From Agapetus fuscipes (Eukaryota > Arthropoda > Insecta > Trichoptera > Glossosomatidae), in contig OX637339.1 of the NCBI GenBank assembly GCA_951799405.1, positions 7,130,001 through 7,194,000 of the forward strand: a stretch of DNA of 64,000 bases. Direction: 5' to 3'. The position numbers and the translations under genes are program-made. Of the stretch, positions 1 through 64,000 are shown in pieces. Position 1 is the first letter of the stretch. Each line of letters begins with the position of its first letter. The notes beneath the pieces are model-generated. The model saw only the letters and a list, made by a program, of their open reading frames with translations. It had not been told where the DNA came from and searched no databases.

Positions 1-505
1 TTTAAATAAATTTCTTGTTTTCATAAGACACATTGGTGCAGTACACATGCAAACATTGCTCATGTAAATTTTTCTCAATGGCGTATACGATAAACAAGAA
101 CTAAGGCAGCGTAATGGTAACGATTCATACTCGTAAATGGAAGGTCGTTGTTTATAGTATACGCCAATCTTGTCAAATATGACTTTTTCATGCAGTTGTC
201 TTATGAATCAAATTCTACACAATCTGAGCTAAGAAAATCCGTAAAACTCGATAATGTGTGAGTTCTTTTAAATATTTTTTAAATAAATTTCTTGTTTTCA
301 TAAGACACATTGGTGCAGTACACATGCAAACATTGCTCATGTAAATTTTTCTCAATGGCGTATACGATAAACAAGAACTAAGGCAGCGTAATGGTAACGA
401 TTCATACTCGTAAATGGAAGGTCGTGGGTTCGAATCCCGACAGAGCACAAAGCATATACCGTTTATATTTTCAAATATGCTCTTCACTGGGTTAAAAAAA
501 TTATA
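1..505. repeat. Partial tandem duplication of MITE plus SINE fragments
   Basis: Bases 4 to about 146 recur at 281 to about 424, a period of 277 bp. Each copy carries the right end of a MITE (ending at 111 and 388 with AACAAGAACTAAGGCAGCG) followed by part of a tRNA-derived SINE. Only the second copy continues into the SINE B box (GGTTCGAATCCC, about 427) and body up to 505. The left copy runs off the window edge, so the full number of units is unknown. Confidence 0.75.
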
Positions 506-507
506 TA

Positions 508-1863
508 GGGTAGAGTGCTCTAAGAGTGCGCACTTAAGGTATAATTAATGATAACAATAAAACAAATGTTGTTATGGAAATGAAACTTCTTTATTCATAA
601 TAAACCGTATTTCATTAGCATAACTGTATAAAAAAATCAATGAAATTCAAACACTTAATGATTAAAATTAATTAATATTGGCACATAGTCTTTTGCGCAC
701 TCTTACATATACGGTACTTAAGAGTGCGCACTTGGAAACCTAAGAGTGCGCACAGGACACCTCGGCACAGAAATCACATTTGTACCGACCAATTCCAGAA
801 TAAACGGTGCATTTGTCATGCCACCATTGAGTACACATTATGCACTCTATCGAATCCTCAAATTTCGGTTCCTTGTAGACTTTCTTGCATCTTGGGCAGA
901 TCTACATCTTTTTCTCAGGTGTTGATTTGGGTTTCTTTGGATTTACCTTCGCCTTTTTTTAGTTTCTTTAAGGTTCCCCTCTACTTTTCTTTTACGGTTG
1001 GCTTCTTCGAGCAGTTGTTGCTTAAAAGGTTAGTTTGTAAGTATTTCTGATTTCTTACCTACCCGATTTGATCGATGTGTGACTGATTTTGGTAGTGGTG
1101 AACGGTCTATGAAGGTTAGTACAAATTTACTAGAAGTTGGATTAGTTGTTTCTGTTTTTACAGTGGTTGATGTCGATTCCGAGGAATTTGCTATTGCACG
1201 ATCTTCTCTTTTGGTGATGCTACTGGCCAAAAAGCGCGACTTTTCTCTGGTTTTCGCCCTCACTGATCCTCTTTTTAGCCTCATCTAAGACTGCTTGCGG
1301 ACAAAGTTGACATGTTGATTTTCGTTCTCGTGAAGACATTCTAAAATAATACATATTTATTTAATTTAGTTGTAATTAAAAAGATCCAGAAAAATCTGAT
1401 CTTGTTCCAGAAAATCATAATGGGGTATCGGTTTGCGCAAAGATTTGTAAGAGTGCGCGCGCACTCTTACAAATTATACAGCTGCGCACTCTTACAATCC
1501 ACCAGTATTGCCCACGTTAAATGAAAGTTGTGGCATCTTTGTTAGGATGAGTGAAATACGGTTCTTGTGGACGCTTGGTAAATTGATTTCATAGTATTAA
1601 TTTCGAAAAAAAATCCGATATCACCATAAACGAAGACATCGTAAAAATGTCAAGACGTAAAAATAATTTAATAAATCACAGATTATTGTTAAAACTCACC
1701 TGAAATCCGTTTTTCCGATTAATTTAAGATGCGCGCCACAGCAACGTGTCCTTTCATCACAAATGTCACCTAGGAACTGAAGTTAGCCACAAATGACATC
1801 TAGGGCGCGTAAAAATAATAGTGCGCACTCTTATCTCCCGTGCACTCTTAGAGCACTCTACCC
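508..1863 (-). mobile_element. TA-flanked DNA transposon derivative, internally deleted
   Basis: The ends are inverted repeats: GGGTAGAGTGCTCTAAGAGT at 508 is matched in reverse complement at the right end (…GAGCACTCTACCC, 1863). TA lies on both sides (506-507, 1864-1865), as expected for the Tc1/mariner-pogo superfamily. The motif AAGAGTGCGCAC recurs near both ends and inside, including a palindromic pair near 1448-1470. On the - strand, about 1339-1220 encodes a Lys/Arg-rich start with a helix-turn-helix-like stretch (LDEAKKRISEGENQRKVALF) before a stop. About 900-739 encodes a PHD-like finger with CPRC, CIMC and CDFC cysteine pairs and a WWH. The DDE core is absent. Superfamily assignment is inferred. 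Confidence 0.65.
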
Positions 1864-1865
1864 TA

Positions 1866-2035
1866 CCTTTATCACTGACCGTTCAACAAACGTCCACCCA
1901 GCCTTACAGAAAATGGGTCTATCTTGAGAATTTACGCTTTCTATGACGACCAAGCTTGCAGAGGGCTGTTCAGGTTTGATTCACACAAAACGGCGCTCAC
2001 CAACTAAATCATGCTAACATTATTAATATTAATAC
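1866..2035 (+). mobile_element. tRNA-derived SINE (family 2), 3' part
   Basis: The body shares GTCCACCCAGCCTTAC, a tract ending in gacgaccaagcttgcagaggg, and a 3' end with CACACAAAACGGCGCTCACC, with the better copy at 35164-35462. The tRNA-like head is missing; the copy starts directly after the transposon at 508-1863. Confidence 0.6.
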
Positions 2036-5000
2036 CTAGAAAACCGTGGTGTATTTGTATGAAAGATTCAAGAATCTAGTGCATACCAGAAATGATGAAC
2101 TAGATTCGTCCATTTGGAGTTATAAAAGAGAGAGCAGCACTTAAGATTAAGCTATCAGTAATTGTTCACTCCCAGATACAAGAAAAAATATAAATAGCAG
2201 ACTGATTTTATTTGTTTGTCTGTTCTGATGAAATATCCTCACTTATACCTCCTCCTCTCATCACAACAAGGGCAACTCGTAGAACAGCTCACTTCCATAC
2301 CTACATTCCTTTGCAGTCGATATCAAAACTATGAGAACTTGGCGCTTTCAAGACTCATTATTTTGCCAAACTGCCCATTTATGAAATGGGTTACCGGTAT
2401 CTGTGTTCTCACCCCAATTTAACCTTGTTGTTTTTATTATTATTAATATAAAATTTATATAGCGCCTTTTATGAAAGTTTGTCACTGCAAAGGCGCTTGC
2501 TTGTCCAGACGAAGAGGTGAGTCTTCAGACCTCTTTAAAACAATCTCTCCAAATGCAGTTCCCTCAGTGAGACGGGAATAGCATGTTCTATTCTAAAACG
2601 ATATCAATCGCCACTTCTTTTTAGTTACTCAAAGCAGCACACAACACAAAACTATGCAGCCATCACTCCTGCTGTAAAGGATCAGGACATTAACCGCTCT
2701 CCAACAAGTGTAACATAACTCTAGATTTTCTGAAATCTGAGGAAACTCCCGCGTATGATTTACAAAAAAAACATGAAAATAAAGAAATAAAATTTAAAAA
2801 GGCCTTAGCTGCCAACATAGCATATCAACCGCATAAAAAAACGCTAACTTTCCAGCTGTCTCTATTTGAAAAGCCCATGAGAGGAAAATCCTCGGAATTT
2901 CCCGACAGAATACAATGAGCGCTTGAAATATTCGTTTTCATAGTGGGAACCCAATCAAAAGTCGCACAAAGGGACTTGTGTGCATTAAAAACGTCTTTAT
3001 AAATTCCTTGATTATTAAAAAAAACCGTCGGAATTATTAAAGTATGAAATGATTCATTGAAATGGAGAAGATTGGAGGAGGCCTACGTCCAGGAGTGGAC
3101 TGAGATAGGCTGAGGAAGAAAGGAAGGAAGGCCAATCTTCAAAAAATACTCCTCGTCCCTAAAAACATGAATAGACTTCCCAAACAAAATCTCGACAAGC
3201 AAACGTCACAGGTCTATGTGGCAAGGTTTCTTATCAACTAATTTATCAAAAATCTAAGCTACAAAGTTTTTTTTGTAATTTCAATAGGAAAAGCAAAGTT
3301 TTATTGTTTTGCTCAAAAGTGTCCGCCTAATAAGGTATCTTCAGGAGCATAATTGTTACAAATATTTTTATACATTCATTTAAAAAAATAAAATAAAAGT
3401 GAATTGAAAATTTGTTTTTCCTATTTAATTTATAAAAAATACAATGGACTTTCACTGTGTTAACAGAAATACCTTTGAAAATGTAAGTTACAAAGATATA
3501 TAATATTAACATTTCTCATGCTTCTTTTGATGCCACTTCTATCGAAGATTGACGGTCATCATGGCTATTTTGTTTATACTCAACCAAGAATTGAATCCAC
3601 GACCTTCTGATTACGAGTCCGAAGCTTTAATCATTGGACTGCGAACTGGTTATGTAGTAAAGTTATATTCTTGTCTTCGGTCTTTTGTAGCTTCAACCAC
3701 TTGACCGGTTTAACTGGTCAAATTCGAAGTTAGTGGATTCGATTCCCAGAGGAGCACAAAAAACTCAACATTATCTAAAATTACGTTACTTATCTTTGCA
3801 ACTTAGATTAGATTAGATTTGAAATTAGATTGGATTGAAAAATTAATCTGCCTTTACCAATCACCATGGGGTCCATACAGCATTACAGTAACTGGATCTT
3901 GCTTGAGTACCTATTGGCGATTTCCATAACGACGACCTAGTTTGCAGAAGGCTTTTGAAGTGTGATTCACACAAAAACAGGGCTCACAATGTAAATAATT
4001 CTTGAAGTTATTATTATTCAACAAATTCTAATGCAGCAGTATCCAATTTGTGAAGGATGACCTGTTCCTGAAGTGAAATCCTGCCTACCCGTGTGAAATG
4101 TGACCTCTTTGTGAAATCCTACCCACGTGTGGGTCATCGATCACTATGGGATGCGGGGTAAGGGGTGACGTCAGAGGGGAGAGAGGGTAAAGGCGACATC
4201 AGACGAGCAACTCGAGTGAACGTTAACTCGTCCTTCGTTTTGCGTTCACATCTATAATCTAAGTTGCAAAGTTATATTATCGGAAAATGTTCATATAAAA
4301 TATCCGCCCACAAACAGTCAGCTAGTCTTCGTAAAAATATTACCGATAATCGGTAGGTAAGAATTACCGTGGTGATGAGACTTCCAGCCCTTTATAAATT
4401 GGCGCTTACACATGCCGTATGTAAATTTACAAAAAAAATACCTATGGCGAATAAGGCAATGGCACATTGACTGACATTTCTTCAAATACAATAGCACCGT
4501 TTTGAATCCCGTCAAGCCCCCTGATGTTAACACACATAATGTATTCCTTGACTTCTAGGTTGGTATGAGGCTGACCACCCATACTGTAAAAAATTGTTCA
4601 CTTTACCGATGTCTTCCCTGTTTCAGGGAAGGTTTGCAAGAGTTGCAGGGCGTATGCTCATTTGAGAGTGGGGTTTCGCCACGTGTCTGCTTATAGGATT
4701 ACAATTAATATGAATATTAAATGGAATATATCTTTGCAATTAGATCATATATAGATAGATTATAAAGATATGCTAGTTTGTAATTAATATAATTAAAAAT
4801 CTAAAATTTATGAACTATTCATTGATAGTGTAAATTTCTGTTTGTTTCTGGTTTGTCTAAAAGTTGTAAGTGAATTGCTCTTCAGGAATTTATGCAAAAT
4901 AAAACAAAATTGGTTCCATGTTTCAGTTTGAAACTTGAAGCCAAATGAACGAAATGAATGAACGAAGAGCGGCACGTCTGAAATCGCCTTTGCATAGCAA

Positions 5001-5283
5001 ACAACTGAGGCTGCTAGGAAGGACGTCACATTTTATGCTCTAGTTTTTTATACGCCCCGCCCAGCTGTCACACGCCGCTGTTTATTTCCAGAAATATAAA
5101 CACAAAAAACACACACAAAAAATAATGATTTTTTTGTTTCAATTTTGCGAGTAAATCGTCTCAACAGAGTTTGACATACTAGACTGGGCACGCCCCATTT
5201 TACGTCCTAAATTTTTCTATTTCCTATATTGAAATAAATTCTAGAAGAGGAATACAATTGACCAACCTACTTTTGCCAGACCA
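2036..5283. other. No gene seen; old repeat fragments
   Basis: No ORF with recognisable protein similarity or splice-consistent structure was found. It holds a SINE family 2 fragment (about 3590-3990, + strand), one solo arm of the foldback element found intact at 5284-5448 (about 4318-4395), and a LINE 3'-end copy (about 4543-4760). The ORFs here are short and overlap these repeats. Confidence 0.5.
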
Positions 5284-5448
5284 GGGCTGGAAGTCTCATC
5301 ACCACGGTAATTCTTACCTACCGAATATCAGTAATATTTGTATGAAGACTAATCAGTTCACTTGCGGTCATCTGACTGGCAGGTCTTCGTAAAAATATTA
5401 CCGATATTCGGTAGGTAAGAATTACCGTGGTGATGAGACTTCCAGCCC
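5284..5448. mobile_element. Foldback MITE, 165 bp
   Basis: Two arms of about 64 bp are near-perfect reverse complements. The left arm starts GGGCTGGAAGTCTCATCACC and the right arm ends with its complement at 5448; a spacer of about 35 bp separates them. No coding capacity. A solo arm of the same family lies at about 4318-4395. Confidence 0.7.
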
Positions 5449-5867
5449 AGAAGCACTATTCTGTTTAATTCCTAAGAGTGGATAAAGGCAACGAGATAGA
5501 GATTCGTGTCCAAATATAAGGTGAACTGTGATTTTTTACATATGGAGTTCTTTCGTAAGCGCTAGCAAGCTCCGACTTGGATTGATATCCAAAGTGTCAG
5601 GACTTTAGCATAATAGCGCTTCAGAAACAGGTGTAGCCCTCTTCCTCCTTCAATGGCGCTACACAAATGAAAGTATGTTGAAAGATGACATTGCAAGGAG
5701 GAGCAAAAAGTGAAAAATCACGTAGTGATCGCTCTGCTATGTCAGGAGGTCCTATTCATGTCCCATTGTCTGATCTTTCAAAAAGACTGTGAACGACCTT
5801 AAGCAAATTCCGTACCGAGCAAGGTCGTTGCGGTTTTTTTAATCCATAGATAGAAATTATCTCCTTA

Positions 5868-5985
5868 GGGGTTCAGATACATACTGTTCGACACATAGTG
5901 GAAGAGTGCCGTACCAAAAGACACCCTCCTGGCCTGGAAGACCTCCACGAAGCCACGATAATAGCAGTGAAGTGGATGGAGTGTT
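5868..5985 (+). mobile_element. LINE reverse-transcriptase C-terminal fragment
   Basis: The + strand reads VRHIVEECRTKRHPPGLEDL followed by HEA…AVKWME. This resembles the HIV-ECP…GGL-L…AV-WL segment near the C terminus of many insect non-LTR retrotransposon polyproteins. It is a short relic with no flanking open frame. Confidence 0.55.
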
Positions 5986-7110
5986 TGGGTCTTCACTTCT
6001 GACGCCCGATGGCGGAAAAGAATTCGCTACTTTTGCAGCCATACGAAAATAAAAAGTAGCAATATCGCTACAGTCCTACTAGAACCATGACTTTGTTTGA
6101 CTTCTGCCTCTAACTCCACCTGTCCTCCGACGTGGTTCTTCAGTTCGCAACTCGTAGAAGCTGAGACGCAGCAGACTTTGCATTATAAATTCATTACTTA
6201 CCAATTTTTTTCAAGATTTTTTTTTATTTGAAATAAATTCGTATTACATTTTTTCCCTTAAATCTATTACATTGTCGATAAAATTGTTGTAACGCTACAC
6301 CTCACCAAAAAAAAAATAAGCTCTTTGTGTGGTGAGGGAATTATTGATCAATAAGTACCCAATGGCATCTGGGTACTTATTGATCAACTCAGAGTCAAAG
6401 CTATCTTCGAGGGATTTGACGAAATTCGAGCCAGCGCTGTTGTTTTTCAAACACGACAGATTAATCCAATTCTTTTCCGTTTTTACAAAGCTCTTAAATT
6501 TACATTGTCACTTATAAACAACATAATGTTCAGTTGACTTAGCAATGCAATTTATTTTATTCTAAATTTAATTTTATTTTTTTCTACAGTAAAAACATGT
6601 TTGACTTCTTTAAAAGCCTCGGAGTTGAGTTTCCCGCTTATAAGGGATAACTCAATGTACATAATCTACCTGCGGAACGAAACGAACAGAAGGATGAAGA
6701 GGATAATTTTATTTCGCGAGAAAAAACATTTCCAGGAGCGCGACATCTTGTGACAACTTCAGAGAACAATAATTATGGAGGAGAAATATAACCCTAGGAT
6801 GTTCAGATAAGCTCTAGAATATCATTCTGATAGCCCCTCTGGAAACAGTTTTTAAGCATTTTTTTTTATTTGCAATCCATCAAACGATTTCGCCTGGCCA
6901 GTTGTCTTCATACGAAAGTAGAAGAGTGTGTGTATGCAATGACATCTGTTGAACCAGGGTCGAAGTTATGGTCAAAAGAGTCAGAAGTGATTCAAGCCAA
7001 CGTTATTCTTTTCCGAAAACGCTAGTCGAATATGCGTTTTGACTCCCATGGGCATAACACCAACAATGAGAACATATTTTTTACAACTACATGGACACAC
7101 ATTGTTAATT

Positions 7111-7405
7111 GTCCCCATAGTGTTTGTTTGTTTTATGTCAATCAAAGGTACTTTCCCATGTAATATTTGATCAAAAGAAAAAAAATGAACTGTGTGGTTA
7201 TAATTATTGAAAATTTCAAATGAGCTTGTACTTGACCAATGTGTTGGGAATTTATTTTAAAAATATGTAAAAAAAACTCTTACATTATCATGTTTTGCCT
7301 TTTTTTCTTAGCTCACAATGTGTAGAATGAGGTTTTCAAGACAATTTCATTGTAAGGTCATCTTTAAATCAAATGGTAGATGAGTCAAACAAGCACCGAG
7401 GAGAC
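7111..7405. mobile_element. MITE, about 295 bp, family M1
   Basis: Terminal inverted repeats: GTCCCCATAGTGTTTGTTTG at the left, and the complement of GTCTCCTCGGTGCTTGTTTG at the right. The interior is shared with copies at 25197-25455, 33369-33629 and 34581-34832. Non-coding. Confidence 0.65.
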
Positions 7406-7753
7406 GGAGTTTATATTTTTATTTTATTTTATCAACAGATATATTGTCCATTTACATCGTATATAACAAAGTAACAATGAAAAAAATTGGAAAAAATAAT
7501 TCAAAGTAATTATGTATTACATAACATAGCACAGTCATATTTAAGTTTACACTTTCCTCAACAAAACAAAGCTCTACGGAATTCAGACAGACTTGCACCA
7601 CAGAAATCTAAATGAGATGAAGAGTTCACGAGACGAGACATTCTATTCATTGGAGAAAAATATATAATTTAAAATTAAAAAGCCTTACCTGCCAACATTG
7701 CAGATCAAACATTTTTTTTTTCGTGAATACCTTCATCTTTCATTTCATCCACG

Positions 7754-7772
7754 TTCACACACACACACACAC
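7754..7772. repeat. (CA)n microsatellite
   Basis: Short uninterrupted CA dinucleotide run in non-coding DNA upstream of the receptor gene. Confidence 0.8.
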
Positions 7773-8651
7773 CACAACTGTAATTGTAAAATGCTAGAAC
7801 ATTGTAGAGTTAAAAAACGAGAAGTTCTTTTACGAGTTGATTGAATTACAGCTCAAGAGCGACTGAAAAACAAGAAAATTCGGTGCTTACGTTTTTCATC
7901 AAAGGAAAAAGATAAGACACTTCATAATTGAGTAGAAATTTGATTACTGTATTTTTTCAACACTTCGTTTAAAACTGTCGCATTCACAGATGTCTACTAA
8001 AAACATAATACGTCAATTATCTTTTTCTTGCCGTTATCTGACAGCCTAGTGACAGAAATTAATTAAATTGTTAGATTCGCACTCCATACACATACATTAA
8101 TGAAATAAATAAATAATTTGTGTGAATCACCCTTCAATAGCCCTCAGCAAGCTTTGTCGTTGCTATTAAATCTTTTTTAAGATCAATTTAATCACGCAAG
8201 GAGAATCAGTTGCTGTAAAGCTGGATGTACTTTTGAAGACCCATCTCTTATAAAAGCTGATGTTTTTTTTGGATTCCCACTAGCGGAAAGCATTTTCAAG
8301 GCTGATTATCGAAACGACGCGGTGGCTTTTGTGTCAGTTTATCAGCTTTGAAAATATTTCTCACTCGTAGAAACGAAACGTTGGCAGATAAAATAACTGC
8401 GAATGAACATGGTACATCCCGAAAGAATTAAAAAATACTTTTAATTAAGTTTACAACTTTCACTTTCATGGCCGGTGCTAATAATAAACAAATCATTTTT
8501 GTGTTCTTTCGGGTTTGACCATGTTCTATTTGCAGCTCCTACATCTGCTGACGTTTCGCTTTCATAAGCAGAAAGCATCCTCAAGGCGAGTCATCAAAGC
8601 GCAAAAGACTTTTATTTGATATTCATTATGTTTTTTTTCCGTTGTCTACAG

Positions 8652-8766
8652 GTCCCCATGCCTGACCATGTCTCGAGCCGCGGGTGTGTTGGTTGTGATG
8701 CCAGCCTTGCTCCTTCTACCAGCTCTACTGTCTCCTACGGTCCACTGCCAGAACCAACAAATAGAT
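8652..8766 (+). CDS. Receptor first coding exon (signal peptide)
   Basis: An acceptor (TTGTCTACAG) precedes 8652, so a 5' UTR exon lies upstream. ATG at 8668 opens 33 codons: a short basic start, a hydrophobic Val/Leu/Ala core, then SPTVHC|QNQ as a plausible cleavage region. The exon ends at a GTAAGT donor in phase 0, matching the phase-0 acceptor at 10863. Confidence 0.75.
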
Positions 8767-11700
8767 GTAAGTTTAAACATAATGTTACCAATGTATAATT
8801 GTATGTCTGTGTATGTTTACTTTTAATTGTTTGTTTGTGTGTTTTTACGTACTTGTGTGAGTGTTTCTCTAGATCAGTGGAGGGTAAACTTTTTTAATGG
8901 GAGGCCAGAAAGTGTAAACAAATTCAGAATAGGACCAGAATTATAGGAAAAATGCATTTTGTGTTGAAACTTTTCATCATATAAAGCATTACAGCAGTAC
9001 ACACTTGCACAAATGTGCTAGCTGGCTCCTTTACCTATGCGTCTATTATACTATTCATGTCGAAGGACCGTGCGTCGGCGCAAAACGCAACGCAACTAAG
9101 CTACACATATAGTGTAACTTCTTGCCGCGTTATCCCCGAAGGGGTCGCATGTGGCGAGTTGAACCTATTTATTTTTACAGGTAAGGGGGCCGGCCTTACG
9201 CCAACCACTTCAGTTGAAGTGGGGGTTTCCCAGCTCCCGAGGGGGCTGGTACTCATTTCTTGTGAAGGCTGAGTAAACCTTGCCGGTATTTTTATTATGG
9301 GGTTTGAAATAAACACCGAAATAGGAAATCATTTCTGACACCCTCCTCGGTGGGATTCGAACCCGAGCTCACGGGGTAGAATGCAAGCACTCTACCAACT
9401 GAGCTATCGACCGGACTATGTGCTAGCTGGCTCCTTTACCTATGCGTCTATTATACTATTCATGTCGAAGGACCGTGCGTCGGCGGGTCGGATTAAATGC
9501 TTTTGCGGGCCGAAGATGGCCCGCGGGACGCCTTTGCGCATCACTGCTCTAGATGTATGTATTTGAATGGTTGTACTAGTGTTTGCTCGAAGCTTCTAGA
9601 GCCTGTATGAAGAAAATTATGACTCTGGAGGAAATGAAAGAAGTATGTAAGGACAGAAAGAAATGGCGGTTGATCTGTAATGTTAGCGGCTAGGGTTTAT
9701 TAAATTGGAATTTGTTTTTATTTGTAAATGGATATTTTGTATTTGGATATTATTATTTAGTGATGTATAAAATGTAATTTGTCGTGTGTGTGTGTTCCTT
9801 GACTTATAGGTTGGTATGCGGCTGACCACCCATGCTGTAAAAATGGTTCACTTTGCCAATGTCACCCCTGTCTCAGGGAAGGACGGCAAGAGTTGCAGGG
9901 TGTATGTCCATTTGAGATTTGGTTTTTATGTTGTAGGTTCACATGAGGCATGTGCAAGCGCGATCTTGTACGTGTCTGGTTGTGAGAATGCATGTAATGT
10001 GAATCTCCAATGTAACATATCTTTGCAACTTAGATTAGATTAGATTAGATTCTAAGTAAGAATATTCTAGCGTGGTATGGCGTATGCCAGAGTAGCCCTT
10101 ATATACCCATACATAGAGATCGCGATGCTTTGAAGGCAGACTCGCAAAAGCGGCGCTGAGCTGACCAGTACATAAGTTAACTGTGAACCAAATGTGAGTG
10201 AATCTTAAAATAAATTAATTTAATTTTTTTAAACAGTGGTCATTATTTTGCTCCTAAGTTTGTCTGTTTTTTCCACCTCCTTCCAATTTTGTCCATGGTA
10301 AAGCCAATTGTAGTTTAACCAAAAGGAGCAAGGGGCTGGTTTTAAAATATACTTGTCGAAGGAAGTAGTCAAGATGAAGTGACAATGATGGATGGATTCA
10401 ATAAATTGATATAGTTATTATTTTGTGTTGAGAAAAGCAGGGACTGTCTTGAACAAGACAGGTCATTTCGGTAGATTTAAAGGAAAAAAGGTGGTCAAAG
10501 ATTCAAAGAATGGAAAGATAACATTACAATCTCGAATTCATTGCTCTAATGTTTGTGCTGTAATCGATAATTGCAGGCTTACAAGTTTGATTAAACAACA
10601 AGAACTAGTGACAAATGTGTTTGTTAAAAATAACCTCAAACACGTGTTATCAGTTATTTTCACAGAAAATTTGAAGTAAGGTGGATACAATATTGAGCAA
10701 GTCTTCTGACATAATAAAAAAAATCCGCGTGGTTAAGTACACTGGCAAAATAATCCGCTTAATATAATCCCAAATCAAACAGTCTTAAATAAATGTGAAA
10801 GGACTCACCAATAATCCCTTGATGTTTGGGTAAGTCTCAATTGATTATCTCCTATTTCCCAGGCATTGTCGGTGGAAGAGTCTCTGCGGGCAGTCCACGC
10901 TGTCAGCAGTGGTGCCAGGGGCGCCCTCTGCGTCACCAGCGCCTGGCTGGCTCTGCCCTTGAGGTTGGACACGAGGAGGTATGGCCCAGCGAGGAGGCAG
11001 GCGAGGCTGGCTGCTGCTCTGCTGAAACCACTGGGACCTGAACCCAAGCAAGGTAACGAACTATGAAGTATAGGGTCTTTCAATAATGACTACATAATTT
11101 TGGCAGTTGATAGCAGCCACAAATTGAGCGTCATTTGTTCGTCTGTTTTACCAAATCAACAAGAATGAATATCCCTTTTAACATCACGAGCAAATCATCA
11201 AATTGGTTTATCAAAACGGATGTTCCGTTCGGGCAGAGTTTTACGTGGTTACCCATGTTAGAGAGGCTGGGTGGACATTTGAAGCATGTTGATAATGGTA
11301 TCGATAGGCCTTTTACACACTCTTGGTTTCACTTAAATTTAAAGATGGGAAGCGTTTACGAAAGACCCTATAGATGGGGTCAGATTTCAGATAGAAAATT
11401 TAACGAAAGGAATATTTGTGAAATGGAGAGGAAGTATCGGTTAGACTGGTTAGAGGATATAATGTGGTCTGCACATTTTATAACGTCAAAAAGGTTGAGA
11501 CATCACACGGCCGGAAAGGTTGAAAGGGAAAAGGAGAACAAAATATTTTTCATTGGTTGCTAAAGTGAGAAGACTCCAGTTTAACAGACGTGTGACGTTT
11601 GCCCGGCGTGAAAAATGCAGATTTCAAACTTCTGTAAAAAAAACAAAAAGTGAGAAATTGGCATTGGGTAATATTGGAAATGAAAAATTAGATTTTAGTT

Positions 11701-14700
11701 ACAGTTTATGTTTTCTTTAGAGACAATTTTTACCGGACTGACCAAAACCAAAACGTCTCAATACTATGAAGGTAGTAATTCTCAATACACGTCATGATAG
11801 CACCCTGTTTCAGGGAATGTCGGCAAGAGTTGCAGGGCTTATGTTCATTTGAGGTTTGGATTTTATTTGTAAGTACACAATCAGCATTTGTAAGCGCGAA
11901 CTACACGTGTTTGTTTGTGGGCATACATCTGAGAGCTTTGAATGAATATATCCTTGCAACTTAGATTATAGATTATAGCACAACATTTGCACAGGTAGCA
12001 CATACACATACCAAGCAAGTAGGTATTCAAAAGGTAATAATCAAACGCGCAATTGATCGCAATTTTTATCAAAATACAACGTGATAATCTATGAAAACAA
12101 AAATACTTCTACTTTTGGTGCCACTTCTATCAAAGATCGACGATCATCATGTCTATTTTGACCTTGGATGCTGTGGCTCCAAACAGGGACTTAGTGCTTT
12201 TGTTAAACCATTGCGGCAGGTATTTCAGACACGAAACATCCTACGTATTTGTAAACAGCATCATCACAAAATAAACATATATTTTTAACGAAATATTATT
12301 TAATACATTTGCGCTATTACTGCTGTGATTAAATATATTACCATTTTTATTCCTTTTCTGATGCTCAGGTGTGACATAAACAGGGCAATCTGCTGTCAAG
12401 AAGTTCGCACTGATTTTATAGCTGATTGAGATTTTGCTGGAGCACGTCTATTTATACCCCTTGCCGCATGTGTAGAGGAGCCTCCACGGCTTGAATATTA
12501 CATGGGCTCTTTGAAAAGTCTTTACATGGCGTAGCTTCTATCTGCCGCCTACGACCTACGCCACTGCATGTCGAACTTCTTCGCTTAGCGGCGCAGCGGC
12601 GACTGAGATCCATCCCGCGGCGCACCACGCTTTTATAGTGGTTTTAAGGCGATGAATTTCAGAAACGACAAATTTTAATTTCACTCTCACTGATAAAATT
12701 ACTTATCAGGTCGTTCCTAGACAAAAAACGAGATCATCGGTATAAATGCTGATACATTTATCTATAATCTGTTGCAACGATGTTTTCATAATTTAGATTT
12801 ATATTCAATGATTGCTGAAAGAGGACACATTTTAGCTCACTTAGACAATATGGTTCATGTGCACTTACAAATAAACACAAATCTCAAATAAAAATAAACC
12901 CTCCAACTCTTACAGCCCTTCCCTGAAACAACTATGATACTGGCAAAGTGAACTGTTTTTTAACAGTATGGGTAGTCTACGAAAAAAATGATATTAAACG
13001 TAAATTTTACAATGTAAAACAAACAATAATCCCATGAAACTATTTAAAAATACTATATTGTAGTACAGTCGACTAGTTTCACAATGATCATTATAAAACG
13101 ACCTGTAGTGTTAAGTTATGGTTTGTGGTTTTGTATTGAGTAAATTACCAAATAGCAGTGGAGGAAAGGGGTTCCCTTCGCGGAACCCAGTTTTACAGGC
13201 GCTGGTCCACGTCTACCAAGCTCTACGCTGAAGAATCGTGATTGCTCTCTACCATGAATATTAAATGACTGAGCATACACAGTGACAGAAATCGATAAAC
13301 CAGCAACAGATATTTTTTTCGGCCCTTTATTTACTCGTGATATATTGGCGCATCGAAAATTGTGTTTGATGTCATTACGCCTTGCTAAAAAATCAGGAAA
13401 TATTACAGATTGTAACTGTAACTCTGTCACGATTCCACTGGAAGTGCCCAGAGCCTCTGCAGATGTGTCTTTTTTACAATTCCTGTATTGCTCTTGCAAC
13501 TCGTTCATATCCATCACCTTTTGCATCCATTTCCTTCTTTTATATTATATTTACTTTAAAATACACCTTGTATGCTTGGAAATCAGTATCAATATTTTTA
13601 ATTATTAATCTGTACCTAATACATTTTTTTTTACTTTTTAACAATGTCATCTGTTGAATTAGGATTTAACTTATCGTCTTTCGACGATCGACTTATCAAC
13701 TTTTTAAAATACATTATTTACAGCGCCAACACTTTATCCGATCGACCGTAGCGTCGACATTATTAAAACTTCAAGAATTCATGAAAAAAAAATCGACAGC
13801 AAGTTCCCAAATAAAATCTATTTTCTTTGAGCTAAAAGTAGCCAACCTATTGATGAATCACCATGTCCTTAGATACTCTTCAATTGTAGATTTTTTAGTG
13901 CAATCCGTATCCATTTTATTTAAAAAACATTTTTTTTCCTACATACGTATATAATATTATATTGTTATGTATATTTCATACGAGTACTTACACGATATAA
14001 GTCGGTCTGTACATGGTTTCATATTATATGAGTTGTAACAAATCAAAAACGGCAATCTAGCATTGTTTTAAAAAATTGAGATTGATACATACAAATGATG
14101 AGAAAATGATTGTCTTTGTTTCAATATATGCTATTCATTTTTAATATAATCCTAGCTTGCCGCCTTTGATTCTACATGATTCCTGTCTGCGTGTTAGATT
14201 TGCTTAGAACTTGTGTAAGGACGAGTACACGATGATGTTCACAGTCTCTCTAAGTTAATATAAACCTCATGCGATCTCTGATGCCGGGTACCGACACTTG
14301 TGGATTGTAAGGGCGAGCAGAGTTTGTGGTCGGGATTTGTTTGCGCTCGCTTTGAGAAAGTTTTTTTTATTCGTTCAGCTGTAGATATAAAAAAAATCTC
14401 GTAAAAAGCGCTGCTACAAGCGTTGATTTTATATGGGCGACTAGTACCTCCACATATATGTCTCCACATTGTTCTGTCCTTGAACATTTCTATTAACTTT
14501 TCGTTATTCACCACATGTTTTCCTCGGTCTTCTTCTTCCACGCTTTCCTTAAATGCTTGATGTTCTCCTTGTACTATGTATGTATACCTTGTACCTTGTA
14601 CTACCCGAATCTCACATGGACATACACCCTGCAACTCTTGCCGACCTTCCCTGAAAACAGGGGTGACATTGGCAAAGTGAACCATTTTCTACAGCATGGG

Positions 14701-17700
14701 TGGTCAGCCGCATACCAACCTATAAGTCAAGGAACATACACAACAAATTACATTTTTAAAATCAACAAATTATAATATGTATGGACATCAAAAACTAATC
14801 TTACCTGTGAAAATAAATCGGTTCCACTCGCCACATGCGAAACCCTTCGAAGATAGCGCGACAAGGAGTTGCACTATATGTGTAGCTTATTTGCGCTGCG
14901 TTTGCGTTCCTTGGTTCTCCGAGCATCTCCGAACAACGCCGAATACACCCAAGCACTGACTACGCCTGTCTGTACCCAGCTTGGCGGCTCCCTCGCTTAG
15001 TGCCACCCCAGGAGAGCCTTTGACGAGAGCCAGTGGCTCGTGCTAAACTAACCCAGCGCTGAGTACGTGTGTGTGCGCAGCCACATGCTGCATGTACGAG
15101 GCGTGTAGGGAAACAGGGCGAGAGTGACCCAAAAAGCAGACATGCCAGAATAACACACTATATATAATAGTGGATAGAAAACTGTACTGTTATATTTTTA
15201 GAGTTTATTCAAAGTAAAAAAAAACCGTACATTTATTTATGTTTTACAGTTATTTTTAAACAGAATTGATTTAACAAACTTATTTATGAGGCATTCACTT
15301 TGTAACCTTTCATTTTTTTTTAGATATTTCCCCTTATTAGTAAAAAGTTGAATTTCTAAAACCAGTTTACAGTCAATTTCACCATACAAACAAGTGGGTT
15401 TAATTCTGATAATCTAATGAATAAAAGTTTTAGGCTTACACGGCCGGCTGAGAACCTAACAGTTCTCACCAAGATCATCATCATCATAATTTTTCACGCT
15501 TAAGAAGCCCATCGTAGAAATGGGCGAAACGTCCGGAAGCTCCAGCTCCCACAGACCACGGCAACAGATCCCGGAAAGCATCACTCCAATTTAATGAATA
15601 ATAGGTTAGTATGATGCTGAACCCCTATGCTTCAAAAAATTTTTCACTTTTGCCACCCGGTTTCAGGGAAAGACGGCAGGTGTTGCAAGGTTTATGTTCA
15701 TGTGTGGTTGTGTAGAAAATAATTCTAGGGACAATTTCATTAAAAGGTCATCTTTGAATCAAATGGTAGATAAGCCAAACACACACTGGAGGGACGAGTT
15801 GCCTGGTAATTGAGACTTATGTTTTGTTAAAATTTTAGTTGGATTCTTCATATCAAACTGCAATTAATTTTACACAATTTCTTTTCAATTAATTTTACAT
15901 TTATATACGTTCATACGGATTTTTCTCGACTGTTCTCGATTTCTCGAACATAGTGGATGATTCCAATACCACAGCGTTGTTCCACCAGCGTTATAAGGAT
16001 CAAGTATGCACTTATACTACCATACCTTCGTTACAGTATGTAAGAAGAGGACGCCCTAGGGCGCACTCTTTTTTAACACACCAAACAGCTCTGATACTCT
16101 ACATCTCTTATATTGATCGATTTTTATTAGCATAGTAACTAACATATTGTTCAAGCGCTTCCCAAACACCAATAAAATTCACGAGTTGTAAATTTATTCT
16201 CAAAAAAAAAAAAAAAACTCTATGCGTGAAAATGGATCTCGTACAAGAGAAATATTTTTCATGCGCTGAATCCTGTCAGACACAAGACCATGTCTTCACA
16301 TATAGCTTTGTTATAAAGAAAAATCTTAAGCATTTCATATGGTACGGCTCAAGTTATTTTAAATCCTCCCACACACATGTTTTTTCTGCGCATTATGTAA
16401 CACAAGGAGCAGGTCGAATGGAAAATCTTCCCCGTAGGTGCCCTGAAGCGGAGCTGGGTAAATACTCGAATAAACAACAACATCGTATAGAGCAAAAACT
16501 TGCCAAAATATGTGCCGCAAATTTATAAAACTATCCTGAAATATCTAATACATAAAATCAAACGGAGGTGTGTATGTTTGTTCTGTATAGACTCCTAAAC
16601 TACTCAACAGATTGCGATGAAATTTATATGAGTTATTGTTTACATGCTAACTTAGGCTTCTGTATAAAAAAACTAAAGCAATAAAGGGAATGAGAGCAGA
16701 AATGTGCTTAAAATATATTTCATCTTATGACAGGGAATTTTGTAGACTGAAAGAAGTGTGCAAAGACACTAACTAGACAAAATTCAAAAAGTCACCGACC
16801 AAAACTTTCTAAACGCGCGTATTTAGTAATACCAGCAATGCAGAAAATTCCCTCTTCTCTTTCACTAGCTTGTTAACAATAAGATCGCAATTGAAGCATC
16901 TTTGCTCTCTTTCTAACTAAGGAGGATTTGGTGAAGTAGGTTGAAATGTATATAGCTGCTACTAGCGTTAAAATAGTTCCGGCTCCCCTATGTTATAACT
17001 CAACGGTCCCTCTCGTTATTACTCTATGGTCCCTCTACACACAAGCGTAAGAAAGTTTGGAAAGCAGTGTTATACAGGGATCGGTTCTTAGAGAGCGCAA
17101 CAAGTCAATAATGCTCTCAGCCTTATTCAATATTAATGTATACACGATGTCTTCATTACAGCGCTATATCGGATTATTCCTCAAATAAATACACTGTCTT
17201 TACTTCTTGTAATGTAATGAAATTTCCATGGCGGCGAATCAAAATAGAGTGCCACATTTTGACCTATATTGTTTTGTTTTACCTACATAGAATTTCAGAG
17301 TCTTCAATCCATTAACCGAATTTTATGGCGTGTACATTCTGCAAGCCCTGAGTCTGATAGGCAAGAAATATTTAGCATATAAGCCAGTGGTTCTGCTAAA
17401 GAAAATCCTGGGACTTGTGAATGATGGCAAAACCCGGAGAATAATATACAATGAAGAGCTATACAGCATCTATGAAGCACCCAGACTCTTTGTACATGCT
17501 CAATGAAACAGACTAAGATGGGCCGGACATGTGCAGAGAATGCTGTCTTCACATGTACCCAAAAAGGATCCTTGAGGGACATCTAGGTGGGAAAAGAAGA
17601 GTTGGCAGATCTAGGCTGAGATGGGAGGATGACGTGAGGAAGAACGCAAACCAACTACTGCAGGTGACAGACTGGAAAACCGCAGCGGTAGACAGGAGGA

Positions 17701-20700
17701 GTTGGAGGCGAAGGCTGATGGAGGCCAAGGGGAGATACATTTACCTAAACTGTAGAGCCATCGATGAAGAAGCTAGTGGTTCTGAAGCGGGGGTCAACGG
17801 ACCACTAGGAAAAGGCGATAAAAATAAGTGTAATTGTTTTTTATTGCCGGACGGGTTATAAGAGTTACATACTTAATTACTTGAATATAAAATGAGTGGC
17901 GCCGAACCAACCACAGAGCAGGGTTATTTTTAATGACCAATAAGAACGCCATTGCGCTCTATATAGATTGTACTAAGTCAAGTGGCGGTATTATTTTTTA
18001 TTCTGAAACAAATGCTTCGACATGTCAGTTCCTTAGGGAAATGTTGCGCTTGCCTTTGGTTAGTATTGTTATTTAAGGCAGTTTTGGTTGTAAATACGGG
18101 GGTGAGTTTTTATAATAATCCCCTCCCGTCGACGATCTTCATTTGAAGGGCATTCGACATTGAAATATCGAATAAACCACAATTAAAAGGCATGGAGACG
18201 ATCAAAGGAGGCTTATGCACAAGAGTAGACTGAGAAAGGCTGAGCAAGAAGGAGATGTAACATTGGCATATTAAATACATCCGGTGTAAGACAAATCGGT
18301 CACAGACAACCCGCCCATTACAAGTGTTTTTTGGAGAGCAATTTTTCGGTGATGGAACTCTTTGTGGACCCATATTGTCAAGTGACCGAAATGTCGTTAA
18401 CCGAAAAGTCTTGTGGCCGATTTGTCCATGGACGAGCAATCTATGGACGAGTTACATTTGACTGATTTGTCGTGACACGAATATATCCTTCATACAATCT
18501 TTTTGTTGTGTCTTCCACAGAGGTCCTGGAAGCCATGACACGTGCATTGTCGCGCACCGTGCCCGGAGCGCGTGGAGCGCGCGCCTTGGTGCTCGCCGGC
18601 ACGGGCACGTCGCCAGCACGTGAATCGGGCACGTCCACAGCAGTGCCAGGACCGCTGAGATCCGTCACAGTTCTGAGGTCAGCGGCTGAGCCGCCTGGAG
18701 AAGTAGTCGCCGATCCACAAGCACCATGGTAAGTGAAGATACTTCATTTTTACTTTGTGGTAATCCCTTGACCGAGTTTTTTTCGTGGAAATTGATTTAT
18801 TTTTTGAAAATGTAGATTGATGAAGAAATAAGCAGGGATCGTGAGATTTTTTTTTCAACTGTTGCCGCTTTTCCCTGAAATAAGGCTGGCAAAAGTGAAA
18901 AATTTTGTACAGTACACCTTGACCTGAAAAAAGCAACTGTACAGATTTCAGGCTGATCTGAATGCGGCCGCTCGACTGTTCTACGGGATGTCTAAATTCT
19001 CTAACACCACTCCGCTGTTGAAAATCTACGTTGGTTTAATTTTCCTTAGAGGATGGTTTTCCGTATGTGTTTGATACCTTAACTTATTGGTTGATATGAG
19101 GCTGATCACCCATACTGTAAAAAAAGGTTCACTTTGTCACTGGCACCCGTGTTTCATTTGAGGTTTGGATTTTAATTTGCAAGTACACATTCAGCATTTG
19201 TAAAAGCAAATTTACACGTGCCTGTTTGTGAGCATGCATTTGGTATGAATTTTAAATCTTTGCAATTCAGATTAGAGATTAGAAGTATCTGATATTTTTG
19301 TTATACTTTGCAGACGTCTTTCTAAAATTAATTCGTCCCGATCCCGGCCTAATTAATAGATAATTAAACAACTTTCAATGAAACTTGAATGATTTTGTCT
19401 CCCAAGAGCAACTAATCTAATCTAATCTAAGCTGCAAAGATATATATAATTTAAGACTTATATTAAATGCATTCCCAAAAGCAGATATGTATAATTTCGC
19501 GCTAACACATGCCGCATGTGGACCTACAATATAAAAACCCAATCTCAAATGAACATAAGCCTTGCAACTCTTGCCGTCCTTCCCTGAAACAGGGGTGACA
19601 TTGGCAAAGTGAACCAATTTTTTATAGTATGGGTGGTCAGCCGCATAGCAACCTATAAGTCATGGAACATACATGACAAATTACATTTTTTTTAAATCAA
19701 TAAATAACAATATATACATGGACATAAAAAAATAAATCATAAAACCAATTTCACTTTAACAAACCCTAGCCGCCAACATCACAGATCAACCGCCATTTCT
19801 TTCTATCCTTGCATACTTCTTTCGCAACTGAGCTGATAAAACCATGAGCTTTTTATGGAAAATACGTATCGCACATACATGATGAACGTGACATACATAC
19901 GTGACTAACGTGTCATACCAGACAAACGTAACATATTTGATGACCGTGACATACGCGACGATTGTGATAAACATGACCAACATGACATTCGTGATGAACA
20001 AGGGACGAACGTGATGAACGTGACAGACGTGACGTACGTGACGAATATGACAAATGTGATTGCGTTTTGACTACAAAATTACGGTTTTTTTGTAATCCCG
20101 CAAGTTCCGTAGATTTGCGGGATTGAGATTTTGATGCGAGATTGGATTCTCTACCGACTACCCATTTTATGAAAAATCGTTCACTTTACCAATTTCAGTC
20201 CTGTCTCAGGGAAGGGCAGCTAGAGATGCATGACTTTTGTTCACTTGGGATTTTTGTATCGAAAGAAGGTCAATTTGTAATATATATTTTTAATATAATT
20301 AATTAATGATTATGTTCATCCTCAATCGTTAGGCAGAGAGGATGCCTCCTTAAGACGTTGGCTACGTCGTTAACAAAACGTCAAAATCAATTTCAGTTCT
20401 CTCAAGATGGTTCGTATTTTATTAAAAAAGTGTAACTACAAGGCTAAAATACAATATAGTTTAGTTTACCGTAACTCCAATTTAAATTTAACCGTTATCC
20501 TTTTTAACTTGTCCAACCTTCCTCCCACTTCCATTTGCTAAAAAAAAAAACAAGCTACCCGATTTGAATGTAAAAAAAACAAAAATCCTTAAGGAAAAAC
20601 ATGAAAACGATACTTTCAGCGATCGTAAAGTTTCATAATAGCCATTATTATATTAAAATGAAAAAAGTTCAGATATCGGTTTCGCCGGTACAACTTCTAC

Positions 20701-23700
20701 AACTCGTCTCTCGAATAATCTACAAGTTTTCTTTTTCATATTTTTCATAGCTGAATTTTAATACTTTTACCTAACTTTACCAGGTTTCATTTTTATAGAT
20801 TTCTTTATTACGGTTTTCTTTTAAGCATTACATAAATTATCTTCGGAAAATTCCCTCCACTTTTCTTTGAAATAACTTCTTCTGCTTCTAGTGCGTCTTC
20901 GGGGAAAATTGGCGACCACCAAAGCGGTATTAACACTTTTGATACTGCTTCACAAAAGAAGAATCTTGTGCTTTTACCAAACCACTGTCTCAAGCTCTTC
21001 AATAGTGATGCACACCTTCGACCTGGAGCTTGTTGTCTCTTCATTCTTCCATGTGTGATGAAATACAGTAGCTAATATTTTTTATACCCACAATAAACCA
21101 AACAGACATCAAGGTTACAAATTTGTGACTCGATACATCCAGGAGATTTTTTTTTACATTTTTTCCTCCAGGCCTTGGAATAGTTTTAACTAATTGGTTC
21201 TTTGATTTCGATTATATTGGTATGAGGCTGAAAAGTGACCATTCATCCTGCAAAAAAATATTCACTTCGCCAATGTCACGCCTGCTTCAGGAAGGGTCGG
21301 CAAGAGTTGCAGGGCTTATGTTCATTTTAGATGCTCACATCTACTTACAAAACAAAGACTCATCTTTATTTTGTAAGTACAAATGCGGCATGTGTAAGCA
21401 CGAACTTGCACGTGTCTGCTTGCGGGCATACGTTTTATATTATTACTAAGGGCCTGTTGCATCAAACTCTAATCAGACAAAAATCAAAATTAGGTGTATT
21501 TTCTTCCGACAAATAAAAAACATGGTTACAAATACGTAAATCAACAAATGTGCATCATCTTTCCTGTTCAAATTCCATCCCATTCCATTATTACCCACTT
21601 CCGAGAAATATTTAACCGAGGTCCGTACCAGAATTAAGCAATCAAATTTGATGTGACAATCAAATACTAATGTCAACACATCTTTGCAGCTTAGATTACA
21701 GATTAAAGGTTCAACTTGGTTACAAAATTTCAACCTTTTCATGGCAACGTCTTCTTTTTGTATCATTTAGGTGGGAAGTGCCTATCCCTGGGAATTATTC
21801 TTCTGGAGACATTTGGGGCACTGAGGAACCTTGGGACTTGGACGACGGAGCAGGCAGCTGGAGCTCTCCTTACTACAGCTGTGCTGCAGAACGCTGGCTG
21901 ATGTCTTACACGATTAGAGTTCCCACCAAAACCTCCAACGGGTAAGACGACTGTTTCATATTGTTACGAAATTAGGGTTCAAAAGTCTTTCAAATTAAAA
22001 TACACAGGTCTTCTCATACAGTTGTTTATTTTACACTTTTAAATACTTTATTTTCACAAAGCTTTCTCGACTATTCCACTTGGTTTCTGTTCACTGATCA
22101 AGTTAGTTCTATGTGTTTGTAAGTCTCGTATGATACTACTGGCCCTGCAAGCCAGTCGCACCCTTCTTATACTCTTTAAAACAGTACAATCTAGACCTAT
22201 ATTTGCTAGACAGTTCCAGAAAGGCACAGTAATTATTATTTCTCGATGCTTCACGTATTTTATTCAATGATTCCTACCCACACAATACAATACAGAATTC
22301 CTATAACTAATACCTACTTATTTTGAATATTTATATTTCATATTTACATAACAATATACTTAAGTGAGCCTACACCTAAACGTCGCTGATAGATACACTT
22401 TGTCTTCTTCAATGGCGCTAAAGCCTAATTTGAGCTTTGGTCTCCTTCAACCAACTAACGCAACTAAGCTACACATATAGTGTAACTTCTTGCCTGCGTT
22501 ATCCCCGAAGGGGTCGCATGTGGCGATTCGGGACCTATTTATTTTTACGGGTAAGGGGGCCGGCCTCACACCAACCACTTTCAGTTGAAGTGGGGGTTTC
22601 CCAGCTCCCGGGGAGGCTGGTTCTCATTTCTTGTGAAGGCTGAGTAAACCTTGAGATCGGACCCTTGCTCTCGGCATGGAATGCAAGCATTCTAACAATT
22701 GAGCTATCGATCGTTTTACAAGTTTTACAAGATTCGAACCCACAACCTACGGACCGGGCAACCTCTGCCTTCAAGTCCGCCTGTCCTTCGACACCACTAT
22801 CTATCTCGCAGCTTATAAAAGCTGAGCCACATCCCTCCCTACTTTCTATACGATATATTTTGTCAGTCTTTCATTATTCACTTTGTTATTTTTTCCAGTG
22901 AGATAGCGATGATATCTCTTGACATCGACATGTCTGGACTGGAACTGAACCAGTGTGAGGAGCCTTTGCAGAGCTCAGACACCGAACCCGGACCTCTGGA
23001 TCTGTTCCGGGGCACACACAAGTGCTCAAACATGACCACCAAGGTAAGAAAAAATATAAACATTTTTTTTCTAAGGTTTGTGCATTAACAATTAATTAAG
23101 GTGCATTAACGGAGTGAAAATTCATTGTTAATTTTAATTAAAAATATATATTTTTATATGCAACATTTATTTTCACATTTTGAGTTAAATTGCCTAAGGA
23201 AATACCTACTCCTTCTCTCGTACTAGCAGTACGTACCTGCCCGAAAAATCCCACCCACTTTCTCTTTCCTACCTTGAATTTTGATCCTTTTGTTTTTACC
23301 TTAGTAGCCTCTGAAGATGGACGGTTAAAGTCCGATAGCGCTTGGGCAATTGAAGTCAAAATGTAAAAATTAAAATTTGTTCTGTATAAAAAAAAGGCTT
23401 TTTTTAATGGGTGCTTCCAGCTCAGCTTCTGCATATTCTGGATTGGAGCATGACTAGGTATACATAATGGAATGTTGTTACAGACATCGATGTATCATGT
23501 ATGGAAGTGAAGCATAGACTACGAATAATTACAACGAAGTGAATACGGTGAAAATCAAATTCTTGAGGATTGTGATAGAAAAAAAATCACACAGAAAAAC
23601 TTTTCCAAATCTTACACTAAACACAATATGATAATATAAATTATAAACAATAGTGATTTGGTGCAATTTTGCTCAGAAATCAAACAATTTTTGGTTGGCA

Positions 23701-26700
23701 CGTAATGAGCCGTTTGTAAATCATAATATTATGCTTTAACTTTCAAGGCCATTTATTCAAAATTAATTACCAAAGCAATTAATTATTCCTCCAAACAAGT
23801 CACGTGGACAGTTATGAAAAGTTAAGGGTGGCCATAAATGCCGAATTTCATCGTAAAAGTCACGTTTATTTATGCTTTCGGAAATTACCAACATAGCTAC
23901 CTACTAATTTCAAGGTTCTAATTTTACGATTCCTATCGACTCACCATTTTGGAATTCCGCAATTTACTAACTGACCTGACAGACATTGTCCTATCCAAAT
24001 TCCAATAAATGTAAAGGTATTTCCGTACTAATCATTTTGTGAAATTTGTTGTAAAAAAATAAAAAGTAGTCTGTAACAAAATAAAGGTTCGTCATCAAAC
24101 ACCACACGATCTATTTCGACGGTAATCTACACGATTCTGAAAAAAAAGTTAAAATGTGATGAGTATTATTACATTGTTACAATATAGAATCTATAATAAT
24201 AACACAGATTCTATATTGTAAAAATATAATAATACTCATCACATTTCATCATTTTTTTCAGTCAAGATTTTACACCAAATTCCTACACGAAAAAAAATGT
24301 TCAGCTATTAACGGATTCGAAAATCTTCCGTGATAATTTACCTAATTTTGGAATCCACTAACATTTTCCAGATTACAAACATATTGCAAGATGAAAAACA
24401 GCGAAATAACTTTACCAGTTCTCTAGTAAAGCGGTTACCAACGATCGTCATTTCATTTTTATCATTAAAATTACACACCTTTCTGTTCTGGAAAACTTCA
24501 GAAAAATGCTTATCAGCTTTCTTCTTTTCGATTATTTATTCCGTACCCGAAACCAATGCATTATGCACCCCATTAATCATGCAATTAACACGTGTTATTT
24601 GATGTGTTTCAGTGCTGGCCACGTGCAGGCCACGGCTGGTCACGTGGCGCGTACGTGTGCCGCTGCCGGGAGGGGTTCTACTCGCCCACGCACCCGCAGG
24701 GATTCAATGGGACCCTCGTGGAAGGTCAGACCTTAATGTGTGCTCACATATATCTACGCACTATTGTTGGATACTGGATCCCAAGTAGATTACTATTACG
24801 ATTTGCTTAATTATTTTAGGACGCTTATAGTTTAAGCACTGCAATCCGTATTTATAGGTTATAAAAGGATATTCTAGCATACACCAGACCATGCCAGAAC
24901 CGTCTCGAGCAGAAATTTCGAACAAATACGAGCAGGTACAACCATCCAAATACTTATGTCTAGAAAACATATACAAGTAAGTAAAAAAACACAGGCACAC
25001 AACCATAAGTAAACATACACAGACACACAATCATAAGTAAACATCCACAGATATAAACTTATACATTCGTAACAATGCATTGCGTAAGCTCCCCTCAATC
25101 GTGCGTATCGAAAAATGCTTGAAAACTTTATCACTCACTAGAGGCTGTTGTATCTTCAATTAATTTTTCTATTTGGTATTGATATCCTAGAGATATCGTC
25201 CCTTTAGTGCTTGTTTGTCTTATGCCCATCAGAGGTAATTTGCCGTGATCAATGTTTGTATGTGTACTGGACCAATGCGTCTTATGAAAACTGGAAATGG
25301 ATTTTAAAAATGTTTCAAAACAACTCTCACATAATGTGTCTTACTTTTTTCTTAGTTCTGTTTCTATTGTGTAGAGTGTGATTCTTATGGCAATTTCATT
25401 GAAAGTTCATCTTTGAATCAAATGGTAGATAAGCCAAATAAGCACTGAAGGGACGGATTCTCTTGCTGTGGTCTAATGGAGCTGAAGATTGCGGACGTTT
25501 CCCTAATGTCTACGATCTCTCACCCAACTCTCCAGGATCAAACAGTGGGCTTTGTAAACCTAAAATGGTGTTATGGCCGAGGGAGTCAAATGACTGATCT
25601 TTCTAACATATTTGGAATAAAATAACGTTGGTTCAATCCCTGCTTGAGTTAATTGACCATAACTTTGATCCTGGTTCAACAGATGTCGTTAGGTAATTAT
25701 TAATTCAAAATTCAAATAATTCAATAGTTCACAATAATGAATTATTATTTGATGATATTGATACCTAGGTTTCTAGCCAGTCAGAATAGGTTGGTGAATT
25801 GCATTCCTCTTCACAAATCTATTTAAATATATATGAACTAATCTACATAAATACGCACTGTTTCTCCTATGAGAAGCTCAAAAGGGTTGCCATTGATAGT
25901 GAGAAATCATAAAAAAATGTATGTAAGTACATTGCTGCAAACTCATCCTAAAATTGAAACAGAAGACGAAGAATATTCTAGAATATTCTCTTTCTTAAAA
26001 ATCAAGAATCAATTTTCTTAAGAAAAAACAAATCATAATCTAATCTAATCTAATCTAAGTTGCAAAATATATGTAACATTATAGATTCACATTATATGCA
26101 TTTTCACAAAACAGACACATATAAGTTCGCGCTTAAACATGCCGCATGTGGTCCTCCTACACCCTGCAACTCCTGTCGACCTTCCCTGAAACAGGAGTGA
26201 CATTGGCAAAGTGAACCATTTTCTACAGCATGCATATTCATTAATGTTATCTCCATGTTGATTTCCTAGTTGCCTGGCAGGAGCGAGGAGCTGATGCCCT
26301 GCTGGGTAGCCCCAGGGAGACTTCAGACGGCTGGTCGGCCCTGCGCTGCCTCCCCTGCGCCCCTGGCTGTGCCACCTGCAAGGGGCCCCAGCCCTGCCGA
26401 GCCTCCTACAACTGGCCCTTCCGGTACTATCTATAATGTTGTGAATGTGTGATTGTGTGTCTGTGTGTTTTTACTTGTGATTGTGCTTTTTTTTTACTTA
26501 TGTGAGAGTTTCCTACATGTAGGTGTTTGGAACATTGTACTTTTGTTTGCTCAAATGAAGACTACAGTGGAAAAGCAAGGAATGTCAGCAAAAATAAGAA
26601 AATAATCTACTAATGTAATTTGTCATGTAATTTAAATGTAATTTAAATGTAATTTAAAAATGTAATTTGTCATGTATGTTCCTTGACTTATAGGTTGTTA

Positions 26701-29700
26701 TGCGGCTGACCACCCATACTGTAAAAATTGGTTCACTTTGCCAATGTCACCCCTGTTTCAGGGAAGGACGGCAAGAGTTGCAAGGCTTATGTTCATTTGA
26801 GATTGGGTTTTTATATTGTAGGTCCACATGCGGCATGTGTTAGCGCGAAATTATACATATCTGCTTGTGGGAATGCATTTAATATAAAACTTAAATGATA
26901 TATATCTTTGCAGCTTAGATTAGATTAGATTAGAATGCTATCTAGTGGCATATGTGTGTATCTAAAGCTCTACAAAATTTGTAATGCAACAACAGTCGCT
27001 ATCACAGTTAATGGCGATATTTCAGATTCTTTTTGACGTGCAATAGCCATGAGAAATACCTGCAGACTTTAAAATTTATAAATTTGATTTACTCAAAATG
27101 TTCTTTAACTGATATTCCTTGTTCTTCCCCAGTAGTCTTCAAATGTTCTGGCAAAGTCGCAGAAGCTCCAGTTCACAATGTTTCGAGAACTGTCGTTATG
27201 TCATCCTTTATAAAGGGCTAAAGCCGTCTGCAGCGCAGACTCATGTCTGAAAATTAATTAATAAAAATAAATATATTAATTAATGTCATAACCTTATCAT
27301 TTATGTACCTACAATTCCTTTGAAAGGATATTCTATATTTTAAAATCTTGTTGATGATGCACCCGACAATCTGTCATCGCACCATCCAGCCATTTTGATT
27401 CGAGTGTTCCCACTCCTCTGCACCCATCGACTAAAATAAAAGAAAAAGATGGAGCATCAGTGCCGTTAGGTGTGCTAAAAAGAACACGCGTTTTCAAACA
27501 CTACATATTCTGTCCAGATTGTCTATCGATTACAAGACAAACTGTATAAAAGCTTTCATACATATCCACACTGCACAACTGACTTTTGACCCAGCGCGGT
27601 ATTGAAACAATCATAGACACACTGGGCAGAATGTGTTAGGTTGTGAAGAGTTGTGTTAAAAAAGAGAAGTATATGAGAACTATCAAACAAAAATTGTTGT
27701 TATTTTATGCCTCTTTTTTGACATTTGACGCTGCTAACTTGCGTCTCTTTTTCATTGTGTACCTGCGTGCATTCCATGACATATGCATAAGTCTGAAAAG
27801 AAACTGACATGCATTATCTGTTCAGAGGGCTCTTGAGGTGTGATACACACAAAACAGCGCTCACCAAATAAATCATCCTAATATTACTATTATTATCTAT
27901 TTCTTTTGGTTTGATCGATTTCCGCGCCTCTCTTAGTTCGTGACTGCGACTACCTTCTCCAGGCTATAATGATTTACCTTTTAATTTGCTACCTTACGCC
28001 CCCTTATGATGCCCTTGAGATGTACCTGGACTATTAAATGGCGCCACAGGAATTCATTCAATCATCTTACAGATCTGTGTTGCTGGGTATATCAGCGTGG
28101 TGCGCAGGAGGGACGGCTCTGTTGGCAGGTTTCCTGCATCGTCACCGCCGTGCCAGGGTGTTCCGCAGTGCCAGCCCCGTGTTCCTGGCCATTACACTCC
28201 TCGGCTGTGCCACCATGTATCTGGAGGTAATGCTTAAAACACAATCAATGCTACATAAACACTCAATACATCCTCATAAATTAGGATCATTTTTTTGGTG
28301 AGGAAACTTGATCATTGCTATTGAAAGCATCAATCGTGACCCATTTTCTGTAAAGCTGGATAGACCTTTGGTGACCAGTCTTTTTTTGAAAGCCAAATGT
28401 TTTTTTTTAATCTAGAAAAGAGCATGTTTGAAAATAAAAATATTTTCTTGTCCTTTGCAGTGAATCAAACTCACAACTTCGGATTATGAGTCCACAGCGT
28501 TAACTGCTTGAATACAGACAGTTCTAACTTAAATTAATACACGGTACAAGAAAAGCTAGATGCCAAGTAAAACTAACTTCAGAGCTGTATATGAACCAAC
28601 ACTTTAACTGAACGTGATAGAAACTATAACGATGCCATCTTATAAAATGTTGCTTTCGTTAGATCAACATAAAGTCAACCAAAAACATTATATTATATAG
28701 TTAACCTCAGTGGTAGAGTACTTGCATCCCATGCCGAGAGCTCGGGTTCAAATTTCACCAAGGGTTTCAGAAATGATTGCCCGTTTTAATGTTTATTTCA
28801 AACCCCTAAATAAAATACCGGCAAGGTTTACTCAGCCTTCACAAGAAATAAGTACCAGCCCCCTGGGGAGCTGGGAAACCGCCACTTCAACTGAAGTGGT
28901 TGGCGTAAGGCCGGCCCCTTACCCCTTACTGCCACATACGAAACCTTCGGGGATTATGTGGCAAGAAGTGACTATATGTGTAGCTTAGTTGCATTTTTTT
29001 GCCCTTGAAGCGTCACAATTTTTTTGTGATTTTCAAATGTGTTGATATTATTTCCAGATGGCTGCCATATTCCCTGTGTTGGACACTTACAGCTGCATTG
29101 CAACCAAATGGTGTCGACATCTTGGTTTCTGCATCACTTATACAGCGCTGCTCATGAAAACTTGGAGGTAAAATGTTAATTGTGCTTTTGTTATGATTGC
29201 CACTTTTCCTGGCAAGATATGAGCTTCAGCTTCATCTTCTTATGGTCTTCGAGATGTTTACATGGGACTCCCCTCTTGTGATTCAGAAGACCAACTGTTA
29301 TTTTTTATTGGTGTCGGCCTGATAGACACTGGTATTCTGGTATTTAACATTACTAAGTTGCACATATAGAGGATTTTCTTACTGCGTTCTTGCAAGTAAG
29401 GGAGGCTGCCCTTTCCCAATCTTTGCAGTTGAAGAAGGATTTACCAGCTTGTAAGGAGGCTGTTTCTCGTATCTGCTGAAAGCTAAGTAAGCCTTGCCCG
29501 AATTGCATTTTAAGTTTGAAATAAACACTACTTAAAACGGGAAATAATAACTCTAGCCTACTAGCATGCAATTGAAGCATCCTACCAACTAAGCTATCAA
29601 TCGGACTAGTTAAGAAAAGCAAATGATAATCCCAAAAATACAGTCTTATATATCTACAGAGAAATGTGAAAGGAAGAAGAGGTAAGCGACGGCCGAGAAA

Positions 29701-32700
29701 AGTATGGAGAGATCAGATTGAGGAGATTGTGAAAGAAGGGGATATCCAAAGTGAATGGATTGAAAAGAAGAAAATGTATGAAAAAGGTGATGGATTGAAA
29801 GAGGTATGTAAGGATAAAAAGAGGCAGCTCTGCAGAGGCTCTGATCACCCCTTGCGGAATGGTGACAGAGTTACAGTTACAGTAAAAAATCATTGTGCAT
29901 TTTACAAATATCTTTTAAATATTTTCAGAGTTTCTCTGACGTATCGCGTAAAGTCTGCACACGCCGTAAAGTTGACAGAGCGTCAATTGTTACGCTGGCT
30001 GCTGCCCGTGCTCCTGGTGGCTCTGGTCTTCCTCGGGACTTGGACGTTGTCTGATCCTCCTCACGCCGAGGACATAACTGACAGAGAGGGCTTGAAGTTT
30101 AAGCAATGCACCTACAATTGGTGGGATCATAGTTTGGCACTCGGTAAGTCTTATCATTTAGTTTTTGTTGTACCACATTGGGACTGAATTAGAATTCATC
30201 ACAACAACTGGATCTTGCTTGAGAATAGGCTGTATCTATAGCAACAACCCAGTTTGCAGAGGGTTTTTGAGGTGGGATCATAGAAAAACTGCGCTCACCA
30301 AATAAATATGTCTATCATCTAAGTTGTAAAAGTATACTACATCTAAGATTCATGACACATATAAACCCACGCTTACACACGCCTTATGTGAACTAAAACA
30401 TAAAAACCCAAAACTCAAATCAACATACTCTTGCCAACCTTCTCTGAAACAGGGGTGACATTGGCAAAGCGAAGCATTTTTTATAGAATGGTTGGTAAGC
30501 CTCATATTAACAACTAGGTACTATTCGTACATAAATTGCCGAAGACTGAATTAATCGCCTAGCAGTGGCGAAGCGTGCTATACAAGCCGGTTCCCATCGG
30601 CTTCCCTTTTAAAATGATGTAACAAAGTAGTTAAAAAATATAGGCACAAAGTAAAAAAATACATTTAAAACCAAAGAAACAATACGTATTTTTCCCCCAT
30701 TGAAACCATCTACTTTATTATCATTTCTGCCTCATTTTAAACAGGAAACCGGCTTGTATGTCACCCTTCGCCACTGCATCCTAATTCCTAGTGATGTTGA
30801 AATTTATTTTTTATAGGCTTTGGATACAAATTTTTGGTGATAGGTTTGACATGATTAACTGGCATTGCTTATTCTCCAGGAGAGCTGGCTTTCTTGCTGT
30901 GGGGAGTGCGCGTGTGCTACGGAGTCCGACATGCGGAATCTCTCTACAACGAGGCGCGGCTTATATCATACGCTATCTATAACATTGCAGCCGTCAACTG
31001 CCTCATGCTGACCTTTCAGTAAGTACTTGCTCAACAACTCTCAAATATCAGCACATATCATCATTCGAGGAAAGATCGAGGAAAAAAGAGGTGTCAGTAG
31101 AAAGCAGATTTAATGGGTCAGTAATGTACGAAATTGGATGGGAAGAAGTGGGCAAGAAATAGGGTGACATTCTTGGAAGTGATTGTTAACGTTAGGGGAA
31201 CCTGATGCGGGGCCAGAAGGAGAAAAAGAAGTATCATCATCATTGTTGATGCTATGGTCAAGAAACAACGATGCTATGGTCAAAGTATTAGTCAAGAAAC
31301 AAAAATATTTCAATGTGGACAATAGGTTAATGCTTAGAAGTAATTGTGAAGAGAAATAACATGTTGTGTATGAAATTGTTTTCCAGTTTGTTGATCTTCC
31401 CTCGGGTGGGCCCAGATATGAAATATTTCCTTGGTTTCGTCAGAACTCAACTGTCTACATCCGTTACAGTGGCTCTAGTCTTTGGACCAAAGGTTAGTCT
31501 GAGATTTGTACGACACATCCACACTTCATAATTTTTACCTCTCATCCAATGTATTCTTTTTGCACCTTAACTTACCCATCATTTTGATTTTTTTAAACTT
31601 CTGTTTGATTTTAAACTGAGCTATTGGTCAACCCAGTCAGTAGTTCAGTTGGTAAAGCGATTGGATTCCATTCTGAGAACTTGGGTTCAAATCCCAAGGG
31701 TGTCAGAAATGATTTACCGTTGCGGTGTTTATTTCAAACCCAAAATAAAAAAACCGGCAAGGTTACTCAGTCTTCACAAGAAATGAGTACCAGCTCTCTT
31801 TGACACTGGGAAACTCACACTTCAACTGAAATGGTTGGCGGAAGGCAGGTCCCTTTATCTGTAAAATATCACCACATGTAACCTTCACAAAGTTACACTA
31901 TATGTGTAGCTTAGTAGTGTAAGTGTAAATTAGTTCAGTAGATGTTAGAAATACATTTAAATATTAGAGTTTTATGAATTTTTTTCCTTATTTTTGCAGG
32001 TGGTCCGTGTGTGTCGTGGATTTGGTGATCAATGGGACAGTCGTGCCGCGAGGGGAGTGTCCGCCTCCTTCTCCCTGAATGGCATTGGTTCTGTGCACCC
32101 CCACCCTCCCCCCACTCCACACGACCTGGCGCAGGAGAATGATGAACTCAAGGTTGCAACCCCATTACTTTTATCAGTCATCTATTTTACACCTTAGACC
32201 AAGGTTGTGGCATTCTGTGGAGCAGACAATGTTAGTCAGCAATAATGACAATGGGTTTCTCTCTATAATAAAACATTGAGCCGAACATGGGTTTTAGCTA
32301 CTACAGCGGATATATGTTACTAATGAGAGGACTTACTACCAACTGATTGCTTCTTTTGTAATATAAAGAGTGTATTTAGTCAGTTTGATTGGTTCCTCTT
32401 TAAGCGGTGCTAATGAGAAAACTTATGGGCTGGCAAAAAAATGACATTCGCCAATTGGTCCGCACACTAATTTCACAAATCAGCTGTTCTCTCTTTTGCT
32501 CAGGTGCTGCGATCGGTGTTGGTATGGCAAACTATGATCTTGAATAAAACAGAGGCAACGAATGATCGCCAAGATTTGTAACCTTTTTATACCCACATTG
32601 ACAAGGCAGACAGTATCGTTCTGACATATGAAGAGACTAAATGTATTACGTCCAGTGGAAATAAATTTATTTTACATGTCCAAATGGCGTAGTTAAACAC

Positions 32701-34339
32701 GCCATTGCTGCTCACATTATTATACCTACTCATCATTGTTTTTTTCCAAGTTCAAGTACTATACAAATACCAATGAGAAGTCATATTTCAATGATTTTAC
32801 TTGGGCTCTTTTCAATTAAATTGCGATTTATTTATTTAAAAGGATTTATTTTGCACAATGTACGGTTATACAGTACTTCTCTAGCTCTATCGACTTCATG
32901 CCACAATGTTTCAAGCGTCTCTAGCTCTCTGCACTATTGCGGCTCGTATATATAGGTACGAAAGAGACAATTCTTGCATGTTCAGATTATTCCACATACT
33001 TCTATAATGGATTATTCCACACACATACTATATTGTTCGACATTATTCCAGTTACACCAGTAAACTACGTGCATGAACACACAAACTCATAGTTCGTAAC
33101 AATATGTTGATAATGAACGTGATATATTTTGACAGGAGGAAGTCCAGAAGTTGGCAGCGCAGATAGAGTTCATGAAGATAGTTCAGATGGAGCTGCACAA
33201 CCGGCATCTGAAGCCACGGCCTGGTGGACACTTCACCATGCCTCCTCCTCCGGCTCAGCAATTCCAGGTATGTAAGTAAACAACCTAACTAACTCTTAAA
33301 GCCATTCTGCCACCATTTTGCCTGGCTTGTCTTTGATTTTTCTATCTGATGCTGGTTGAAAGACAGTACGCTGCCTTAGTTCTTGTTTGCCGTATAGACC
33401 ATTCAGCTAATTTTACATGAGCAATGTTTGCATGTGTACTGTACTGGACCAATGTGTCTGATGAAAACAGGAAATTGATTTAAAAAATATTTAAAACAAC
33501 TCTCACATTATCGAATTTTACGTTTTTTTCTCAGCTCAGATTGTGTACAATTTGATTCTTAAGACAACTGCATTAAAAAGTCACGTTTGACAGAATTGGT
33601 CTATACGGCAAACAAGAACTGGGGGAGCGAGTAGTGTATAGAGATGTATGAAAGCATTCACACGGTTTGTCTGGTAATCCATAGACAATCCAGGCAGAAT
33701 GTGTTGTGTCTCAAAAGGTCCTTAAGCTCAACATTATTATTCAATTTTTTACACCTACTTGCGCATTGGTCTCTCAGACTGGCAAGACAATAATTTAATT
33801 GAGGTGGGAACACGGATACCGGTTGGCGGTAACTCGTTCAATAAACGGCAGTTTGGCAAAGGAATGAGTCATGTAAACACCAAGTTCTCATAGTTTTTCT
33901 ATGGACTGCAAAAGAATGAATGCCTTCTACATGTTGCCTTTGTTGTGACGAGAAAAGGAGATATGGATATTTTGTCAGACCGGGTGATGATGATGAGTTG
34001 AGGATTTCTTTAGAGTGCCATTTTGTGATGTAGTCACTTCAAAGGCGCTTTTGCAAATGATGACAGAAATTTTCTTGTCTTCAGTGCTTTTCCTAACTTC
34101 CGATGGTCCCCTTAACAGCAAATGCTTGGTCTCCAAACATTGTTTTTACTTTTTAATCTGCGTTTTGGCTTCGGTCTCTGCCCAGCATAGTGTTAGACTT
34201 TTCTTGCTGAGATGCCATTATAGTACCTTTAGAAGAGGCTGAGAACTGTTTGTAATGTAGAGCTTTTTTTATCAATTTTCAGAATCACGGTCACGATGAG
34301 ATTGAGAAGGAGCTATCGAGTGGCATGAGGGGAGGGTGA
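8652..34339 (+). CDS. GPR158/GPR179-like family C orphan G-protein-coupled receptor
   Basis: Exons: 8652-8766 (ATG 8668), 10863-11052, 18521-18728, 21771-21941, 22899-23043, 24613-24724, 26270-26423, 28073-28226, 29058-29167, 29929-30143, 30880-31018, 31387-31492, 32000-32152, 33136-33267, 34283-34339 (TGA 34337). All junctions are GT-AG and in phase, giving about 714 residues. Order: signal peptide (1-28, Leu-rich, starts MSRAAGVL); Cache-like ectodomain ending [17 protein letters not shown] and [13 protein letters not shown] (about 200-240); EGF-like [10 protein letters not shown] (about 290); [11 protein letters not shown] linker (about 340); seven membrane segments (about 362-600) with the TM3 and loop-2 cysteines (KQCTYNWW); then a coiled-coil tail (QENDELK…EEVQKL). 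Vertebrate relatives regulate RGS proteins, and the fly relative Smog acts in G-protein signalling during morphogenesis. The tail is much shorter than in vertebrates. Family call is firm; which insect paralogue is not. ATG 8658 is in another frame. Upstream non-coding exons were not located. Confidence 0.85.
8875..9546. mobile_element. hAT-like non-autonomous element, 8-bp TSD
   Basis: Exact 8-bp direct repeats CTCTAGAT flank it (8867-8874 and 9547-9554). The ends are CAGTGGAGGGTAAAC and …GCGCATCACTG, imperfect inverted repeats beginning CAGTG, as in many hAT elements. It has no transposase and carries a tRNA-headed SINE insertion at 9081-9417. Confidence 0.75.
9081..9417 (-). mobile_element. 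tRNA-derived SINE (family 1), full length
   Basis: On the - strand the head reads TAGCTCAGTTGGTAGAGTGC (A box) and GGTTCGAATCCCACCGAGG (B box), followed by GGTGTCAGAAATGATTTCC and a roughly 250-bp body ending with AGCTTAGTTGCG. It is flanked by 68-bp identical direct repeats (9013-9080, 9418-9485). Relatives lie at 22459-22713 (-), 28697-28992 (+), about 29350-29606 (-), 31626-31916 (+) and about 40048-40290 (+). Confidence 0.8.
9596..10060 (+). mobile_element. 5'-truncated LINE with (GATTA)n tail
   Basis: Starts in the last codons of a polyprotein ([20 protein letters not shown]), followed by a 3' UTR containing CCTTGACTTATAGGTTGGTA, CCTGTCTCAGGGAAGGACGG and a tail of TTAGATTAGATTAGATT. The same structure recurs at 50745-51187, which identifies the widely scattered 250-bp repeat of this window as LINE 3' ends rather than an independent SINE. 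Confidence 0.7.
11053..18520 (+). other. Receptor intron 2 (about 7.5 kb), no internal gene supported
   Basis: Holds LINE 3' ends (about 11800-11970 +, 12830-12985 -, 14570-14790 -, 15600-15710 +), a SINE family 1 fragment (about 14806-14900), an M1 MITE fragment (about 15715-15800) and a LINE coding relic (17401-17740). A 142-codon ORF at 11135-11563 is Trp/Arg/Lys-rich and unrecognised; it has no splice-site or family support. The remainder is AT-rich and featureless to me. Confidence 0.6.
17401..17740 (+). mobile_element. LINE C-terminal coding relic, frame-disrupted
   Basis: The + strand reads [13 protein letters not shown]…YNEELY, then a stop, then [11 protein letters not shown]. After a frame change it continues [20 protein letters not shown] and [19 protein letters not shown]. 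This order is typical of the end of insect non-LTR reverse transcriptases. Stops and a frameshift show it is dead. Confidence 0.7.
19411..19830 (-). mobile_element. LINE 3' end, inverted orientation
   Basis: Begins (in + coordinates) with the complement of the GATTA tail at 19411, runs through the same 3' UTR as 9596-10060, and reaches the polyprotein C-terminal codons near 19790-19830 (complement of the segment encoding KKWRLICDV). Confidence 0.7.
19873..20065. repeat. Degenerate ACGTGAC minisatellite
   Basis: About twenty imperfect 8-11 bp units built on (a)ACGTGAC/ATA follow one another (examples: gaacgtgacatac, gtgaccgtgacatacg, gaacgtgacagacgtgacg). Both strands contain CACGT-like palindromic cores. 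No ORF of interest crosses it. Confidence 0.6.
20820..21050 (-). mobile_element. LINE C-terminal coding relic
   Basis: The - strand reads [20 protein letters not shown] then EAVSKVLI, close to the RR-SWLKNLR-WFG…LFRAAV-KV-IA signature near the end of RTE-like insect LINE polyproteins. It is a short, truncated relic. Confidence 0.6.
22459..22713 (-). mobile_element. SINE family 1 copy
   Basis: Same body as 9081-9417 (ACTTCTTGCC…TTATCCCCGAAGGGGTCGC, then CCAACCACTTTCAGTTGAAG), with a degraded tRNA-like head ending AACAATTGAGCTATCGATCG. Confidence 0.7.
24138..24260. repeat. Long imperfect hairpin (123 bp)
   Basis: Arms 24138-24192 and 24206-24260 are close reverse complements, around TGTGATGAGTATTATTA and ACAATATAGAATCT, with a 13-nt AT-rich loop. 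It lies in receptor intron 5. It could be the core of a foldback transposon; flanking inverted repeats are weak. Confidence 0.65.
25197..25455. mobile_element. MITE, family M1
   Basis: Terminal inverted repeats of about 30 bp: CGTCCCTTTAGTGCTTGTTT at the left, complement of CGTCCCTTCAGTGCTTATTT at the right; 259 bp; non-coding; in receptor intron 6. Confidence 0.75.
26035..26235 (-). mobile_element. LINE 3' end in receptor intron 6
   Basis: Inverted copy beginning with the complement of the GATTA tail (aatctaatctaatctaatct) and ending about 35 bp before the acceptor of the exon at 26270. Confidence 0.7.
26640..26935 (+). mobile_element. LINE 3' end with (GATTA)n tail
   Basis: Near-consensus copy: CCTTGACTTATAGGTTGTTA, CCTGTTTCAGGGAAGGACGG, ATGCGGCATGTGTTAGCGCG, then a tail of TTAGATTAGATTAGA. 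It lies in receptor intron 7. Confidence 0.8.
28697..28992 (+). mobile_element. SINE family 1 copy
   Basis: tRNA-like head with AACCTCAGTGGTAGAGTACT and GGTTCAAATTTCACC, then GTTTCAGAAATGATTGCC and the shared body to GTGTAGCTTAGTTGC. It ends about 65 bp before the acceptor at 29058. Confidence 0.75.
29663..29855 (+). mobile_element. LINE C-terminal coding relic
   Basis: Reads [20 protein letters not shown], then [20 protein letters not shown]: the same polyprotein end as seen before the LINE 3' UTRs at 9596 and 50745. Its open frame runs by chance through the intron into receptor exon 10 (29929). Confidence 0.65.
31626..31916 (+). mobile_element. SINE family 1 copy
   Basis: Head AGTTCAGTTGGTAAAGCGAT and GGTTCAAATCCCAAGGGTGT, then the body to GTGTAGCTTAGTAG. 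It lies in receptor intron 12. Confidence 0.75.
33369..33629. mobile_element. MITE, family M1, best-preserved ends
   Basis: Terminal inverted repeats CGCTGCCTTAGTTCTTGTTT (left) and the complement of CGCTCCCCCAGTTCTTGTTT (right), both extending into GCCGTATAG; 261 bp, in receptor intron 14. Confidence 0.8.
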
Positions 34340-34580
34340 CTGGTGGCGTGGTGTGTGGGGGGGTGGCGCTGGCCGGGACCCGCAGCATGTACTCCCGCCC
34401 TCGCGCCAGACACCAGACCACCTGTGCAAGTGTGAGCATGTCACCACAGCCTTGCACATATAGCGGGCTTCATACAACCTTTTCACACACCACCGATTCT
34501 GTCTGGTTTGTCAATAGTTTCAAATAGGATCACCGGACTATCCGTGTGAAAGCTTTTGTACATATGTACCCTATACATTA

Positions 34581-34832
34581 CGTCCCCCCATTGCTTATTT
34601 AGCTAATCTGCCATTTGATTCAAATATGACCTGTCAATGAAATTGTCTTAAGAATCACATTGTACACAATCTGAGCTAAGAAAAAAAATATATGAGCTAA
34701 GAAAAAGTTGTTTTAAATATTTTTTTAATCCATTTCCAGTTTTCATAAGCCACATTGGTCCAGTACACATACAAATATTGCTGATGTGAAATTACCTCTC
34801 ATGGACATAAACAAACATGCACTAAGGGAACG
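34581..34832. mobile_element. MITE, family M1
   Basis: Inverted orientation relative to 33369-33629. Ends CGTCCCCCCATTGCTTATTT and the complement of CGTTCCCTTAGTGCATGTTT. It starts about 240 bp after the receptor stop codon, possibly within its 3' UTR. Confidence 0.65.
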
Positions 34833-35163
34833 ATCGCTAGACTTCTGATTTGGCTCTGGATGAATAGAAAAATACCATAGACATACTGGACAGACTGTGT
34901 TCTGTGTGAAAAGGCTCGTAGAGGAAAACAAGTAAAGAAAAGCTAATTATTGTAAAATAATTGTCAGTTTTTTTAAAAATAAATTTGTGACGAGGAATTC
35001 AATTCCCCAACGTACTTTTCCTGGGCTTTCAATTATTTATAGGGTTCTTGAAGTGTGATTCGCAAAAAAAAACAAAGCTCATCAAATAAATCATACAAAT
35101 AATGATTTAATTTATAACTTTGAATTGTTAACAGATATTTGACTGGTAGATATTCAATACATT

Positions 35164-35462
35164 GACCGATCCGTAGCTTAGTGGTTAACACTTTGGACTT
35201 GTGATTGAAGGTAGTGAGTTCGAATCCTGGCAGAGCACAATAATGTATCATTTATATTTTAAAATATGCTCTTTCTATGGATTGAAAAATTCAAATACCT
35301 TTTACTAAAGACCGGTCACCAATAGTCCATCCAGCCTTACACTTACTGGATCTAGTTTGAGAATTGGTGCTTTCTGCAGCGACAACCAAACTGGCAGTGG
35401 GCTTTTGAGGTGTGATTCACACAAAAACAGCGCTCACCAAATAAATTATCCTGATATTATTC
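35164..35462 (+). mobile_element. tRNA-derived SINE (family 2), full length
   Basis: Head GTAGCTTAGTGGTTAACACT (A box) and GAGTTCGAATCCTGGCAGAG (B box), then a body with GTCCATCCAGCCTTACA and a 3' end CACACAAAAACAGCGCTCACC. Another headed copy follows at about 35861-36105, interrupted near 36066-36089. Tail fragments lie near 8110-8170 (-), 27830-27900, 30200-30312 and 55555-55590. Confidence 0.75.
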
Positions 35463-36105
35463 TTATATTTCAGCAAAGTAAAATTATTTAAGATTTGGCT
35501 TCTTCAGCATTTTTATACATAAAAAAAAAGTCATTGTCGTATTCATGGGTACTGCATTAGCCTAAATTGAGAGAGAATTCAGTAAATGAAATGTAAAGTA
35601 TTGTCAAAAATATGTTAGTGAATTACATTCCAATCACAATTTTTTTTGTAAATAAGTAAAAGAGACAAATATTGTGGATAATGAAGTAAATGGTATTTTA
35701 AATTGATGTGCAAATAAAACTTTTAAAGTTAATATAAGATATCTATGGTAAGGGCCAATCAAATGGGTCAAATTTAAATGCATTAGTTAGACGGTGTATG
35801 TGTAATTGTGTATCCTCCATGTTTTTGTTTATACGTAAACACTGGAAGTTTGTATTAGTTAACCGGTCCATAGTCCAGTGCCAACACTTCGGACTCGTAA
35901 ATAGAAGGTTTTGGGTTTGAATCCTGGCGGAGCACCAAAAAATACCATTTATATTTTCAAATATACCTACTCTTCGCTGGGTTGAAAATTTCTTAAAACC
36001 TAGACCAGTCAGTAAGGGTCCATCCAGCCTTACAACAACTGGGTCTTGCTTGAGTATTGGCGGTTTAATAATAATGATATTTATTCATAAAAATAGCGAC
36101 AACCA

Positions 36106-39100
36106 AGCTCGTAACACTGCAGCAAGTGACATAGACCCCTAAAGTCTCTGAAATCTAGGAAGTCTCCCGCACAGAATTTCTTAAAATAAAAATAAAATGT
36201 ACAAATAGAAACATGTCGGACACACATACACCCATCTACTAAGGTGACACTTGAGTGCATGATTGACTCTATAAAATTGTTGCTACTGTAATGAAAATGT
36301 TTTATGAATATGGACTCTTTTGTATGAATTTCTATTTAAGGTTTAGTTGTCTTTATATAGTTCAATGTTATTTATTATTTGTATTCCTTGACTTACAAGC
36401 GCGAACTTATACACCTGTGACATCATGCAGCCGAGACTTTTTTTTAAATGTGCAGAATCTATTACTATACAATATTATAATACTTTTAAACTCCTATACC
36501 ATAGTGATATTTTATCAAAGAAAATGCTTCCATGCTGATCAGTTAATACGTAAATAAAGTTCAAATACACTAAGGTATTATAAAAGCTACTTGATCACAT
36601 ATTCAGTCTCAAGTCAATACGCTCAATTACAAATATTTTACTTACAAATTCAGTTTGACTTTCTTACTAAGAAAAATTACATATAGGTACTATTTTGAGT
36701 CTATAAAAAAATTATATTTTGTATTCATGTTCTCTAGCATCAATGAAATAAATAAAAATTGTATTTTATTCACTTTGAATACACTGAAAACATATTTTTA
36801 TGAGTGATATTTTTTCTATGTTCTATAAAAGAAATGAGTCATTTTTACACTGTTGATTTTGGGGTGATATATTTTTGATTTTATAAATATAAAATTACTC
36901 TGCAGTGGTACATGGATCATCATGAATTTTATTGAAAATGGAGCTACTAGTGCTGCCATATTGCATAAAATATTTTTTTACAGCTTGTTTTGCCTGCATG
37001 TCTTGATCGAGTTCAAATAGGTACCAAATAATCCGGTAATGTAAAGTGGACTTTGTTTTTGGGATTTCTTACTCCTCAAGGAGCTCTAATCACTCAGATT
37101 TCTTTTACAATCCTCAAGGCGAGTTGAATGGTTATGCCATCCAAATTGTTCAGAAATTCTGGACACTCTATATTTTGTTGATAGTCTCTTTGGTTGGGTC
37201 CAGCTAGATGAGGTATCTTTCCCTTTTTGATGGTTATTTTTTGGTCGCGGTTTATCAAGGTGAGCAAGAAGTGAATTTTCCCTTATTGCGAGAACCATTT
37301 GAATCAAACTGTATTAACCCTATGTGAACCCGATCACCACAGCAGTGCACAAATTCAAATATCACTCACATTCATTACGATTTGTGTACTATTGCACAGT
37401 TAGGTATGTGGCACTTATTAAAATATATCAATTATTTATTTAAGTGTGTTAAAAAATTGTAAATCTATAAAAAAAAAACACAAAGTGTAATTGTTATATT
37501 TGAAAGAATATTAATTATATTATATTGAGGAAGATTAAATATTTCTATTTCAAAGATGGCGACTGTCAGAAATTTTGCAGTAACAAGATGTTCCTATCAA
37601 GTTGTTTCAAATGCCTTTTGAAGCAGTTTAAATCGCTGTATCTATTGGCAGTATAAAAATTCTTATAATGATCAGTTATTTTTCTAAAGTTTACTTCTTC
37701 ACACGCAACGCAATTGAGAAATTTACATTTGTAATGTCTGCGATGGCGGGACTTGGAAAAAACCATTGACAAACTTGTTTTTAGTCAAGATATAGCAGAT
37801 ATAGAAAGAAAAAATATGCATGTTTTACTTATCTCTTGACAAAACCATAAAAAAGGCATTTTTTACTGTAAGTGTGGACTGGGAACAGGGACTCATGTAT
37901 CTCATGTATCCAATTTTTTTACACCCATATAATATGAACCAGTTGCTAAAAGATCAATAGACTTTTCACATGCTAAGGGGATGCCCTAACCATCAAGCTG
38001 TTAAACGTAAAAGTCATTTCTGTAGACAACACACGTAATCTATTGTTAAACTCATTTTTTTTGTTGCAAAAATGTACATCTGTAAAAAATACTAATCTAT
38101 TTTAGAAAGCTTACTTGAGATATTCAATATGAAAAAAATGTAGCATTTTCAAAACAATTCTCATCAGGCTGTGCTGCAAAAATGTTTATCTATTTGTAAG
38201 GATGATGGGAAATAACAGTAAGGGAATAAGACCAGTACAGTGCTTAACAGACTATTTAAGCGTTATTACCATAATTTCTTCATAAGTATCTTCAAAACAA
38301 CCAAATATATTTTTTTGTAATAGATTAAGTACCTACTACTTAATAATTGGTATTTTAAAACAAAGCTAATGATAGATACCTATATTTTGTACCTCACTGC
38401 ACAGAGTATTGTAGGTTTATAGAGGGCGGTCTTAGAACAAAAAAAATGTAACCAAGTAGTATTATTTATATATGAAACGATGGGTAGCGCCAGTAACTAC
38501 CCTACGTGTCTAGACAATACTAAATTATCATCATAATATCATTCTATATTATTACTGTTCTACTCAGTTGGCGAAGTAAATAAAAACAATTGAAGATGGT
38601 AAAACATATTTTATTTAAAAAAAAAACTTCAAATAGCACAACTTAATTACATTACAACAATTGATTATAAATAACATTTATGTTATAAATACATTTTATT
38701 CTTTTTTAATGTGTTATTACTTATTTTTCTATCATAATATATACATTGTGACTTGCTCAATTCAAATTTAATAATTATGTCCATAATCTGATGTTGAAAA
38801 GATATATCACATTTAAGATTTACACTAAATGTATTCCCACAAGAAGACACATTTCACACTTATAAAGTACAACTTTTCTAAAAAAACAGTTCTTCATTTC
38901 ATACAAAAAGTACAGTCCTTCATTTCATACAAAAAGTACAGTTCACCCAAACTTTTTGTTTTTTCCAGTAAGTACATTACTAATCGTGAAATAGAAACGA
39001 ATCCGATTACTTTAACTCCGTATTAAAACAATGAGGTACACAACAACGGCGACTGGACATTGTAAATTGCCAAATCACAAAATTTAAAGAATTTTCAAAA

Positions 39101-42100
39101 GGGAAGCGCTCCTTGCGTAGATTGCAAAAACACAAATGGCCGCCACATGGGGACTGGCGGTATACCTCGTGACCAGACATGTGACCCAATCGGAGCTCTG
39201 ATTGGTCGGAGAAACCGTGACTGTGAATAACTACCCAAATAATGTTGCCAGGAACCAAAATATGCCCTAAGTTTCCTAGGCATGCCTCACTGGCTTTCTT
39301 TTCTACCAATGCAAACTGCGTGTAAAGAAAGTATGTTTTGTTTTAACAACAATTTCTCCATTTTCAACTGAATAAAGCTAATATATCAAGTTAGAGATCT
39401 ACGCTGCTTAACCTAAATGGAGATGACAATTATTGAAGGAGGGCACTGCTATGATGTAAGGGCCTACAAACTGATAAAATCAATGGCCATTTTTTGTTTT
39501 TGTTCAACAACATACTTTTCAAAACTCAGCTATCTTCATGTTGAACTGTCAAAAATGACGTTTAGCAAAATGGTGACGTTAGTTCTGATTTCCACCATAT
39601 TCAGTTTAAGCCGTGTAGCTTTCTGATCTAGGCGAGATTTGCCCCCCATCTACCATTCAAATCTATACGAAAAGCATATAAAGGGGTGCCTGCAGCGCCC
39701 TTTTATGCCTGGCGCCCTGGGCGGTCGCCCAACCGCGCCCTACTCAAGCGCCGGCCTTGGCCGCACATAGGGTGAATGTTGAACTTTACAAGATGCAAGA
39801 ATATTTAAAGCAAGTGCGGCTGTGGAACAAGTTTAAAATTCTGTGATACCAAGTTAAGATGTAAGACATCCCCTGACTTTAAAAGTCAATTCACTGCACT
39901 GGATAATTAGTGTTTTACAAAATATTATTTTATTTTGTAAAAACCAAACCAGTGTCCATTATTCAAATTATTATGTATTTTAATAAGTCAAAATGACAAT
40001 GGATGTAATCCAAGTTTGAAATAGATGAAGTTAAAAGTTATTAAGTTTTCTATGGTTTAAGGTTTTAATTCCCACAAAGGGTGTTAGAAATAGTTTCTTA
40101 TTTATGTGTTTCTTTCAAACCCAAAACATAAATACCAAGATTTACTGAGCCATCACAAGAAATGAGAATAAGCCCCCACTTCATGTGAAGTGGTTGGTGT
40201 GAGGCTGGCCTCCTTACCTGTGAAAATAAATAGTTTCCACATGGGATCCTTTCGGGGACAATGCAGGAAGATATTGCATTACATGTTAATAAACTAAAAA
40301 CAATTTTTGTGGAAGAAAAAATGGAATTTTCCACACTGTAAAAATTGTGCCTAGTTGAAAAATGTAATGTTTAAAATTTTAAAAAGCCAACAGTGTTTCT
40401 GTAAGTTTAAAAACAGGGATTTGTCAAAAGAAAAAGTAAAGTTGGCAACCCCGATATGGCTCCTTTATACATAAAAGTGTTGCAATTAAAAAAAATCACA
40501 TATATATTTTTGAATGTACAAAAAACGTATTCTAAGTTGCTAGTCATAAGTAGATATAAAAATAAATAAGTAATTTTATCAATAAAATAGGTTGTTGATC
40601 AGGATATGACAATAACAATCTAAAATTGCTCCGTAAGCATTCCACACCTTTTATTTCCTTATTCCAAAATAAAATATGGGAAGTAAATTTATTTTATGGT
40701 TTGTACATTATTGTACTACAACATTTTGAAGTTTTCTGAAGCTTGATATTTTTACTCTTGGGTCGTGACTGTGGTTCACCATTTTTCTGTGGAGGCTAAC
40801 CTTTCATTACACTTTCTTGCCAATATCCAAGCCACACATTTTTTATGGCGAATCACTGTAAGACCTATAAAAGGGCGTCAGCGATCCTAATTTAATTTGT
40901 TATTACAGAGCTCTGAATAAGTTATTTACCGATCTGTAGGTAATGAAACGTAAACTTCTTTTGAGAAAATTATTGCATACGGTCAAAATATCCAGTATGT
41001 ACAATATTAGTTAAGAAAATTAATCCGATAATAGTTGAGAATCTTAAAAAAAATATGAGTTTTAAGTAATAATTTTAAATATAGAATTTCTAAAAATTCA
41101 GAATATTCTGATGACTGCCATCTGTTGAGAAAAAAATTATTTCATTCAAAACTATATATAGTCTATGGCTTTGTAAAATAGTGGATATATTTAACAGCTT
41201 ATATTTTTACAAAGAAAACATTTGTTGTAAAAAAATACTTTATTAAATTTTGTATGAATACAAAAAATCTCAACAAAACTTGACATTAATTCATATTTGC
41301 TTTAATGCTAAAAATACTTATAAATGATAAAAGAATGATTCATAGGGTACGTATGCACTAGGCGGCATGCTGCATTGCGGCAAGCCGTGCGGCATGCCGC
41401 ACAGCGGCACACCACGAGCTAACGCAGACTGAACCGCAGCTGGAACCGCCTAGTGCGTACGCTACCGTGCGGCATGCCGTCGGTCGGGCCGCAGCGCTGC
41501 GAGCGCCCGCAGCGTTTTGCGGCATGCCACAGCATAGTGCGTACGAAAACTCATTATTCATACATATTCCTTGCTGGGGCATGCCGCTTAGTGCAAACAT
41601 GCCCATAAACCCTTTCGTTTGTGTATTTGTAAATGTCATCTAGAACTAAGATACAATGAGTATTGAAGTTTCAAATAAGTATTTTGGTATTTGCAATGTG
41701 TTACTTTCGATGAATAGATTATTATGAATATAATTGATGTGCCAATTGTTTTCTCCGTAGACTTTATATTTATTAAGATTATTGTAAAGATAATAAAATG
41801 TAGATGTTAAATGTTGAGGACCTTCTTATACACATCCCAAGGAGAAGTGTCAAATCTAACGGACTTCGAACATCAATTGCCAGACAAAATTATGACATCA
41901 CACCGGCCTGCTTGCTAGGGAAGAGGCAAACAAATAATATGTTATTGGTTGCTAAAGACTCAGGCGTGTGAATAGGGTATAGGCAAATACATTTCAGAAT
42001 AAATATTTTCTACCGATCCTTTAAAATAACTCATTTTAAATTGACTGAAGTGCTAACGATGGCTCCAATCGAACAGAGATTGTGAATTTTAAATCTGAAT

Positions 42101-45074
42101 ATCAAGCGTAAATGTGTTTTTACCATATATTGCCTACCTATAAGGCGCATGTGCCTGTATGGGATGCACACCCCTGAAAAGACTACAGCCCTATACAAGT
42201 GTGACATTTGCTCATTGAAAAAAACATTCTGAATTGAACTTTGAGGTGAGTCCATGTAGACAAAGAACATTTTTTCAATAGACTTGGCACAATTTTTTAA
42301 ATAAGTATTTTTACTCAGCAGGTTAACTTAACCAGTCTATGCAATAAGGGGATTTAGTAACCAGAAACAAATAATGATTTTGCCTTTTCCCTAGTAAGTC
42401 AGCGGTGTGATGTAACTTTTTTTGTCGATGGAATTTGTGCCAATTCTGTTCAATTCCTTAGTAGGACGATTATAAGAATGCCACTTAGTTTTCCTGTTTA
42501 TTGACTCTCAAATGTGTGATATACAAAAGATATAAAAACATTTATTTTTAAATTGTTAAAGATTGTAAAAAGAGATATCTGTTAGTGTACAACATATTCC
42601 ATATTACTGTTTCTTCTTATTGAGAGGTGTTTTTATGAAAAAAATAAAATGTGATGCGATGTTTAATATAAAATTATCAACTGTTAATAAATGTGTTCAA
42701 AAAATTATTTGTTTTCATTTTCTTTCAAAGGATAGCAACAGAGTCAATATACGAGTATATCAAATTTCTTGCCAATACATATCAAATGAAAATTTTTTTT
42801 TTTGAGAAAGCATAAAAACAAAACCCAGTTTTATTGTCACAAACATGGAGGTATATATATGGAGAGGGTGTAAATGTGATTTAGTACCAATCGACATGAT
42901 GCAACGTCTTTGACACCATACATTGTTAATAGTGCTGTCTCGCTCACGACATAGAAAATGCTTTTGTTATTTTCTATGTAAGCAACGTGTCTCTACTCCG
43001 TCTTCAATCTATGTATATATCACCATGGAAACTCATGGTAACTATGGTAACGTGTTTGTTACTAGTGTTGTTGAAAGTATGAAAATATCTGATAAATTCC
43101 GAATTCAAAAATGTTCCCACCTCATTATGTACGGGATGATTTTCACAAGTATCTATTACCGCGAGCATAGAAGTTACATACTTGAAGAAGCAAGTACCTA
43201 TATATTTGAACATCACTAGTTCTAGAAATGGATGTCACTTTCGCGAACAAAATATTTTGACAAACGATTTTTTTTTTTTATCAATGTAATCATATAGAAT
43301 AGTGATTAAAGTGAAATATTATTCCATGTTCCATAACACATTTACTCTCTTTTGTTAGCACGTTTAGAAAATACCCAGTTTGGCATTTATATGGATTTTT
43401 TTTCCAATTAGGTAACAAACCTCTTGACAGTTAGAAGGTTACCGATAGACTGAATTCGGATTTTTGTGTGATGAGTGGGGTAGCGTATTTTTAATTCTCA
43501 AAGGATTGACTTCTCAGCCCATCCAGTTCTATATATCGATGGCCACAAATTGAACATTTATTTCACTTCAAGTACTTTTGAATCATGTACATTTGAAAAT
43601 GATGTTAGCAAGCTGAAAGTACTTGAGGTGAAATACGAGTAAATGCTCAATTTATGAAAATAAAACTGTTTTTTAAATTTTATAATTTCTCATATACCTA
43701 CATATTTAATTTTAAAATAAATTGGACTTTTTCAGATGTTTGACAAACCATTGTAGGAAAATACAGAGAGACAAAGGTGCCTCATGAAGATATAGGCTAC
43801 AACGCCAACTAAACATCACGGATAAAATAAGTTCTCTAACAACAGTTTGTCAAGTATCCCAACTACAATAAATTTCAAAGTAAATTTTGATTAGCACACC
43901 TGTAAAATGACCAACAGTGGTTCTTCAGACACAACACATTCTCCTCAGCTTGTCTACCGAGCAAAACTTTCATGCATCTCCATACACTACAGACTTCCGA
44001 ACCGGTGCAGGATAGAAAAAACCATAGACAAACCATAGACTTAGCCATTGCCCATTTCCCATTGATGATGATGAGATTGGGTGTGAGCAGTAAAAAAGTA
44101 GGCATTTTTAGAGTAAAATACAAATATATTTCAATTATAATTAAGTAAGTATAAGTTAGGAATAATCACTAAAAGCAAGATAAATATTTGATTTCATGTT
44201 ACATTTCAAATCTTTTAAGTTATAGACCTGAAACCTTCTAGGTTTTAATTTTTTTTTATAATGGACTCCGAAAATTTAAAGAGGGGATACATGTGATGTC
44301 ACTTGGCCAGTCTAGAAGCAATACAGATAGTCATTACTTCAATACAATCTTACACTAAATAGCTACTTACTGCATGTAGCATATTTGTCAATGAAAAAAA
44401 AACCCTGATTATAATAATAATCCAATATTTTATCTACATGGGTGACATTGTTCCTTGACTTAAAAGGTTGGTGTGAGGCTGACTATCTGTGCGGTAAAAA
44501 AAAATCACTTTGCCAATATCACCCGTAGGTACTTCAGGGAATGGTGGCAAGAGTTGAAAGTTTATGATTATTTGAGATTTGTTTTCTTTGTAAGTACAGA
44601 TGTGACATGCGTAAGCGCTAACTTATGAGAGTATACCTGTGGGTCTGCATTTTTTATGAATCTTAAATGTTAGCATATCCTTGCAGCTTAGAATAAAAAT
44701 AAACACATGGACACACTGAGAGTGACATTTTCTGTGATGTGTACATCGATCCACATAAAAAATGTAGATGGATCAAATTAATCTTTTTCTAATGATGTTT
44801 CGTATATATTTATCAGATAAGTTGCAACAATCGATTAAAGTGGAGGATATAAATAATGATTTCTCTAATTGTTTATGTTTGTGCGCAGTACAACCGAGGT
44901 CTTGTAATCAGTTTCAAGGCAACGGTAAAGGAAAACTTATGTTTATGTCTCTTTTTAATGTGACATAGAAATATGTGTTTTTTTTCTTGTTTACCTTTTT
45001 GTGTTTCATTGCATTTTTGTTACCATGGGAAGAGATAGACGTACACCATCCATGTTTTTTGTACTGATCAATGC
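36106..45074. other. Gene-poor repeat-bearing stretch
   Basis: No exon chain or recognisable protein was found in about 9 kb. It contains a SINE family 1 copy (about 40048-40290), a LINE 3' end (about 44448-44695 +), the GC-rich MITE (41345-41604), and a CCGGCTTGCTAGGGAA-type repeat fragment (about 41850-41960). A - strand ORF ending at 39007 has a CCVPHC motif but no domain. The 3' UTR of the receptor gene may extend into the start of this stretch (AATAAA at about 36553). Confidence 0.5.
41345..41604. mobile_element. GC-rich palindromic MITE
   Basis: Inverted ends GGGTACGTATGCACTAGGCG (left) and the complement of GGGCATGTTTGCACTAAGCG (right). The interior is packed with GCGGCATGCCGC-type palindromes and CTAGTGCGTACG motifs, in a very AT-rich neighbourhood. 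ATA flanks both ends (possible 3-bp duplication), suggesting PIF/Harbinger kinship; this is inferred only. No transposase. Confidence 0.65.
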
Positions 45075-45131
45075 ATGTGCTTTTTTTTTTATTTTAACCA
45101 TCATTTTTCCATTGGTTTGAACACATTACAT

Positions 45132-45701
45132 CTACAAATCATTCAAATTCACAAGCTGAGTCACGGAACCTTCGGAGATTTGATAGTTTTTCATATTTTC
45201 AAGCGTTTTTCCCGCCCAATCTGCGGCTGGGACAACAGACCGCGCTCCCTCGGCCTGACAGAGCTCCTGAGACAATATAACCTGCAGAGAGGCAGCTCGC
45301 AGAGATCGCAAGCGGGCCGCTTCAACTTCCGATGTCAATTTCTCGAGCTCTTCTTCTGTTACATCATCAAGAAATTGCTCATCACCCGGTAGAACCAAAT
45401 TATGCGGTATTACAAAATATTTATCAATATCTGAGCACATAGATTGAACAATGTTCTTGGATTTATCCAATGTAAAGTTGGCCAAATCGGCACATTTTGC
45501 CAGAGCTAGTTTTTGGCTCTCTTCGTCTTTGAAGGCTGTTGATTCCAGGAGGCCTTTCACAGAATTGAATTTATTTTGAATGTTGTATTCCACCATGCTT
45601 TTCAAGGAATCTTTCAGGAAACTCCTGCCGAATTCGAAAAATTGTGTTTCTCGTTCTTCGCTGGTTCGTGATAATTCGTCCGATTCATCTTCGTACTCCA
45701 T
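45132..45701 (-). CDS. Mis12: Mis12-like kinetochore complex subunit
   Basis: Single-exon 189-codon frame (ATG at 45701, TAG at 45132), near the length of known Mis12 proteins (about 180-205). The N terminus carries ETQFFEFGRSFLKDSL, matching the family's E-QFFGF motif near residue 20. The centre reads DKYFVIPHNLVLPGDE and then DVTEEELEKLTSEVEAARL, matching the I-P-N-LLP motif followed by the acidic coiled-coil region. Mis12 is the name-giving subunit of the four-protein complex linking centromeric CENP-C to the Ndc80 microtubule-binding complex. An A-rich AATAAA-like signal lies about 40 nt past the stop (45085-45095, complement). The frame is intact, so a working gene is likely, though an intronless retrocopy cannot be excluded. 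It is divergent from kelch. Confidence 0.75.
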   Translation of the reverse strand: MEYEDESDELSRTSEERETQFFEFGRSFLKDSLKSMVEYNIQNKFNSVKGLLESTAFKDEESQKLALAKCADLANFTLDKSKNIVQSMCSDIDKYFVIPHNLVLPGDEQFLDDVTEEELEKLTSEVEAARLRSLRAASLQVILSQELCQAEGARSVVPAADWAGKTLENMKNYQISEGSVTQLVNLNDL

Positions 45702-45959
45702 TTTAATGTTTTTTTTATGAAAAAGTAAGAAATTTCTTCGATCGAACGTTTTTCATTCAAATTTAAATTTTTAACAAACGTCACTGATGTTGTGACATTT
45801 GGCAAGCTAGCCAACACTGAAAACAAAGTTTAAAAAATGAAACCGAGCGGTAAAAATATATTTAAATTATTATATTGTTCTGAGCTGATTGATAAAATTA
45901 AGTCTCTGCATTTAAATATTTTGACATTTTTTCTTCTTTTTTTACCCGATATTTGTTCA

Positions 45960-47216
45960 AAATCTAATCTAATCTAATCTAATCTAAGCTGCAAAGATAT
46001 ATATCATTTAAGATTTATATTAAATGCATTCCCACAAGCAGATATGTATAATTTCGCGCTAACACATGCCGCATGTGGACCTACAATATAAAAACCCAAT
46101 CTCAAATGAACATAAGCCTTGCAACTCTTGCCGTCCTTCCCTGAAACAGGGGTGACATTGGCAAAGTGAACCAATTTTTTTTACAGTATGGGTGGTCAGC
46201 CGCATAACAACCTATAAGTAGGGACTGGAAAATTTCGCGATCGCGATAAAACGAATTTATTCGCGAATTTTGATGTTTTTACGCGAATAACGCGAAATTT
46301 GAGGTTTTATGCAAATATCGCGAATTTTCGTACTTTTGGTAGAAATTGTGCGAAAAAGTTGTTATGTGTCGCTTCTGCAACGCAACTATTTTGTGGGAAA
46401 GAAAAGATTCCTGTGAAAACCCTTTGCAAGGTGCAAAGTACAGAAAAAATGATCGGTGTTATAGCCGAGGGGGCCAAGTGGGCTGATCTTTCAACGTTGA
46501 AACACGCTAGAACGTTGGTTTAACAAATGTAATTGGGTAATTATAAATGAATTATTAATTAAAATGAACAATACTCGTAATGATTTTTTCATTAATGATA
46601 TAATACCTGTTTCTGGCCAGGCAGAGTAGGTTGGTGAATTGCATTCCTATTCACAAATATATTTTATTAAAAAAATAAATGATAAGCAGAACTGTCCTGG
46701 ACATCCAAACAGACTTGAATCGTGACATCAATGAAATAGGAAATACATCAAGGAGTGAAGCTGCTGCTGGATTAGCCAAGAGCACAACTTGAAGCTTTCA
46801 TAAAAGCCAACATCCCTCGAAAAAATTAGATAACCCTTATCTAGAGAGACTAAATTTAATATTTTAAAAGGATATTGCAGGGTATTCGGAGTGTCATTAA
46901 AATATTAATACTTTTTTCAATCAATGGTTTTTTGTAAGTTGATTCAGATGTTGTTTATTGATTGTTTTTGAAGGTACATATTGTTGTTTATATAATAAAT
47001 TGTAAATATTAGTAAAATCTAGAGTTTTGCAATTACATAAACCTTTATTTCGATCAAATCAACCCTAAAAATTACACCGAATCTCCCCGTTTATTATAAA
47101 AAATAACGCGAATTTCCTTGTTTTTGATCAAAAATAACGCGAATTTCCCAAAAAAATAACGCGAATTTCGCAAAAAATAACACCACTTTTTTCCAGTCCC
47201 TACCTATAAGTCACGG
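45960..47216 (-). mobile_element. LINE 3' end, split by a hAT-like insertion
   Basis: The complement of the GATTA tail (aatctaatctaatctaatct) starts at about 45960 and the copy runs to CCTATAAG at 46211-46218. It resumes with CCTATAAGTCACGG at 47203. Other copies read CCTATAAGTCATGG without interruption (for example near 19645-19665), so the break is the insertion point of the element at 46219-47202. Confidence 0.8.
46219..47202. mobile_element. hAT-like element nested in a LINE, 984 bp
   Basis: Perfect terminal inverted repeats TAGGGACTGGAAAA and TTTTCCAGTCCCTA, with an exact 8-bp target duplication CCTATAAG on both sides. The subterminal regions are rich in CGCGAA / TTCGCG repeats (46229-46325 and about 47090-47175). 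A 74-codon ORF at 46299-46523 is not a transposase. Non-autonomous and probably young, since TIRs and TSD are intact. Confidence 0.9.
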
Positions 47217-47610
47217 ATGGCTATGAAAAAAATGGCTATACATATATTTTTTTCTTGATAATACTGGCGCTCTAACTATTTGTGTGAAATACTATTTGTA
47301 TAAAGAAGAAGTCCCACACTTGCGCCACTCGCACGTATACTAGGCGCTTACCCACTTCAGAAAATAACTTGTGTAGCTGAGTGCAATATTTAGAAAGCAA
47401 AGAAGAAAGCTGCGCACTTCTGTCAAAAGAAAAAAAATATTATTGATGCGCGCAGTGATTTCATTTAACTACCAATAAACCAAATAAGTTGAATACTCAT
47501 CGACCGATTATCGTGACTTAAATAATATTGTTAATTCGTGATGAATATGATAGTTTGTGTTGTTTAAAAGCTAAATTTCATCGTTGTGGGTGTTGATACC
47601 ACGACCCAAA

Positions 47611-50600
47611 ATGGATATGGCATTGAACAATCCTTCGGCCGAGGGAACCTTAGGAAGGTGAAATCTTTTCAAATAATCCACTTCATTACAATTAAAACTT
47701 TCTAATCTCTTAGGAAATCAAATAATTTAACTTGTGCTCTGACAATTATTTAATATTTTTGTTTTATTTTCAACTTACTATCTTGTATTGATTTTTCTCT
47801 ATGATCTGACATGTAGGTATCGAAGGTAAATAATATGCAACCTGTTGTATAAAATGTACTGATGGAAATGAGATCCGCACATCAATTGACCTAGACAAAA
47901 ATGTAACGTCACTCAGCCGGCTTGCTGGGGACAAGGCAATTTAACTTTTTGTTATTGGTGGCTAAGGACCTTTGTCCCATACATGTGAGACGTGTGCCTG
48001 CCGAGAAAAAAATTCCAAATTCAAATTCGTGCGGAGTATTGTAAAGTACCTAGTTTGCTTGATTCACCGCAAAGCAAAAATTTAATCAGCACTATAATGG
48101 ACTCCGAACATTCAAAATATCTTTCAGGAATATGACGTCACCCATAGTAAATAAAAAATGGATTCTCTACAATCGGGGATCTTTTCCAAGTTCACAGCAC
48201 TGTCAGCCCATACCTTGGCGGAAATTCTTAATACTGTACGGGGCACTTTAGTGTCTTTTCAAATTACCTTCTATACATTTTAAAAGAGCGCCCTTTTTGT
48301 GTGCGTCAGACTTTAAGTATATTACAAATCGCCACCTTAAAGGTAAAACTAAATAAGTGCTGACTCACGAATTTGAGAAATCGTGGATAAAACATTTTAT
48401 TGGAAGTAACTTCTCATAGTAGTCTTCTTATTGTTTATAAGTGCTCATAAACAACTTATTAACTGCAGGATTTTCACACTTTGTAAATACGAGTATTTTC
48501 TCTGATGGAAAATAGGAAAAAAGGTGCATTTATCTGAGAAACCCATGCTAGCTTAATATGTCACTTATTCAGTTTTACCTTTAATTATCGAAACGGGATA
48601 TTTTATAAGAGTGCACTTTCAGTGCTTTCTTAAAAATGCCAATAGAGTCCTAATCCCCCCCTCCGGGTGGCAGTCTCTTCCATTCTATTGGTCCCGCAAT
48701 CCCCAAAATTAGTGCGTATTTGATGGTGAGGCTGCATCAACCTGACGGCACCACTCTCGCTGACCTCAGAGTCCGCCTCCTCACACTCACCTCAATGCGG
48801 GGAAAACATGTCTGTGGGGTATGGTGCTCTGTACTGTTTTTAGCCTGGCCAGGTGACATCACAAATCTATATTCTAAGTCGCAAAGATATATTACATGCA
48901 TTCCCACATGTAGACACATATAAGTTCACGCTTACACTATAAAAACCCAATCTCAAATGAACATAAGCTCTGCAACTCTTGCTCCTGCCGACCTTCCCTG
49001 AAACAAGGGTGACGTTGGCAAAGTGAATAATTTTTTACACAATAGGTGTCTCATCCCAACCTGTAAATCAAGGAATGTTTTTAAAATTTCAAATATTCCA
49101 TTCTAATAGTGTTGTTTGGTGTTTGTTACCAGTTGTCTCCTGCTGCGATGTGCCAGCCAGTCATCGCTGGACGAGAGCAGCCAGAAGGTGGCCGGGGGGG
49201 TGGGGGGCCCCGGGGGCGTGGGGGGAGGGGGCGCCTCGCAGAGACATCATCATCATCACCACGCCACCTCCGCCCTGGACGCGCTCAGCCAGATGAGGAA
49301 GTAAGGAGATCTATTGTTGTTTCATAAAAAATGTAATGCTCGATTGTGTGTGTTTATCTGTTGAAGGTGCTTGGAAATCTGAAGAGTTGAATTGTAATAA
49401 TATTTTTTTTGCATTGTAAAAAGTGAATATATTTTATTCTCCGAGACATGTGAGTGTACTTGTTTTTTAAACAAACAAAAAATTGTGTAAGGATCTGTAA
49501 GAAATTTTGCTGCATGTTATTTAGAACCCTTCTGAATTTGCTCTAGTGAATCTACGGAAAATCCGTGAGTGGGAGGTGGACTAATCACAGATGTAAAGCA
49601 ACATGTTGACATTACAGACAGGGAGTGTTGTGCGATGTACGCCTGGTGGCAGGCGGCACAGAAGTTCCAGCGCACCGGGCCTTGCTGGCAGCCTGCAGTC
49701 CTTACTTCAGGGCCATGTTCACACAGTTCGAGGAGTCGCGGAGAGATCGCATCACCCTGCAGGTATCACTTTACAACAATTTAACAACTCTGTTTAAGTA
49801 ATGAATAAATCATTTATAATCTCAGGTTTGTTGCAAAGTTATCATCAAGCATGCCAAGATTACAGGGAGTCAAAATCGAAAACAAAATTGTTTTTATTTT
49901 TAGCTTTCAGTTATGCTCAACTTGCCTCGATATCCTGTCATCATGTTTTGTCTCAGTGTCTTCATTTCTTTACTCACATTAACATGCCCAAGTTTTATTT
50001 ACTTGTATTTCTGTGTAATCTGTATGTTAAACAACTTTTTACCTTATCATTTCGTCTTACCTTTGCTCATAAAAGATCAATCTATGTGCTTAACCCTTCA
50101 ACTGCGGTTGACACGCATAAGCGTCAAGTGTAAACTTGCATTCAGTGCGGCTGTCAACCATAGACATCATCGAACTTTGAACTTTCGAACTGACATCTGT
50201 GTTCAACAATTCAAATGACTGCAAGTAGAAAATGTGCTTAAACCTTTGTGGTTTTTGTTCTTGAATAATTAATACACGTCACTGTTACATAGTTTGAAGT
50301 GTTGTCAATCAATTAAAGTAGGAAATCAATAAATGATTTTAAAAATGTGTTCCGTAGTAGGTGTTTTCATACAGTCAGCATATTCAGAAGGGAAAGGGTT
50401 AAGGAATACACGAAACTCATTCTGAATATGATGGGATTTGAATTGATGATTTTTGTTTCAGGGAGTTGATCCGTTGGCCCTGCAACTTCTCGTTGAATAT
50501 GTGTACAATCCAGAAGTTACCGTTACCGAGGAAAATGTTCAAGTATGTGATATTTAGTTCTACCCAACTCATTATTTTGAAGTTTTTTCCCATTGCATTC

Positions 50601-53600
50601 TAAGTCATGACTTCTCACAGAATTCTAAAGCACTACATAAACCTGTCCTCATAGATAGATGCCTTTGAAACTTCGCCAATGCTCTCTCAGCATCTTTGCA
50701 AGGAACATTTACAATAAAAGAACCATAATAAAAGAAGAGCTTGTATGAAGAAGGTTATGACTCTGGAGGAAATGAAAGAAGTATGTAAGGATAGAAAAAA
50801 ATGGCGGTTGATCTGTAATGTTGGCGGCTGGGGTTTGTTAAAGTAAAATTGGTTTTGTGATTTAGTTTTTTATGTCAATGTATATACTGTTATTTTATTG
50901 ATTTTAAAAATGTAATTTGTCATGTATGTTCCTTGACTTATAGGTTGTTATGCGGCTGACCACCCATACTGTAAAAAAATTGGTTCACTTTGCCAATGTC
51001 ACCCCTGTTTCAGGGAAGGACGGCAAGAGTTGCAAGGCTTATATTCATTTGAGATTGGGTTTTTATATTGTAGGCCCACATGCGGCATGTGTTAGCGCGA
51101 AATTATACATATCTGCTTGTGGGAATGCATTTAATATAAATCTTAAATAATATATATCTTTGCAGCTTAGATTAGATTAGATTAGATGATTAGCAGGCCA
51201 TCCACTGCATTTCAAGAATTCTTAGACAACCGTAAGCATTTTTTCCAGTTTCTGGAAGACCATAATGATTTCCCGTGACAAATTATTTTGGAAATGAGAA
51301 CCAGCTGCCTCGGGAGCTGGGAAATCCCCATTTCAACTAAAATGGTTGGCAAAATGTCACCTTACTTGTAAAAATTCAAATTTTCTAATGTTTTTTCATT
51401 TATGGAGTGAAAATTATTTTTTTAATTTCAATTAAAAATAACTTTTTTTATACAACACAGTTTTATTTTTGGTCTAAGGCTAAGAAGTTACCCTCTGATA
51501 GACGGATAAAGTCAGATAGCGCTTAGGCAATTTAACTCAATAAATGTGAAAATAAAACTGCTCTGTATATAAAACATTATTTTTAATTAAAATTAAAAAT
51601 GAAAAGATCCTGTCAGAAGATCACAGCGATTAGCCAACCGCTGATAATGCCCATCGGAGCAATGGGCGAAACTGTCCGGAATGAATCAACCAGACCACGG
51701 CTACATATCCCGAAAAAAGTGATTGTTGTGTCAACAAGTACCAGCCGTGAAAGCTTCAATGTACAATTAAAAATGAAAAGGTTTCCCACATGCCTCATGT
51801 GACTCCTTTGAGGTCATTGTGTTAAGGAGTTGTACTAATGTGCAGCTTCGTTTTTTTGTGTACTAAGTTAGTAGACTGCATTGGCTGTGCTACATCCAGC
51901 AAATGGATCATCATAACAAAGTGCTGCCACTTATCTGTCCAGTGAACTAGACGAACAAGGTATAGGACAAGTGGTGCTGACTGCAGTTGATAAAGGAAGC
52001 CAAGACCCATCCCAGGTTGTCGTGGTAGTGATTGATTGTCTCACACGCCTTGTGTTGCCAGGTGCTACTCCCCGCGGCTAACCTCCTCCAGCTGAATGCT
52101 GTGCGCGAGGCTTGCTGCAGCTTCCTGCTGGCCCAGCTGCATCCCTCCAACTGCCTGGGCATCCGCGCCTTTGCTGACCTCCACGCCTGCACCGACCTGA
52201 CACAAGCCGCCGACCGATACATACAAGCACACTTTGCGTAAGAAAACATACTGCCATATTTCCTTTTCCCGTATGAATACCATAGCCAAACTTCTGATGC
52301 CCATCAAAAGGCAAAAACTTGTTTATTTCGGTCACATAATGTCATCCTACATCTCAGCATACAGGGCAGAATTGAGGGAAGATGAGCTCCAGGTTGAAGA
52401 AGAACATCTTGGTTGAAGAACCTGCGACAGTGGTTTGGCAGAAGCACAAGATCCCTCTTTCGTGCCACAGTGTCAAATGATCATCTATCTTCGCTGAAGA
52501 GGCACAGGATGAAGATATAATATTTTTGGTTTCATGCCAGGAATATTTGTGGTGTAATTTTTTGTCAATGGAGATAATCAAAAAAACAAATGGACTTGCA
52601 CCTTCGAAACCTAAATAATGTCAAATAAAAACTCAATTGCAAATTCGAAAGGAGGATTCTTATAACCATCTAGTCAGGTGAGAGATAACAAAGGTTGGCG
52701 TCGTCAGTTCAATAAAATGTTCTGTGACGTCTACACAGAGCCTGCACAGAATGGACGACGTCAACCTCATGAAGCGCTTGGCCCCACAAGGATGAAGAAG
52801 ACCAGTGTTCTCCATAATTTTTTGATATTATTTGTATAAAAAACATTTGACAGCTTGGTCATCTGATCACACGTGGCCATGTTTTATCGCTTTGTATCTG
52901 AGACTTTGTAAATTCATCCAACGTATTGACAAGGGATCATGATTTCCCAGGGAGGTGGTGGAGTGCGAGGAGTTCCTGTCGCTGTCGCAGCAGCAGGTGG
53001 CGCGGCTGATCAGCAGTGACCGCCTCACCGTGCCCTCTGAGGAGAAGGTGCTGGAGAGCGTGCTGCAGTGGGCGGCGCACAGCCCACAACAGAGGCAGCC
53101 CCAGCTGGCAGCCCTCATGGAGCATGTGCGCCTGCCTCTGCTCTCACAGGTAAACACAAATTTAAGAAATGTGTATTATTTTTTATACCAATATTTATTG
53201 TGCTATAGTCCAATGAGCCTTGGCTTCGTTTAACCTCTGCCTCCAACTTCGCCTCCCCTCCAACGCTGTTCTGCAGTTTGCAACTTTTAGAAGCTGAGCT
53301 GAGCTTCCCTCCATCTCAGTCTGGGCTTTCCCTCTCTTCTCCGGTTATCATCCTTTTGGGAATCCCTGACATCCTGTGTGCATGGGAAGCCTGGCATTCT
53401 GTCAACATGTCCAGCCTTCCCCAACCTTTGCAGTCTTATAAAGGTTGAAATACTATTTGTTTTGTATATGCTGGACAGTGTTCTGTTCTGACAGAGAAAT
53501 GTGAAAAGCGAGTACTGAGAGATATAATCGGTGCCTTAATTCTCGTTAATCGAAAAATCAATTTATCCGTGCAATTCAGCAAATCCGTGAGCGACCAATA

Positions 53601-56600
53601 AAGATAATCCTGTAAATCTCACCCCTTTACCAGCAACTTTGTGTATGTTTCCAGGAGTGCCTGGTGGGCCGCGTCCAGACGGAGCCCGCCCTGCGAGCTG
53701 ACCTTCGCTGCAAGGACCTGTTGATAGAGGCGCTGACCTACCACTTGCTGCGCCCCGAGCAGCGCCTTGCTGCCACCACGCCAAGGTGCCGGCCCCGCAA
53801 ACCTGTCGGCTCCCCTAAGGTTAGACAGACATTGTGGACAAATGCTTGTACAAAACTCTTTAATGTGTTATTAAATACTTTCGGGCAACTTGTAGAACGG
53901 CTCACATTCATCCCTTTGCAGTCGACATCAAAACTATGAGAACTCAAGTGTTTTCATGACTCATTCCTTTGCCAAACTGCCCGCTTATGGAATGAGTTAC
54001 TGACATCTGTGTAACTCATTCTTATGATATATTTTTTTTACTGAATTTAAAAATACATCTTTTGGAGGTATATTTACTGTTAAAAAATACTTATGAGTGA
54101 ATTATTATTAATATTAATAATTTGATCTAGGCATTCCTTTTTCAGTCTTCCCTTTCCCCTCTAGCCACTTTTCATTATATTTCATTTGCTCTTTAGATGC
54201 TCTTTGTCAAGCGTTAATCATCCATTCTTTCCAAATGCCCAAAACATCTAATTACATCTTATACATTGCAACATATTGTTGGCTTGTTCTTCAGATGCTC
54301 CTTGTGGTGGGAGGTCAGGCTCCCAAGGCCATCCGCTCTGTGGAGTGCTATGATCTGCAGCAGCAGCGCTGGTACACCTGCTCAGAGATGATCACCAGGC
54401 GGTGCAGGTACTGCTCTTCCAAATCCAATTTCTCAACCTTTGAGTGATTTTGCGTTTCCATTGACTAAACTGCATCTGAAGCAGATTCCTAGCAATCCTG
54501 TTCTTTTTTTATACCTTTCCTACTGATGATCTAGCAACAATCCGATCATTGCCACCTAAAGTGTGCTAGCTTCATTTACATCAAGCCACTGTGAGCATGC
54601 CTCTGACCTAGAGTTTCTGGTTTTATTGTGTTGTTGCTTTTAGTTTCACAGGAAGGCCTTCTGCCACTTAAAAAAATGAAAGCTTTGAATATGCAGCAAG
54701 GCAGAGAATGGACTCTCCACTTGAATTGACAGACAAAATTGTGATGTCATATGGCCAAGTTTTTAGGGAAAATGTAAACAAATATTTTGTTTTTAATTTT
54801 ATAATTTTTGGATGAATTCAAACAAAACACTGTTTATTTTCACTATAAAATTTATTTAAAAAGATTAAAATCTTTAAACAAATTACTAAAGCGTTTTCGA
54901 CCTAGCATTTTGTTTTTAATTTAAAAAATAACATTTTTAATTCACTTTACATTTAAAAAAAAAAGTTATTGTTTGCTACGGGCGGTATTCCCATAAAATT
55001 GTGATGTTTGCTCCCCAAAGACAAAATTCTAAATTCAAAATTTTTCTTAGTTCATTCTCAATAAATCTATGGTGTATAATAGATTACCTTTTACTTCAAC
55101 AATTAACGTTTCTTGTTATTGTCCAGGGCTGGTCTTGGAGTGGTGGATGGCAGAGTGTACGCAGTGGGAGGCTTCAATGGTTCTCTGCGTGTCCGCACAG
55201 TTGACGTTTACGATGCAGCCACTGACATCTGGCAGCCTGCCCCCTCCATGGACGCCAGGAGGTCCACTCTAGGCGTCGCCGTCATTGACTCTTGCATTTA
55301 CGCCGTAAGTATTGTGTTTACACGCATTCCTAAAAGGATGATTCTCAATTGGATACTGAGGTCAGAGGGTGCTGGAATGGTGCTGTCGATGTTGCGTTGC
55401 CGTCAAATCTGTACCTATTTTGGGGACCGTGCTTTCCGTATTGCGAGACCTATAGACCAGACTGCCACCCAGAGTGAAGAATTCAGAACTTTTTCTTGCA
55501 TTTTTAAGGGAGCATTGAAAGCACACCTTTATAAAATATCTCATTCTTGATAAGGAGGGCCCTTGAGGTGTGACACACAAAAACGGTGCTCTTTTATCAT
55601 GTGTAAACCAGTTGAGCGGAAAGACGGTCTTCCGCATGAGGATTATTTTCAATTTGTAACAAGGCGTGATGGTTCTATAGCATGTTCCCTTGAACAGTGA
55701 TTTACCATCAAATTTTGCATGAAGCTTGGAAAGTACACAACCAAAACATTTCAAATGCTTAATGAGGCTCTCAAGTATGACTCCATTTTAAGGTCACAAG
55801 CTGGGAGGTGGCACAAGGCATTCAAGGAGGGCCTTGAGGTCGACAAAAAACTTGTTCTGGACGACCAACAACAGCCAGAACTGCCAAAAATACGGACTCT
55901 GTGGATGAAAACATGTGTCATGGAAGAACACTCCTTTGCTCTTGCAGTCTGAATTGGCTCCATGTGACTTTTCTGTGTCCCTGACCTAAGAGAGGTGAAA
56001 GTAAAGCATAAGGTCACCGTGGAAAAAATCCAAAAGCATGTTAAAGTGTGGCAGAGAGACATTCTCTTCAGTGACTTTCAGGGTGGCTTCCAGGCATGGC
56101 AAGCACGTCTCCACAAGTATATTGATGCAGGGAGAGAGTATTTTGGATTTTGTGCAGGTCTGATCGATTTTTTGAAAAAAAATCCAAGAAAATGCACGTT
56201 CCTTTCATAATGAACTATGTTCCTTGACTTATAGGTTGGTATGCGGCTGACCATCCATACTGTAAAAAAAAAAATGGTTCACTTTGCCAATGTCACCCCT
56301 GTTTCAGGGAAGGACGGCAAGAGTTGCAGGGCTTATGTTCATTTGAGATTGGGTTTTTATATTGTAGGCCCACATGCGGCATGTGTTAGCGCGAAATTAT
56401 ACATGTCTGCTTGTGGGAATGCATTTAATGTAAATCTTAAATGATATATATCTTTGCAGCTTATATTAGATTAGATTAGATTAGATTAGTAACATAAAGC
56501 TGTTGTGTTGCAGGTTGGAGGTTTTGACGGAGCCACTGGTCTGAGCTCGGCTGAAGTTCTGGATACCAGGGTGGGAGAGTGGAGACCTCTGGCCTCCATG

Positions 56601-59252
56601 ACCACCAGGAGGTCATCTGTCGGTGTGGCCGTCCTGCAGGGAAAACTATATGCGGTAAGTCATGTTAAAATTTGAGGTTAATAATCAACACGCTGGAAGG
56701 AACTCTATTTGATAAATTTTAAATCTTATTAAATTACAGTTAGATTGTTCTATACAAGACTTATTAAATAGGGTTATACGACAAGGCACAGGATGCTTTT
56801 TGGAACATGAAATAAGTTATGTTTTAAATCACAACTGTAGTCTTCAGGCACATAATACCATCTCAATGGGATGGGATGGTCCATTAAGCTGTTGATGGCT
56901 TTATAAGAGAGCACCATAAGAGATCCGTTGCGCCTAGTTTTCAGGCTTTCGAAGCAAATCTCCAGTATATGAGCCTAGCTGCAGTATTTTGTAAAAAAAA
57001 TGTAGCCTGTTGAGCTGCTTCTTGGGCTGAATATCGTAAATAGTGTTGTTATATGACTGTACATAAGGCACTGCATGGAGTGGCTCCGGAGTACCTGCAG
57101 GAACGACAATGCGAAAGAGTCTGAGCGTTAGGGAGCCAATTTTGCGATCTGTCGACAGTGCACTAACCGGTCTTAGCGTACCATGCAGAAAAAAGAGCAC
57201 AGTTTCACCATTGCAGGATTGTTCACTTGGAATCAGCTGCCCCCGAAGTGCGCGCCAAGGAAGGAATTGAGAGCTTCAAGAGGGAAATGAAGACCCACTT
57301 TTTCACCGCCGTGTCAAGACTGAAAGCACCCTTGCAGTGACATTAGTCACGAAATGGCGCTCTATAAATCATCATCATAATATATTTGAGTCAGGCTACC
57401 ACAAAGGAGTTCATAATTGAGGAGTGTGTTGATTTTTGCAGGTCGGAGGCTATGACGGTGCTTGTCGCCAGTGTTTAAGCTCTGTGGAATGCTATGATCC
57501 TGACAATGATGTGTGGAGTCCAGTTCCTGACATGTCTGCCAGGAGAAGTGGAGCTGGTATGTATTTGCGTTTATTGACGCTACGTTAATTTTTCTAGAGA
57601 GGAAAAAAGTGGGAAGGAGGGATGAAGTGGGAAGGTTATACAAGTTATGAACTAGACAGCAGCGTTAGAAGACAAGTGGAGTCGGACTAAAACTAAAGAA
57701 AAACGAAAACAATCGCGATCCTCTCCGCTTCCGCATTCTGGCACCCTGGAGGTTAAGGAATCTTGTGCAGGAGACCATGGAGGTCCATGACACTTGTTGT
57801 AGTGCCGCAGAGGTGAGGGTGTTGGTGATGTGACGGCTGATGTCCTAATCCTTTGTAGCAGTGCTGTAAGTGCATTGTGTTGTGTTGTGGGTCGTGCTGC
57901 CTTTGCATTGAGAGCTTTGGATGCAGACTTACTGTAAGCAAGAGGCAAAAGACTTTTAAATTTCTCACCTTTATTGCTGGTAACTAATGTAGTCTAGGGC
58001 GTGCATCCCATACAGGCACATGGGCCTAATAGGTAGGCAATATAATTATGCTAAAAAACCATTTAAGCTTGATATTCAGATTTAAAATTCAAAATTGAAG
58101 TTCGATCGGAGCCATGGTTAGCACTTCAGTCAATTTCAAATGAGGTATTTTATAGAAACTGGAGAAAATATGTAATCTAAATGCCTACATCCTATGCACG
58201 CGCCTGAATAAAGTGTATTATGTACAGGTGTTGGAGTGTTGGATGGAGTTCTGTATGCTGTGGGAGGGCATGATGGTCCGCTGGTGCGGCGCTCTGTGGA
58301 GGTGTGGCGCCCCGGGGCCCCCTGCTGGCAGCCCGCGCCCGACATGGTGGCCTGCAGGCGAAACGCGGGCGTGCTACCCTACCAGGGACTTCTCTACGTC
58401 ATTGGCGGAGACGATGGGGCCTCCAATCTTAACACAGTCGAGGTAAATATCTACACAAATTTTCATGATGAGTAGAATCACTCTTTCTCTTCAAATTGAG
58501 CCTTTTTCGAACACTGCACCTCAAATTTCCCCCATCCCCTGCACTTAGCCTCCAACTTTACACCTGAAGAAGCTGTGAAATATTTTTTATCAATATTACT
58601 TGATACATACTATCGTAGGCTTCCCTGGAAGTAGACATCCTTTAATCGTCTGCAATGCTTTGTTAGAGGGACTGCTTCTGCAATGTTACTTTTTCTAGAT
58701 TTGTTTGGCAGAGTGCAGTTGGTTTTTTTTAACTAAGAAAAAGAATTACAATTTTTTCATCTGGCAAGCTGCAGCCTAGATAACTAGATAAACAGCAAGT
58801 ACAACACAAAGTGAAGACGTCTTTATGAAGGCATCTGGCAGCTGGATTGTTTTGATATTATTGTTAAAAACAACATGGAAAGTGAATGTAATCATTGACA
58901 CTGGCGAGTTGTTTTCCGGAATCTGTTGCCGTGATCTATCGAAGCTAAAACTTCCGGAGATTTTTCCCATATCTACGATGGGCTTCTTCAGCATGACAAT
59001 GATGCGATGTGGTGTTGATAAAACTGTTATGTTAAAGCTCTAGGTCCAATTGACCATGGCACTAGATCTCAGAAAGCAAATTTCTAGTGTCAACCGCCGG
59101 CCGTGAAAGCCTAAAACATCTATTCAATGTGATGATTGTTTCTGTAGGTTTACAATCCCAAGACTGAGACCTGGACGACCTTGGAGAACGGCATGTCCAT
59201 TGGTCGCTCCTACGCTGGAGTGGCCATTATAGACCGGCCGACACCCGCCTGA
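47611..59252 (+). CDS. kel: Kelch (KLHL2/KLHL3-type) BTB-Kelch adaptor of Cullin-3, ORF1
   Basis: Exons: 47611-47657, 49133-49300, 49618-49762, 50462-50542, 52062-52237, 52951-53149, 53655-53819, 54295-54407, 55127-55304, 56514-56654, 57442-57556, 58228-58442, 59148-59287; TGA at 59250. The sum is 1848 nt, 615 residues; all junctions are GT-AG and in phase. A Ser/Gly/His-rich N terminus precedes BTB (about 72-170: [23 protein letters not shown]), BACK (about 170-275: [32 protein letters not shown]) and six Kelch blades (about 328-612: [54 protein letters not shown]), ending [11 protein letters not shown] as in KLHL2/3. It recruits substrates to Cullin-3 ligases; in flies it acts on ovarian ring-canal actin. 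The tiny first exon is chosen because its phase fits and its ATG has an AAAATGG context; it is the least certain exon. Confidence 0.92.
48341..48590. mobile_element. MITE, about 250 bp
   Basis: Inverted ends AGGTAAAACTAAATAAGTGC (left) and the complement of AGGTAAAACTGAATAAGTGA (right). A second copy lies beyond the kelch 3' end at 62502-62734. Non-coding, in kelch intron 1. Confidence 0.7.
50745..51187 (+). mobile_element. LINE 3' end with C-terminal codons and tail
   Basis: Reads [20 protein letters not shown] then [17 protein letters not shown], about 95 nt of variable sequence, the shared 3' UTR from 50925, and TTAGATTAGATTAGATGATT at the end. This is the clearest copy joining the polyprotein end to the dispersed repeat. 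It lies in kelch intron 4. Confidence 0.8.
51270..51375 (+). mobile_element. SINE family 1 body fragment
   Basis: Retains GATTTCCCGTGACAAATTA, CCTCGGGAGCTGGGAAATCC and a CAACTAAAATGGTTGGC stretch; tRNA-like head absent. Confidence 0.5.
52290..52520 (+). mobile_element. LINE C-terminal coding relic
   Basis: Reads [11 protein letters not shown], then in shifted frames [20 protein letters not shown], the same signature as the relic at 20820-21050. It starts about 55 bp after a kelch donor (52237) and is disrupted by stops and frameshifts. Confidence 0.6.
55690..56208 (+). mobile_element. Mariner-type transposase relic
   Basis: Starts [20 protein letters not shown]…[14 protein letters not shown], the N-terminal helix-turn-helix signature of mariner (Mos1-like) transposases. 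A deletion and frame change lead to SELAPCDF, then VEKIQKHV and a C-terminal end [20 protein letters not shown]…EYFG. The central DDD region is missing. It is a dead copy in kelch intron 9. Confidence 0.75.
56217..56490 (+). mobile_element. LINE 3' end next to a kelch acceptor
   Basis: Near-consensus 3' UTR copy. Its TTAGATTAGATTAGATTAG tail ends about 23 bp before the acceptor of the kelch exon at 56514. Confidence 0.8.
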
Positions 59253-59278
59253 CCTGCGGGGGGCCCCGTGCCCCCTGC
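59250..59278 (+). promoter_or_regulatory. Readthrough stop (UGA-C) and 3' RNA hairpin
   Basis: The stop is UGA followed by C, the leakiest four-base context. The stem pairs 59256-59264 (GCGGGGGGC) with 59270-59278 (GCCCCCTGC): nine pairs, eight Watson-Crick and one G-U, around the loop CCCGU. It starts 3 nt after the stop and lies wholly within the exon, so it is present in mature mRNA. Confidence 0.7.
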
Positions 59279-61391
59279 CTCCACAAGGTAACACAACAAT
59301 GCACCTTCTCTTCTTGATTTTTTTTTTGACTAGGTGGTGAGTAACAGCGCCAAGAAAAAGTTTGTCAGGAGTCTGATCCATTCTGTTTTTCTCTATGCTG
59401 CTGAAACATTGAACATATACACATGCATTTCACTACGTCCGGAACCAAAACCGGACCGTTTGAAAAGGGAGCTATTAAAAAAATCATATTTTTAACAAAT
59501 GATTTTATTTTTTGTAACTGTTTCCAGACCAGTCAATGTATTGGATGAAGGGGAAGAGGAAGTGGAGCGGGGGGGCAGTGGGGCTGCAGGGCAGGCGGCA
59601 GGGGGAGCAGCAGGGGGGGCAGCAGGGGGGGCGGGGGGAGCAGAGGCTTCCCTGCGCAGGAGACCAGCTGCCCAGGAGGAGCAACCCAGGGAAACGGAGA
59701 ACGAGGGGCAGCGGCCGACTCTCAGGGCAGAACAACCAGAACAGCAAGCCAGCGTGCCCAATGCACAAGAGCCACAACAGGACCTGGTGAGGGTGAATGC
59801 TCCTGATAACGAAAACCAAATTGAAAATGTAGTCATCAATGCTGTGGACAACCCAGCTAGATCTTCAAGTCACTTCCGACTGGATCTCAGTCCAAACCTC
59901 AACAAACCTGACCACATCTACGAAAGACTAGACGAACCGTCCACGTCCACTGTGACATCTAATTCCACAGCTCCGACTCATTGGCGCTTCAAAATGTTCA
60001 AATCCGGATCAAAGAATTCAAAGCACAATAGTTCCAAAGATGGATATGCTAAAAATAGTAAGTATAATCCTGTTACGGGAGATTATGACGTACCTAAACC
60101 GCTAGGTAAAATGGCTGACAAGTGCTTTCCGGGAAAAGCCAAGAATAAAATGAAGATATCGCCGATTGTTAACAGTGGAGAACCGTCTAGCAGTAGCAGT
60201 CCAATGAGTTTGAATGTTTGCTTTGGGAAGAAGCTGCTACATTCTCCGTCTAATTCTCAGACGTTGGAGTTTAACGATAGGAATCAAGAGAGTAGAGAGA
60301 GCGCAGGGAATAACCCTGGGACGTCCACATGTCCAAGAAGTACTCCAGCACCTTCACGCACTGCTAGCACTAACGCTACAGCTAACTGCTTGTATGGCAG
60401 GCTGGGCAATGCTTATGGTCGCTTATCTGTCATTGGTTCTGGCATTGGACGCATCGAACGCCATCTCAGCTCCTCTTGTGGCAACATAGACCATTATTGT
60501 GCTTTACATCCAAGGCCTGCAACAGCTGAAGGTAATCCTCACTTCCGAATTGAAAATCAAGAAGTTGAAGCCGACAGAATCTATCAAAATTCAGAGATTG
60601 TCCTAGATGAAATTAACCGTGTTATTGCTGGACCTTCCGCTCCTAGTCCAGCTCCCCCAGGAATAAAAAACATCTCGAAAGGTTCCCTTCAGTGGTTAAT
60701 GGTTAACCGATGGTTGCCATTGTGGGTAGCTAACAGCGGGGGAAAGAAAGAGTATAAAGTCATTGATTTGGATTTCTCAATCTACGATGACGTTCAATAT
60801 CCAACATGCACTTCACAATGCAACGGTGAGTACTGCCGCGGGCGGAATGTCTTTGAAACTTGCAGCCTTTATCGCAGAAACAACTGTTTACCCCCTGACA
60901 ACTGCTTCAACATGAGTTTGAATCGAAACCGAGCGCAGCGACAGCACGAAGAAGAAGGCGCACACAATTTTCACGTTCATGACCTGGCTCAAGACAACAT
61001 GGTCAATCCTGCACGCCCTGAAAGGACACACACGCTTATCTTGCACGATCACAACCCGAACCCACCACAAAACGAGTGTGATTCTCCTGAGTTGGATGGA
61101 ACAGCTGCGGCTTGTTATTCTGGAAGCAAAGGGAACTCTTTTTCTGCTCAGGATAGCTTCCCGGATAACGAGCAGGATTTGAGTTTGGGGGATAACGAGG
61201 TTTCTGTGTCTGAGGGGACAGCTGGTGACCCACCTAGTAACAGCAGTGACACCTACAGTCCTTCCAGTTCTGTGGCTGAAGCTCTGCCCGTTATGTCTCC
61301 TGGAGGAAGTTCTCCCAGCGATAGTTCACAGACCGCGGTGCAAGATAATGTATCCAGCAATGATCCACAACCATCCACTTCTAACAATTAA
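59253..61391 (+). CDS. kel: Kelch ORF2, predicted stop-readthrough extension
   Basis: After TGA 59250-59252 the same frame runs 35 nt to the donor at 59288 (AAG|GTAACA), joins 59528 (TTTCCAG|ACC) with the split codon AG+A, and stays open to TAA at 61389: 632 codons, versus an ORF1 of 615. It begins PAGGPVPPASTRPVNVLDEG. An acidic/Gly/Ala tract with (GGAA)-type repeats follows, then Ser/Asn-rich sequence with Tyr motifs (DHIYERLDEP, GDYDVPKP, EYKVIDLDFSIYDDV), a short hydrophobic segment (SLQWLMVNRWLPLWVA), a Cys cluster (CTSQCNGEYCRG…CSLYRRNNC), and a Ser-rich end. No known domain recognised. The preceding exon is 140 nt, so skipping it would break this frame. Confidence 0.82.
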
Positions 61392-64000
61392 ACACATCAA
61401 GGATACTTTGCGTAGATGGATCTTTAGAACCTTGAATTATTTTATACTAAGGTTTTTTGATTCCAGAAAGGTGTGTACACTGATAGTTTTGGTTGATATA
61501 AAGTTGAACCATAATCTCAGTATAAGATTATTCAAGGTTAGATGTATTGCATTTTCAGACAGTATAATGCTTTTCATGTTTACAATATTGTAAGTTGTGT
61601 TACCTTATGTGTATAAATAATGTTTTGACTAAATCTTATTATATGGCCAACTTCACATTGTGATGCTAGTTTCAAAATGGTGAACATGATATTTTTTCAC
61701 GGCTGTACCAGATAGATTCGGCACAAATTTTATAAACAATAAAATTGTAACGTCACACGGCGGGTAGCTAGGGAAAAGCAAAACTGATATTTTGTTATTG
61801 GTTACTAAGGACCCTAGTCATTGATGTGACGTTTTCCAGTTGAGGAAAAATGTATCTTAAATAAAATTATGCTTCTAGATATGTTATTTTATAAAAAACT
61901 ATTTTAAAGTTTTTCATTTCCTCCGTTGTACACCTTTACAATAGCTGCAATTGTATGTAAAGAGGAAATGTGCAAGGAAATAGAAGAAAGGAGAGACTGA
62001 GAAAAGTATGGGTTGATCAGATCAATAAGATTGTGTAAGAATGGGATGTAGAGGTATGAATGTAAAAGAAGGAAACGTATGAAAAAGGAAATGGATGTGA
62101 ATGAATTGAAAGTGCGAGACAGAAGGTTGTATTGGCTGCAAGACTGTATTGACTCTGGCCACTCCTAGCTGAAAAGCACGGTAATTACTGTGACAAAAAT
62201 ATTATATTCACCATTTTGGGTCTTACGCATTCGTATAATAGGATTTTACCAATAGTTGCATTTTTTTCTATTTTATCCGTCGATCAAAATAAAGGAAATA
62301 GATGGAGCATCAGAGCTGTTTGCTTTGCCAAAAAGACTATGCCTAAAGCTTTGTCTTAATAAAGCAAGGTTCAAGTATATGAGAGAGAGTACAAGTGCGT
62401 TCAGGTCGGAATTGAAGACATGTTTGTTTCGGAGATGTTACAGTTGAAAAGTTCTCTTGCAGTGATTTATCACAAAACAGCACTATAAATCGCCACCTTT
62501 AAGGTAAAACTGAATAAGTGCTGATTCACTAATTTGAGAAACTGTGGATAAAACATTTTATTGGGTGTAACTTCTTATAGTAAGTGAACTAATTATAGAA
62601 AGTGCTAATGAAGAACTTCTAAACTACAGGATTTTCACACATTTTTTGTGTTTTCTCTTGTAGAAAATAGGAAAAAGGTTAATTTATCTGAGAAACCCAT
62701 TTTAGCTTCATACGTCACTTATTCAGTTATACCTGGGTATCAAAATATTTTCTTATTATTATTAGTATCAACTGTCATAGAATACTGAAGTTATTTTTGA
62801 TGCATGACGCCAATATATTGTGTCTCTTTTTTTCATTGTCTACCTACTTCCGTTCCATGGCATGTCCATTACAATGGGAAGAAACTGACTTCTACCATCT
62901 ATTTCTTTTATTTTGATTGATGAATTTGTTAGTGGGGCTGTCTGCTGCAATGAATATTTCCTCTGACTGCTATTTAAAAATATGACAATAGAAATTCCTA
63001 GAAACCACTATATGTATATATTGCATTTGTCTACTGCATATTTTTATAGTTAAAATTGCATTTTCAAATAATATTATATTTTTCCAATAGATAATTATTT
63101 TTAAGTTTACCTAGTAGTGTAACCATATGATTGATATTTTTAAATAAGTTTTATATTTTTTCAACATACTGCTTTGTGTAAATATATATTTTTTCTTTCT
63201 ATTCTACTTAATTCCAAAAATGGAGTCCAAAATCGCTGAAATAAATAGTTTCACTTAGCTGGGTTGTGATGGGTTGAATGGTTGCTAAGGACCTTAGTTC
63301 CGAATCTGACCACCACCACCATTTTGGGGTTGTCATTCATAGCAAATAAATTATAAGACCAGAGACAGGCATACAGTAATATGTCAACGCTCTATGTACA
63401 GTATTTAAAACATCTGTCATGGTATGTCACTATAAGTATATTTCACTATGTTCTAAAATAAATATAAAATCCCAATTAGGTATCTCTTATCCATTTTTTA
63501 TTTTCTGTGGGCGACAACCTGTGACGTCACCCAGCCGAGGAAAATTTTTGAATGTGCGGACTCCATTTTTAATTTAAATATTTTCTGTGTTGCTAGCGTG
63601 TTTGGCAATTTGACATTAAAGGAGTAATTATTAAACTAAATGTAAGAATTATTGTACATATGAAATCTTTGCTTCAACAATAGTGTTTTAGGTAAATATT
63701 CTTCATATCTGATGTGTTCTTATAATAAAGGCCGTATTCAAGAGCTCACTTGGGCGCTAATAGTAAAAATCGTGGTGGGGGTAGCTCGCTCACAAAACAC
63801 CCTGAACGATTATAAGCGAACTTCATCTCTCAAAGCACGGCAGAACGGATGTAGATTTATCTCAAAATGCATTATTGTAAATTTATATTTTCTAAATATA
63901 TTTTCAGCAAATTTTTCAATTATTAAAGTTCTTTTTATAACTCAAATCCAATTATAACTCAAATCCATCATTAATAATTGTGGCTAATATTTGTGTTATT
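61392..64000. other. kelch 3' flank, no further gene seen
   Basis: Follows the kelch TAA. AATAAA-like signals occur at about 61614 and 61738, so the 3' UTR may end near there. Repeats: a fragment with GTAACGTCACACGGCGGGTAG (about 61740-61840), a LINE coding relic (about 61960-62160, RRKERLRKVWVDQINKIV), a MITE (62502-62734) and an element with ATGGAGTCC-type inverted ends (about 63221-63566). Other ORFs are short and unsupported. Confidence 0.6.
62502..62734. mobile_element. MITE, about 233 bp
   Basis: Inverted ends AGGTAAAACTGAATAAGTGC and the complement of AGGTATAACTGAATAAGTGA; the interior matches 48341-48590 (GTGGATAAAACATTTTATTG). Confidence 0.75.

Follow-up and report, generated by a model that had tools for sequence, protein, structure and literature searches.

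Robinson and Cooley in 1997 and Hudson et al. in 2021 are said to have described the ORF1-UGA-ORF2 readthrough of Drosophila melanogaster kelch. The preliminary description of the present locus gives this structure, with tissue-dependent readthrough, as known, and in excerpts of three papers readthrough of this UGA is treated as experimentally established (PMC3840789, PMC4132726, PMC8417969). According to these excerpts, readthrough extends a 76 kDa protein to one of 160 kDa, is commonly about 5% and rises in imaginal discs at metamorphosis (PMC4132726), with higher levels in nervous tissue (PMC8417969). In an excerpt of a further paper, abundant readthrough is thought to originate in Pancrustacea, although neither Tribolium nor the honeybee was found to have it in abundance (PMC5100048). 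No paper on kelch readthrough beyond Drosophila was found in a literature search over titles and abstract openings.

The plus strand of the window (the whole stretch of 64,000 nucleotides that was analysed) contains an insect kelch gene of the KLHL2/3 type, modelled in 13 coding exons, in which all introns are GT-AG and the phases agree (Table 1). Judged from the comparisons below, it is very likely an orthologue of the Drosophila ORF1-UGA-ORF2 readthrough gene, with a UGA that is very probably read through. D. melanogaster kelch is the same family member and, as here, has a UGA after the final kelch repeat and a long in-frame ORF2.

Table 1. Coordinates of the kelch locus in the window
Feature	Positions	Strand	Basis	Remarks
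Kelch ORF1, coding exons 1-11	49133..58442	+	gene model	BTB, BACK and most kelch repeats; 5' end incomplete
Exons 1-4	49133-49300, 49618-49762, 50462-50542, 52062-52237	+	gene model	
Exons 5-8	52951-53149, 53655-53819, 54295-54407, 55127-55304	+	gene model	
Exons 9-11	56514-56654, 57442-57556, 58228-58442	+	gene model	
Exon 12	59148-59287	+	gene model	140 nt; starts in phase 0, ends in phase 2
Readthrough-candidate stop	59250..59252	+	sequence	UGA, then C (UGA CCU GCG)
Predicted 9-bp GC-rich hairpin	59256..59278	+	folding	59256-59264 with 59270-59278; possible stimulator
Intron 12	59288-59527	+	predicted splice	240 nt, phase 2, GT-AG
Exon 13	59528..61391	+	homology	remainder of ORF2, open up to TAA 61389-61391
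YDVP motif of ORF2	60084..60095	+	alignments	same Y, D and P in all 11 aligned sequences
Conserved ORF2 block 1, YGRL..GIGRIERHLSSSCGNIDHY	60381..60497	+	alignments	ORF2 residues 297-335
Conserved ORF2 block 2, NISKGSLQWLMVNRWLPLWV...	60669..60791	+	alignments	residues 393-433; contains the sole predicted helix

The ORF1 model is 599 codons long and incomplete at its 5' end. In a Pfam search its 599 residues match BTB (3e-30), BACK (3.4e-33) and six Kelch_1 stretches; as a member of this family, its protein would be a Cullin-3 substrate adaptor. The sole in-frame Met of the first coding exon found (in SQMRK) is preceded by residues common to relatives, and the relatives begin farther upstream, with N-terminal residues additional to those of the model. 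Therefore, at least one upstream coding exon is missing from the model. Exon 12 holds the end of the last kelch repeat, the ORF1 terminus, the TGA, and 11 ORF2 codons plus two bases of the twelfth.

Other features of the window are as follows. An interspersed repeat of about 260 bases is found at 50930-51190 and in 20 further BLAST pieces on both strands, up to 98% identical (e.g. 56221-56481, 26680-26934 and 46219-45967), at least two copies lying within kelch introns. A kelch intron has a possible remnant of a mariner-type transposase at 55701-55952 (Mos1 HTH, E 9e-4, under the Pfam cut-off). Upstream of kelch, at about 24589-28298, are exons of a GPR158/179-like class C receptor (PF22572, E 5.6e-5, and 7tm_3, E 8e-7, both under cut-off).

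The position of the UGA may be compared with the ends of vertebrate KLHL2 and KLHL3 (chains 2xn4 and 4ch9), which share the kelch domain and C-terminus of ORF1. The alignment of the KLHL3 chain to ORF1 ends two residues short of the chain end and four before the TGA, and the KLHL2 chain aligns to the ORF1 end likewise. Both chains, presumably human, stop where ORF1 stops and, unlike the window gene, are without an ORF2; we take their ends to be the natural termini of the vertebrate proteins. The residues IDKP are found at the matching place in fused fly models and in a beetle-like protein (P0035). By these alignments, the UGA is the first stop of the gene and is located at the ancestral kelch terminus.

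Beyond the TGA, the frame of ORF1 remains open for 632 codons, across intron 12, to the TAA. Both this open frame and the GT-AG intron with its correctly split AGA codon, as given in the preliminary description, are reproduced in the gene model; the predicted phase-2 splice has the donor AAG|GTAACA and the acceptor TTTCCAG|A, and the split codon reads AG|A over 59287/59528. The claim that so long a frame is very unlikely to arise by chance holds as well. Exon 13 has no stop in the ORF2 frame, whereas its remaining frames contain 60 and 17, and in 1000 dinucleotide shuffles of this exon no forward frame stays open for more than 268 codons, with none reaching 620. Thus, on the mRNA spliced at the predicted junction, a long ORF2 lies in the frame of ORF1. 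The figure of about 1248 residues given earlier for the extended protein is not recovered: ORF1 and ORF2 together have 1233 codons with both stops counted, which is a minimum because the ORF1 model is incomplete at its 5' end.

Segments of ORF2 were used as queries in three protein searches, which yielded at least 136 distinct proteins; in one of them the best 120 of 140 matches were used, and another scored the 7984 candidates with the most words in common. When compared with ORF2 by BLASTP in a separate run, each of the 136 proteins listed has an E of 1e-3 or better. The lowest score among them is 48.9 bits, versus 28.5 bits for the best of 50 shuffled ORF2s, a control that covers composition only, the 136 proteins having been gathered with ORF2 as the query. 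The named matches among those listed are from flies, mosquitoes, midges, a sand fly and two beetles. The closest relatives among the matches listed are the three contig proteins P0021-P0023, with 69-71% identity over 96-100% of a 141-residue query region of ORF2 (E down to 3.8e-54) and 56-62% over ORF2 as a whole. Fly-type aligned sequences have 22-28% identity to ORF2 overall, and the ORF2 of other Drosophila species contains blocks homologous to it. In the beetle kelch proteins P0051 and P0031, ORF1 at 66% identity is found in the same protein as a match to ORF2 residues 301-426 at 40-41%. A scan of viral contigs for DNA related to P0023 found no relative. At the level of amino acids, ORF2 is conserved and homologous to the corresponding part of kelch in Drosophila and mosquitoes. 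On the strength of these comparisons, ORF2 is conserved coding sequence.

Conservation is uneven along ORF2. Over its first 100 residues, exon 13 is low in complexity and shows poor conservation, with identity to P0022 at 5 of 21 aligned residues and to P0023 at 8 of 27. Farther on, two islands stand out in the alignments, GIGRIERHLSSSCGNIDHY and SLQWL.VN.WLPLW, and within the first block GRIERHLSSSCGNID is invariant across 35 aligned sequences. No Pfam family is matched by ORF2. An AlphaFold2 model of the exon-13 part (35 sequences) has a mean pLDDT of 47 and a pTM of 0.25, and predicts one helix, at exon-13 residues 384-392 inside the second island, with low confidence elsewhere. This fits disorder, as in the longer Drosophila readthrough tails, for which an excerpt describes disorder with islands of conservation (PMC4528330). 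The 632-residue tail is probably disordered, with two strongly conserved islands.

Tyrosine motifs recur in ORF2, namely YDVP, and YENIYE in flies with HIYERL in the window gene. These motifs could be phosphotyrosine or SH2 binding sites.

Among the other routes to ORF2, the one that survives best, although improbable, is alternative splicing that removes the TGA, either from a donor upstream in exon 12 or by skipping exon 12 (or exons 11 and 12) into an exon-13 acceptor. In the preliminary description, no donor ahead of the TGA was held capable of bypassing it. A GT at 59194 is in fact in phase with the acceptor at 59528, but it scores just -1.0; the three GTs before the TGA in exon 12 score -1.0, -2.2 and -2.8, versus 5.2-10.3 for the 12 modelled donors, on a small matrix built from the window model's own 12 introns. 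The further claim that the 140-nt exon cannot be skipped without loss of frame is true of the acceptor at 59528, but not of two others inside exon 13. Stop-free in-frame routes lead from the end of exon 10 (57556, donor 7.9) to 59590, and from the end of exon 11 (58442, donor 9.1) to 59595. The acceptor at 59590 (11.4) scores about as high as the modelled one at 59528 (10.9), and that at 59595 (5.2) lower than the lowest modelled acceptor (6.4). Both routes, however, would delete kelch-repeat residues at the end of the propeller, with probable damage to it, and are therefore rated unlikely; they would also delete the start of exon 13. Moreover, the window has no second exon 12, its further tblastn matches being the remaining repeats of the kelch domain or weak ones (E 0.28 or higher).

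Database gene models also bear on splicing, since several, P0016, P0031 and P0051 among them, join ORF1 to ORF2 without the stop. Both parts are present in 18 of the 136 proteins listed. In 17 of these 18 fused models, inspected by eye, the residue at the stop position or a longer surrounding stretch is missing, but the joins differ between species, as would be expected of gene predictors dodging a stop. This suggests that predictors avoided a stop in the kelch models of several insects by inventing joins. Only one fused model runs unbroken, that of the beetle-like jgi protein P0035, in which W occupies the place of the stop; presumably either TGA was translated as W, as would be expected under a TGA=W table, or the gene has TGG. 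Models from Anopheles (P0132), Glossina (P0125), Polypedilum (P0019), Sergentomyia (P0133), Holotrichia (P0031) and Asbolus (P0051) have an ORF1 60-66% identical to that of the window and ORF2 blocks downstream; all six are annotated as fused, with the stop residue or more missing, and were compared as proteins alone. In addition, several of the 136 proteins (e.g. P0008, P0039, P0084 and P0092) have short leaders running directly into RYANC or SYANC. Such leaders may be explained by an acceptor AG plus one split-codon base in genomic contigs, the window having AG|A there, and the intron after the stop therefore seems to be old.

Less probable still is a separate gene or transcript for ORF2 with its own start. 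An ATG in intron 12 (59499) is in the ORF2 frame and would need no splice, but its start context is poor (C at -3), and the continuity of frame and phase between ORF1 and ORF2 would then be coincidental. P0035, moreover, is a single continuous ORF across the junction, and in Drosophila a 160 kDa extended kelch protein is made, according to the excerpt (PMC4132726).

Reinitiation after termination of ORF1, with ORF2 as a downstream cistron, is very unlikely on the sequence. Proteins with ORF2 only that start with M, one or two residues and QGA account for 22 of the 136 listed, and so in flies a Met probably adjoins the stop. By an excerpt of a ribosome-profiling study, an extension was left unscored if any of its first three codons encoded Met, except for the experimentally shown kelch (PMC3840789). 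In contrast to these fly proteins, ORF2 of the window has CCU GCG after the UGA and 167 codons without AUG. Its first in-frame AUG (59994, ORF2 codon 168) is preceded in the spliced mRNA by six out-of-frame AUGs, which, with the lack of an AUG near the stop, argues against reinitiation. Conserved residues also lie before this Met, and over exon-13 residues 101-155, P0022 and P0023 each agree with ORF2 at 36 of 51 aligned residues.

Equally improbable is decoding of the UGA, the codon concerned, as selenocysteine or its editing to UGG: Rfam models return no 3' UTR SECIS for 59100-64000 (three matches, E 1.8, 2.3 and 4.9, far under gathering scores and taken as chance), which makes a selenoprotein a weak alternative, and editing would require an A with a 5' G, which ADAR disfavours.

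The readthrough interpretation of the preliminary description is thus supported, through the homology of ORF2, the weakness of selenocysteine and reinitiation, and the need of any bypass for a poor donor or the loss of kelch-repeat residues. The context of the UGA points the same way. In an excerpt on ancient A. gambiae readthrough candidates, the first stop is TGA in 75.9% and the next base C in 62.7% (PMC5100048), so that UGA-C, the majority context, fits readthrough. The evidence for the predicted hairpin, which begins 3 nt after the UGA (+7), is mixed and suggestive only; its stability hardly exceeds what composition gives. The 45-nt stretch from +1 to +45 has -19.4 kcal/mol (z -1.5), and 26 of 300 shuffles are as stable. 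The shuffles equalling or beating the structure number, per 300, 17 for +4 to +60, 64 for +4 to +80, 4 for +4 to +100, 81 for +4 to +150 and 74 for +10 to +60, and z ranges from -0.5 to -2.4 over the six stretches.

Under readthrough, most ribosomes would terminate at the UGA and release a complete BTB-BACK-kelch adaptor, while a fraction would decode it with a near-cognate tRNA, stay in frame over the 59287/59528 junction, and append the 632-residue, probably disordered, ORF2 tail, which would roughly double the length of the protein. Decoding of this kind would be favoured by the C after the UGA and perhaps by the GC-rich hairpin; tissue regulation as in Drosophila would be an extrapolation. 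It is about as likely as not that the recoding of kelch goes back to an ancestor shared by flies, beetles and the window lineage, that the phase-2 intron some twelve codons past the stop is conserved, and that ORF2 of the window lineage is accessible solely through readthrough, with UGA-C and the hairpin driving it; the species were compared by protein sequences, and the stop codon itself was read in the window DNA alone.

The readthrough mechanism is already known, and what is added is the species and the lack of an AUG near the stop. The locus would extend the ORF1-UGA-ORF2 readthrough architecture of kelch to a lineage for which the nearest relatives in the databases are not among the flies or beetles named. 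Its sequence nearly rules out reinitiation in this kelch gene, and pinpoints two short islands of ORF2 kept by selection.
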